Source of the DNA: Brachionus manjavacas
Lineage: Eukaryota > Rotifera > Eurotatoria > Ploima > Brachionidae
NCBI GenBank assembly: GCA_019054805.1
Contig: JAHQIY010000019.1
Coordinates: 464,001-528,000 of the forward strand
Reading direction: 5' to 3'
DNA length: 64,000 nucleotides
Notes under the pieces: generated by a model
Told to the model about the DNA's origin: nothing
Seen by the model: the letters and a program-made list of their open reading frames with translations, nothing else
The model's database searches: none
Translations under genes and position numbers: made by a program
In this document: positions 1 to 64,000 of the stretch, in pieces
How the letters are laid out: the number at the start of each line of letters is the position of its first letter
Position numbering within the stretch: position 1 is the stretch's first letter

Positions 1-466
1 ATATATTATTATTATTATTAAAGTTATGATCAAAAATGGGAAAAAACTCAAACTTTTATTATAATAAAAATTGAGGAAAATTTAATACTTTTTTAGCATA
101 ACTGTTGAATTAACCATCATATCAAAATAATTAACATTAATTCTTGATCATTGTAGATTTCTCAATTATAATCAAAATTACCTAAAATTAAAATTTTTTG
201 ATTTGAATTAAATATTTTTTTAATTTTTATAATTTGTCTGAAGATTTTTTATATTCTGTTTTAGAAATTGATTCATAATTGTTCAGAAGAAATGCAGTTT
301 ATAAAAATAAGCAGCATTTGATAAAATTAGACTATAAAATTATAAAGAGAGCATTTTCTTAAATTTACAAAAAAAAACTACCATTTGAATAATAAATCTA
401 AAATAACCTTTATTTACTACTAAACCTAAAATTTAAATTTAGCTTAAGATCTAAAATAAAACTTTT
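1..466. other. A+T-rich flank downstream of FBP
   Basis: No gene is visible. The stretch is strongly A+T-rich with a short (ATT)n run near its start. A minus-strand AATAAA (TTTATT at 409-414) lies about 55 nt beyond the FBP stop codon and is the likely poly(A) signal of that gene. Confidence 0.6.
409..414 (-). promoter_or_regulatory. poly(A) signal of FBP
   Basis: AATAAA on the minus strand about 55 nt downstream of the FBP stop codon, in otherwise featureless A+T-rich DNA. Cleavage was not observed, so use is inferred from position. Confidence 0.5.
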
Positions 467-1486
467 TCAAGCATCTAGGCCGTGTCTTTTGTAGCACTCA
501 AGAACATCTTGAACATCTTCTTTTGAACCGATGAAGAATGGCACTCGTTGATGAATATCGGTTGGAATAACATCTAGAATGCGCTGCTTGCCAGTCGTGG
601 CCATGCCACCAGCTTTTTCGATGATAAAGGCCATCGGATTGCACTCGTACATCAGCCTCAGCTTTCCATTCGGGGCATCCGACGTAGCCGGATACAGAAA
701 TATGCCTCCGTAAACAAGAGTACGGTGCAAGTCAGCCACCATTGATCCAACATAGCGGCTGCCATAGGCCTTGCCTGATTTAGGAAATTTTTTTTCATCA
801 ATATATTCCTTTACAGCTGGATCCCATTTGGCCGAGTAGCCCTCATTTATTGAATAAATTTTTCCTCTTGGCTTGATTTTCATGTCCGGATCTGTGAGTA
901 TAAACTCGCCAATTGAGGGATCGAGCATGAAGCCATTGACGCCAGAGTCAGTCGCTAGGACTATCATGCATGCACTGCCGTACAAGGCGTACCCGGAGCA
1001 GACCAGCTTGCTCCCAGCTTGAAGAGCGTCTTGTACACCTGGCTCACTGTTCTCCGACTCTCGCTTCCATATTCCAAATATGCTTCCGATTGAGACCAAA
1101 CAGTCGATGTTGGACGATCCGTCAAGCGGATCAAAGCAAACAATGTACTTTCCTTGCTTGTGTTTGTCAACTATGATCACCTCTTCGTCCTCTTCCGAAG
1201 CTAGGATACAAGTTGTATAGGACGATTTGAGCATGTTTATGAACAGTTCGTCGGAGAGCACATCAAGCTTTTTTTGATCATCGCCAGTTGAGTTCGTATT
1301 GCCGGCTAGACCAAAAAGTTTCGATATTCCAGCTTTGCGAACTGAGGACTGAATGGCTTTGACGGCTGTGAGGATGGCGTTGAGCAATTGGGTCAATTCG
1401 CCAGTCGCTTCTTTATGCTTTCGCTGTTCGTGAAGAAAAAATCTTGCCAAAGTCAAACAATTGGTGTCCATTCCATATTTCTCCAT
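467..1486 (-). CDS. FBP1: fructose-1,6-bisphosphatase
   Basis: Cytosolic gluconeogenic enzyme that hydrolyses fructose 1,6-bisphosphate to fructose 6-phosphate and phosphate. The 339-residue frame starts at an ATG and matches the usual animal length of about 338. The N-terminal AMP-site segment T-G-E-L-T is at residues 29-33. The metal/catalytic S-E-E-D is at 97-100, and [10 protein letters not shown] at 119-128. A conserved N-E-G-Y block follows, then Y-V-G-S-M-V-A-D-x-H-R-T-L-V-Y-G-G, and the active-site block [12 protein letters not shown]. The lysine-tyrosine pair of the AMP site (K113, Y114) is kept, so AMP inhibition is expected. The gene is one uninterrupted exon, unlike the other host genes here, which suggests intron loss or a retrocopy origin; no key residue is missing. 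Its local G+C is clearly higher than the flanks. Identification rests on recall of the vertebrate sequence and is very secure. Confidence 0.97.
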
Positions 1487-1769
1487 TTTTGAAGTGAAGC
1501 CTTTTGTTTTCCTTGTTGATTATTGAAAATATTTTGTTCGAAGCTTTTTCGATTTTGAATAATATATGCCGTTTCTGATATTTTGGGTGTGTTTCTAAAT
1601 GCCTTGAGATCTTTTGAAATTATTTTTTGCTTTTAAACATGAAATAAGCTCTTTTGATTCAATAGAACGCCGCTTTCTTTGCTAGCCATCATACTCTTTC
1701 ATTCATTCATGATTGATGCCACAAGAATACAAAAACTAATTAATTGACTCGGATTGTGTTTAAAAAATT

Positions 1770-2235
1770 GGCACTGCATCACCCTCCTATTTTTTCATCC
1801 GGGCTTGGGACCGGCAAACGGCATAGTTATGACGGCGCCTTCCCCTAAGAAGCACGTGGGACGTTCATCATAAACAGCGCCACTCATCCGAGCACTAAAG
1901 GGCTGCGAACTCGACAACTATTTAGACTAGCTTGGAACCACAAACCAAGCGACATCTCTCTAAGAGAGAATGTCTTAACTTTAGCGCTTCCAAAGTTACG
2001 GCTATCCAAAGAGGGTCAGCTGTAAAACAAGTTCTTGCTCTGCTAAGATTCTATACTGGGTGTTGGTCGAAGCCAGCGGCACCCTCATTCGACAAGACTA
2101 GGACAAAGACCCGTAGATCTATGTACCCGTAAAACAGCTCTTCTTCAGATTCGTAGAAGACCACACTGCGTGGCTGCCACCACCCTCCTCTTTTTTCATC
2201 CAGGGCTTGGGACCGGCTTACGGCAGAGTTATGGT
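1770..2235. repeat. G+C-rich dispersed-repeat island with repeated ends
   Basis: About 465 bp of roughly half G+C inside A+T-rich DNA. It begins and ends with near-identical direct repeats of about 55 bp (1779-1835 and 2178-2233), each reading CACCCTCCT, then TTTTTTCATCC, then GGGCTTGGGACCGGC, then a variant of ACGGCAGAGTTATG. On the minus strand this reads CCGGTCCCAAGCCCGGAT, which resembles the 3' tails of RTE-type LINEs in other animals (from recall). No convincing reading frame is present. It is probably two tail copies around LINE- or SINE-derived sequence. The family is uncertain. Confidence 0.5.
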
Positions 2236-3328
2236 GAAAATTTTTGATATTTTTGGCATAAGGCATAAGGGTAATTTAAACCAAAGCGATAAGAGACTTT
2301 TAGTAGATATACTTTGGTCAAAATATTTTGATGCTCAAAGAAAATGAACCTTTCCAAAAGCAAAAAATCTAGAAACAAAAAATTATTTTCCTTTCTCGTA
2401 TTTTATAATATCATTAATAAAATTTTATATTATTTTTTATAATATGTATCAATTAATTGTTTTGTCAGTATACAAATAAAAATGAAATTATACATGCCTT
2501 GAGTAAATACACCTATTTTATCGCAAAACAACGCAATCGGGTCAACTAAAAAAAAATTTTAAGCCCTCACATCATTAAACCAGCATTTTACATTTATGTG
2601 ATTATGAAATTGTTTTTGTTGCTAAAATTACTTTTTATCACTTAAAGCAAATTTAGTTTATAAAAATAATAAATGTATTTTAAATAAATTTTTATAAATA
2701 AACAACATTTTTGATTTATAAAACTCTTTTCATTTAAAAAACCTTTTTAGACCTAAAAACTATTTCCAAAATCATAATATGCTTTTTGACCAAATTCAAA
2801 AAAGCTTGATTTGGGATGTGAATCGGATTGTATTGTTATTGAAAGAATGGACACTCAAGCAATTGCTAGATAAAGATAATGACCAAAAAGAAAGAAAAAG
2901 ACGCTGAATAATTTGGAGTTAAGAAGCCATTTTAAGATTTTCAAATTTTTTTTTACAGAATCAAATCTATGGATATGGAAAAGAAGAGAGGAACGACAGT
3001 TTTACAAAAATCATGCTTGGTGAAGATTTTTTAAATTTTCAAAAAAATTTAGAAAAAAAAATCTTCTTTATACTTAAATATATATTTTTAATTAGAAAAA
3101 AAATTAAATTAAATTAAATTTAAAATAATTAAGAAAAATTACTGATAGAATAATTTTAATGCCTAAATTAATTCAAAAAGTCTCATTAATATTTTTTAAA
3201 TAAGTACCAACTGAAATTCTTAAAAATTGTGAACTAAGTAAATTTGGTAATAAAAATAGTAGTTTTAATTGTAGCTGGCTACCCAGCGAGTTTGATGCAA
3301 TTGTTTACTGCTCATCTTGTACTTGTAG
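2236..3328. other. A+T-rich intergenic DNA
   Basis: I see no gene, RNA or clear repeat here. The sequence is low-complexity A+T-rich DNA with short homopolymer runs, lying between the G+C-rich island and a degraded LINE. Confidence 0.6.
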
Positions 3329-5870
3329 TAGTAGTAGTAGTATCTGCAGTGTAGAATTTTCTATCTACACCAACGCTCGAAAGCGTTTAGCCTTATAAAC
3401 TAAGGCTATGGCAGACTTTGCTTTTCGCCATTCCAAAAACTTCATTTTCAATGACTGCTTTGAAGCTATTTATTGTTGGCGCATTAATGCCATTCATTGA
3501 TAAAGTGTTCCAGAATTTTAAACAGCGATTTGTTAAGAAATTATATCTTAAAGAGCCTCTGCAGTTTATTTCTCGGAATAATCTATTGTCATTTGATCTT
3601 CTTAGGTTTTTTACACCACAAGCAAAATTGATAGCATTGGTTAACGATACAAAGCCTTTTAAAATTTTGTATATTTGAATTAAATATCCCCTTAAACGAC
3701 GATTTTCAAGTTTCATTAGATTTAAGAATTTCAATCTGTCTTCAAAAGACTTGGTTCTGGTATAATCAATCAGTTTTGTCGCTCTTCTTGACACTTTTTC
3801 AAGATTTATAATGTCTTGTTTTAAAAAAGGAAGTCCAGGTTCCTTCTGCATACTTCAGGGGTCTCACAAGTGTTGTATAGAGAAGTCTTAATGATACTCG
3901 GCTAAGATTCTTAAAAAGAATTTCTTATTTGATCCAGTATTCGGTTAGCTTGCATAGCTGCCACAATACATTGTTTATTACATTTCAGATCATTTGTAAT
4001 AAAAATCCCTTTCTTCCGTTATCCCTATTAGGAAATGAGATATATTTTGGTTTAGCTTTATCTTATCTCTTTCCTAGATACATTGCTTTACATTTGTTCA
4101 GGTTTAGATTTGTCGACCAATTTTCTGTCAATTCCATTAGGAGACCAAGGTCTTTCCGAACTTCTAATGATTCTACGTTCGAGAATTCGGAGGGACCAAT
4201 TAATTTTAAGTCATCAGCATATCCAAGACAGAAACTGTTGAAGCTCTCAAGGAGATCATTGATATAAATTACGTTTTGATATGAAAAATGCTCCGCTTGT
4301 AACTACCTCCCAATTGGATGCATCATTACCTAAAACAGCTCTTTTTACCCGCCTGATCAAAAACGACTCAATCCAGCTAAGAAGTTTGCCATTTGTACCA
4401 TATGATTCAAGTTTTATTATCAATTTTCCATAAGGAACTTTATCAAAAGCCTTTGAGAAGTCAGTATACACAATGTCAACAATTTTGCCTTTGTCATATT
4501 TATAAGTTGCTTTATCAATGAACTCTAATAGGTTTGTTGCATATGATCTTTAAGTAAGAAACCCATGCTGTTAATTAGATATTAAATTGTATTGTAGTAT
4601 ATAGTTCATTACCTAATCTCTAAGCATTCTTTCGTTTACCTTGCCGACTATTGAAGTTAATGAAACCGGTCTATAATTTTTAAAGTCCATTTTTGATTCA
4701 CTATAATGTATAGGAGATATATTTGCTTTTTTCCATAATTTTGGTAATTCATCCTCATTAACTGGTTATATAAATATTAATGAAAGTTCGCATGAGAATT
4801 GTTTATATTCAGGGAGCAACGGATGTATTCTATTCTATCCGATATCCCTCAATTCTGTCTGGCTTAAAGATGACGTCCGGGTTCAATCTCAGCAATCTGA
4901 CTGTTCTTTTAGGAAAGTGAATATCGCTCTCGGTTTCAGCCGGCAAGCTGAAAACCGATTTAGATAGTCATTTATTATTTTTCCTTTATCTTTACATTCT
5001 GTAATTAATTTTCCCTCAACTTCAATAGCATCAAGCTGACTTCTAATTTTTCTCTTTCTATCTATGTAGTTATAAAAAAGTTTCGGTTTCTTTATTGCCT
5101 GTTTTGCCAAAAAATTCGAAGTAATCGATAGCTTTTCTGATTGCTCTCGAGCATTTATTTCTAGATTGTTTATATGATAAACACAAAAGATTACTTTTAA
5201 AAATTTGTCGCCTTGAATCTATACCAGAGCTTATTTTTTTTGTATGCAACAACTTCGGCCTTGTTCTTTTTTTTTTAAGCTTTTATTTGAAGAATTGCGC
5301 AATGATATCCAATTTAATTTTTCTGTAAATACATCATACATCTTGACTTGCAGACTTGCATCCATATTCTCAAAATTTTTAGCCAAGTCCTGATTAGCTT
5401 ACTCATCTTTTGTGCCTAACAAATTTTCTTTAAAATAATTTAGATTTTTTGATGAGTATTCGGTTTTCTTCGCGTTCGAGCATAATTTGAAATTCCATGT
5501 TAGCACAAAATGTCCTTGTTTCACATCACCGAGTGGTGGATTTGTTTTTATATGCACTCCGATCTCTGGATTCTGTTATAACAAGATTTAGGGTATTTTT
5601 GCAATATTTTTTCTTATTAATAAAGGTTGGAAAATTGACATTTTGTGCAAAGAAAACATTCCTTAGTGTTTCTTAAATCCCCATCTCTGCTGAAGTAAGA
5701 TCCTTGATATTGGTAAAAGGTATACAATCTTCATCTTAACTAACTAACATTTGGGAGGTTAAAATCACCACAGATCATTACTCCACGCACTAGTTTTAAA
5801 TCTAGAAGACGTCTTGATTTTTTAATTGATTCAAAGATTGGTGAAATGTCCCTGAAGTGAGATGGCAATC
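3329..5870 (-). mobile_element. degraded CR1/Jockey-like LINE with triplet-repeat tail
   Basis: A minus-strand non-LTR retrotransposon broken by stops and frameshifts. Reading 5' to 3': endonuclease remnants including G-D-F-N-L-P near 5740-5790; a pre-reverse-transcriptase linker at 4889-5252; a reverse transcriptase piece at 4256-4471 with D-F-S-K-A-F-D-K-V-P; and the C-terminal region at 3393-3851 with the R-A-T-K-L motif and the late R-Y-N-F-L-T-N-R block of CR1-like elements. The 3' end has a small hairpin (AACGCT/AGCGTT) and then a (TAC)n run at about 3329-3344, a tail shared with the LINE fragments ending near 32402, 50832 and 53060. It is not functional. The clade call comes from motif order only. 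Confidence 0.8.
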
Positions 5871-5905
5871 AATACCTGCTTAAAAGCTGTTATTCTTTGG
5901 ATACT

Positions 5906-6181
5906 TCAACAAATTATTTCTGCAGTGAGTTCCACAAACCCCAAAATTCTTTGCGGAACAGTATCAAATGCTTTCGCAAAATCTAACAGAATTGTATCAA
6001 CAGTAATACTAGATCTAGAGTTTCCATAAGATTGGTTGTACATCACTTGACAAATCCATGCTGTTCTTTTGATATTATATTTTTTTAAAAAAAGATGATC
6101 TTCCATTTTGGTTCTTAATATGATTTTCATTATATTGCACGGAATTGAAGTTAGAGAAACTGGACGATAAATTATCGTCAT
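5906..6181 (-). pseudogene. LINE reverse transcriptase fragment
   Basis: A 91-residue minus-strand frame with Y-R-P-V-S-L-T-S-I (finger region) followed by L-D-F-A-K-A-F-D-T-V-P (palm). It repeats the palm region already present in the LINE at 3329-5870, so it must be a separate, shorter copy lying just upstream. No ends or target duplication could be defined. Confidence 0.7.
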
Positions 6182-6375
6182 TGATTTATGACCTTTTTAA
6201 ACAATGGTGTAATATTTTCTCATCTGAATTGAATTGCAAGCTGACTATTAGATAAAGATACTTTTAAATTTCAATTAGAAAATCAAAACTCAATTCTATA
6301 TAAATACAAAAAAATTTTTTTTTTTTAATTTTTATTTTTTTAAAAAAATAAGCATTTAAAAAAGTGGAAAATCTT

Positions 6376-9300
6376 CTAGGCATTTGGAGTTAATTTTACA
6401 TATCTTTTAAATCTATTTTGGTTGCTGCCATGAGGCAAGTCGTACCATGCAGACTTGTAGTAAATTTTTTTCGCTATTTTAAGCTTTAAGTCATCATTTT
6501 TGATTAACAAATTTTGTAATGAACTTTTCGGTCCACTTAGTAAATACTTTTCATTATTCGAATCAACACTCATCGCTGATGGACACTTGACCACTCGCTT
6601 AGTTGGAAGCGTCTTGGCCCGTTGCGGAAGAAGACTGACTGGCTGTATTTTTGGGTGGTCAAGCGTTTTTTGGCGCTTCAAAGTCTCTGCTTTAGTTTCC
6701 TCATTTTGAATTTCATTCTGCGACAACTGCTGACTTATTTCGAGCTGGGGCTCGTTCTGCTTGGACAACTTACTCCTGCTAATAGATTCAATGACAGAAT
6801 TTTTTTTTATCCATTCATCTAAACTATCACTGTTCGAATTGACTGACGCCATCTTTCTATTCCTGCTAACAGGTGTCTTTCTAACATTAGATTGACTGCG
6901 AAGGGAATTTTTTTGATAGCTAAGAATACTTATTGTTTCCCTGGACAAACTTAGAGCAGGAGTATTTACCGTCTGATTTTGCTGACGTGCCATACCAGCC
7001 AATATGTCATTGAGTCTAGTCTTAATTATTCTACAATCTTCATGATCAGCGCCCAAAATCAAAGTTTTGATGTCCAAAGACCGTCTCAGACATTCAAGCG
7101 CTTCTTTTTTGGACAAAATTGGTTCGAAGGTGGCCAGTAGACCGCCTAAGTCGAACAATATCTCAGCAATTGTGTTTTGGTCTTCGTTGGTGCTCAGTTT
7201 TTTGTAATGAGTTGCATGTTCGGTTGACTGTTGGTTGAGCATAAATTGGGATTCAGTGGAAGAACGTGGAGTAAAAAAAGACGAGTTGGAGAACAAATTG
7301 GCTGTTTTTTGAATGTCCACGGTGTTAATAATTGACTGTCTTTCTTTTTCTCTAATGTACAAGGCCTTGCGTAGATAGAGTTCAGCTCTTCGTGGGTTAT
7401 AGCTTCAAAAATATGATAAAATTCTAAAAAATTATTTTTTTTTATTTTTACTATTCCATTTCTTGAAGTGAAAAAAAACAACCATAGTAGTGATAAATTT
7501 TGGATGTGTTTGAATGAAATTTTCCATACCATTTGATGGATAAGTCAAGTGCGTCATGAAAAAATCGGTTCGCTTGGTGAAAATTTATTTGCTGGACCCT
7601 TAAAAAAAATTTCTCAATAATTCTTATACTCAAAAAGTCACAGATCAGTCTGAAAATCAATTTTGCAAAAAGCTGTAATTAAAAATTTTGGCAGTGATTT
7701 TTCAACGATAAATAAAGAGTTCTTGATCAAAATTTAATTATTTTTTTTTTAAATGAATTTAATTTAAAAAAGAAAAAATATTTTTCAATTGTAAATTGAA
7801 AATTTTATTTTATTTTAAACAATCTTATACAGTACAAAAAGTAAAAACGCTATAATTTTTTTTCTAATTGTGAAAAAATGGTTCTGTAAACAGTTCAATA
7901 TTGTACAAATTTGTACAAACGAATACCAAGCTCTGCAAAAACTCTGCATTTTCTGTAAAATGCACACCATCAAAAAATATTTGATTAATATATGCAATAA
8001 ATTGCAGAGTATTCGCAGAGCTTGGTATTCGTTTCTAAAAAATTTGTACAATATTGTAATGTTTACAGAACCATTTTTTCACAATTAGCAAAAAAAATTA
8101 TAGCGTTTTCACTTTTTGTACTGTAATTTTTGTACTAATATTTCGCATTGCCTTTTAAAATTGAATAAATTCTTAAAAACATTAAACTTTCTAGATTTTA
8201 ACATCATAAAATATTCCATATTTTTATTAATGGGTGTCAATTTTTTTTATTGAAAAAAGCCCAAAAAAATAATCTTTTTTTCACCTGAATCGTATGTAGT
8301 CCAAGAAATCATTTAAGACATACTTTTAAAAAAACTAGACAAAATTTTTTATTATTTGAAAATTAATAATTAAAATTTGAAAATTAAACTAATTTCTTAA
8401 CCCTCATTTATTTATTTATTTCTGATTTTAATAATAATTATAAAGAATCTTTATTTTTATTTGAATCTGAAAAAGAGGAATTAGATAATGAAGTTTTCTT
8501 TCCAGAAGAAGAGATGGTCTCAAAATATATTCCCAAGTTTAAAATAAAAATTTTAAGAATTAAATTTGTCTTATATTCTTGTCTTACACATTTTAAAGGT
8601 TTCACATTTTTTGGTGCTAGGGCCTGGATGTTAGAGGTGAAGACATATTTTCCGAAAAATTTTTCATAAGGTCATAACTCCTTAATTTTTAAAGAATTTC
8701 TAAGACTAATGCCAAGTGATTTAGAAAGAGAATTTAATGCTTCAAAGAATTTATTTAAAAACTTTTTCAAATATATCATTTCTTCGAATTTTGTCAATCC
8801 GACTTTTGACACCTTTCATTAGGTTCTCTATTGAACTTCGAATTTAAAGATTAAAATATTAACTGAAGAACTTAAGGTTCGCGCGTAGCAAATTTACAGC
8901 ACTATCTGAATCTCAGCAAACTGACTTTAAAATATTAATCTGCATACTTGAAAACCTTGAAAAAATGATTTTTAGGTATTGTCAAAAAAAAAATTTTGAT
9001 CTCACCCCCCTCAAAGATAAAAAAAACAAAATTTAGTTACCTTTAAGCTAAAATATCTCACGTTCTAATACACATAACCTAATTAATATATATATATTCT
9101 GAAAGCACACAGTCTCATCTACTAAATGGTGTATTGATTGAATCTATTATTTTACCAATAGATCGATATTTTGGCAAAAAATGGTAAAAAAATGGTATTT
9201 TTTCACTATTTTTGTATCTAGTCCGCGGTTTTTTATATATTAAATTAAAAGCCAAAATAAAATTGAATCAAATTAGTTTGAAACTAACTTTTGAAAAAAC

Positions 9301-12300
9301 ATAATTTTTTATTATGTAAAAAGTCAGAATTAAAATTTAAATTAGTAAAATGTAGTTCAATACTTAATTAAGTATTTGTTAAATAATTAGTTTTCTAGTT
9401 ATTTTTTTTAACTAACTTATTTTTTACATATTAAAAAAATACTAGCTACTCGATTAAGAAATTAGTTTAATTAAAAATGAGAATTTTTTTAAAGTTGAAT
9501 TGTCAAAAATAAAAAGACTTAACTTTTTATGTTGATAAAAAAATTATCTGCTCTTTTGAATAAAATTTTCTCCAAAAAAATATTAATCTCTTTACGAAAA
9601 AGTATGCCTTTATTTAATTAGGTCTTGTATGTTATCATTAATATTTAACTTGAATAAATTTTTTAAAAATATCAATAGACTTAGATTATTTAATTAAAAA
9701 AATAGAATTAAAATTATGCTTTTAAGTTTTTAGTCTGTTTAAAACCAATAACTATTTTAATTTTGGATGGCACTTTTTTTATTTATTCACAAACTTATCT
9801 GTTGTTTAATATTCGTTAAGGTTTGACTCAAATGGTTAATAAGTTCCTACAAGCTAAACGCCATTCATCAACACTTCCATAAAACTCTTTTCACTCCTGA
9901 AAACAATATATTATTTCTTAAATTTTGTCAAAATTTTTTTGTTTCAGCTTCCAGAAAAGAAAAAAAATCCCAAATTAAAGATCAACTTACTCGTATAGTC
10001 CCGAGATGAATAGATAATGGAATTTGGATTCATAAGAGCCAGCATCATCGGTATTCTGAAAGATATCGACAATATTTGATTTTTGATTTTTTACATATTC
10101 CTCGAGACTTTCTCGGTAAATTAGGTTGTTCATGTCATTTTTTTCTTGCATAAACATATCACTTTTAGAAAGAGATTTATCAAATTTGAATTTTTTGTCC
10201 AATTTAATGATAATATTGGTCAATTGTTCACTATTATAGGTCTTTGCTTTGGACAATAGAACACCAGCAGCATCCAAATTATTGACTTTTAGCAACAACA
10301 AAGCCATATTCGAGTGCAAAAGACTCAAGCGGTTGCTTATTTGTAAAAATTGCATTCGGGTCTTGAATCTTCTATCCAAGTCGGACACATTGAACACTTC
10401 GAACAAGTCTTGGAGAACCTCTATGCATTTTATTATGTATTTTAAAGCAAAGTCAATGCTGTTAATTTGTAAAGAAATTTTGGCCATTTGTTCCAATAAG
10501 TGACTATATCGAAGCTTCTCAGTATCACTCAATGGGTATTTCTATTTTTTTTTAAATGAAGTCATTAGTGATTGTTGTAAATCAAATCAGAGTCATTTTG
10601 TCAATTAATAGTCTTTAAAATGACTTAAATTTAAAATAAGAATTCAGGTAAATTTATTCGCGAGAGAATTTGAAATTCTTTTTTAGAAAGTAAACAATAT
10701 ATTCAGATTGGAAATAATTATTTTTAAAAATATTAAAAAAAATCCAAAATTTAAAAAATTTACAGTACTGCTATAATTTTTTTCACCAAAAAATACCACC
10801 TTTTTTGAGAATTTTGACATTTTTGACTTTTTTAAAATTTTCTAGCCTGAATTCGGAAAAAGAATAACTTTTTTTCACGTAATTTAACGTGAGTGGCGGT
10901 CTAAGATTTCGAAAAATCTTTAACGAAAATGCCATTATTACATAAATCATTTAAAAAAGTTTTTTATTTTCAATTTAATCTTTAAAAAAACATTAATTTA
11001 AATAAGGTAATTAAAGTGGTTTTAGAAAAAAATGGAAATTGGTCGAATAATTTAATTATATTGGGATGTGATGTGTAATTGAAAATTTTTTAATTTTGCG
11101 TTTTTGTTTATTGTTTAATATTTACTTTTTTAAAAAATCTGTAGAAAATTTACTTTTTTTTTACCAAAAATTACCATTTTAAAATAAGATTTCACGTAAA
11201 ATTATGTGAAAAAAAAGTAAGTTTTTCTCCTAATTCAGGCTGAAATTATTTAAAAAAAGTCAAAAAATGTCAAAATTTTCAAAAAAGTTGGTATTTTATG
11301 GAATTTTTACTTTACAAAAATTTACGTAATTTCCGGTAATTTTAAGTTAATTTTGGTTAAATTCCGGTACATTTTCTTTTTCTTACTTGGGTAATTTTTC
11401 GTGAAATTACGTGAAAATACGTAAATTTACGGAAAAACACAAAATCATAGCAGGACTGTAAATCAGCTTAAATTGATTTAATAAAACTCATAATCTAAAT
11501 TTAAAGAAGTATCCAAGAGTACATGGTTTAAATTTTAATTTTAAAATAAATTTAAATATGATTATATCGAATTTAGCCAAAATATTTTAGGATTTTATTA
11601 AAATCTTTACCAACTGTTCGATTTGGAATACCTTTAAAGCATTCTAAAATATTAAGAATATTTCCGAACAAAAAAAACAAAATTATCAATTTTTTATTTG
11701 TACTGAAATTTAAAATTCAGTTTAATTTTCTACAATCTTTGAGTTTGATTTATAGTTATATAAAAAGAAGGAAAAAAAAACAATTCCAGTTTTCTTTTAA
11801 ATCAAATTAATTTATTAGTTTGATTCAGACTTGTTTTTAAGTCACAGTTTTAAATCTAAGTCACAAAAATTTAAGTCAAAGTTATGACTTATAAACTTTA
11901 TTTTTCAATTAAAGATTTTAGGAAAAATAAAGTTTATTTTTCCTTAAATCTTAAATATTTTTCCTAAAATATTTACAAAATAGTTAACTGTTTTTATCAT
12001 CATAAATTTAAATTATTTTTTTTACTTTGATATAAAGAAATATTTCTCTTTGAGAAAAAATTAAATTTAACTATCAATTATTCATTTTATAAGGTAGTTA
12101 TTTTTTTAATTAGAAAATAAAAATTAAATAAAATCCAGAAAAAAAGCTGCTAAAATAGGAAAAATAGAATTATAAAAATTTTTAACTTTGTTTCATTTGA
12201 AAAAAAGCGATTTTAGATTTTTTTAAATTCTCAAAATTAAATGAACATTGCATAATTAAAGCTAATTTTTTAGAAAGTAAAAAACATAAATGAATCTCGG

Positions 12301-15300
12301 ACTTGTTTAATTGATAAGTTAAAAATTGGTCAATTTTAATGTTTGACTTGTACTAATGAAAATTTTGATTTTTTTGTTAAAAAAATCGATGAGCCAATTT
12401 ATTATTCTTGTCTTTTTTATATAAATTTAATTTTTTGTAAAAAAAATTTGCTTTTTTTATATAATAAAGAGAAAATTTTCATAAATTTATTTTTAAATTA
12501 ATTATTTATTATTTTTTTCTTGAAGTAAGTTAGGAGGGAAAAACTCAAAAAATTCTCGAGACGTTCATTAAAATCAAATATTATTTAGAATCTGTTTAAT
12601 TAATTTTTTTCATTTAAAGTTATTTTTTAAAAAGGATAATAGCTTTTGGTAAAAATTTAATTACCTTTAAAAATGAACTCAAATAAAGCCGATTAGTAAC
12701 AAACTTGAATTTTTGTCTAATGAAAAACTAATTAAACCCAAGATTGGAAAAGTGTTAAGTATTCTTCAGCAAAAAAAATCCAAAAAATTCTTAAATATTT
12801 GATTTTGCTATAATTTTAGGCGAACAACATAAAAAAAAAATTTTTATTTTATTGAAATTTCTGAGAAAAAATTTGCCTACCTGTGTTACAATTCCATGAA
12901 CAAAATTTAAAATCGAAAAAGCGTAATTTTCCAGAAATAATTTATCATCTAAAAATTTCATGAGGTCATTCAGAATTAGGGAGCGATTGATCAGCAACAG
13001 AATGACCGAGTCAGTATACTCGGGACTAGTGTTATCTACCAAATTGTCAATTAAAAAATCCGTAGAATTGTTAAGCTCAATTGACTCCCTATTAAAATAT
13101 TCGTCCTGGTCTGTTTCGGTCTTGCTGAATCGATCTGTCTGTTCATTTTCATAAATTTTAAGCTCAATGTGGTTACCAGTTATTTCAAAGTCGTACTGAC
13201 TTATGCTCTTGGTCAAATTTTTGATCAAACTTGTCCGCATGTCCTCTTGGCTCTTGACCAAACGGATCCAATTGCACAAATCAAACCATTGGCTCGAGTG
13301 GCGCAGCCGATGTGAGTCGAATATCTGCAGTACTTTGTAGCTAGTTAGCAGCTTGTGAAGGTTTCGAAGGTCGAATGACATGTACAAATGGTAAATTAGC
13401 TCGTGGACATGGTCGAGCACATCTTGGGATATTTGTTCATTGTTTGGTGCAATTGAAGACTCTATCCGACTGCTTAAATCAAAGTTGGATTTGGTCAAGC
13501 GATGCTCAAGTATGTCTGTTATTAACAAATTGTGAATTTCTTTTTGTTTTGAGCTTATGTTTTGTTTAAACAGTGCTGCTGATTCTTCATTTTTTTGATC
13601 TATATTCACGCTAAAGCCATCTTGAAAATTTAATAATTAAATTTTAATTTTAATTTTAGTGATTTTTTTTGGCATTTTTTTATACACTTTTCTAAAAATA
13701 AAAAACATCTTAAAATAGTTCACTTGATCAATACAGTAATGATTTGACACGTGGATTTTACGTAAATTTTCGTAAATTTACTTTGACCAAAAAAATGGCC
13801 GAATTTTTGTAAATTTTGGTAAATTTTCATTCAAAAAAATTTCAGAGTTTCGATGGCTTTTTTTAACAAAAAGAAAATTTACGAAAATTTACGTAAATTT
13901 TGACTTTTTTACTTGTAAAAAAGCATACATTAATCATTTAAAAAAAGTATTTTTTTTTCAAATATGATAAAAAAAATAAAGTAATAATAATTAAGGGAAT
14001 AAGAATCTTGATAAAAAAAATGGAGATTGGTCAAACTGCTTGGTCAAACAATGTCTTAAAAGTTCGCGCGATGCAAAACTTCCACACTATCTCCAGATAT
14101 GGATTTCGAACTCATTTTTGGATTCTACGTATATGAAAACCTAGGTTTAGCCAAAATTTTAGGGGGGGCCAAAAAATTTTTTTTCTGGCTAGGGGGGGTC
14201 TGAATCTTTACAGACTTATATAAAGTATATCTTTTTTAAGCTTTTTTATCTCAGAATTTAATCAATCGAATCTACTCGATCGACACATTTTCTGATAGAG
14301 AATTTCTGAGCTGACTATCTTGAAAAAAAAAAATTGGAAATTTTTTCGGAAAAAATCGGAAAAATTTTGACATTTTTTAACTTTTTCGGGATCTACTTTT
14401 TTGCAAACCCATTAACCTATATATTTTTATACAAATTCTGAACAAAAAGATGGTTTTACTTTTTTTATTTATTCAGTTTAAAAATTTTTTAACTAAATAA
14501 AAATAAATTCTATATTGTAAATTAATATTGTAAAGATTCAGAACCCCCTAGCCAAAAAAAAAATTTTTGACCCCCCCTAAAATTTTGGCTAAACCTAGGT
14601 TTTCATATACGTAGAATCCAAAAATGAGTTCGAAATCCATATCTGGAGATAGTGTGGAAGTTTTGCATTGCGTGAACTTTAAAAAGCATTTTTTCATGAA
14701 ATAAAATTAATTTACAAAAATTTACCATTTTTTATAAGTAAAAAAGTCAAAATTTACGTAAATTTTCTTTTTGTCAAAAAAAGCCATCGAAACTCTGAAA
14801 TTTTTTTGGATGAAAATTTACAAAAATTCGGCCATTTTTTTGGTCAAAGTGTCACGCCAATAAATGGATGACACAAGCAAGGATAAATAAACAGACAGTT
14901 TTATTTCACTTGCCAGTTAGTAGAATATATATTATATATCTGCTTTGGTAGCTGGCTCATACATTTATTTATATTAAATATTATTAAAAATTTAAACAAA
15001 TAAATAAAGTTTTAGCAATCAACTTTTAATATTTAAAAGCGACATCTTTTTAAATATTATAAAGTTACTTTGTTTTCAAGATAAAAAGTAAATTTACGTA
15101 AAATCCACGTATCAAATCATTACTGTAATTGAAAATTTTACATTTTTATAATCATATTTTTAGATTTTTTTATTTATTGTATTTATTTGTTTGTCTGTTC
15201 CGAGCTAATGCTCCATCAGAATAAAAAAATACAAAAAATATATATTGAAACGATATATTGAAATAGCTGAGGGTTATTTGATGATACATGTTTAAATATT

Positions 15301-18300
15301 TGAGTTATTTAGATTTTTTGACTAGGGAGAAGTTTTTACATGAGTCTAAAAAAAATTTTATTGCTAAAAATTCTGAATAAAATAAAAAATTAATATTCAA
15401 TTTACTAGAATTATTATTTAATTTTTTAAATTAAATATTAATTCTAGTAAAAATAAATAATGAGTTAACTTGGTAACTAACTCATTTTATTAATTAATTC
15501 CTGTAAAAATTCCACCCAACTTTCCATTCAATTTTTATTTTACATTTTGATTACTAAATGTTTTAAGTTATCTTTAAGCTTCTGAAATTTTGCACATAAA
15601 ATCTCAATTATTTTAAATATCTTTTAACTTAAACCTTTGATTTGTTCAAAATTTGAAACCGAAAGCTGTAGTTGGTTCTATTTTGAAGCCGGTCTACCAG
15701 CCCTCATCATCAAACTGATCTTGTAGAAAAAGTCTTAGAAATCAACTCATTGAAGTCAGAAATTGTGATAAAACAAGGGAAATTTAAAGAAAACGATAAT
15801 CCAAAGAGAGATGAAGAGCTACTTTACGACTTAAATAAATATTTTTATAAATTAGTTAACTTTTCAGAACAGATTGGACCCTTGGTTGAGATTTGAGCTG
15901 ATGACTTGATTTCTAAGATGGAAGGCATGGGAAGTGGTGCCTGGACTTAAACTAGGTGTCATATTTTAGTGCATGCACTTCTATGAAAGGGTATAAGGTA
16001 ACAAAAAAATTTAATTTTTTTATCTTACCTAAAAGCAACGCTTGAACAGCCTCTTTAAAATAAACATGTGAAAAATGAATGACGCCATTTAATCCCTCGT
16101 GCAAAAAGCTTCCAAACTGCATTCTAAAAGCGCTCCAATGCATCTCAGTAATGGCCAGCAGGTCCACATAGCCCAGTCTATTCAACAGCCTCAAAATAGT
16201 CTCTTTATTAAGCCCGTTGAAGGATAAAGCAATGAAACATAGAGTAGCACCAATCCATCCGGGGTTATCCAGCGACAACGGCACACTATCATCCACTGAC
16301 CAGTTATTTTTTCTCAAGTATCTTTTTAGAATTTTTTGGATCATTTCTCTGATGGTGGCCACGTCCTCGAAGTACGAGTTCATTATGTTGACGGAGTTGT
16401 TTAGCAGGGAAGAGGCGGATGATCTTGACGTCACTATTTCATGTCCTTCTATCAAACTGTCATCCACACTGCTTGCCGACAGACTGCTCAATCGGCTCAA
16501 GTGGACCGGGTGATTTTTGAATATCTCCTTGTCAAACGAGAATATTTCCTGGGCAATCAGTGACAGATAGAGCGGGTTGGCCACATGCTCCGATGTTCTC
16601 AGCTCGCTGAATATGCTCAGAAATTTTGTGTACAAAACATTTAGCTTGGTGTCCTCTGTGGCGCCCAGATACTTTCTAAAAAACTTGCCATAATCACACT
16701 CATTGTCCAACAAGCTTAGGCTTTGGAACAAACAGTCGTTGCGCTTGGTCAGCTCGCGGTAAAATTCGCTTGAGTCGCGTACACTAAATATGAACTTGCA
16801 TTCAGCTTCGTCTATTTTTTGCGGCAGCCATTGACTAACAGGCAAGCTCATCTTTGCGTTCAGCTCACTCAGTCCATCTATGAATATGCTAGCAGGTCCT
16901 AGGAGCAGCGCTGCGTTGAATTGCTCAATAATTGACTTTTGGTCAAACAACTCGGAGTCAAGACTGGACAACGAGTCTTTGTTTAAATATTTGGCTCTTA
17001 GTTTAGATGTAATATTTACCAGTGTGTTTATTAGGTGGTCGTGTGGCTCTAGGAAATAGAAAAGGCAAAATGGTGCGTACTGACTTGTCTGATTGGTGTT
17101 GATCACGTATTTTTGATAGAGACTGGCCATGAAGGTTGTTTTGCCGTGGCCGCGCGGTCCTGATACCACATAGATTTGTTTCTGCTTTGCAACTGGTGCT
17201 GGTGTGAACGAACTGGACAAGTTCAGATGTCTTAGCTTGAGAATTTCCAGAAAGTCCTCTTTTTCGTCTTCCAGGTCGGCGTCAAAGCTGTACATGTTGA
17301 AATCTTCCATAGTTTCGTTCTTGAATTCTTGTGACGCTTCCAGTTTGAAGCTGACGCTGGTCAATTGACGCGGCTTCACAAATGTATCCACCGATTTGGC
17401 CAAATTGAGAAAATTGTCTGTGAACACCGCATTGTTTAGCTTGTTAAATACCAAAGTTTCGGTTCTTAACAAACTTCTTGTTTTCAAAAAATCTGAACTT
17501 ATACTTAAAAAGACTAAATATTCACTTAAAAACTGTTCATACCATTAAAAGGACATTCATTCTTTTACCAAAAAAAACTCGGAGCTGATTAAATGGCGAA
17601 TGTCCTTCTGAATTGCCCAAGGACTAGTCGCTAAATTTTTTTTGAAAAAAAATAAAAATTAAAATATTTTTAATTTTTTTTTTTTTAATTTTAAGAATTT
17701 AAAAGGGAAAAATTGTTTTAATATAGAAACCTAAAGTAGACCAAATTTTCTATATGAAACTATAGAAAAAATGAATCTAATTAATATTTGAAACAAAAAA
17801 TTGATCTATAGCTTTACCTTTTCTTTAAGAAATATTCAAATTAAATTTTTTTAAATTGAAACTGGTTTTATTTTTTTAATTACTGATTATTGAATATATT
17901 TTTAATAAAAAATCATTATACCAACTAATAGAGAATCTAGTGAAGACTTCAAAATCAAATTTTATTTAAAAAAATATTCGGTATATTGAAGTTAATGATC
18001 AATTCGAAATATCATTTCAATTCAAAGGGTCTATCTTTTAATATTATTGAGATTATAATTTTAATATAACATGCTTCACATGTTATGGAGATTTAAAATA
18101 AAAAATAATTAGAAAAAAAATTTTCAACATATTTTAAATATAAATTTAGCAAATAATTTTTGTAAAGTAAATTTTTAAATTTTTTGTTTCAAAAGTTTTT
18201 GTTTCTAGCATTCAAAATTAAATTTAAAAACCAGATTAAAAAATTAAATTACAAATTTAGAAATATGGTTTATGATAAATTTATTTTTAGAAAATTTACT

Positions 18301-21300
18301 AAAATTAAAGTAATTATACGTAGATTCACATATAAATTCAAATCGCCAAAAAAATTCGTTTTGCTGAATTCTTAAGTTTTTTTTTTTTTTAATTTTCAAA
18401 ATGAAAAATATGAAAATTATTGTAAATATATCAGATTTTTTTTAATATAATATAAAACATTTATACGAGCACTCTAAATAAATCATAAGATTTAATGAAA
18501 AAATGGATCCATTAAAAAATAAATTTATTTTTTATTTTTATTTAATCAATATTTACAAATTTGACAAACTAATTCCAAACAAACTTAAATGAAAGTCACC
18601 AAAAAAAAGTCCGAACAAGTCTGATTCAAATCATGACTTATTATTAAATGACTTAGACGACTAAAATTCTTTAAGTCCAAGACTTTAACTTGCTTGTAGA
18701 AATTTAAAAAGTACAAGATGACAAGTAATGAATTTTTTTTTCAAGTCTTTAAAGTTTTTTGATGTAAACAAGCATCTTTAAAGGCACAAAATTATTGTAA
18801 ATTAAAATGGATTTCACACATTAGTTAATTTTTAAACAATAAAACTTTAGATAGGTAAACTCAATACAATAAAATTTTTAGGAGTTGTAAAAAATTCATT
18901 ACAACTCATCTTTAGGTAAAATTTCTACATTTTAATAGTAATAAATTTTCAATCCGCTTAAAACAATTCTTTTAAAGAAAAGACGAGTTAAAATTTGGAT
19001 AAGTATTAGTTTTTGAATAAAGGTCTGAAAATAATAAAATAAAATGTAAAATCTGAAAGACTTTTTCAATTTAATTTTAGGATTAAAATATTTTCCATTA
19101 AATTTTTTTGTTTAATTTTTAATTTTTAATTCTCAAAGGCCAAAATTATTTTGTACTTAAATAAAATATGCTTTTAAGGCAATATCAACAACCATATTTA
19201 AAAAAAAAGCTACTGAATGTAGGATTAAATATTTTTTATCATTTTTGTTTTGAAATGTCTTCTTTTTTAAATGAAAGTCATCTTTCGAGCAAGAATTGGT
19301 ACATTTCTATATAAAATCATGTTGCATAGTTTGTTGGTCCAATTTTCTGATTTGAATTTGTCTTTTTTTTTAAGAGTTGTCTCTTCTCTGCCATTCAATC
19401 TAATCCAAATCGTTCCATTCTTCATTATCTGAGTCATATTCAGTATTAGGTTGATTAGATGTTTCCGTTTCTTCTTCAAAATCATCATTTTCCTCATAGG
19501 TAATTATCATTTTCTTCGAGGCATGGTTCAAAAAATTACTATTTGTTGGAAGTATTGAAATTAAATTTCTTAAATTTGTTTTACAAATAAAAAGACAATA
19601 TGCTTGGAGAGTCTAAAAAAAACCCTCCTCGGCCTTAACGCATACATTCTTTTTTAGCATGAAAATAAAAATATTCTGTATTCAAATTAATTAATTACAG
19701 TATTTGAATAATTTTAATTTTTATGGAAAAATAATTATCAATAAAATACAAACAACCGAGGCGACGATCGTCTAAAAAAATGCTAAATCTCAAAAAAACG
19801 TCTCGTACAACGAGTCTGTTAAATGCACTAGGGCTAGAAAAGACGGAAAATAAACTAGGTCCCATTTTTTATTTGACAAGATTTTGATTAAATTTAGCCT
19901 TGAATTGCAACGTTCTTTAATTTCTTCTATCATTGACGAAAAGGTTAATTTAGATTCGAATTTAATTTCTAAGAACTTAATTTCTTTTAAGTTTACGATT
20001 CTATTCCCATAAATCCTTAACTCAAACTCAGAATTTTCTTTATTGTTTTTACTAAAAATCATTGAGCAAGATTTTTCTACCGAAATCTTCATTTTCTACT
20101 TGAAAAGCCACTTTTCTAATTCAACTAAGTACTTATTCATTTTACTTTCTAGATTTCCATTTTTTTTTTAAATAAAACAAGTGACAAGATCGTCTGCAAA
20201 GGGAAGTGAATATTCATTTTTAGATTTATTTCTTTTAGGAATATCATTAATAAATATACTAAATAATAAAGGACTAATAACTGATCCTTGAGGAACGCCA
20301 GCAGATATTTTGAATTCATCACTAATGTGATCATTTATATTTACCTTAAATGTTCTACAACTAAGAAATGATTTAATCCAATAAATTAAATAGGCAGGTA
20401 TATTTATCATCATAAGCTTATAAATTATACCTTCATGCCAAACCTTGTCGAAAGCTTTGGAAATGTCAAAAAATAAGCAACATACTTTTTTCTTTCTATT
20501 AAATGATTCGACAACTTTTTGGATAAGGAAAACTAAATTATCTGCTGTTCTTCGATATTTTCTAAAACCAGATTGTTCCTTGATTAGCAACGAATTTTTC
20601 TCCAAGAAATCATATAATCTTAAAAAAATAATACGTTCAAGCAGTTTACCCAGACAAGTAGGTAATACTAATTGGTCGATAATTAGAAGGGTCTTGTGTA
20701 GGAGAAGATTTCTTAGGTATCATTGTGATATTGGCTCTTTTCCAAGCTTTAGGAACTGTACCTTCTTTGAGACTAAGGCTGAAAAGATCTATTATCTCAT
20801 TTAATGAATTTATAGGTAGATTTTTTAACATTAGATTCATTTTTTCTAGATGATCTTTACAGATCTTTTTAAAATTGATTGAATCAATAATTTTAATTGA
20901 TTTGAATAGCAAATTTTTTTTCTGAGAAATTCGTTTATTCGAAAGCAATCCTTCAATTATCAACAACATATTTAGGATGAAAAGTAAAGCGGTTTTTTTT
21001 AAGATTCTAAGAAAGGGATAAGAAATTTATTAAATGAAAACTAATTGTTTGATTAAAAGTAAAGCTGTTTAATTGTTTGTAAAAGTAAAGCTACTGTTTA
21101 TAGATTCAAATAAGATTTGTCGAATCAAGATTTATTGAATATCCAACTTCATTGTGTAATTGCTACCTTACAATTTCTTCTCTTTTTCCTGAACAATCAA
21201 TTTTTTAAAAATATGTATTCTTTAACTCTCTAGTTTAATTTCATTAATTTTCCTCTATTTTAAACCATTTTAATTTTTTTAATTTTTATTCTATCTTATT

Positions 21301-23386
21301 TAACTTTATTTTATTTTGATTTTTTTTTTAATCTGGAGGAGCCTTTGCTCGGTACAGAAAACAAATAAATAAATCAACAAAAAAAACGATAAAAATAAAA
21401 AAAAATTTGCTTGGGTCATTTATGACCCAGTTTTCGACGGATAAGGGTTAAAGGAAAATTGGCCTTCATCAAAAGAGTTTTAAATAATAACTTGACATTA
21501 AGCGTCCTAAGAGAAATGGAAAAAATTTCAATCAAACAAAAGACCTAAGTAAAAAATCAATAGTAAAAGAGGTGTTTGATTACTTGGAAAAAGAAGAGAT
21601 AAGCCTTGGTGACTTAATTCAGCTGGCGAAAATAAAATCAAAAAAAAAAAAAAGATATTGAACCGAATGGAATAACAGATTCAATTAAAATATGCATAGA
21701 AAATACATGAAATGATGTAAACAGAAAGGGAATCGAAGGGATAGTCCACCCGACTCTGATATTTCTTATATGTTTAGTGTGAAATTCATGTGTGAAATCA
21801 AAGTTAAGTGAGAAGATAAGATAAAACCAATATAATTGACCAATATTAACCAAAAAATATTGAAAAAGTTAATTATGTATAAAATATAATTTCAAAATAT
21901 TTTATGTAAGACAATTGAAAGCAAAATATTTTTTCTGTTATAATCCATATCTCGTGCAAGAAAGTTGAAATCATCCGAAATAAGACTTTAACTATCAGCT
22001 TATTATATTTTAACTTATTTTAATTTTTCTTGTATTTTTTCTTTACATTTTTAATTTTATTTTTTTAATCTGAAGGAACTTTAGCTCGACACAGATAAAA
22101 CAAATAAATAAATAATAATTTTTAAATTTGAATTTTTTTTAATCTTTTCACACCTAAAGGGATAAATTTTAGATGAGGTCATGCTGAATTTTTAATGAAC
22201 CTTTCGTAGTATCCATAAAAGGTACGCTAATCTTTTCTCTAGAAGGTGTTATTCCAAATGTGGACTGTCCCCCATGAACCAACAGAAAGATGCTGGTAGA
22301 GATGATCCTACTAGATCTTTGTAGGAAATGAAAAAAAAATACTTTATGAAAGTCAATCGACGTTGGTTTTATTGTTTGATTGTATTTTCAATAGAATAAC
22401 GAAAAAACGTAAAAAAAAGAAAAACTGAATATTAAGTCGGAGAATTATAAGATTAATTAACGTTTTTTTCAATAATTATTTAGGAACTATTTTCCTTTTC
22501 TCTTTTTTTACTTTGCTTCCCCTTTTAGGCGTTTAACGAAATAAATAAATAAAAATAAAAAAAATTATTAGCTATTTTTTGATGTTAACCCTTGAAGATC
22601 TTTAGCTATTTAGTAAGTAAAAAGCTGACATTTTTTCAGGTAAAAAAAATGTCCAAAATTGAATGTCCTTTTTTGAACAAAAATAAATAAATTCTTACCT
22701 CTTATTATTTCTATAAAATCGTCATAAATCAAATCATTTAACTGCTCGAGCGATTTATAGTATTTTATAATTAGTCCCTTTTTGGCCAATTTCATCTTAA
22801 GATGCTTGATTTTAGCGTCACATAGATCACTTTCGGCTTCGTGCTTTCTAAGCTCAGCTTTTCGTTTATCAATTGGCACATGCGAGTACAAGTCTTCGAA
22901 GTACTCGAATTGTCTGAAATAGAATCTGTAAAACGGATGCGCTCTAGAGTCATGCAAGGCTTGATTGATCTGGTGTTCTAGCAGGCCGTCGTTGAATGTT
23001 TGCTCGTTGATTACAGAGCTAAATCCGGTTTGGGCAGCGATTACATAATTTTTTTCCAGCCAGTTCATGTCGAGTCGAACGGAAGAATCGCTGAACAGGA
23101 GTGTGTTTGCCTGAGAGTCGGTCAAATGGGGTCCGTACTGGTGGCCCAGAAGACCAATAAAAAATGGAGAGCTTTTTCTGATAGCAGTCAGTAGGAGTCT
23201 GAGCAGACCCCCGCTGCGGACCAGGTCGTTTGACTCGGTCCAGTCTATTAGCACAGGGTCAAAGTTGACATTGAGTCGAATCAGCCGCTCTCTCAGCTTG
23301 GGGAATGTAATCTCGCGCAGAAAGTTTATTTCGTCCCTGAACTCGTCCTGATTGCAACAAACATAGGGGTTTATGTTCGAAAACAT
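6376..23386 (-). CDS. TTC41: DUF4062-like / NACHT / TPR protein (TTC41- or NPHP3-type)
   Basis: Six exons on the minus strand: 22699-23386, 16029-17492, 12881-13620, 9991-10541, 7452-7649 and 6376-7402. They sum to 4,668 nt (1,555 residues plus stop), with exon-end phases 1, 1, 0, 2, 2 all matching and donors GTAAGA, GTAAGA, GTAGGC, GTAAGT and GTAAAA. Exon 1 encodes a DUF4062-like start (N-P-Y-V-C-C then F-R-D-E, and P-F-F-I-G-L-L-G-x-Q-Y-G). Exon 2 holds the NACHT NTPase: Walker A G-P-R-G-H-G-K-T-T at about residues 341-349 and Walker B I-F-I-D-G-L at about 432-437. Exons 4-6 have degenerate TPR-like helices, and the C-terminal 250 residues are polar and probably disordered. This domain order is that of TTC41/NPHP3-like signalling scaffolds; the role is unknown and the symbol is only a best guess. 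Start: the first ATG of exon 1. An AATAAA (6331-6336) lies about 40 nt past the stop. Introns 1-4 are large and full of transposons. Confidence 0.85.
7830..8123. mobile_element. palindromic TA-flanked MITE
   Basis: A 294-bp near-perfect palindrome in an intron of the NACHT/TPR gene. Both ends read inward as CAGTACAAAAAGT and are flanked by TA dinucleotides at 7828-7829 and 8124-8125, the Tc1/mariner-type target duplication. The arms include paired copies of TACCAAGCTCTGC. It has no coding capacity, and as RNA it would fold into one long hairpin. Confidence 0.85.
8124..9990. other. intron, A+T-rich with transposon relics
   Basis: Remainder of the 2,341-nt intron between exons 4 and 5 of the NACHT/TPR gene. 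It is mostly low-complexity A+T. A stretch near 8877-9015 (GTTCGCGCG, then CACTATCT, then a CCCCCCT run) resembles the inner arm of the foldback element at 13734-15125 and is probably a relic of that family. No gene seen. Confidence 0.5.
10763..11458. mobile_element. foldback MITE, TA-flanked
   Basis: A 696-bp element in the intron between exons 3 and 4 of the NACHT/TPR gene. The ends are inverted versions of CAGTACTGCTATAATTTT (right end CAGTCCTGCTATGATTTT) flanked by TA at 10761-10762 and 11459-11460. Inner arms pair over a G-A-A-T-T-C-A-G-G/C-C-T-G-A-A-T-T-C block and over ACGTAA/TTACGT-rich sequence. It has no coding capacity. Confidence 0.75.
11459..12880. other. A+T-rich intron sequence
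   Basis: Rest of the intron between exons 3 and 4 of the NACHT/TPR gene. It is low-complexity A+T DNA in which I recognise no gene or defined element. Confidence 0.5.
13734..15125. mobile_element. large foldback element, TA-flanked, with an insertion
   Basis: A 1,392-bp inverted-repeat element in the intron between exons 2 and 3 of the NACHT/TPR gene. The ends read inward as CAGTAATGATTTGA with TA at 13732-13733 and 15126-15127. The left arm (13734 to about 14210) pairs with the right arm (about 14545-15125), including long stretches around TACGTAAATTT and CCTAGGTTTTCATATACG. The right arm is split by about 234 bp (14851-15084) absent from the left arm. The CAGTA start and TA flanks link it to the smaller elements at 7830 and 10763. 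Confidence 0.85.
14851..15084. mobile_element. unclassified insertion inside foldback element
   Basis: This segment interrupts the right arm of the surrounding foldback element and is absent from the paired left arm. AAAGT is present at both edges (14846-14850 and 15085-15089), consistent with a 5-bp target duplication. It starts GTCACGCC after a T, which resembles the start of some Ty3-type LTRs, but the right end lacks a clear CA, so a solo LTR is only a guess. Confidence 0.5.
15128..16028. other. intron remainder with LINE-tail hairpin and a short open stretch
   Basis: Intron DNA between the foldback element and exon 2 of the NACHT/TPR gene. Near 15196-15222 it has a minus-strand copy of the LINE 3' hairpin motif (GAGCTAATGCTC). 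On the plus strand about 15684-15896 is open and ends at a stop, with charged, helix-like composition and no ATG at its start; I do not recognise the product. Confidence 0.4.
17493..19266. other. first intron, A+T-rich part
   Basis: Left part of the 5.2-kb first intron of the NACHT/TPR gene. Low-complexity A+T DNA. The segment at about 18055-18260 is a diverged direct copy of 29345-29540, so it is a dispersed repeat. No gene seen. Confidence 0.45.
19380..21447 (-). mobile_element. piggyBac-like relic interrupted by a LINE
   Basis: The right edge is TTAA (21448-21451) with inward sequence CCCTTATCCGTCG and then an inner palindrome TGGGTCATAAATGACCCA. On the minus strand near 19400-19500 is an acidic stretch (E-E-N-D-D-F-E-E-E-T-E-T-S, then D-S-D-N-E-E-W) like the N-terminus of piggyBac-type transposases. 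No catalytic core was found, and a LINE occupies much of the middle. The left end was not located, so the start coordinate is the limit of recognisable sequence. Confidence 0.5.
19790..20969 (-). mobile_element. LINE reverse transcriptase, broken
   Basis: A minus-strand non-LTR reverse transcriptase in three shifted frames: 20646-20969 (fingers, with A-N-I-T-M-I-P-K-K and N-Y-R-P-I-S-I-T), 20168-20605 (palm, with F-D-I-S-K-A-F-D-K-V-W, G-V-P-Q-G-S-V-I-S-P and F-A-D-D) and 19790-20092 (thumb and C-terminal part). It lies in the first intron of the NACHT/TPR gene on the same strand. It is not functional. It is related to the copies at 24716-26545 and 48875-49672. Confidence 0.85.
21452..22698. 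other. first intron, right part, with LINE-tail copy
   Basis: Intron DNA just 3' of exon 1. A plus-strand copy of the LINE 3' hairpin tail lies at about 22068-22112 (GAACTTTAGCTC, then CAAATAAATAAATAA). Another copy sits just left of this block at about 21331-21372. No gene seen. Confidence 0.5.
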
Positions 23387-23421
23387 GTTGGGTATGGATT
23401 TAAAAAAAAAAGGAGTTATAG

Positions 23422-23905
23422 GATTTAATTTTTTTATTAGGTAAAATTGAAAATTAAAAGTAAAAACTCGGTTGTCATGGAAACCGTATTTTATGAAAAA
23501 TATTTACACTAGATTGTCGACTTTTCTAATACTGGATTATGATTAATTGAATTTGATGCCAGACTCAAAAATGAATTGTTCGCTTGCATGAATAAATTCT
23601 TTTCGAAAATAGAATTTTGTTAATTAAATTAGTTATTTTCAGAATGTAAAGCTACCTGTAAAGAGCTGTTTATTGACATAGTCGATGAGCTAAACGACTG
23701 TTCACCGCTAGAAGAGCGATGTTTGTTTACACACCAAATACTAGCAGCGAATACTTAAAATGGATTAGAGGTCTTACATGTGCGCAAGTCTAATATTAAG
23801 GTATTACTTGTGAATGTAAATAACAGGATTGCCACTGCTAGAAAAATAAACAACAAGCTTTTGTTTGAGAGCTTTGTGCTCGAGCATTTGAATAGCATCT
23901 TGAAC
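23422..23905 (-). pseudogene. partial duplicate of usherin-like 3' end
   Basis: About 480 bp closely matching 50883-51347, the 3' end of the usherin-like gene. It contains the membrane-span half of exon D, the exon E equivalent, the last exon with its stop (23509-23511), both short introns and the AATAAA signal. The last exon encodes the same 29 residues, including the K-S-T-I end, with one synonymous change. The exon E copy differs at three residues (K to N, Y to H, L to M). An 8-bp insertion before the exon D donor shifts the splice phase, and no upstream fibronectin exon is present, so it is probably not functional. Retained introns show a DNA-level duplication. It ends 122 bp upstream of the NACHT/TPR start codon, on the same strand. 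Confidence 0.85.
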
Positions 23906-24703
23906 TTTCTTTTACATGCTGGCCATTTTAGTGAGATTAACCATTAGGCCTTTTGGCCATCTTTGTCCTTGCTTTCTTTCAGCTGTTAGTACACGACCTT
24001 GCTTGTCTTTCGCTAATGTTGTTCTTTTATGTAAGGATCCAAATATGGCATCTGTGATCTTCTTGTGTAACACATGTTGGTATGTAAAACTAGCACACTG
24101 GTTTATATTGTTCTCTTATCTCGCTTTGCTTCTTTCTTCATAAGCCTACTTTTTATTTCAAATGATGATTCCAATTTTTTGCTTATTCGAATTAATTTTG
24201 CTTGAAGCATTTTCATTTCGATTTCTCCTCTTTCAGATATCAGTGTCAATGTCTCATAGAATGCACATCTCTTCTTTTTGTATTTACAAATCTCAGAACC
24301 TCTTCTGTTTTTTTGCAGTAGGCTTTCCGAATTTCTAACCAACTTATCTGTTCATCTGACTCCTCTCGGTGTTCAAGTTTTTGGAGACTCCTTTAATGCT
24401 GTATTCTGTTTTACGTTCGAGATCACCTAGGCGACCAACATCGTATTTTATACACGTTCCTACTAGAAAGCGATCACTATAAGTGTAGGCACATATAAAG
24501 ACTTTGGTGTCATTTAAGGAAGACCATCTCTTATTGAGAGCCCGTCAAGCCGAATGGTTTGCGTGTTAATTGATTTTAGAAATCAATAATTAATAGCAGG
24601 CACTTTTTAGATAACCGTAATAAAAATTTTAGCCACCTACGTGATGAATACTATCGCTCGGTTTATGAAAAATTGAGACAGTTCAAAAAGAACAATTCAA
24701 ATA
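23906..24703. other. unrecognised, partly coding-like region
   Basis: Higher G+C than nearby intergenic DNA. On the minus strand 24103-24342 reads as a 79-residue Lys/Glu-rich, coiled-coil-like frame. A second open stretch continues upstream to about 24520 in a shifted frame, with the short string F-I-C-A-Y-T-Y-S. I do not recognise either; a decayed transposon protein or a broken exon are both possible. Confidence 0.35.
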
Positions 24704-24715
24704 AATAATAATACT

Positions 24716-26545
24716 TTTAAAATATTAATACGATCAGCACATCGAGAACGAACAAAATTTACATGAGCATTAAAGCATAAACTTTCATCAAAAGTTATTC
24801 CTAAAAAAACAGGATTTTTATCATAAGGAATGGTTTTCTTAAAAATTTTAATATTTAAAGGTTGATTTTTAGAAGAGTTCCCAGAGAATATAGTATAGCT
24901 ACATTTTTCAGGGGCCATCTTCATTTTCCATTTTATAAGCCATTCTTCTATTTTTTTAAGGTAATTATTTATTGTATTGGGAATATTTCCATATTTTTTA
25001 AAGATAAAAAAAGATACAAGGTCATCCGCAAAAAGAAGAGAATAGTTCTTATTTTTTGAATTTACTTTAGGAATGTCGTTTATAAAGAGGGTAAAGAGTA
25101 ATGGGCTAATAACAGCACCCTGAGGAACACCTGTAAAAATACAACCCTGATTAGTACAAAAATTATTTACACTTACAAAAAATTTCCTATTTTGTAAAAA
25201 ATGCTTAACCCACTCAAGGAAATAGAGAGGAACTTTAAGCAGGGACATTTTATATAGGATACCGTTATGCCAGGTTTTATCAAAAGCTTGGGAGATATCA
25301 AAAAAAAGAGAACAAACCTTTTTTTTTCCTATTAAGAGATTCAGAGATTTTTTGAGTCATAAAAATAAGGTTATCTGTTGTACGTCTTCGATAACGAAAA
25401 CCAGATTGTTCGGCACAGATCAGGTTATTTTCTTCAAGGAATTTGTAAAGCCTATTCCGAGCTATTCGCTCTAAGAGTTTACCAAGACAGCTGGTGACAC
25501 TAATTGGCCGATATTTTAATGGGTCGTTTGAAACTTTCTTTTTTGGAATCATGGTTATTTTTGAGACTTTCCATTCTAAAGGTAAGGTCGCTGTTAAAAG
25601 ACAATAGTTAAAAAATTTTAAAATTTTTCGGAGAAAGGAATCTGGGAGGTTTTTTAACATTTTGTAACTTATCATGTCCGGGCCAGGCGCTGATTCATTT
25701 TTTAAGATTTTTAAGATTTTTTTAATTTCAGCAATCTCTATTTTTGGGAAAGTATTGTTAGATTGAGGATAAAGGGATATATATTGCTTACTTTGAATAA
25801 ATAGGTCAATGAATTGAGCGTGACTTCGATCTGAGATGCTTAAATCATCAGACGAGAAAGTTTTCATCAAGAGAACTTTAAAAAGATTAGCCTTTTCTTC
25901 GTCAGATTTGTATTCTTTATTTTCATAGATAATATTTTAAAAGTGTTGTCCCATAAATCATGGAAATTAAACTTTCAAACTCTAGTTACAATATACAAGT
26001 CCCTTATCGGTTCAATCATTGATTATAGTTTTTTTACTCCTATCCTAATCTCAGATACAAATTTTTCCCGTATCCAAACTATTCAAAATGTCTCAATTAA
26101 ATCAATTTATAAATTTCCTAATGACACCCCAACAAATCTCTTAGATCAATTCTTTGAAGGCATAAAACTTGACAAAATAGAAATCCGCCTTAAAAACCTC
26201 TTTACAAAATATATTAGAAAATGTGTTACATTTAAAAACAAACTTGTACTTAATCTCATTGAGGACTATGTTGGTGCATTCGTTAACAGTTCAAGAAACA
26301 AAAAACGCCACTTTGCAGTATCTGGGATGAAAACAAGCTATGGATCAATGAAAGTGGTCTTTAAATTTTTCTTTATAACAAAAAAACTGTAATCACGCAG
26401 TGCATTTTTTTTTTTTTTTTTTTAAATTCTTGTTGTTGCTTTTTTTTTAACTACTCTTAATTTACTTTCAATTCCAATGGCGGAAGGAGTTTTATTACTC
26501 AGAGCCATTTAAAAAATTTTAATAAACGTTTAAAAAAAAAAAAAA
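24716..26545. mobile_element. twin-primed LINE insertion with inverted 5' segment
   Basis: The reverse transcriptase body lies on the minus strand: 25298-25870 (fingers; N-D-P-L-K-Y-R-P-I-S-V-T) and 24697-25248 (palm; G-V-P-Q-G-A-V-I-S-P, F-A-D-D), separated by a frameshift. The rest of the same protein runs on the plus strand from about 25930 (25943-26392), followed by a poly(A) end near 26531-26545. Both segments meet at the same protein position, I-N-I-L-K-V-L, present at 24716-24735 (minus) and about 25929-25948 (plus). AATAATAATACT flanks the whole unit at 24704-24715 and 26546-26557. This is the classic structure of a 5'-inverted, 5'-truncated LINE insertion. It is not functional. Confidence 0.9.
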
Positions 26546-26659
26546 AATAATAATACTATTTTTATCTAATAGAATATTGTGTGTTGAATAATCTAAATAA
26601 TTTTTTTGTATACAGTATGTATATGTTATAAACCTTAAATAAAGAAATAATTCTTTCCG

Positions 26660-26800
26660 GATCTGTTAGGATCTAGTGGTTCGCGGTTATAACTCAAATA
26701 ATAAAAGAAATTAAATAATAATAATAACTTTATTAATAAATGGCTTCTAGCCTGAACAAATAATAAAGAAAGAAATGGAGAAAAGAAAAATAATAACAAT
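26660..26800. repeat. dispersed repeat, copy 1
   Basis: A block beginning CTGTTAGGATCTAGTGGTTC and GCGGTTATAAC, then a (AAT)n run, TTTATTAATAAATG and TTCTAGCCT. A diverged direct copy lies at 29048-29200. Function and class are unknown; it could be an LTR or MITE fragment. Confidence 0.55.
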
Positions 26801-26949
26801 TTCAAAGTTTTTTCTAATCACGCATGTCTAGTATTTTACACAGTGTTAAATACTATCACTTGCTAAGCGCATGAGATCATAGTATTGCACTGTGAAACTA
26901 TAGACATATAAGTTGAATAGAGTCGGTGTTGTAGTTATTGAGAGAACTA

Positions 26950-28565
26950 CAACATATAGAAAATTTAGAACATTTAAATTTTTTAATGCAAGGTTTGTTT
27001 CTTGAAAGCCGTGCGGCTAAATAAAAAAATAAAAAGATATTTTTTTTTGAAATTTATTTAGAAAAAAAATTTTTATCGGAAAAGTACAAAAACTGGGATA
27101 GAAAAAAAAACATTTACCGTATTTCCTCAAATAGAAGAAAGTTCGGTCATCAAAGGATTTCTTCTATTCGAAAATTTTTCACTCCCAAAATGTGACTCAA
27201 CTAAAAGAAATTAATAGCTATTTTTTTCTTCCATTAAAAACCAGAAAAATGCATGTTTTACATGAGAGATGATTCATAAATTTTCTTTTAAATGAGACAC
27301 ATATTATCTAGAAAAATAACTCAAATAAAGGAAAATTTTTGACTGAAATACAAGCAAGTTTCTTCTATTTGTGGTTACTTCCATTTGAGGAAATACGGTA
27401 TTTTTTTAAAATTTAAAATGCCCACCCTTAGCTTTAATACACTCTTTTGGATTGAGATCAGGTGGTTTTGGGCACCAGGGGAGAACTGTTATTTTCTTGA
27501 AGCCAATCTCGAACGGAATGAGCAGTATGTGCACTAGCGGAATCCTGCTGAAAAATCCAGTCTTGATCCTGATCAAAAAATATCAATTTGTAGGTAATAA
27601 GTTATTTTCCAGAGTGTCCATCTACACACATTGATTAATTCTGCCTGTTTAAGTGGAGCAGCATCCAGTACCTTTATAATTAATTCATCCCCAAATACCA
27701 ACCGAACCTCCACCATTTTGTAAACAAAACTTGGGGTGATACTTTACGTTTGCAAAACGTTTTTTTACAAACACTCTAGATTTTCTGTTTAATATTTCGA
27801 AATTAGACTCGTCACTAATAACAACTTTTGACCAGTCATTAACAGTCCATCTTTGTCGTTCTTTGCACCATTTGAGCCTTTTCGACCGATCCAATACAGT
27901 CAAAAGAGGTTTTTTTATTGCAGTATACGACTGTTTTTTTTTATTTAATAGAACTTTTCTAACATTGTCTTTACTAACAGTAACATTTGGAAATTTAGAA
28001 CTAAAATCAGAGGCTAGCTGCGTATAGCTTGTTGTAGGATTGATTCTGACCTTTCTAAAAATGTACGACTGATTTCGACTGGTAAGCTAAGGTCTACCAG
28101 ACCTTGGTAATTCTTTGACCACGGATGTCTTCTTAGAACATCCGTAAAAAACGCCAAAATGGTACAACTCAATAAAATGACCGATTTTAAAATCCAAAAA
28201 TAATAAATAAACGTAAAAAGTGCAAGCAAACAGTATGAAAAGACATTTTAAGCATTGTGTGAAAAAAAAATGGCCAGAGATTGTCAAGGTGTGGTAAAAT
28301 TTTAGGACAAAATAATTGTTCTAAACTTTGTAGACTTTTTTTTTTATTCAATTTTTTCTTTTTTTTTAAATGAGTTCTGGAGTGTTCAGAATTTTTATTT
28401 GAACAATCTACATATCAAAATAAAAAAATAAAATTATCTAATAAAATTATCAAATAAGATGGTATAGTTAACATTATATGTAAATAGGTTTTAATTTTAG
28501 ATTTTTACACCTTAAATATTTTTTTTTAATTTTTTAGTAATGTTCTAAACTTTCTAGGCATACTG
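26950..28565 (-). mobile_element. Tc1-like transposon copy, decayed
   Basis: A 1,616-bp element, the usual Tc1 length. Its inverted ends are similar (left CAACATATAGAAAATTTAG, right, read inward, CAGTATGCCTAGAAAGTTTA), both followed by GAACATT, with TA at 26948-26949 and 28566-28567. On the minus strand 28014-28287 holds the helix-turn-helix region, ending P-R-S-G-R-P. The stretch 27685-27903 holds the first catalytic block (V-I-S-D-E-S-N-F), and about 27500-27600 holds Q-Q-D-S-A-S-A-H-T-A, the second catalytic aspartate. Frameshifts and stops break the gene, and a MITE (27117-27398) sits inside it. Confidence 0.8.
27117..27398. mobile_element. mariner-like MITE nested in the Tc1 copy
   Basis: A 282-bp element with inverted ends CCGTATTTCCTCAAAT and ATTTGAGGAAATACGG, flanked by TA (27115-27116, 27399-27400). 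It has no coding capacity. It lies inside the Tc1-like copy, so it inserted later. Confidence 0.85.
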
Positions 28566-29841
28566 TATAACAAAATGAATTTTTTTACTTAATTGTAAAA
28601 TGGATATTTAATTTTCTATTAATTTTTTTTTCAGTTTGTCCATGGGACTTAAACTTTAATTAAATAAATAAATACGCTGGGTTTAATGTTTGGGATAGGA
28701 GAAACAGAATAAGTCCAGATAAGATAGACAAAATAATCGTTATTTATGACAATATAAAATAGTAAAATTAATTTTTTTACTTAAAAATTTTTTGTTATTA
28801 ATTCGATTTATCAATTTTTTCTAAAAATTCGATTTTTTAAATTCAATTTTTTTTTTGAATACATTTTAATTCAAATAAAAAAGTTATTCTAATTGCCAAT
28901 TCAAATTTTTTCTTTATTTTAAATTCTCAATTTGAATTAGAATTCGAAAAAAAAACTTTATTTAAATTTAAATATCTCGATCCAAATTTACATCACTAAA
29001 TTCTTCAAAAGAACTAATTTCAAGTTTAATAGAACTGTTTTAAACATGATCTGCTAGGATCTTGTGGTTCGCGGATATAACACAATAAGGGTTATTGAAA
29101 AAAAGACTAAAATAATATAATAAGTTTATTAATAAATGACCATTTCTAGCTTAGGCAATGAATAGAGGAAACAGCAAAAGAAAAAAATAGTACAAAAATA
29201 TTTTTATTTTAAATTAATTTTAAAAATTAATGTTGAAGTTTTCTCCATTTGAGCTTGAATTTTGGCATATTGAAATTGATGATTAATTCAAAGTGTTTAT
29301 GTTTAAATATTAAAATTAATATTTAAATTTATTTAAATATTTTTATTTTGCACCTTTTAGATGTTATGTAGATTTGAAAAATAAAGAACCATTTGAAAAA
29401 AAATTTACAACACATTTTAAAAGTCGATTTTTAAATTTAAATTTATAAACTGATTATTTTTTAGGTTTTTTTTTAAATATTTTATTTCAAAAGTATTTGT
29501 ATCTAGAATTTAAAATAATTTAAAAACCAAATTAAAATTTTCCAAAGAAGATAAAAAATGAAAAGATTTAACTATTCTAGCAATATCTAAAAAAAAATCA
29601 GTTAAATAAATTTTAATTTAAAGATTTTTAAAATGAGTTGTAAAAAATTTTTTTCAAATTGTTTTTATTTTTAAATCTACATAACATGTAAAGGATTTTA
29701 AATATATTCAAAGATTAATTTTAATATTTTTTAATATGTTGAATAATTTGATTTAAAAATTAAAAATAAATGAACAATTTGTAATTAAATATTTGATATA
29801 ATTTATTTATTTTAGTTTTAGAACATTTTTTTAAATAGATT
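28566..29841. other. A+T-rich DNA with dispersed repeats
   Basis: No gene seen. It contains a second copy of the 26660 repeat at about 29048-29200. It also has an imperfect inverted repeat whose arms lie near 29345-29425 and 29635-29705 (GATGTTATGTAGATTTG against AAATCTACATAACATG); its left arm is related to 18055-18260. Confidence 0.5.
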
Positions 29842-30671
29842 TTATTTATGATCGTAAAACTCAGTTAATATTTCTTTATCAGTAAGACCTCTACTATACA
29901 TATTTATATCATCTAAATCAAAAAATGCTTCGAACGCTCTAAAATTATATCCAATATAACAGTTGGTTCTATTTTTGTTGTTGGGTACAAAGTTTGTATG
30001 ATATGTATCTATAATTTCTCCGTTTAAAAACATAGAAAGATTTTGTGAGTTTATTCTGAAAGCTATGTGATGCCATCTGTTGATAAAATTCACAGTTGAA
30101 TAAGCAAAGCTAAATTGAAAATCATTTATAAAAAAATTAAACTTATCTCGGCTATAAAGAATGCTCATTTCATTATCAAATATTGTTGATTGTAACTTTA
30201 TTAGATAAAATTCATTAACAGGTATTTTACTTGTTCTAAACCAGGATGAAAAAGTAAAATTTTCAGCAACATAAAGATCAGGTTTTATTTGAAAATATCC
30301 TCCAAAAAACGATCTGGTCGCTGATTCAGACTTATTGAATCGGTCTGCTACAAATGCCACATCATTTTTTGCTATCATGTCAGCATCACCAACCATATCA
30401 TGTCCATTTCCATTTTCAATAGGCCAGTGATGAATAAGAGAGTTGAAATTGAATTTTTTTTGAGTGTAAATAATTAAATCACTTTCTCCATCGAGTTCTT
30501 TTATTTCTTCAATTTTATGAAGTGAACACTCATTAAGTTGCCTTCTGAGTACAACTAAATCACAATTGTCAATTAAATTGCATTTTAGAAAGCAAATTAT
30601 TTTTTGTTTGAAAATAATTTATTTTCGATTAAACTGAACTTGGGAATACTTCCTATAAATATGATTGTGAC
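29842..30671 (-). pseudogene. PAN-like + LamG-like gene fragment with one stop
   Basis: From a good acceptor (TTTTTTTGTTTCAG, exon base 30671) one frame runs to a stop at 29842. Upstream part: H-N-H-I-Y, then C-F-L-K-C-N and N-C-D-L-V-V, the cysteine pattern of a PAN/apple-like domain. Downstream part: H-H-W-P-I-E-N-G, then F-T-F-S-S-W-F-R, W-H-H-I-A-F-R and L-F-L-N/M-F-L-N-G-E-like strands of a LamG/concanavalin-like fold, ending Y-S-R-G-L-T-D-K-E-I. Such proteins are secreted or surface-bound in animals. A TAA at 30619-30621 interrupts the frame between the two parts, and no first exon with a signal peptide was found. It is therefore probably a pseudogene, although an unrecognised downstream start could yield a LamG-only product. 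Confidence 0.65.
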
Positions 30672-31109
30672 CTGAAACAAAAAAATCTATTATTGACAAA
30701 TTTGTAAGAATATTGAAATTTTACTTAGAGAAAAATAGCAATTGCATTGAAACAAAACAAAAACCAAAAATATTATTCTCGTTGCTAAAAAATGTTAAAA
30801 AAAATAGTTTAATTATATTTTCGTTGATAGCAAAAAATAAAAAAAATTGGTCAAATTGATTATAAAATAATGAAAAGAAAGTAAATTTTGGACTTTTCTG
30901 ATATTTTTAAATAATATCCCAAAATAAGTTGATCTAATACTTCTACTGTCCTCGTGAAATAAAATTTAAGCGAGTAAATTAGTTTCATCTGAACAGAATT
31001 TATTGGAAAAGCTAAGAAGGATACTCAAATAATGTATAAATACTTAAATGATCAACAAGTAATCTAAGAATCAATAAAAGCAATAAAAAAGTCAAAAAAA
31101 AATTAAAGT

Positions 31110-32402
31110 TTTCAAGATTTTTTTATAATTGAACAAGATGATAAGCTTTCATCTTTTGAAGTTGAATCTACTGAAAACTGGTCAGAAAATATTGATATTG
31201 AAGCAAATGATCTATGTAAAAATGATAGTTATAAAATGGCAAATAAAAAATTACAGGACCTAAATCAAAATAAAACATGTGGTGTTGACAAGCTTCTTCT
31301 GTCATTGCTTAAAAACTATTGTGGTGCCTGGATGGCCTCCTAGTCTTAAGTCTGACTGTGAAAATGTTGAAAGAATTCAATGAAGAGCAACGAAATTTGT
31401 TTCATCAATTAGAAACATACCATTTTAAAGGTTGTCCCTAAAATCCGGAACCGGAACATGGAACCCGGAACTAAAATAAAATCCGGAACCCGAAACTATA
31501 TACTAAAGTCCGGAACATTTTTCTTACGGAACTGTATACTAAAATCCGGAACCGGAACATCCTAAAAAACGGAACGGAACCGAAGTCCTACTAAAATCCG
31601 GAACTGATTTAAAAATAATTTACAAAAGTCAATAGTTTATTTATATTTTAAATTTAATGAAATTAACGGAAAATTAACAAAAAAATTATTTTTTACTTCG
31701 TGTAACACGCGGTTCAATTTGACAAATTTTTACTTCTAAAATTTTTTTTAAACTTAGCAATGCGTCGGGCTCAAAAAAACATTCAAATTTTTCAATATTT
31801 ACATTCAACGCTTCGTCAGGTATTGAAGCTGGAATAATTTTCAACATATCTTCCTTAATTAAAACCGACTTATCACGAAGAACACTCACATCACAAACAA
31901 AATAAGGCAAAGTTTTCAATTGACTTTAACTTAATTAAAAAATTAACTTAATTTTAATAATTAAAAAATTTTTTGAAAATTTTTTTTTAAATCATATATT
32001 TTTTAAATTTTTCTGGTTCCGTGTTTTAGGCTGTTCCGGTTCCGAGTTTTAGAAAAGATGGTTCCGGTTCCGAGTATTAGCAGGTAATTTTCAACTTGAA
32101 CTCAGTTCCGGATTTTCTAATTTTAGTTCCGGACTTTAGTATATAGTTCCGGGTTCCGGATTTTAGGGACAACCCATTTTAAACCAGATTGAAAGCTTTG
32201 TACATTTCAAATCTGATAGAATGAAGAAAAAATGGGTGATCTAATTCAATAATACAAGTTCATGCATGGAATAGAATTAGTTGAAAAATGCAACAATTTT
32301 AATCTCACATTAAACCAAGGAAGTCACTGCTTCACTAGTCTTAGTGTACCTTGTCAGCGCACTCACTGGCTAGACAGCTACAGTCAAAACTATTACTACT
32401 AC
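31110..32402 (+). mobile_element. degraded LINE with triplet tail, split by a MITE
   Basis: Plus-strand LINE remnants. About 31180-31320 encodes the pre-palm stretch (D-L-N-Q-N-K-T-C-G-V-D), and 31345-31429 continues after 32184 with the C-terminal thumb region. The element ends in a (TAC)n run at about 32388-32402, like the LINEs at 3329 and 53060. A large internal deletion has removed the palm. A 745-bp MITE splits the C-terminal part. Confidence 0.65.
31430..32174. mobile_element. Mutator-like MITE with 9-bp target duplication
   Basis: A 745-bp element with inverted ends starting GGTTGTCCCTAAAATCCGGA and sub-repeats of CCGGAAC in both arms (31430-31610 and 32020-32174). CATTTTAAA flanks it at 31421-31429 and 32175-32183; a 9-bp duplication is typical of Mutator-type transposition. 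A minus-strand open frame of 77 codons lies between the arms at 31686-31919; I do not recognise its product and it may be a transposase remnant. Confidence 0.8.
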
Positions 32403-32513
32403 TAAGAAAGGGAAAAAAAACCTTTTGGAAATATGATTTTATTGTTATTGGTAACCCAATAGATACTTAAGAAGTCTATCACAATAAACTATTAAAGTAA
32501 TTAAGATAATATG

Positions 32514-33094
32514 AGCTTTTATATAAATCCAAAAAATTTCAAATCTGAACGCTTAAATTTTAAACTGAAAGGCTCATGAAACTTTAATTTTTTTTTAATT
32601 TTGAAAAAATAGAAAGAAAAAATACTTAAAATAAACACTAGATTAAGTATTTCATAAAAATTATTATTTACTAAAACTTATTTTCATTCCAGGGCAAAAA
32701 AATTATCAGCTATTATATCAGAATTTGTTATTTTATTTTTCTTAAGTCACTTAAAATATTTAAATGAGCGTGTGATATAAATTTCAGAACAACCCGAGAA
32801 TCTTGATAAATGGCTCTGGATTTTTGATGCTTAATCCAAAAAAAATGTACACTCATCCAGCATCAATCGAATTCACAATAAATAATTAAAAGTTTTATTT
32901 AATATTAATTCTTTAAATGTGCCTTTCTGTGGGAGTTTCTGTAAAAATTTTTATTAAATATTTAATCAAGTGTTTATTTTAAGTATTTTTTCTTTCTATT
33001 TTTTCAAGACTAAAAAAAAATTAAAGTTTCATGAGCCTTTCAGTTTAAAATTTAAGCGTTCAGATTTAAAATTTTTCGGATTTATATAAAAGCT
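32514..33094. mobile_element. foldback element
   Basis: The arms 32514-32667 and about 32941-33094 are nearly perfect inverted copies, starting AGCTTTTATATAAATCC at both outer ends, around a 270-bp A+T-rich centre. No frame of note. I could not define a target duplication. Confidence 0.75.
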
Positions 33095-35343
33095 ATTGTC
33101 TTTATTACTTTCTATTGACAGACTAATTTTTCTTTGAATTATTGAATTCTTTCAATTGTTTGTTAAATCATAACCAACAACAATCTACAGTATGTTGAAG
33201 GCAGAGCTGGGGAAGTGACTATGTTCTAAACACAGAACACGCTATCACCATAGCCAACTGTAGCATCGGACCCGAGGCCCCCATCCTTCTCAACATCGAA
33301 AGCCAACTAATACTTCTCGACATTTATCAAAAGCCAAATAATTCTCCACAACACTCTTCCTGTTCAAATATTATTATCATCTTTTAAATAATTAAATACT
33401 GACATAATGAATTTTACTGATTAAGTGTACATAACACAGTTACCTAAGTTAAATAAACCTAATTTTAAAGCAAACCATATATTGACAATGCGCAAGACGT
33501 CGCCAGACAGACATTGTCAATTTAGGGATTTCGGTTCAGCAAAAAGAGTGAGAGTTTTTTCTTAATTAATGCTTTATTAATTTATAATAAATTATTGTTT
33601 AGTGATTGATTTTTAAAAGGTGTAAACACTCAGTAAAACATTTTACAAAAAATCACTTAATTTTCTTTTTTATTTGTTTGTTTTAAGGATTAAATGAAAA
33701 AAGATGCCTAAGTTTGGAAAAGAATACAGCCATTAATAAATAAAATTTATTTTAAAATTTTAAAATTAATTATTGGTATCAATGAAGCGAAACGGGAACA
33801 GTTGAACTATTAATAAGAATTGGAAAATTGATAAGTTGAAAAAGTAATAAAATTTAACAGTTGAATAAAAGAATAATTGAAAAAGTTGAATTACTGTAAT
33901 AGTTGAATAATTGAAATAATTGAAGGGGTTTTTATTTTGATAAAAATTTAAAAAGTTGAAAAAGTTAAAAGTTAATTTCTTTCTTGGATATGCCAACCAC
34001 TTGAAAGTGGTCTTTCCGAATTACTGAACGTTGGATCATTTTAACTTCAGAGAGACCTCAATCTCTCAATCGAATGGACAGATAACTCTAAACCTAAAAT
34101 CGGGATCGTAGGTTCAAAAATCAGAAATCCATGAATAAAATATGCTCCATGTGTTCGGGTGCAAACAATGCAGACAGTCTGTCAAGGTAGTATGTAGATC
34201 AACATTTCACAATCTTCGAAAGTGAGCTACCCTCAGACAAAAAGAACTCGAAATGACTTTTCACGTTTATCAATAGCAAGCATGTTACACATGTATGGCA
34301 CTACTTTTAGCTCGGTTAAAGTTACCGATTTTTTTTAAGTATTTTATTGAAAAAAAAAAGTTGAATCATTAAAACTAAAAATAAAGAATTAGTAACTTAA
34401 ATTTAAGTTCTTTATATTTGATCAAAAATAAATATAAACAAAAAATAAAAAATAAAGCTTAATCATTCTTAAAAAGAAAATTTCTTTATTATTTTATTAT
34501 TAATTAAATGTAGAAATAAATATTGATACTAACAAAACCATGTATACGTGGTAGTATATAGAATGGGTGGTATACCGTAACAAGTATGACACAAAGTTGG
34601 AAATAATCTTGATCAGACACGTTGATGGCTTTGCATGTTTATGATTCATTTGGCGACAAATAAGCTCTTGGCAAACGAACAGCAAAGCTTCGTGTAAATA
34701 GGATATGCGTAAAAAACTAACTTAAGTGCTTTGGTTTCATTACGGACTTGGTTTTCTAAAAGATACCAGAATACGTGTCTTACAGAGTCAGAACCGTTTT
34801 TGAAAACAATTTGGGTGTATACATTTTGGCGGAGCTAAAATGGAAACCACCAATTGATTATGTTTCTTTTAACAAAACCATAACTTTTATAAAAGTGTCT
34901 CACCTTAGAATCTCGGGAATATAAGGTGAGATTATAAAAACACGTAAAAAAGTGAAAAAAATCTAATTTTATTTTAATTAAATGAAAATTAAAAAAAAAC
35001 GATTAAAAAAGTGAAAAAAGAATTTATTGAATCAATTTCGACATCGTTTTTACCATCGAAGAAGAAAAATTGATACCATTTTCAACTCCTTTACTTTTGA
35101 TAAAATTCAGACATTTTTTATCCTCCTCAAATTAAAACTCTTCAAATTTTGAAGATTTTAAAGTTTACCAATGTTTCAAAAATTGATAAAAATTAATTCA
35201 ATAAATTTTTTCTATCAGTAAAGTGAGCTTTAATTTTCTTATTATAAATCTCATTAAATCCATTCAATTTTTTTCCTCATTGTTTTAATATCTAAATTTC
35301 ATTTGAAAAATTTTGTTTTATTGTTGTATTCACTCTTTCAATC
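33095..35343. other. intergenic DNA with minisatellite and two G+C-richer blocks
   Basis: No gene was recognised. About 33190-33540 is G+C-richer and could be a retroelement terminal region. The stretch 33790-33975 is a degenerate minisatellite of GTTGAA/ATTGAA units. About 34000-34320 is another G+C-richer block without a convincing frame. The rest is A+T-rich. Confidence 0.4.
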
Positions 35344-35351
35344 ATACTTAC

Positions 35352-36560
35352 TAGTGTTGGATGCGGTCAGACCAAACCGGTCCATTCGGCGAACGGCTTT
35401 ATGCGGTCAATTAGCTGGTCAGCTAGGCGATCTAATTTTTAGACCGTCAAAATAAACGGTCCAAATTATACGGACGGTCAAAAATACGGCCAATTTTTTG
35501 GCGGTTAGCCACTTAAATTTAAATTTTTTCGAAATTATGTTTTTAATTAAAAAAAAAAAACTAATTAAAATGATAAAAGAGAATAAAAAAATATCTTTTT
35601 TTTTTATTTTAGAAAGTTTTTTAGATTTTTTTTTTTTCAAAATTTTACAAAAAATTTAGTGACCGCCCGCCAAAAAGTTGGCCGGTTATTTTGGCGGTCT
35701 AAAAATTAGATCGCCTAGCTGACCGGCCAAGGTAAATTATCAAAATACCAGTTATTAAAATAAATGTATCAAATTGACACTGTTTCAAAAAAACAAGATT
35801 AAAAAAACATTACATTAAAATGACAAGTGTCAAAATGACTTAATCAAAATAACGAATATCAAAATAATAGTATCAAAATATCTTTATTAAAATGACATAA
35901 AAAAAGTAAATAGTTAAATCAATAGAATCAGCAAATCATTTTTTTTTTCAGCAAATCATGTTAATAAACAGGCTTGCGCCCTTATCGTAATCGACTGATT
36001 AATACTTCATTTATTTAATACAAAAAAAAATTTTTAATATTTTAATATAAGAATTTTACAAAATTAAAAAAAGAAAAAAAGAATTATTTGTTTTCCTTTT
36101 CAATAGTTTATAATAATTTTAAGTGGCTTGAGCTCGAGCTCTTTTTCCTGTCATTAAAAAAAAAGTTTTCCTTTTTTCTGTGATAATGTAATAAAAGCTT
36201 TAACAGGCTTATTAAGTGTTAAAGAATTAATAGATTGAGTCAAACTCTCCATTCGTAATTTTTAATTAGTATTATGTTATTTTGATTAGATTTTAATTTA
36301 TTTGTTATTTTGAACAACATGTAAAAGTGATGTTATTTTGATGCACGCTATTTTCAATTAGTTGTTTTGACACTTGTTATTTTTTTTTTGGTTATTTTGA
36401 TATTGTTATTTTAAATGTTTTATTTTAATACTTGCTAATTTGATATGCAGTCCCGGCCAAATGACCGCCCGCTTAAAGGTTGTCCGGCTAATGCTGACAC
36501 GGTTACGGTTTCTGAAAATTTTGGCCGGTTAAGTGTCCGCTTGTACGGACCCCAACACTA
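35352..36560. mobile_element. hAT-like non-autonomous element with nested repeats
   Basis: The ends are inverted TAGTGTTGG (right end, read inward, TAGTGTTGGGGTCCG), and the flanks are ATACTTAC (35344-35351) and ATATTTAC (36561-36568), an 8-bp duplication with one change, as for hAT elements. Inside, 35400-35735 is itself an inverted repeat (GATCGCCTAGCTGACC arms). About 35740-35890 and 36320-36450 are inverted to each other and built from short TTATTTTGA-type units, so at least one further element is nested. No transposase frame remains. Confidence 0.7.
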
Positions 36561-37907
36561 ATATTTACATAAACTTATATTTTTTTCAATTTTTTTTTCC
36601 TTATTCACTCCTTGTGGAGCATAGGGTCACTACTTTTGATTTCCACTCAAGTCGATCTTTTGCTTTACCCTTGCTTCTCCCTTAATTAAGTGTAAGGAGC
36701 AAAAGATCGATGGTTTGAATCCTCCCAGAGGAATTCGAAAAAAAACAAAGCTAAAAATGGGGAAGTTTGTTTCCTTTTATTTTTAAGACTAATTGTTTCT
36801 TCATAATCATGCTCAATTTTATTTTCATGAATTTCATGAACGTTGGCTAAATGGACCGGCAGCGAACTTGAACTTGTTTTGAAAGAGAATAATAATGAAC
36901 AATCGTATCCTTGGCAAACTATTTTGTTCTTAAAGGACATTTTCAACCTGAAAATCTAACTTTGATTTTTCATTTTTTTAAAAACCATTATGATATTTGA
37001 ATTCTACGACCAAAAATACATTAAAACGCACTTGATTTTTAATTTTTAAATTATGTCCTCTTTGGGTACTAGGGGCCGGAAGTTGACCGACTCAAAAAAG
37101 TTAAAAGTATTCAAATTCATATAACTAATGAATACAAAAGCTTGATATAATAATCGACCCCTCTATTGATATCTGAGACTATAAGCTACAAAAGTATGAT
37201 ATAATCATAGCTATTATAATTATTTTTGGCCAAGTAATACACAATAAGAAGAAAAATCGACTTTTTTAGAATTCAAAGTTGAGTTTTGATTCCTTCCCTA
37301 AATTTTTACAATAAGATCGACCACGATTCTGAAAGCGCATCAAAAACTTTACAAACTGAAAGATTTTCAGCCGTCCCTTTTGTTTCCTTCAAAATCTGCT
37401 AGAGTTAAAAGTTAAAAATTAAACAAATTTAGCAAATATTTAAATCATACAACAAGAGCAACTTTTTTGAATTTTTTTTTTGAGAAAAATAATTAATGTT
37501 CAAAAGAATACATTTTATTGTAATTATGAAACAAAATTTTTTTAGTTAACTGGAAAATTTTCAAAATTTCAATTTTTAAAGATAAAATTTTTAGAAAATT
37601 TTTTTTTTTCTTAAAATTATAAAATTAAAATTTTACGTTAAATTGCTAAAATTTAACAATTCGTTATTTTATTTCTTAGAAGCATTTAAATTGAATCTAT
37701 ATTTTTTAACTAGACAGCCCAAAGAACCCCTGTGTAAAATTTCATGGAGATCGGGCTGCCGCGACATATTTTTTTTTCATCTAAAAAAAGCACCGAGATT
37801 TATTCAACACCCATTTTTAAGATAAAAATATTTTTGATAAAAATCAAAAGGCAAATGAATTCAATTTTTTCTTAGATTCAATTTAAAAGCTTTTAAGAAA
37901 TAAAATA
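36561..37907. other. intergenic DNA with possible BED-finger fragment
   Basis: The minus strand at 36686-36946 has an 86-residue frame with a C-x4-C ... H-x4-H arrangement, resembling a BED zinc finger as found at the start of hAT transposases. It is short and unsupported by further domains. The palindrome AGCAAAAGATCGA/TCGATCTTTTGCT lies near 36652-36712. The remainder is A+T-rich without recognised genes. Confidence 0.35.
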
Positions 37908-39630
37908 CATTCGTTCCTCGGTATAACGAGCAAGTTGGGCGAAAATTTTTGTGCTCGTTATATCGAAACTCGTTTTATCGAAATCCCATTGAAAAGGATT
38001 GGCAATTTTAATTTTTTTTTTAATTTTAATTGAAAAAGTTAAAAAAAAAAAAGATGAATAAAACTAAAAATTAAGCTTTCTTACAAAATCTGTAATACTG
38101 GATTGTTTGGTTTTACATTTTTCTAGTGCAATATTTTCAGTATTAAAAAAAAACGTTGGAAAAATCTTTTTTTTTTAAGAAAAAAATCTTTTAAATCATT
38201 AATTCTTTCGATTGCATCCTTTGATTTTTTGATCGCAATATTTTTTTATAATTTCTAATTTAGGCTCAAGCGAGATACACTTTCTTTTTTTTGAGCAAGT
38301 TAATCTGTCATTTTTTTCAATTAGATTAGACAATCAAGAATTTTCAGTTATTTATATTCAATTATAAAAAGAAAATTAATTGTTTTATTTTTATTTTTTT
38401 TAATCTTTTTTCTTAATACACAAGTGTGAAAGTTTTTTTTTCTTAAGAAAATTATTAAGCGGTCTTTCAAAATAAGCTCGTTTTATCAAGTTTTCGTTCT
38501 ATAGAAACTCGTTCTATCGAAAAAATTTTTATATCTTGTTGTATTGCTCGTAATCGGTTCAAGGGGTGATTCTCGACCCAAAACTTTGCTTCAACATGTT
38601 GTTGGAATCTCTTACCCAGAGAATTCTACCTAAATGTAACTTAATCCGACGTCTAAAAACACTCAAGCTTAGCAACTCAATCAACCTATGCAAAATTATC
38701 TTTAAGAGCTTTATTCGATCACTATTTTATTCCTCTATCGTGCTCAACTCAGAAGATATCGAACTCACTGCAAAAAATTCAAAATAAAGTATTGAGATCG
38801 ATAAAATTTTTTCCGCTAAAAACAAGGATTACAAATATGCACAAGACACTCAATATCGATCTTCTTGAGAACCGAACCATCTATTTAATGCAAAAATTTA
38901 TAGTACAAAAATATGACCATCAACAAATAAAACAAGATTTGACCAATTTTCGATCAACACAAATTCCAAATATGAAGCGACTTACAAGTCTCTACGATCT
39001 CTCTCCTAATTGACCTAATTTAGATAAATTTTTTTCATTTTTAATTTCCTTCTTTTTATTCTGAACTTCTGTTCTTATCTATATCATTTTGAGTCGAAAT
39101 CACTGACATTTCAAAAAATTAATTTATTACTGCAATGTTTAGTCATGCGAGTATTCTGAATAGTTTAAAAGATAGACTGTGCTATAAAAAAGAATAATGA
39201 ATCTAATTGATTAATTGATAATCGATAAAAACTAAGTAATTGATCCATCCTATATTTTGTCTATATTCCCATTGTCTTTTTTTGACAGTAATTTGGTTCT
39301 GGAGAGTTGATTAACATAATTTCGGATTATCAAAGTGTCATAAAAATCTCGATATGTAATTTTATGTATTTATCTATTTTTGACTCGAAAAACTGCAGAT
39401 AATTGTATTTATAAGAGAAAAAAAAAATACTAATATTATCAATTCTTCAATTTTGCGAGGCTGAGAAGAAGGACTAAGTAGCCTTGGGTATTCTGAGTAG
39501 CCTTGGGAAGGAAAACTTCCTTAAATTATACTATAAATAAATAAATAAATTAAATAATCGGTTCCAGGTAATATGTTCGTTATAAAGAGTTTCTCGTTTT
39601 ATGGGGTCTCGTTATACGGAGGAACGACTG
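37908..39630. mobile_element. pogo/Tigger-like element ends, split by a LINE
   Basis: The left end reads CATTCGTTCCTCGGTATAAC and the right end, read inward, CAGTCGTTCCTCCGTATAAC, each flanked by TA (37906-37907 and 39631-39632). These ends are typical of pogo/Tigger-type elements as I remember them. Further internal CTCGTT(A/T)TA motifs occur near both ends. No transposase frame is present, so it is non-autonomous. A LINE (38561-39554) is inserted in it. Confidence 0.75.
38561..39554 (+). mobile_element. 5'-truncated LINE inside the pogo/Tigger-like element
   Basis: Plus-strand 3' part of a LINE: 38566-38787 and 38792-39013 encode the reverse transcriptase C-terminal region (L-D-P-K-L, I-F-K-S-F-I-R-S, F-F-P-L-K-T-R-I). 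They are clearly related to the end of the near-complete LINE at 42259-46616, with a frameshift near 38788. The 3' end is an AAATAAATAAAT run. TAATCGGTTC flanks the insertion at 38551-38560 and 39555-39564. Confidence 0.88.
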
Positions 39631-39820
39631 TAATGAATTTCTAAATTTTAGCAATACACCGTATAATTAGTGTGTTTACTGAACCTAAAATTAATTAATT
39701 GTTAAAAAAGATCGGTTATCTAAAAATTTTATTTAACAAATCAAACTTTATTGAGTAAATTTAATTAATTAAAATGCTTTCTGAAGCATAGAAATTTTTA
39801 ACTGAAACTGTATTTTAAAA

Positions 39821-40917
39821 TTAGTGAGAATCTTTTTCCTCGAAAAATATAATACAAATTCTATAGACTTCTACAGTACACAAGAGGAGATTTTTCATAA
39901 AATTATAATATACAAGGTAGTTTTTTTCTAAACGATATTTAATTATGATTATTAAGCGAACAATCAAAAATGGAAAGTCTTGAACCAAAAAGACTAATAC
40001 CAGGCTCCATATCTCACTTGCAAATATTGTTGTCAATGCTTGTTTTGAAAACTTTTTTTTGGTCGTTTTTGTCATCATAAAAGAAAATTGTATGCAGCTA
40101 ATTGAGAACAAAACTTAATTTTAGAAATTTTTAAAATAACATAAAAAAATAAAAATACATTATTGTTTACTAGTTACTGTGTAATAAAAAAATGACGATT
40201 CGACAATTTCTTCTTCTGAGTTGTAGGTGAAAAATTCCACCAAATCTCCACCACAAACAATCTTTGAAAAAAAACTCAATTTTTTAAAATAAATTTATTA
40301 AAAGATTACAAATGAAATAAGCATTTGAGAAAGATGTTCCCTTTTGAGATTTTTCTTGTACGGCATTAGCCACCTTGTAATTATTTGAGTCAAAATAAAA
40401 ACAGTCAAAAGTATTTCCAATATATCACATATTCCTAGACTCTGGTAAAAAGAAAAAGCTATTTCTGTAAAGATTTATGAATTGAATTTACCCCTAAACT
40501 AAAATTATTGACATAGGACAGTTCTTGAGTGATGTTGTTAGGACAATTGCGACCAGCCATGCCATGTTTTAAAATCAAAATTTGCCAAATGCAAGCCAAA
40601 TTTACCACTGTAAAGCAAAATGACGATATTGAGAACCAGGAAAAGTCTTTCCCATCGCGATAAAGTGATGTATACATCCCATCGATTAAGATTATGTTGT
40701 CGAATATTGAAAAATAAATTAGATTATAATTATTAGATATCTTGGTCATGTAATATATACAAAATATGTTCTCTATTATGTAGACAAATCGAACTAGATT
40801 GGAAATGGTGAGGGGCAGGAGGTTTTTTTTGTGTGATAATGGCCGTAATTTGCCCTCATTACGCAAAATGTGGTCTCGATCAAAAACTTTTATCAAATTT
40901 TGTATCATATTTTTCAT
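39821..40917 (-). CDS. TMEM26: TMEM26-like multi-span membrane protein
   Basis: Four exons on the minus strand: 40492-40917, 40310-40441, 40171-40261 and 39821-40113. They total 942 nt (313 residues plus stop); phases 0, 0, 1 all match and the introns are 50, 48 and 57 nt. Start: ATG at 40917. About eight hydrophobic segments are visible. Family hallmarks as recalled from vertebrate TMEM26 are W-F-S near the end of span 2-3, D-I-L-E-I-L-L with R-W-L-x-P, L-S-Q-M-L-I, G-D-L-V-E-F, and E-I-W-S-L-V-L-V-F-L-V-Q-D-x-P-F-L followed by a basic-hydrophobic stretch. TMEM26 proteins are multi-span membrane proteins of unclear biochemical function. The protein is slightly shorter than the human one (about 368) and has a diverged N-terminus, so a missed upstream exon is possible. 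An AATAAA lies at 39747-39752, about 70 nt past the stop. Confidence 0.85.
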
Positions 40918-42246
40918 ATTTAAATTGTATTATAGCTTTTAAGGGAAAATTAAGTCAAACTAGGCTTGCTTTGATTTTGTTAATTTAAATTTTTTCAATT
41001 TACAATTGTAGAAATGAATAAAATAAGATGAAAAGTTTTTAAAGAAATTTTCTTTTTTTTCCAATAAAAAAGGATTCAAAATGACCTTTTAAATTATTTT
41101 CAAATATGTCCTCGGAAGCCATTTAATTCAAGTTCAAATTAAAAAATTAATGAATTAAAAAATATTTTTACTAAATTCAATTATTAGCATAAATCTTAAT
41201 TTTTAATTTAAAAAAATAAAAAAATGTATTCTTTTCTCAAATAGATTTTTACCAAATTTGAAAAAAATTCAAAAAATTTGATTTAAGTATTTCAATGTTT
41301 TGCTTTTTTAATTAATTATTTCAAAACAATTACAAAAAATTTTTTATTTTTAATTACTAATAACTGTTATAAACCTTAAATAATTGTAAGTTTGTCCGGA
41401 GATGTCTGATGTTTTTTTTTACATGGGTCAAATTTTTCATTTTTAGTCACATGTCACATTAAATAAGGCGACACTTTCTAAGAGAAATAAAGTTATAAGA
41501 TAATGAACAATTTTTCTTTTTTTTATTTTTCCATTATAAAATTCAAGAAAAATATGAGTATTACACCGCTAACACTTTATGACATAATTGAACTAGAGAA
41601 GCTCATAGAGCTTAGCATTATCACCATTTTGCCTATTGAATGTTATGCAGATTTGTACCAATACTAAATTGTTTTCTAATATGATATATCAAAATATAGA
41701 AAAAAAATATTGAAAACAAAAATTATAGAAAATTAAAAAAATTTATTTGAAAGGAATAAAAATAAAAAAAACTTCTTGCTTATTTTAATGAAATTTAAAA
41801 TGAATGCTAATACTCCGATCGCTAATAGACTCCGGTCTTTGTATTTTGAGCAAGCAATTCTTAAAAAGCAAACAAAAAATTACGAAAAAAAATAGACATT
41901 GTTGTATCCATGAATTTTCTTTATTTTATGTTGATTTTCATTTTGTCTTTTTTTTTTAAATTTATTATTTATCAACTGCTTCTTTCACTTACTTGCTTGG
42001 TCATCACAAACATCTTCTTTTAGCTTTTCTTCTAACTTGTAAAGCGTCTCTCATTTCATTTCAATTTAGCTTCCTTATTGTTTATTTTTCCCTATTTATT
42101 TTCATAGCTATTTTGTTCAAATTAATTAATTTATTATTTATCTATTTATTTAATTATTTATTTTATCAATAAATTAGACGGCCGTTTCCAACGCGACAAA
42201 AAGAAAAATAAATTTTATTTATTTCTTTAAATATTAAAAGACTGCA
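40918..42246. other. A+T-rich intergenic DNA
   Basis: No gene recognised. The motif GTTATAAACCTTAAATAA near 41366 also occurs near 26627, followed in both by a TCCGGA stretch, so a short dispersed repeat is present. The rest is low-complexity A+T. Confidence 0.45.
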
Positions 42247-42527
42247 GCTGAGCAACTTTATTTATTTATTTATTTAAAAAATAATTTGGGAAAATTCCCT
42301 GGCTGTTTGGAATGAATATTAATTCTCCCTTTCAGCCACATTAGCGTTAATTTCGAAATTTGTAAAAGTTATTTTTGATTATTTTAAAAATTGAAAAAAC
42401 ACATAAATTAGAGCAAAAAGTAAATGTTAAACAAAAGAATTGAATAATTTTGAATTAATTAAATTAAATATTCTTGAAATATTGCTTGAAAAAGAAAAAT
42501 AAAAATTGTAAAAGCATAAAAGATTGT

Positions 42528-43841
42528 TTATTTTATTTGAATTTTTTCTTTAAATAGGTCGAAAGGGGTTTTCCATTTTTGATTAGAACTTTTTTGATAC
42601 TCCTCTGTTTCTTTTACGATAAGTGTGTGGGTTAATTTGCTTTCCACTAATTTGTCGAATAATTTGTTAGCTCTAACTAATACTTTGTCTAATTTTAGTT
42701 TGTCATGGATGGAGTTGATTTTGGTCCTGATTGGGAAAAAGTGAATCGTCTTCAGTATCCGATTTTGAATCTTTTGAATTTCGTCAGAAATTTTTTGTGT
42801 TGCTACGAGCAATGGTATGAATGCGTAGTCGAAGTTTGATCGAATAAAACTTTTAAATATTGTTAAGGACAGTATTGTTTTGTTTTTAATGTTTAAACTT
42901 TTGATTTTACGAATTATATTTATTTTTTTTAGGTTTTTATCTGTGATTGATTCAAGATGCTTTTGAAACGAGAGTTTCGGATCTAAGTTGTGACCAAGGA
43001 ACGTCGGAAATGGGTTCATTGGAATCGTTGAGTTACCAAGTGTCAGGTTTAAACGGTAAGTTTTTGTATAATTTTTCCTATAACCAGCTGTGGTGAAGAC
43101 TGAATACACGGTTTTCGATTTGTTTATCTTCAAACCCCATTTTTCAAAGAAGTTGTTTATTATGTTTATTGCTTTCTGGATCTTTTTTTCCAAGGATTTA
43201 AGGTTTGAGTCGCTAATACATATTGTAAGATCGTCGGCGAATAAGGCCTTTTGAATGTTATAAGGTAGTTTCTTAACGATATCACTGAAGAATACTGAAA
43301 ATAATGTGGGGGAAAGGCTGCTTCCTTGTGGAACGCCGGTTGTTATCTTGAACAAAGATGATTTTGCATTCTTATAGCTTACAAAAAAATTTCTGTCGCC
43401 AAGAAAATTAGCGATCCAGTTATATAAATAAGGGTTTATTTTTATTGACTTGAGCTTGAAGAGAATTGCATTGTGGTTGATTTTGTCGAACGCTTTTTCT
43501 AAGTCGAAAAATACAGCTCCTGTTTTTTCGCCACGATTAAAACCTTCGATTATCGAATGGTACAGTCTTAGGAAGTGGTCTTGGGTGCTTTTTTTTTTCC
43601 TAAATCCAGATTGACAGGGAGGAAGTAAATTTTTGCTTTCCAGCCAGGATAACAACTTTTCATTTACAATTTTTTCTAACCATTTTGATAAGCATGACAG
43701 TAATGATATTGGTCTGTAAGATTCAGCAAGTTCCGGAGGCTTGTCTTTCTTTGGAATCATAACTATTTTAGCCATTTTCCACTCTTTTGGTATGTATCCT
43801 ATTCTAAGCGTTGCGTTGAATAGTTTGAAAATACGAATCAA
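42528..43841 (-). CDS. LINE ORF2, reverse transcriptase part
   Basis: 437-residue frame continuing ORF2. It carries the reverse transcriptase fingers (K-I-V-M-I-P-K-K-D, S-Y-R-P-I-S-L-L), palm (V-F-F-D-L-E-K-A-F-D-K-I), G-V-P-Q-G-S-S-L-S-P, the catalytic F-A-D-D-L, and the thumb plus C-terminal region with F-L-G-H-N-L-D-P. It copies the element RNA at the nicked target. It overlaps the endonuclease frame by 4 nt. A missing T in a short T run at about 43850 explains the break, since adding one base joins the frames; the stop may therefore be a recent mutation. There is no RNase H domain. Confidence 0.92.
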   Translation of the reverse strand: MIRIFKLFNATLRIGYIPKEWKMAKIVMIPKKDKPPELAESYRPISLLSCLSKWLEKIVNEKLLSWLESKNLLPPCQSGFRKKKSTQDHFLRLYHSIIEGFNRGEKTGAVFFDLEKAFDKINHNAILFKLKSIKINPYLYNWIANFLGDRNFFVSYKNAKSSLFKITTGVPQGSSLSPTLFSVFFSDIVKKLPYNIQKALFADDLTICISDSNLKSLEKKIQKAINIINNFFEKWGLKINKSKTVYSVFTTAGYRKNYTKTYRLNLTLGNSTIPMNPFPTFLGHNLDPKLSFQKHLESITDKNLKKINIIRKIKSLNIKNKTILSLTIFKSFIRSNFDYAFIPLLVATQKISDEIQKIQNRILKTIHFFPIRTKINSIHDKLKLDKVLVRANKLFDKLVESKLTHTLIVKETEEYQKSSNQKWKTPFDLFKEKIQIK

Positions 43842-45247
43842 AAAGATGTTGGACAGTTTTTGAAGATTTTGTTATTGATTCCATCTACTCCAGGAGCTGA
43901 ACTCGCATTGATAGAGCTAAGTGTCGATAGAAACTCCTTCTTTGTTATATTGACGTTTTCTTTGTTTTTGGTATCAAGCCTCGTTGCTACTAAAGGGATG
44001 TTTGAGTTCGACACTCGGTTTTCCGAAAAAACTGATTTAAGATTTATGCCGAAAGTTTCGGCCACTTCCTTATCAGATTTTGTCATTGTATTATCAGGTT
44101 TTTTCAAGTGGATCATTTTCCTTGACAAGTTATCGTTTTCAACATTCTCTAGTTTCTTAATCAGTTTCCAGCTTTTTGATTCAGATTGATTGAAGTTACC
44201 TAACTTTTCAAATTCCGATGTGAGACGTTCTTCTCTTAATTTTTTGATTCTTTTTTTGATATTGTAACTCAGTAAATTGTACAATCTTGTAGTGTATTCA
44301 GTCCTTTTTTTATTTAGCCAACGTTTAATTTTTCTTTTTAATTTAATTAGTTTAACTAATGAAAATGGAATGGTTATTGGATTAATAGCTTTTGTAACAA
44401 ACGTTTTAGTTGTCGTAGATGAGTTTATTGCTTGGTTCAATTTGGATATTAGTTCAATTGACTCGCACTCAATATCATTTTCGTTTTCTATAAATACGCC
44501 GTTTGGTAAGTTTCGATCTAAATTTTCTCTAAATAAATTCCAGTCAATTCTTTTAGCCGTATGGGTTTTGCGTTTTGGTTTGAGATTAGAGAAGACGGTA
44601 ATTGTAGGTTGATGGTCGCTTATTTTAGGCTCTAGGACTTGGTGTTTTTTAAAGAATTTGAAGACCGAATTGGAACAGATTGATAAATCGAGGACACTTT
44701 TACCTCGTTCGTAAGTCGGCGACTGACAATTAAGAATTTGGCTATTCGTTGCGATTAAAAAGTTTTCAAGTAAAATACCTTTTGGGTAATCCTTTCCACA
44801 AAACCAAAGTTTGCTTTTGGCGTTAAAGTCACCGGTAATAATGAAATTTTTGTAGTTTTTTTCGATATGTTCCAATAGATCTAAGTTTAGTGGATTAGAT
44901 GGGCTCGAGTAAATTGAAAAAATTGCAATTTTTAAATGGCCGTCTATTGAAAGTAGTACTCCCATTGCCTCGTCAAATTTTTTAACGCTCGATAAATCAA
45001 TTTCTTGAAATACCAGATTATTTTTTATACACAGGGCGGCTCCTCCCCCTTTTTTTGTTAGTTGTCTGTCGGATCGGATGATCGAGTAGCCATCAATTTC
45101 GAGATTTTTGTTCGGTTTGAGAAAAGTTTCGTTGATGCTTATTATGTCTGTTTTGTGGATTTGAGCAAGTCTTGTAAGTTGAAGTTTTTTTGTTTCTGAG
45201 TCTATTGATTGTATGTTTAAATGAAGTATTTTAAGGTGATTAGACAT
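43838..45247 (-). CDS. LINE ORF2, AP-like endonuclease part
   Basis: 469-residue frame starting at ATG (45247) with an APE-type endonuclease: L-H-L-N-I-Q-S, I-N-E-T-F-L near residue 38, G-G-G-A-A-L, T-G-D-F-N-A-K, then L-D-L-S and S-D-H-Q-P. These give the asparagine, glutamate, aspartate and histidine of the active site. Residues of about 230-460 are the linker to the reverse transcriptase, ending S-S-A-P-G-V-D-G. It nicks target DNA to prime reverse transcription. Its ATG overlaps the ORF1 stop in ATGTCTAA, an arrangement that suits stop-restart translation. Confidence 0.92.
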   Translation of the reverse strand: MSNHLKILHLNIQSIDSETKKLQLTRLAQIHKTDIISINETFLKPNKNLEIDGYSIIRSDRQLTKKGGGAALCIKNNLVFQEIDLSSVKKFDEAMGVLLSIDGHLKIAIFSIYSSPSNPLNLDLLEHIEKNYKNFIITGDFNAKSKLWFCGKDYPKGILLENFLIATNSQILNCQSPTYERGKSVLDLSICSNSVFKFFKKHQVLEPKISDHQPTITVFSNLKPKRKTHTAKRIDWNLFRENLDRNLPNGVFIENENDIECESIELISKLNQAINSSTTTKTFVTKAINPITIPFSLVKLIKLKRKIKRWLNKKRTEYTTRLYNLLSYNIKKRIKKLREERLTSEFEKLGNFNQSESKSWKLIKKLENVENDNLSRKMIHLKKPDNTMTKSDKEVAETFGINLKSVFSENRVSNSNIPLVATRLDTKNKENVNITKKEFLSTLSSINASSAPGVDGINNKIFKNCPTSF

Positions 45248-46496
45248 CTTGGTCTCTGTCGTAAAAGTCCATGCTGTCCTCGAAGTCTTCTTCAGCAGCT
45301 TCTCGGATTAATTGTTCTTCTATGTCCTTGCCGTAGCTTGGACCAAAGTGTGTTGAAACGATTTTGGCTATGATGTTTGGATTTTCGTATATTGATTCAT
45401 GAATATTATTGAACTCTTTCAAAATGTCAACAATAAAAAAGATTAAATTTTTGGTTTGGATGTTGTTATTGGTGTGATTTGCCGACTCAACTCGGGTAAA
45501 TTTTTGTGTATTAGTTTTAACCTTTTTCTCAAAAATTGATTTTTTTCTCTCTACTTCTTTTATTAGCACTTTGCAAGATTTACTGCAGGCAGCATGGGCC
45601 TCACCACAGTTTATACATTTGTATTTCTTTGGGTCATTAATGGTGCAATTGGTATGGGTATGTTTACCTGAACAACGTAGACAGGTAGGTTTTTTTCCTT
45701 TTTCAGGGCAGTTTGCTAAGAAATGACCGAATCTTTGGCAGTGGAAACACTGGTCTGGTCTTATGTCAAATTTCCATGGCGCAACTCTAATAATCGAGTG
45801 TCCTATTTTGATTTTTTTGTCTTTTGTGATCGAGTTGTAAGTGTCAGAGTCATTAATAATTGCTTTGATTATGTTTTGGGGTTGATTTGTACTTTTTTTA
45901 GTTAATCTTAACATTTTTGTTATATTGTATTTCTTTAGCATGTACGGTTTGTTATCTTGGTCTTCAATGTCAAAATCAATTGAAACATTGTAGAGTGCTA
46001 AGAAAAACTTTGGGTTTGGGTCAATTTTTTCTACACCATAGATGAAGGCGTTTTGTGGCCAGTCTTTTGATATGTAATTTGCATCTTCTTGTGTTTCGGA
46101 TCTAATGACTAGTTGGTTTCTGCTGTTGATGTACGCATTTAATATTTTTGCTTGTGGTCTGCATCTGGTTATTTCTTTTTGTAGCTTCACATATGATCTT
46201 AATTCAGTTGGAAATTCCTTTTTACTAATGAATTTACTAGCAAAAGTCTTTGATTTCCGGTTTGTTTGTTGGTCTGTTCTAATTTCTTGGACATTGACTT
46301 CTTCAGGTGAAGAACCAGGACAGGATCTTTTAAAGGGGTTAGTTGATGTTCCGTCGTATATGCGATGGTTTGGCGTATCATGTCTTGATTTCTTGTGTCT
46401 TGGATCAATAACATTGGATGTGCTTGGTATTGACCTAATTTGGCTACTGTGGACCGGGGGTGGATTTTTCGTATCCATGTCCGACCTATCCAGCAT
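45240..46496 (-). CDS. LINE ORF1, Gag-like protein with zinc knuckles
   Basis: 418 residues from the first ATG of the frame. The frame stays open upstream to about 46529 without an ATG. The C-terminal half carries three CCHC-type knuckles in a row (C-F-H-C-Q-R-F-G-H, then C-L-R-C-S-G-K-H, then C-I-N-C-G-E-A-H), the layout of Jockey/I-type ORF1 proteins. The N-terminal part is Ser/Pro-rich and basic. It binds element RNA and delivers it in the nucleoprotein particle. Its last 8 nt overlap ORF2. Confidence 0.9.
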   Translation of the reverse strand: MLDRSDMDTKNPPPVHSSQIRSIPSTSNVIDPRHKKSRHDTPNHRIYDGTSTNPFKRSCPGSSPEEVNVQEIRTDQQTNRKSKTFASKFISKKEFPTELRSYVKLQKEITRCRPQAKILNAYINSRNQLVIRSETQEDANYISKDWPQNAFIYGVEKIDPNPKFFLALYNVSIDFDIEDQDNKPYMLKKYNITKMLRLTKKSTNQPQNIIKAIINDSDTYNSITKDKKIKIGHSIIRVAPWKFDIRPDQCFHCQRFGHFLANCPEKGKKPTCLRCSGKHTHTNCTINDPKKYKCINCGEAHAACSKSCKVLIKEVERKKSIFEKKVKTNTQKFTRVESANHTNNNIQTKNLIFFIVDILKEFNNIHESIYENPNIIAKIVSTHFGPSYGKDIEEQLIREAAEEDFEDSMDFYDRDQDV

Positions 46497-46574
46497 GGAA
46501 GATGGGAGTTTCGTAAATTGGGAGATCAAAATAAATTATGTTAATAAATTAAAGAGTTTTCAAAATTTTTAATT

Positions 46575-46613
<39 letters not shown>

Positions 46614-46639
46614 CCTGCTGAGCAACTTGAACATTGTGA

Positions 46640-47513
46640 ATAATATGTGCAGTGACTCTTTGACTAAATCTTTAGATTTTCCCGACAATGACGATTACTT
46701 TAACAAAATTTTGATTGACGAGGATGAAAATCATGCTGCTGTAAACTGGATAGAACATTCAAATCCAGTATCTTCCATCTCAATCGACCCATTAATACGC
46801 GAATTGAACTGTCTTGTTATCGACTCTGATTTAATTGGAAGAGTAATACCACCGAGTGAAAGACACCGTCTATTTCGAATGGTCTTAATCCCCGACACAC
46901 ATTAACCAAGACTCATAACCATCTAATGACTCAAGCTAAAAAAGAATTTCTATGTTCATTAAAAGAAATTAAACAACAAGCTGGAAACTCGAACGATCAT
47001 CCGCGGACTATTCTCAGAAAATTTAGCGTTGAAATTTTCCCTTCTCACTCAATGAACATGGATTTTGAATTAGCAGCAATAAAAGCAGTATTTTAGTGCA
47101 ATATTTATAGCTGTATTTTTCAATTGAATAAGTCAATTTGGAGGAAGATTCAAACTACTAAATTAGTCAAACAATCGTGTGATGAAAACTTTGGGCTTAG
47201 TTTTAGGAGATTACAAGCATTGGCATTTGTTCCTCCAAAACCTGTCAAAATTTGTTTTAAATTTATTCAATTTAATGCAGCTTCGTCATTTTTACCAATT
47301 TTAACTTATTATGAACGTAATTATATTGGCTTCGTTAGAAAGGGAATGCGAGCGAAGTCTAGATTTTCAGTCGAATATTGGAATATTTTTGACCGCGTTT
47401 CAAAAAATCGAAATAAGCTTTTTGAGAAAAACGAAAAAATCAAAAGAGTTGTTTCTTCATATGAGATTTATTTATTTATTTATGAAAATATATTAAAGTG
47501 TCATTTATTTTGA
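46640..47513 (+). pseudogene. Mutator-like (MULE) transposase remnant
   Basis: Plus-strand frames in order: 46627-46905 (unplaced N-terminal stretch); about 46912-47095 with H-N-H, then A-K-K-E-F, then D-H-P-R-T-I-L, and M-D-F-E-L-A-A-I-K-A-V; then 47124-47513 with S-I-W-R-K-I-Q-T-T, L-A-F-V-P-P, N-Y-I-G and a W-N-x-F-D-R-V block. This is the end of the FLYWCH-like region, the second catalytic D-F-E block and the helical C-terminus of MULE transposases. The central part, including the first catalytic aspartate, is deleted and stops interrupt it. Its 5' side is cut by the LINE at 42259-46616. Confidence 0.65.
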
Positions 47514-47517
47514 TTAA

Positions 47518-48201
47518 CTCTTATCCGTCCAAAATAGAAAAAATAACGTTATCGGCCAAAATGGGTCATCAATATTTTTTTTTTGAAAGTTTATTAGAAA
47601 ATTATGGAGATTCTAATAAAGGTGCATCATCGTCTTCTTCGTCTGATGTTTCTGACTCACTTTCATACACGTCGAAAAATTCTTGCAGAGTTGAACATAA
47701 TCCATTCCTTCATCGCTTACTTGATCCTCAGCATCTACCTGTTCAAATGAATAGTTATATGTATACATATTATATAAACTCATTTTTTTAATACTTCTAA
47801 TATTTTTTTTTTTTTTGTTTTCTGTACTGAGCAAGAGCTCCTTCAGAATAAGTTAAAAATAAAATAAAAAAATAAAATTAAAATAAAATTAAAGTTAATA
47901 AAATTAAATAAAAAAAAAAAATCAAAATAGAGTAAATAAGCTAAAAAAATGAAAGTTGAAAAGACATAAATTGGAAAAGATTGTTACATAATTTAATTAA
48001 GAACTTATTTTTTATAGACACAGCCATGAACCGTTAATTTTAATTGATTAATCAAGGAATAAGCTTATTCTATCCGTTTTAATTCAACTTAGCGAAGTTA
48101 AAAATAAGATCATTTATCCGTTTTTTTATTTATAGAAAAAATTCATGTATGTAATTTTGCTTGGGTCATTTTTGACCCAATATTCGGTTATCGGTTAAGA
48201 G
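47518..48201. mobile_element. piggyBac-like non-autonomous element
   Basis: TTAA lies at both edges (47514-47517 and 48202-48205). The ends read inward CTCTTATCCGTC and CTCTTAACCGAT. The right side has the palindrome TGGGTCATTTTTGACCCA, shared with the piggyBac-like end at 21411-21447. On the minus strand near 47620-47680 an acidic stretch (E-S-E-T-S-D-E-E-D-D-D-A) resembles the start of a piggyBac transposase. No catalytic core is present. Confidence 0.7.
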
Positions 48202-48205
48202 TTAA

Positions 48206-48874
48206 ACGTCAATTAAAAAAAGATTAAATCGTCATTTATTTATATTTATTAGTCAACATAAAAATTAGTCAATTGAATGTATGAATCGTAAATTGAAAGT
48301 AATAGTTGTCATTTTTAGTAATTAGTTATCACATAATAAAATTAAATGTTATAAAGTAAAGAGTCATAACAAAAATTTTAATCATAATAAAATTAAGAAA
48401 ATATTTTCAATAATTTCATTACTAATGATTTTAATTCTTTTTTTGGTCGTTCTACTCCTCTTTATTTTCCTAAAGGTATGTCGCAAGCTTCAGCAGGAAA
48501 GGCCTCGAATAATCCTTGGCTTTAATCAACACCAATTATATGCTTCCACATTATTAAATGGGATAACAGCGTTATTGTAGGAATTTGCTGCTAGGGTAGT
48601 CTCATTATTACCTTCTTCTATCTCAGTTTCAATTAAAGTGTTCCTTAAGTTGTCTTGAGCTTCGATTTATTCGTCGAAAGCCATTAATATCTTCATAACC
48701 CCCCGATTCCCCATAAAATTATTTATTGGGGTCGTAAGATTCGAGCCATGATTCATTGAAATAAGTTACCATTTTGACTATGACAATTAATACATTTAAG
48801 TTACATTAATTTTATTGACGTTTAATCAAAATAAATGACGCTTTAATATGCGGCCTTTATTTAGTTGTTAACTG
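48206..48874. other. intergenic DNA with weak coding relics
   Basis: A+T-rich first half. About 48470-48780 is G+C-richer with short open stretches but no recognisable domain; a decayed transposon is likely. Confidence 0.35.
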
Positions 48875-49672
48875 TACCGAGCTTAAGCTCCTTCAGAATA
48901 AAACCAAAAAATCAAAAAAAAAAAATTAAATAAAATAAATAAAAGAAAAAATCAAAAAAAATAAATTTAAAAATAAAGTAAATAAAGTAAAATAGAGTAA
49001 GAAGACAAGAAATTTTGCTTTTTTTTTTTTCGGTAATTTTGTGATTATTTTTTACAAAGTTGAAGTTTCAGGAAAATGAGAAAAAATAGTTAGGTAGCAA
49101 TTACACAGTGGAGTCGGGTATTCGATGTATCTTGATTCGAAACTCTTCAAGTACTCCTCGACCAGTCTGGTTACTAATGGAACAGAATGGCTCAGTCCTA
49201 CTCCAATATATCTCTCAGACAACTCAAAAAGTCGATTAGAGACTTTTAATAGTTTTAGTTTATCAAAGGCCTCATTATGTAGTATGTCGAAGGGTGTATC
49301 ATATTTTAGTTTAAGAATGAATCGAACTGCTGAGTTTTGAATAGCCTGAATTCTTTTAATGTTTGATTCTGAAAATAAGTTTAGACAGGGAAATGAATAG
49401 TCTAAAATCGAGTCTATTAATGATTTGTAGAGATTACCTAAAGTATAAGTATTTAAGTCCCATTTTTTGTTTGACAAAATTTTAATTTAATTTAATCTTG
49501 AGTTACAGCGTTTTTTTATATCCTCAACCATAGAGTTGAAGGTTAATTTTGGGTCAAACTTAATGCCTAGAAATTTTACATTTTTTTGACTTTCGAGTTT
49601 GTTCGCATATATCTCTAAGTTTAGATTTGAATTTTCCTTACTATACTTAGAAAATACCATAAAGCAAGACAA
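48875..49672 (-). mobile_element. 5'-truncated LINE with 3' hairpin
   Basis: Minus-strand C-terminal part of a LINE reverse transcriptase in two frames: 49487-49672 (F-L-G-I-K-F-D-P-K-L-T-F) and 49052-49477 (N-K-K-W-D-L, S-L-I-D-S-I-L-D-Y-S-F, I-Q-A-I-Q-N-S-A-V-R). It matches the copies at 19790 and 24716. Its 3' UTR ends near 48875-48905 in the hairpin GAGCTTAAGCTC within CTGAAG ... GGTACAG. Confidence 0.85.
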
Positions 49673-50882
49673 TTAATTTAAATATTGATGCTTGGCTAAT
49701 ATTGACATTGACAGATTGAATAATTTAATTTTCATTTTTTTTCTACATTCTGATTGTCCCCCTATTCTGAACTGTTACAAGTTTCAAATTCAAATTTTGG
49801 TACATCTTAGCAGTTTTGCACTTTACTTTGATACTCATTTCGTGTTCATAGTGTACCTGGTTTTGTGAAGTTCAATACAAAAAACAGAACTAAGCGTAAA
49901 GAAATAAATAAATTGCAGACGTCTCAGAAAAGAAGTTTGTTTTGCACAACTTGAAGCTTGTATTCACATGCACAATTATTAGTTTTTTCAGTAGTTTATA
50001 GTTTAGTCTATATATAATTTAGTTTTGTTTGTTAATATTTTGGTTTTGGATTCGGACCTCGTGTCCCAATAAAGTTATTAAAAAACCTTAATGTTTTGAT
50101 CCGAAACCCTTGAGTCTAGAATAGGACTTGAGAAGTCTGACTCGTGAATAAAAGAGTCTATAAGCAGATCCATAAATATTACAAAACATTTAGAACTCCC
50201 TTGTCAATTGTCTCAAAGAATTTGCAGCAGTGGATAGTTCAGAGCTTGTAACTTTTCTAAAATGTATTTGTAGTTTGTTCTTTTTGAAATTATTTAAACT
50301 CTAACAATATTTAAAAATTCTCCTAGCAATGGTGAAAGGAGCTTAATTACTCAAAGCCATTTAAAAAAATATATTAAATAAACTACCAAAAAAAAAAAAG
50401 AAATAACTTTAAATAACTTTTTTTCTAAATAACTAATTTTGTTTAGAATTAATTCTGTGAATGCAGCATGGTGAAACAATTAAAGTTGCATCAACTGGAA
50501 AAGTTTGCTAATGATGTGCCAGTTGCAAAAAAAAATGCACTACGCTCGATTTTATTGAAATTTAATTTCTGCTAAACTCTGTAAATTTAGCATATAACTT
50601 TGAATGTTTCAATATCTTGCATTTACAGAGCTTATTATAATTATGATTTATATTAGATAATGAATTGTTATTATTATTTATTGATTTAAGCATCATAGGC
50701 AAAAATTAAAAAAACGTTGTCGAGTTTATTGAACCAAAATCTTTACTGTTCAAGAAAAACCGACAATCTTTTTTGTCTCATTTAAAAAATTGTTGCATCG
50801 TGTAATACTAAGAGAAGTACTACTACTACTAAATAAATTTGAAGTTTTTTTTCGTTAGGGTTGACCGAAAAAAGATACATTG
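49673..50882. other. intergenic DNA with repeat fragments
   Basis: No gene. It holds a LINE-like tail near 50330-50400 (GGTGAAAGGAGCTTAATTACTC, then an A run), similar to the 3' end at 26479-26545. A repeat at about 50455-50585 reappears inverted at 63728-63840. A short (TAC)n LINE tail lies at about 50817-50832. Confidence 0.45.
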
Positions 50883-50969
50883 AGATTTTAATTTTTTATT
50901 AGTTAAATTGAAAATTAAAAGTAAAAACTCGGTTGTCATGGAAACCGTATTTTATGAAAAATATTTACA

Positions 50970-53900
50970 CTAGATTGTCGACTTTTCTAATACTGGATTA
51001 TGATTAATTGAATTGGATGCCAGACTCAAAAATGAATTGTTCGCTTGCATGAATAAATTCTTTTCGAAAATAGAATTTTGTTAATTAAATTAATTGTTTT
51101 CAAAATGTTAAAATACCTGTAAAGAGCTGTTTATTGACAGAGTCGATGAGCTAAACGACTGTTCACCACTAGAAGAGCGATATTTCTTTACACACCAAAT
51201 ACTAGCTGCGAATACTTTTGAATAATGGATTAGGGATCTTACATGTCTAATATTAAGCTATTACTTGTGAATGAAAATAACAGGATTGCCACTGCTAGAA
51301 CAATAAACAAAAAGCTTTTGTTTGAGAGCTTTGTGCTCGAGCATGTGAATGGGATCGTTACAGGCTGGGCCAAATAGATGTTCTTGTTCAAAGTGGATTT
51401 GAGACGAATTTGAACACTGTTGCTTTCATTCAACAAACGGTTACAAGCATCCATCGAGAGTGTTTGTGTGAACTGTCGTGATTGGCCTGTGTATAACGGC
51501 TTATCGTTCACACTCAACTCGAAGGTTTGGGCTTTCAAGCCATAAGCATTTGGTTCAAAGTCTTTCCAGTTGATGTCAAGTACAATTGATTCATTTTCCA
51601 ATTTTTGTATGTTCACTAGTGGAAAATCGCTCTTCAGAGATTCTAAACATTAATTAAACATTAGTGACAATTCATATTAATTTTTACATATCTAAATCAA
51701 TAAATTTTTCGAGATTGATTTTGAATGATTTTTTCACTTTCAATCATCTCTATGATACTTGAAAAAACTAATTGTAGTCAAAAAATTAAGATTTTGAATA
51801 AAAAGTGGGTGGAATAATAATTAAAAGTACAAATGGTTCGAGACACCTATTATAAATAAGGCCAAAGACAACGACAACCCTTAACTTCTGTAAAGATGCA
51901 ATTTCAAGACTAAAAAAGGAAAAAATAAAATTTTAATAAATTTTAACCTTGAAGTTATTTTTAGAAAAGTTAATAAGAAAAACTCTAATAACTTTGTAAT
52001 TTTTGTATATATAAAAATTTATTATATATTTTTAAATAATAAGAAAACTAAACACTTTAAAATAAAATCTTAGAAATTAAATTATATTTTAATAAGATAT
52101 TGAAAAGTATCTTTAGTTCAATTTAATAGGTGATTGAAAAGTCATCTATCAGGTTACTGAAAAGTATCCTATTATTAAAAGTTCCTATTGCTTCCTTCTT
52201 TGAGGCCCTAGGGGCTAGGCGAAAGATTTGGTCATTAGCTGACCAACTCAAGCACAGTCTAGTTTTTCCGTATATTGAAAAGTATACAAAAAAGGCATTG
52301 AGAAGTCTCTTTCGATCGTACATCTGTCAAGCAAATCAATAACCGAAGTTCGATCAAAAACCATTCAACCGTGACGAATAAGAAACCCACGCGAAGCATT
52401 ACACGTTCTTAAAAGAACATTTTTAAGTAGAGAAGAAACTCTTTGGTTGAAGCTTTATATGTCTTTATATGTTAATATGTCTTTGGTTAGACCTCACCTC
52501 GACTATGCAGTTCAAGTTTGGAATCCGAGCAAAAAAGGTGACGTAAAAGCGTTGGAAAAAGTACAAGGGCGTGCAACGAAAATTCCTTGGTCACTAAGAA
52601 AAATTTCATACGAGGAAAGGCTTGCCAGATTGGGTTTAACAAAATTTAGTGAGAGAAGGGTGAGAGGTGATTTGATTGAGGTTTTTAAAGTGATTAGCGG
52701 TCATGAAAAAGTGTCGTTTACCAGAGAACTTCTGGATCCTGTTGGCAGGAATGGACCGATAATAATGAGGTTAAGAGGAAACAGCGCAAAAGTTCAAAGA
52801 GAAAGTTTTCCAGCACAAAAAAGAAATGATTTTTCTGCCGCAGTGAGTGCTAGACACGTTTTTTTCTCGAACAGAGTAGCTCCGCACTGGAATAGACTTC
52901 CTGAGAAGGTGGTTAAGGCTAAGACAGTTAATGGATTCAAAGAAGCATTAGATAGGTTTAACAGAATTGGCTGTTAAAGCTTAATACGCCTTTAAGCGGT
53001 GATGAGCTCAGATTTCTTACTTGTTAGGATTTCGCAGCAAGAACTACTACTACTACTACTAGTATTGAATTTACATCTGTTGTTAATAACCCTGTCCAAG
53101 TAGCAAATAATGATACATTTTATGATGTTGAAGAAATTGATCTGAACCAACACAGAAAAAGATTTGGCAAAAATAAACAACATTTCGAGTTTTGCATGCT
53201 TGAAGATTTTGAAACAGCTGATAAAATATGCAAAGGTATTTTCGATGAGCAGAATTGGAGAAAAGAAAAGATAGTTTTTGAAGAAAAAAGACGATATTCA
53301 TTTCATTCTCAAGCTAGTGAAGGTAATTGTCCGGTTCAAAATGATAGAATTGTATTGTTGTATTTTTATTGCATTTTATGAGCTTTTTCTAATCGTTCCA
53401 AAAAAAAATATTTTTTTAAAATGGAAAACTATATAAATATCTTTATATTTTCTAAAAATGAACTATATCTTAATAATTTTTTGAATAAGAACTTAGGTGC
53501 ATATTTTGCTAGTCTCTGATCATGATCAACATTTAGTAACAATAACAATAGCCTTTTTTTTTATTAAAACTTCCAAGGCTCTTAAATTTTTATTTTATGA
53601 TCCATCCTGAAAAAAAAAATTCCTACTTTCTTGAGGCTGTGCTTCAATTATCAGACTCTTTCTGTCAATAATCAATTTATTATCTTGTTCATCAATTGCT
53701 AGTAGTTCAAATTCATATGTTGCTGTGGGCTTAGCTGTGCGGAATTCGAATCCATTCTCAATGCCATCATACACTACAATGCTTCCCAAATTTACACATC
53801 TCAATTGGAACCTTAACGACCAAATAGTTAAAATTTTATGTCTTTAGACTTGGTACTTTTTACCTGATTGAGCGTGTAGAGACTTTTTTAAAATTCCACT

Positions 53901-56900
53901 TGAACACAATGGTTTTGTCTACTCTCCACATGGCGTCAAAAAAGTCAATTCTCTCATTAGACAAGGTCTTGAACTTGATAGTCTGTAAACTTGTTAAACA
54001 CGACACCTGATTACAAAACTTGGTCTTTAGTTCATAGACCGAATCGGCTACCAGGCCTTCCACAGTCACATTGCTTAAAAACTCAACCAATTGTTTTCCA
54101 TCCAAAGCCGCCATATTCTCATGCACCATTTCCTTGATCACTTCTAAACCATTTAGTCTTACCAGCACAAAGATGCCTTCAAGCCGACCATTTATTCTTA
54201 ATGGTGGTCTAAGCATCAATGACACTGAGTCATTGCCAGCATGTCGTATTGAGCCTATCATTACCAATAATTGTGGTGCCGCTGCTTTTGTCTTCAGTTT
54301 CAAACTCTCGCTTTTAACAACACCATAAATTGATGTCATTTCTACATGATACAAGTATTCTGTATCAAAATTAACTGCTTGGTCTTCATATCTAAATCCA
54401 GTTCCGGCATATACCACTTTGTCTTGTAGCCTAATGGGCATAAATTTTTGGTCATACAAAATGGGTTGATTTAATACCGATCTGAACACTTTGAACTCTG
54501 AATCTTGGTCCTTGAAGTCGTCATCAATATTCCATGTTAACACAAAGCCATCTGCAGTTGCCTCAGCTTCAATGGTCACATTTGACACCTTTCCGGTGGT
54601 CTTGCACACAAAGTTTTGGGAATAGGAACATCCGGCTCTGTTGCAGCCTCCTAGAACAATTTCGTATTCACTGAATGGCTTTAGTTTATCAATATAGACC
54701 CAGTTTTTGTCCTTAACAACCAAATTGGAGAACTGGTCTTGCCCAAGGCGGTATTTAACGATATAGTTGTCGATTTGCTGTGAAGTAGTCGGCCATTTAA
54801 TGCTCAAATTACGCATTCCTGATGTACAAGTTAGATCAAAGTCGATTGCTGGCAAGACCTGGAGAGTTTGTACCTGTAAATAATCGCTGGACTTAAGACA
54901 ACCAGGGCCTAGAAATGTGCACACTTCTAAATTAATTAAATACTGAGTGTTTGGCTTGAGATTTTTGATCAAAACGACTGGTTCTGTAGAGGCCAAAGTC
55001 ATTACATTGTTCAAAAAGTATCTGTATTCAACTATTTTTTGGTTAACACGTAGTACTACACTTAGACTGGCGTCTATTTTGATGTAATCAGAGCCTAGGT
55101 CGAGCAAGATTGGTTTGTACACAAGCACTGGAGGCAAATTTCGAGTTTTGACAAAGACAGAAAACTTGTCGTCACTCGAGCACCCAATTTGGTTGCATGC
55201 AAACACATTGTACTTGAGGTATTGGTCTGGCACAAAGACAAAAAAATCGTCATAGCTCAATAAGCCTGAAGTTTGTTCGTATAAAGTGGCTATTAAGTTG
55301 GAATCGCGGTATATCTTGTAGTTGACATGTTGGGAGTATGTGTTGGGCTTAGTGAAAGTCAGTCTGATTAGGGTTTCATTTATTTGACTAGCTTTCATTT
55401 GTTCGAAATTTTCTGGCTTGAGAAGATCAATTGGTACCAGCTCGGTATATTCGCTGGACACACTACCGACAGAGTTATAAATAACACTCCTGTACGAAAA
55501 GAGTACATTGGGAGTCAATAGGCAATCGATATAAGGAGTTGGTAGTGTAAAATTGTTCACGAGTATTTCTTCTGTTTGCTCAGAAGCAAATATTTTACTC
55601 TTTCTGTAGATTTCTCCATACCTTGGTTTTAAGTTGTGTGAAAATTATCAAAGTTTTGTTATTCAATAAAATGGAAAATTTATTTTAAAAGGCTTTGGTA
55701 TTTTAATTAAATAAAATTCATGTAATCAAATTTGTTGAAAAAACGAAAAGTCAAAAAAAATTAAAGTACAGTAGTGATTTGACATAAGGATCCATGGTTA
55801 ATTTACGTAATTTTACTTTTTTACGTAGAAACAAGAAAAAGAGAGATTTCAACTTTTGTGTCATTATTTTTAAATTAATCTAAATTAAGTTTTTTGGTAA
55901 TTTATTAATAAACCAGAGTGAGATTGGAAAGATTGAAAAGTGTCAATTTTAGGAGCCTAGTAAAAAACTAAAATGCCACGTCAGATAAAAAAAGTTGTGG
56001 TTTAAAATAGAGTTTTTTATGACACAAGTCATTGAAATTTTAAATTAATTTTTAAGATTTAAATTAAAATTTTTAAAACTCTTTTTGTTAAGAAAAGTCA
56101 TTCTTCAACTCATAAAACCAAAGTGGTGAATTGACATGATAAATATTTATCCTGACTTTTTGACTTATAGTAAGGATCCAAGGTAAATTTACGGAAAAAA
56201 ATGGTAATTTTAACTTTTTTTTTTACGTAAAACAAGAATTATAAAAAATGGTAAATTATGTTAACTCCAAAAATGCCAAAAAAATCTCAAATTTTGCTTT
56301 TCTTTCATAAAATTTTGTTAAAAAATACGATTCTCATTTTTTTAAAAATGATAACTTAAATTTGTAAAATATTAATTAAAAAAATTGAAAAATTGAATTG
56401 GTATAATTTTTTGTGTTTGAATTACAAAATGTATCCAATGTTGAAACAAGATTGTAACAGTGCGATGGTTCAAATATTTTTTCAGTTTAAAAAAAAATGC
56501 ATCAAACCAAAGCTACTGGAACAATTCTTGTTCTCAGGTTTTATGAACTTTAAAATCACCTTATCCTAAAATTGTTTTAGAAAATAGAAAAAAGCTATTC
56601 TAATATTGAAAAATAAGATTGAAAAAAATAATTACTTAAAAAATTTTAAGTTGGGAAGTCAACACTTGAGGGGTGAAAAATTGATTTTAACTATCTGTAA
56701 TTTTTATTATTTATGTTTAAAGGCAAAGACTTAAGTAGAGAGCGCATTTGGGTATTTTTGATTGTTGAAAGAGTAATACCAAGTCAAACAGATCAGAGTT
56801 AATGCTAAGGAATTTAAAAAGCTGATTCAAATAAAAATAAACTATAAAAGACCGAGTTTTTCAACGATTAAATATAAATTTTAACCTAAATGAATTATTC

Positions 56901-59900
56901 ATCTTTTTTCTCTTATTATTCATTTTTTATTTTTTATTTTTTTTTACTGAAAGAGCATTACCTCGATACAGATAAACAAATAAATAAATAAATCATTTAA
57001 AAGTTAAAAAAAAAATTTTCTAAATTCTTTTCAAATTTCCAAATTAAAATTAAATTCTTTCTATTTCACTAAAGAGTTAAATTTCAAATATGAAAATGCT
57101 TATTTTTTTTTTGAAACTGAAAAAAATATTTGAAACATCACACTTTTTCAATGTTTTTTCAACAATATAATTCAAACACAAAGAATTAAAACAATTTTTT
57201 TATTTTATTTTTTTTAAATCTTTATCAAAGTATTTTAAAAATATTTGGAATGTAAAATTTCTGTCTGAAACAACTAAATTTTAATAATAATAATAAAAAT
57301 AGTGATAATAGTTTATTAATTAATAAAAATGGCTCAAAATCCAATGTAGATTTTAACAAATCTGCTAATTTGTGTTTAGAAATAATTTTTTTTTTGAGTC
57401 TACCAAAAAAAAAATTGGGTTTCACGTGAAGTTCAGATAGCACTTATGTTTTGATTGAATTTTTTTCAATATTTTTAAAATTTCACGATTTCATGTCACG
57501 GTAAAAAATTTTTTTCGCGTGAAAGTGCAATTTTAATTTTGGCTTAAAAAAAATTTTCTTCAAGTCTTGCCCTTAATTTTAGATCTTTCTCCCTCCTTTT
57601 TTCTTTTTCAAAAAGCATTCTTTCAAAAGTCTTACCTGTACACTCCATTCATTCTCAATGGCAAATAAATTTCGACCACAAAGCATCCATTCTGTTTGAT
57701 GACATTGGGCACTCGCAATCCTGTCGGACAACTTGGCTTAGTTTGAACCACAATTTCATCTTTGTATCTAGAACAGCCCATGTTGGTGCAAGCCTCGTAT
57801 CCAAAGCTATAGTTGGTAAAAGGCTGTAGGTCTGTGCACACGAAATGGCGATCTCTCCCACTATAAACTAATTTTTTGTCCATGTACAAATTGAATTTCG
57901 TCAATATGCCATTCAGCTGGTGGGGCTCGGAGAATTTGATCGAAATTTGGTCCTCAAAAGATTCATAGAGCAGCGTTCTGAGATGCCTGGGCGTAGACTC
58001 CAGTGTGTTCACAAGCAAAAATTCTTCACTCTCGGACTCAAAGCCAGAAAAACTCACAGCCCTAACAGTCACATTGTACATTGTGTACGGCCCAAGTCCA
58101 CTAACCACTGTCTCATACGAAGAGTTAACCCTGCACTCTGTCTCCACTGGCACTATCACCACACTTTTGTTAAATCTAAAATAAACAGGCTCCAACAAGA
58201 CCGCAAAGTGAGACAGATAAAAATTTTTGTTGTTGAAGCGAATTTTGAGGCCTGTGTAAAATACTTGAAGGGTGCGCAGGCCATGGACCGGCATGGGGCG
58301 ACTACCACGAGTGGTAAAGTTGAGCTCAGGACTGCGAGTCGCGCCATGCTCGTTCACGGCCACCACGCTAACTGAATTGAATATGAACTCATCTAAAATG
58401 TCACTGTTAAAAAAGAAAAAGTGCCCAGTTCTTTGAATGGCATCAATGGTCATATTTTCCAACACTCGACTGGTACAATTGGATTTGGTCCAAACAATGT
58501 GGTATTGGTGGACAATGGCGTTGTTCAATCTCCATCTAATCGACACTTGATTAGAGTGGTTTTTTGTGGCATAGAAAATAGAGTCAAATGTGACCGGCGG
58601 GCTTTTGGTGCGCACAAAAATGCTCGCGCTTGTGAGCGCCTTTTTGTGCGGATAATTTGAATTTATGGCAAGGCGAATGGAATAGTTTGTGTTGGACATG
58701 AGACCTGTAATGTTAAATGAAGTCACTGGTTTGGTTAGATCCGGATAGGAAAATTCTAAACTTTGGCCACCTTTTTCTTTGCTCAAGAGCAAAATTTTGA
58801 TCCAAAAGCTAGCCGATGGCTGGACACAAAAGAGCAGATTTTGCCACTCGGCATTTGCGTAGCTCAGTGTCAAATATGTGGCCGAAACTTTGGCCACGCT
58901 GACCTTTAGCGTGTTCAGAAAATAAATTGAGTTTGGAAATTTGAGAGTTTTGTTGCTGCATTTGGAAAATTTTGAGTCCACTGGGGTTCTTAGTTGAACA
59001 GGCGGCGACTCCAATGCATACACACCATTGGACGCCTCGATCACATACGTGTACAGCTTGTTGGCCTCAAGACCTATGTCCTGGTGGACATAAAACTGTG
59101 TGCTTGGGTCCCTGAGTGTTGCCACTAGCATTTCGTTGCGGTATATTTTGTAAAAGGCCAAGTTTCCGTTCAGCTCAGGCTGCCACCACAAAATCTCAAC
59201 AACACTTTCATTCAGCGCATACAAAAAGGGTTTTTTGAAGTCTGATATTTGGTCCGCATCGGTGGTCACGTGACCCACAGTCGGCCCGCTGCACCCTTGC
59301 TCACTACAAACTGTCAGTTGAAATTGGTAGCGAGTGCTGGGCTTTAGATTGATTACACTAGCGGAGAAACTAGAGTTGGGTACGGTAAAAACACTGCTGG
59401 ATAGGAGAACAGGCTGAGAGAGGCCTTGGGATGGAATGGTGCCGTGTGTTAGGTTTGATTCAAAGCTGAAATAGAATTCTGTTTCTAAATCGATTTGTGG
59501 CATGGATAAGACTAATTTTTGGACAGGGTCTGGCATGGACCATTTGAGCGTGATGCTAGAACTTGACTTATGGACACGGACAGATTGGATTGGTTCTGGT
59601 TTTTTGGCAACATTTGGACTCAGTATTATTTTATTTAAATTGTCAGCACAGCCAGCTGAATTGCAGGCTTCTATTGAATATATGTATGTGTGGTCATTTT
59701 TAAAAGTTTTGTCCTCATATTGCAGCGATTTGCCGCGGTAAATTTCCCGTGAATTCCTGCTTAAAATAAAGTGAAGATTGAAATCGTTTGGTTTTAGCGG
59801 CGGGTGCCATGAGAGCAGAAGTGAATTTTCAGAGATGGAATGGGAGGTGAATTGGGAGAAAAGTTGTGGCCTGGTCACTTGGGTTCTAATGGTGTGCACT

Positions 59901-60447
59901 TGTGTTGAGCATGCTTGTCCAAATGCGTTTTCTGCACAAAGGCTGTATTCGTATAAAGTTGAAGCGTTGAGCGTCAAATCTGAATAAGCAGTCAAATTTT
60001 GTGTCGATACAAGCTGGTATTGTTGGCAAAGCATGGGCAAAGGTGGAAAAACTGGACACTGCTGCACACGGTTGGCTAGTTCATTTTTGATTTCTGAATT
60101 GCAGCAGAATTGAGTGGACGTGTTGTGATAGGGCATGTCGCCACAACAAGCATTTCCCTGACCGATGTTGTAGCCTACATCTGAACTACTTGCGCAACAG
60201 ATTTCTGTTTCACCCAGTGGAATGTAGTAGTAGTTGGAGCAGCATTTGTGGCCCGGAAGCGGGTCAAATGTGTTCGGACCACAGCATACTTTGCCAATTG
60301 GACAGTCTGGTAGCAAATTAAGTGAAATACATGCCAAACGGCGGAATACCAAGTACTTTATTCCATAGCCATTTGGTCTTGCAACTTCTTGCCATGATAC
60401 TCGAACAGAAGTTGGTCCACTAAGAGTCAAAGATAACTCAGATAGTC
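50970..60447 (-). CDS. USH2A: usherin-like receptor, C-terminal part (5' end outside window)
   Basis: Exons on the minus strand: 57636-60447, 53864-55621, 53627-53811, 51243-51642, 51117-51201 and 50970-51059. Phases match at every junction and 1,775 codons plus stop result. The first visible exon starts mid-gene. Visible order: a fibronectin-III domain holding a Cys-rich insert with repeated C-C pairs (C-C-G, C-C-S, C-C-A, C-C-G, C-C-N), a usherin hallmark as I recall it; about 16 fibronectin-III domains in all; a membrane span of about 22 residues (F-I-V-L-A-V-A-I-L-L-F); and a tail of about 55 Ser-rich residues ending K-S-T-I. Usherin is a very large ciliary or stereociliary adhesion protein whose tail binds PDZ scaffolds (harmonin, whirlin), and the K-S-T-I end fits a class I PDZ ligand. 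An AATAAA lies at 50895-50900. The laminin N-terminal region should lie beyond 64000. LINE and MULE fragments sit in the introns. Confidence 0.88.
52340..53060 (+). mobile_element. 5'-truncated CR1-like LINE in a usherin intron
   Basis: Plus-strand (antisense to the host gene) C-terminal reverse transcriptase region, open at 52447-52977: R-P-H-L-D-Y-A-V-Q-V-W-N-P, E-K-V-Q-G-R-A-T-K-I, E-R-L-A-R-L-G-L, R-R-x-R-G-D-L-I-E, F-S-N-R-V-A-P-x-W-N-R-L-P. This is the typical end of CR1/L2-like proteins. It is followed by a small hairpin (CGCC/GGCG-like) and a (TAC)n tail at about 53041-53060. It lies in the 1,984-nt intron 51643-53626. Confidence 0.85.
53070..53390 (+). pseudogene. MULE transposase N-terminal fragment
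   Basis: Plus-strand open stretch after the LINE tail. It has a stretch like F-E-F-C-M-L-E-D-F-E-T-A-D-K, then W-R-K-E, R-R-Y-S-F-H and E-G-N-C-P-V-Q, resembling the zinc-finger-like N-terminal region of MULE transposases. It is short and truncated. The call rests on pattern resemblance only. Confidence 0.4.
55622..57635. other. usherin-like intron with repeat relics
   Basis: A 2,014-nt intron. AAGGATCCA-containing blocks at about 55785-55840 and 56167-56240 are direct copies of each other, and the first starts CAGTAGTGATTTGACA like the ends of the foldback element at 13734. A plus-strand LINE-tail hairpin lies at about 56947-56990 (GAGCATTACCTC, then AAATAAATAAATAAA). No gene. Confidence 0.55.
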
Positions 60448-62699
60448 CTTGGTGCAAAAAATATTTAAAAAAAAGTCTTAATTTATTATTTATGTTGGGT
60501 CAGCTTCAAGAATTAAATCAGATTTGTTTAAATGTTCAAGTACTACAGGTCAAACAAATTATTTTCGTGCCATATTATTTAGTATTGGCTCTCAATATAT
60601 TTACATATTAAATTTAAGTTTAAGTCCCATAGAATATAATTTGAAATATAATTTGTTTATTAATAAGGGTAAAAACAATTGAATGTCTATTTTACAATTA
60701 AGCTACAGATTAAGCTTATTGAAAACATAAAAATGGCTTAGATTATTTAGAATACAAAATTCGTTCAAGTAAAAATTATACTAAAAATTTTATGGTGTAA
60801 TTTTTTGTGTTTGAATTGCAAATGCTAAATATTAGATAAGTGTTATAACCCAAATTGGATGTCATATTAAATTTGAGTTATTTTAAACAGTTACAATATT
60901 ATTTTCTTCAGTTACATTAGCTTTTATTTTCTAGTCATAATTTTTCATATATAAATGCTTGTTTTTCACTTATGAGTTTCAGATTCCATTTTCAAAAAAT
61001 AAAAGTTTATAATTTAAATTCTACTTTGTTTCTCTTATTTGGTCTCTCAACTCAACCAAGGATAAGTCATCCAATAGCCCCCGTGTACAGACTTATCAAA
61101 CAATTAATTATATAACTAAACACGGTTATAACATAAGACTCTGCAAAAACTCTGTAATTAAATTGCGCAGTTGCATGAAATACTTATTAATGACGTGCAT
61201 TTTCTTGCAAAATTGCAGAGTTTTTGCTGAGCCTTGTCTAATATTTAACATGTTTTTTGCATTAGTTAGCATTTTGCAGAGATATTTAATCAAATACCAT
61301 TCAAAAGTTGAAAAAAATATAATTTTTGATCTAATTTTTTGATATTTTCAAGTATTTTTTCATTTTAAAATAAAAAAAATAATTTTATTTTATTAACATT
61401 TTCATATTGTAAAGATTTTCTCTTTTGAAATTAGACTTTTTGGTGAAATAGAACAAGTTTAATTTTTATTTGAAAAATTGAAAAAGAAAATATGGAAAAT
61501 TCTTTTATAAAAATTTAACTTTAATTAAGAAATATAACCATCGAGTTGAATGATTGATAATTAAATCATTGATGAATTTTTTAATGAAACAAATGAATTT
61601 TCAAAATTTCAAAAATCTTAAGTCTAATAACTTAAACAATGAGCTATAGAGAATCTAATTAGTCAAAATTTTGTTTTGTATTGAAAGTGTAATAAACGTG
61701 GCTTTTATCCTTATGTGCATATACGAGTATTAATTTAAAAACTCCCGCTATGCTGTGGTTGAGAGACCAAACAATAAAAGAAACAACTTTTTAAGGATAA
61801 ATCTTTATTTGTAATAATTTGGAAACTGAAACGTGTAAGTGAAAAACAAGCATTTATTTAAGAAAAACTATGACTAAAAAATAATAACTACTGTAACTGT
61901 TGAAAATAATATTGTAATTGTTTATAACTCAAATTTTACATGACATTAAATTTAGGTTATAACAAAAGCCTCGAGTCTGCTTTATGTTCTTACACAAAGT
62001 CAAAAATTTAAAGCCAGTTGAAAGCAAAATTTAGAATAAAATGAATTCTTTTTGATTTAAATTTGGAATAAGGTAAAAAAAAACAATTTTTTTTTAAATA
62101 AGAAAATAAAATATTGAAAATTCATTAAAAAAAAATGATTTAATTATCAATCATTCAACTCGATGGTTATATTTCTTAATTAAAGTTAAATTTTTATAAA
62201 AGAATTTTCCATATTTTCTTTTTCAATTTTTCAAATAAAAATTAAACTTGTTCTATTTCACCAAAAAGTCTAATTTCAAATATGAAAATTTTTACAATAT
62301 GAAAATGTTAATAAAATAAAATTATTTTTTTTATTTTAAAATGAAAAAATACTTGAAAATATCAAAAAATTAGATCAAAAATTATATTTTTTCAACTTTT
62401 GAATGGTATTTGATTAAATATCTCTGCAAAATAACTAATGCAAAAAACATGTTAAATATTAGGACATGTTAAATAATATATAGACAAGGCTCAGCAAAAA
62501 CTCTGTAATTAAATTGCGCAGTTGCATGAAATACTTATTAATGAGGTGCCTTTTCTGCAAAATTGCAAAGTTTTTGCAGACCCTTGTCTAATATTTAACA
62601 TGTTTTTTGCATTAGTTATTTTGCAGAGATATTTAATCAAATACCATTCAAAAGTTGAAAAAAATATACTTTTTGATCTGATTTTTTTGATCCTAAACT
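60448..62699. repeat. interleaved long inverted repeats upstream of visible usherin exons
   Basis: Probably intron of the usherin-like gene. One pair of arms is about 60840-61065 and 61755-61966, with outer ends GTTATAACC and GGTTATAAC. A second set shares sequence around AATACCATTCAAAAGTTG: copy at 61134-61575, inverted copy at 62135-62475, and direct partial copy at 62480-62695. The two sets interleave, so one inserted into or recombined with the other. No coding sequence seen. Confidence 0.7.
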
Positions 62700-63260
62700 T
62701 CAAGATGCCGAATAAGTCACACTTCTGCAAAATTATTTCAACAGTGGATACATAATGGATACATAATCTTGTTAAGAAAGAAACCAAAAAATGAGACACA
62801 GTCGAAACATAGTCGAAAGAGTCTAATAAAGAGCGACAAAGCTTGTCCAATGTTTGAAGGAAAAGTCGTTCCGAGAAAGGCTAATTGCGTTGGACTTAAT
62901 GAGCTTAGAAGAACGTAGAACAAGAGGAGATCTTATTCAACTGTTCAAAATAGTCAATCATCATGAGAATTTTAACCTAATGAAAGGTGTGAACCTGGCT
63001 ACAAGTTTGAATCAGAACCTGAGAAGAAAACATAACATGAAGCTAGAGAAAGCAATTTGCAAACAAGCTACATCAAGATATAACTTTCTGACCAACAGAG
63101 TGGTTTCAAAGTGGAATGCTCTATCGCAAAGTGTTGTCAACTCAGTTACAGTTATTGGCTTAAAAGCGGGTATCGACAGAGAGTTGTTTGATATTGAAAA
63201 AAGAAAGAAACGAAAGACTGACACAGCTTTTAAAGAGCTAAATAATAAGAGAAATTAGAA
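62700..63260 (+). mobile_element. CR1-like LINE fragment
   Basis: The plus-strand frame 62854-63258 encodes the reverse transcriptase C-terminal region: E-R-L-I-A-L-D-L, E-E-R-R-T-R-G-D-L-I-Q-L-F-K, R-Y-N-F-L-T-N-R-V-V, K-W-N-A-L, ending at a TAG. It resembles the C-terminus of the LINE at 3393-3851. It is 5'-truncated and has no (TAC)n tail. Confidence 0.8.
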
Positions 63261-64000
63261 AGTCAAAAACACTTCACTTTTGCAAAACCAGTTATTAAGC
63301 ATTTTACAGAACTAAATTATTTCTATTAAAAAGATCGAATGGGAAGGAGCTTGACATCTACGATGTTTTGCAGAAAACTGTAGAATTCAGGCTGAGGGAA
63401 CTTCAAAACCATAAATCATAAATTTAATGTCGACGATAGACATTGTTTAGCAACAAAGACATCTTACAAATATTATATAGAAATGATAGAGATAAAGTTA
63501 AAGAATGGATAAGCCTCGTAGAAGCCTTGTCTTAAAACCAAAATTAGAAGTAAGCTTCTGGGTAGCGTAAAAAAATTCTAGAAGAAATGCTTTGCAGATG
63601 CTAAGAAACATAAAAATAAGAGATGAATCAGTTGCAGGTTTTGTGAAATTCAGTACAAAATGAAAAAAAGAACAGAAAAAATGTAAAAAAATTGAATAAC
63701 TTTTTTTCTAAAGGTTTAAACTTAGTTCTGTAAATGCAATTTAGTGCAACTTTCAAAGTTGCATCAAATATCGAAGCCTGCTAAATTTGCAGAGTTATGC
63801 AGAAATTAAATTTCAATATAATCGAGCGTGTTGCATTTTGAAGCTCTCGAGTATTGATTCTAATTAACCACTATTAATGAAATAATTACAACCTAATTGT
63901 GTTTATCTATAAGATATCATAATCAATTTAAAACCTTGATTTACTTCATTTGCTAAAATTAAAATGGAATTGCCACATGTCTGGCATCCTCAAAGTACTA
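63261..64000. other. A+T-rich DNA with a repeat copy
   Basis: No gene seen. About 63640-63840 holds repeat sequence shared with 49870 and, inverted, with 50455-50585. It may be intron of the usherin-like gene, whose 5' exons were not reached. Confidence 0.4.

Follow-up and report, generated by a model that had tools for sequence, protein, structure and literature searches.

A partial, intron-retaining copy of the 3′ end of an usherin-like gene upstream of a NACHT gene in Brachionus manjavacas

DNA repair is well known to give rise to partial gene duplicates. For templated insertions that arise from break repair of the MMBIR type, excerpts of one report (PMC8421209) describe small insertions, detected up to read length, with microhomology at most junctions. 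For human usherin (USH2A), the section of another report that lists its domains includes laminin N, laminin EGF and FN3 repeats (PMC7317166). The titles and opening lines of abstracts in the literature on usherin in rotifers say nothing about a copy of the kind presented here, which is very probably an ordinary partial, unprocessed duplicate (a pseudogene) of the last three exons of an usherin-like gene. Such a duplicate would have been produced by templated insertion during break repair, would now be drifting, and probably yields no protein.

The window analysed is a stretch of 64,000 nucleotides that corresponds to positions 464001-528000 of contig C19. Within it, the minus strand at 23422-23899 matches 50884-51356 in the same orientation, with 92.1% identity over 482 alignment columns (blastn, E printed as 0.0), and the two places lie about 27 kb apart on the same contig. 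The duplication is real. The initial annotation had recognized this match of about 480 bp, and its outer ends are corrected here to approximately 23899 (not 23905) and 51356 (not 51347). In a global alignment, copy and parent differ by 24 substitutions, two insertions (8 bp and 1 bp) and a 4-bp deletion that the program splits into two gaps, with gaps at the ends in addition.

When the whole assembly (114 Mb in 61 contigs) was searched with 23422-23905, skipping simple repeats and very common words, the two candidates gave two matches, which are the copy and its parent. A mobile element or captured gene fragment was therefore ruled out, as the many copies expected of a mobile element were not found. 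Among 103 kb examined with the low-complexity filter on, 16 self-match pairs reach E 1e-20 or better, and six of these exceed 90% identity: four are local (within about 1.5 kb), one is the copy with its parent, and one is another dispersed pair. The latter joins window positions 48202-48861 with C19 532094-532789 and is a repeat with inverted ends of about 40 bp, since in many relatives the query segment 609-648 is found inverted at the other end. This repeat occupies at least 40 places including itself (40 of 101 candidates scored), and the repeat copy at C19 532094-532789 is located inside the region that the usherin-like gene spans.

The parent gene is read on the minus strand, where five exons (A to E), separated by introns of 52, 1984, 59 and 57 bp, share a single reading frame once joined. 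The following features belong to its 3′ part, and each exon is placed by a frame-consistent join.

ends at 53864, minus strand: exon A
53811-53627, minus strand: exon B
51265-51642, minus strand: exon C, with the end of the ectodomain and the membrane span
51117-51205, minus strand: exon D
50970-51059, minus strand: last exon E, which ends STI
50895-50900, minus strand: AATAAA signal

Translation of the joined exons from 55644 yields 840 residues and a single, terminal stop, whereas the other two frames carry 70 and 69 stops. The C-terminus has a hydrophobic span, FLFIVLAVAILLFSF, followed by a tail that ends S-T-I in the sequence, a putative PDZ-binding motif. Upstream frames match fn3, laminin EGF (nine stretches) and laminin N in Pfam, and thus the gene carries the laminin N domain, laminin EGF repeats and FN3 repeats that are listed for usherin. 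Usherin also has an N-terminal laminin-G-like domain and two laminin G domains; no Pfam match to these (E 0.001-0.01) was found among the nine long open frames given, which cover part of the gene. Nor did exon C match any Pfam family with confidence. As a whole, the gene appears to be about 39 kb long (C19 514970-554368), reaching beyond the window, with laminin N and laminin EGF at its far end.

No paralogue of exon C that could be used as an outgroup was found in the genome, where the two matches are the parent and the copy, and the tail has no hits among solved structures up to E 10. A further search for tail relatives returned seven matches from four candidates, six of them within parent and copy. 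The seventh (C7, E 0.18) was rejected as a tail relative, as its six translations show no convincing frame.

The source of the copy is the last three exons of this gene, which encode the membrane span, the cytoplasmic tail and the C-terminus STI, together with its 3′ end. The copied region and its surroundings are composed of the following features.

22610-23386, minus strand: initial open frame of the NACHT/TPR gene, with its ATG at 23386-23384
23422-23899, minus strand: partial copy of the 3′ end of the usherin-like gene, 92.1% identical to 50884-51356, found at two places in the genome
23433-23438, minus strand: copied AATAAA poly(A) signal, 46 bp from the NACHT ATG
23509-23598, minus strand: copy of last exon E, 29 codons and a stop, C-terminus STI, one silent change
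23599-23655, minus strand: copy of intron 2, 57 bp, with substitutions in its 5′ part and none in its 3′ part
23656-23744, minus strand: copy of exon D (cytoplasmic tail), three replacement changes and one silent change
23745-23807, minus strand: remnant of intron 1, 63 bp versus 59 bp in the parent
23808-23898, minus strand: remnant of exon C (membrane span), with an in-frame ATG by chance at 23898-23896 in the frayed edge
23900-23956, no strand assigned: filler of 57 bp with no other genome match found
23957-24537, minus strand: old LINE-like pol fragment, broken at 23957

Only part of the gene is copied, beginning inside exon C and ending about 11 nucleotides past AATAAA. As the initial annotation had stated, introns and the poly(A) signal are included, and the last exon preserves all 29 residues with one silent change. 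Both introns are there, the stop of the last exon is kept too, and the silent change replaces TCC by TCA.

The 8-bp insertion (23782-23789) and the 4-bp deletion are both within intron 1 of the copy. The insertion had been noted before and is genuine, but the earlier proposal that it disrupts the splice phase of exon D does not hold, because the frame-consistent exon model of the parent places it inside the intron, where by itself it changes no splice phase. From the sequence, the damaging change is instead the conversion of the exon D acceptor from CAG in the parent to CTG in the copy, at 23746. If intron 1 were retained, a stop would follow soon after the membrane span, and use of the next downstream AG leads to an early stop as well. 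However, an AG located nine bases upstream of the altered acceptor keeps the frame, giving a 54-bp intron and three extra residues, and with this alternative acceptor the frame has no premature stop. Splicing of the copy could therefore survive. The missing gene start and the lost CAG acceptor are candidate disabling lesions, but with the in-frame AG close by they do not prove that the damaged copy is incapable of producing the tail. In all likelihood no protein is made from it.

Pairwise comparison of copy and parent over 85 codons, starting from TGC and with no outgroup to assign changes to one or the other, reveals six replacement and two silent changes. This count leaves out three codons at the 5′ edge that also differ, each by a replacement. 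The span and exon D carry six replacement changes and one silent change, and exon E carries none and one. Silent and replacement rates, whose comparison had been proposed at the outset, are about equal, with dN at 0.031 (6 changes in 199.5 sites) and dS at 0.037 (2 changes in 55.5 sites), although these values derive from only eight changes. The coding changes thus look neutral and give no sign of constraint, with counts too few to establish neutrality. Of the two readings originally offered, a dead duplicate is the better supported.

The substitutions are unevenly distributed. Over parent positions 50904-51345 (442 positions, four of them deleted in the copy, with five edge mismatches left out) there are 19 substitutions, of which 18 fall in the 253 positions on the 5′ side versus one in the 189 positions on the 3′ side (Fisher's p 0.0005, with the cut chosen after the data were seen). 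When the substitutions were placed at random 20,000 times, a fraction of 0.005 of the placements had a stretch of at least 189 positions with no more than one substitution, and a fraction of 0.07 had one of at least 111 positions with none. The low-divergence block of 189 bp comprises exon E flanked by some of intron 2 and by 3′ untranslated sequence. Because it holds noncoding DNA as well, selection on the protein alone does not explain its uniformity, which points less to a selected tail than to local homogenization, for example by gene conversion. Gene conversion would be the simplest reading of this block. Given this contrast, the description of the duplicate as recent is right only in part. 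The locus offers a clean, small case of a two-copy duplication with uneven divergence, and it warns against reading selection into a perfectly preserved exon of a copy if the adjoining noncoding DNA is equally preserved.

On the side of the copy that faces the NACHT gene, 35 bp separate the copy edge from the first ATG. The NACHT domain is matched in a later frame (Pfam, E 5e-6), whereas two further matches are weak and do not reach the Pfam cut-off, one to TPR (E 5e-4) and one to DUF4062 in the first frame (E 0.11). No paralogue of the first frame was found in the genome, where the one match is the frame itself. As the copied AATAAA is only 46 bp from the ATG, the NACHT transcript probably begins downstream of this signal.

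The opposite side consists of the filler and then the broken LINE-like fragment. A 65-base query (23896-23960) searched against the genome at E up to 10 found only itself, at a setting where short or diverged sources of the filler could escape. The LINE-like fragment has relatives at no fewer than 39 other places (40 scored of 102 candidates). Among 20 relatives fetched, 15 align from within two bases of 23957 and the remaining five first align further in; by eye, all 15 run past 23957 with a common stretch that is absent from the window. Two related loci read frames that are probably of LINE type, judging by their motifs. Transduction by a neighboring LINE was considered and rejected, as the adjoining repeat breaks off at 23957, a point past which 15 of the 20 relatives continue, and a young LINE starts only at 24710. 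The young LINE copy (24710-26551) is approximately 93-99% identical to its closest relatives, and its piece at 24710-25932 is inverted relative to the piece at 25930-26551, as after twin priming. Several of its relatives join these pieces in the opposite way.

The window has additional features. An open frame on the minus strand at 29842-30618, between the two copies, encodes a laminin-G-like domain (PF13385, E 2.6e-14). The minus strand at 1851-1970 matches the Rfam family RAGATH-11 with 108 bits (gathering threshold 79.4). All 47 scored places in the genome exceed the cut-off, out of 5232 first-look candidates, compared with none in 14 control genomes, and RAGATH-11-like sequences are possibly a very abundant RNA-like repeat in B. 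manjavacas. A long inverted repeat with 259-nucleotide arms that are 98% complementary is located at 61312-62392, with further repeats at 61135-62687.

Several findings bear on how the copy originated. Both short introns are kept (two of two), as is characteristic of a partial unprocessed pseudogene. Neither intron removal nor a target-site duplication, the marks of a processed (retro) pseudogene, is observed: no exact 7- to 12-mer is common to 23380-23445 and 23885-23965, a search that an eroded duplication would escape. A DNA-level copy fits these two observations best, and the earlier statement that DNA was copied rather than RNA is the better-supported reading. Together with the existence of just two copies, the filler and the broken neighboring element, they favor templated insertion at the DNA level, probably during break repair. 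Clear microhomology at both junctions was not seen: the left edge is rich in A and T, and at the right edge the shared sequence amounts to a GGCCAGC-like run interrupted by a gap.

Under this model, a double-strand break would have occurred in or beside the old LINE fragment upstream of the NACHT gene and been filled by synthesis for which the usherin-like gene, at a distance of 27 kb, lent its 3′ end as template. The repair would have left 478 bp of copied DNA and 57 bp of unmatched filler. The copy would then have drifted without detectable selection, with damage to the exon D acceptor, and later gene conversion with the parent would most simply account for the near-identical block around the last exon.

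The main competing origin is reverse transcription of an unspliced usherin-like transcript by a LINE enzyme, with truncation at the 5′ end. The copy stops about 11 nucleotides past AATAAA, as one made from RNA also would, its 5′ edge is a truncation inside an exon, and LINEs are present nearby. However, both introns are retained, the 3′ edge has no poly(A) tract (a nearby tract is T on the sense strand of the copy), and no exact target-site duplication of at least 7 bp is seen, which makes this origin unlikely. That the copy is an artefact of assembly, such as a mis-joined haplotype, is exceedingly improbable because copy and parent, with about 5% divergence in addition to indels, are set in unrelated flanking sequence 27 kb apart within one 1.36-Mb contig; no point in support of an artefact was found in the assembled sequence.

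Functional roles for the copy can also be envisioned. A young micro-gene might use an upstream promoter, the ATG at 23898 and the shifted AG to encode a peptide of about 92 residues that is anchored in the membrane, carries the PDZ-type end of the parent and could thereby vie with it for PDZ scaffolds. The frame is indeed open across all three exons with the 54-bp intron, two of the four acceptors in the last five exons of the parent also end AAG, and the protein sequence of the last exon is unchanged. Nevertheless, dN is about equal to dS, the ATG lies within the frayed edge, and an open frame at such divergence is, in our judgment rather than by computation, unsurprising, and therefore a micro-gene is very unlikely. 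Highly improbable is an elaboration wherein the shifted acceptor rescues the intron and the block next to the NACHT ATG owes its uniformity to a second role, as the promoter of that gene or as a terminator before it. Alternatively, a same-strand gene located upstream might splice into the last exon of the copy and gain the STI end. The exon E acceptor is intact and the laminin-G-like frame at 29842-30618 is positioned upstream on the same strand, but that frame ends in its own stop and at least two LINE-derived pieces intervene. Moreover, exon C has no acceptor, as the copy starts inside the parent exon and its 5′ acceptor was not copied, and the exon D acceptor is lost. The original suggestion of a donor of a membrane-span and PDZ tail exon is thereby weakened, since the only exon with an intact acceptor is the last, which has no membrane span, and we regard splicing of this kind as extremely unlikely.

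As it stands, a partial duplicate probably inserted during break repair matters little. Compared with the MMBIR-type insertions in the excerpts of PMC8421209, its length of 478 bp, its template 27 kb away and the lack of demonstrated junction microhomology are points of difference. The copy is nonetheless like templated insertions of this type, and like partial unprocessed pseudogenes, in being a short tract with extra sequence at the junction, no target-site duplication and retained introns. Its parent resembles usherin, as the domains are listed in the pertinent section of PMC7317166, in carrying laminin-N, laminin-EGF and FN3 domains and then a hydrophobic span and a PDZ-type C-terminus, whereas the copy differs from usherin in consisting of the span and tail only.
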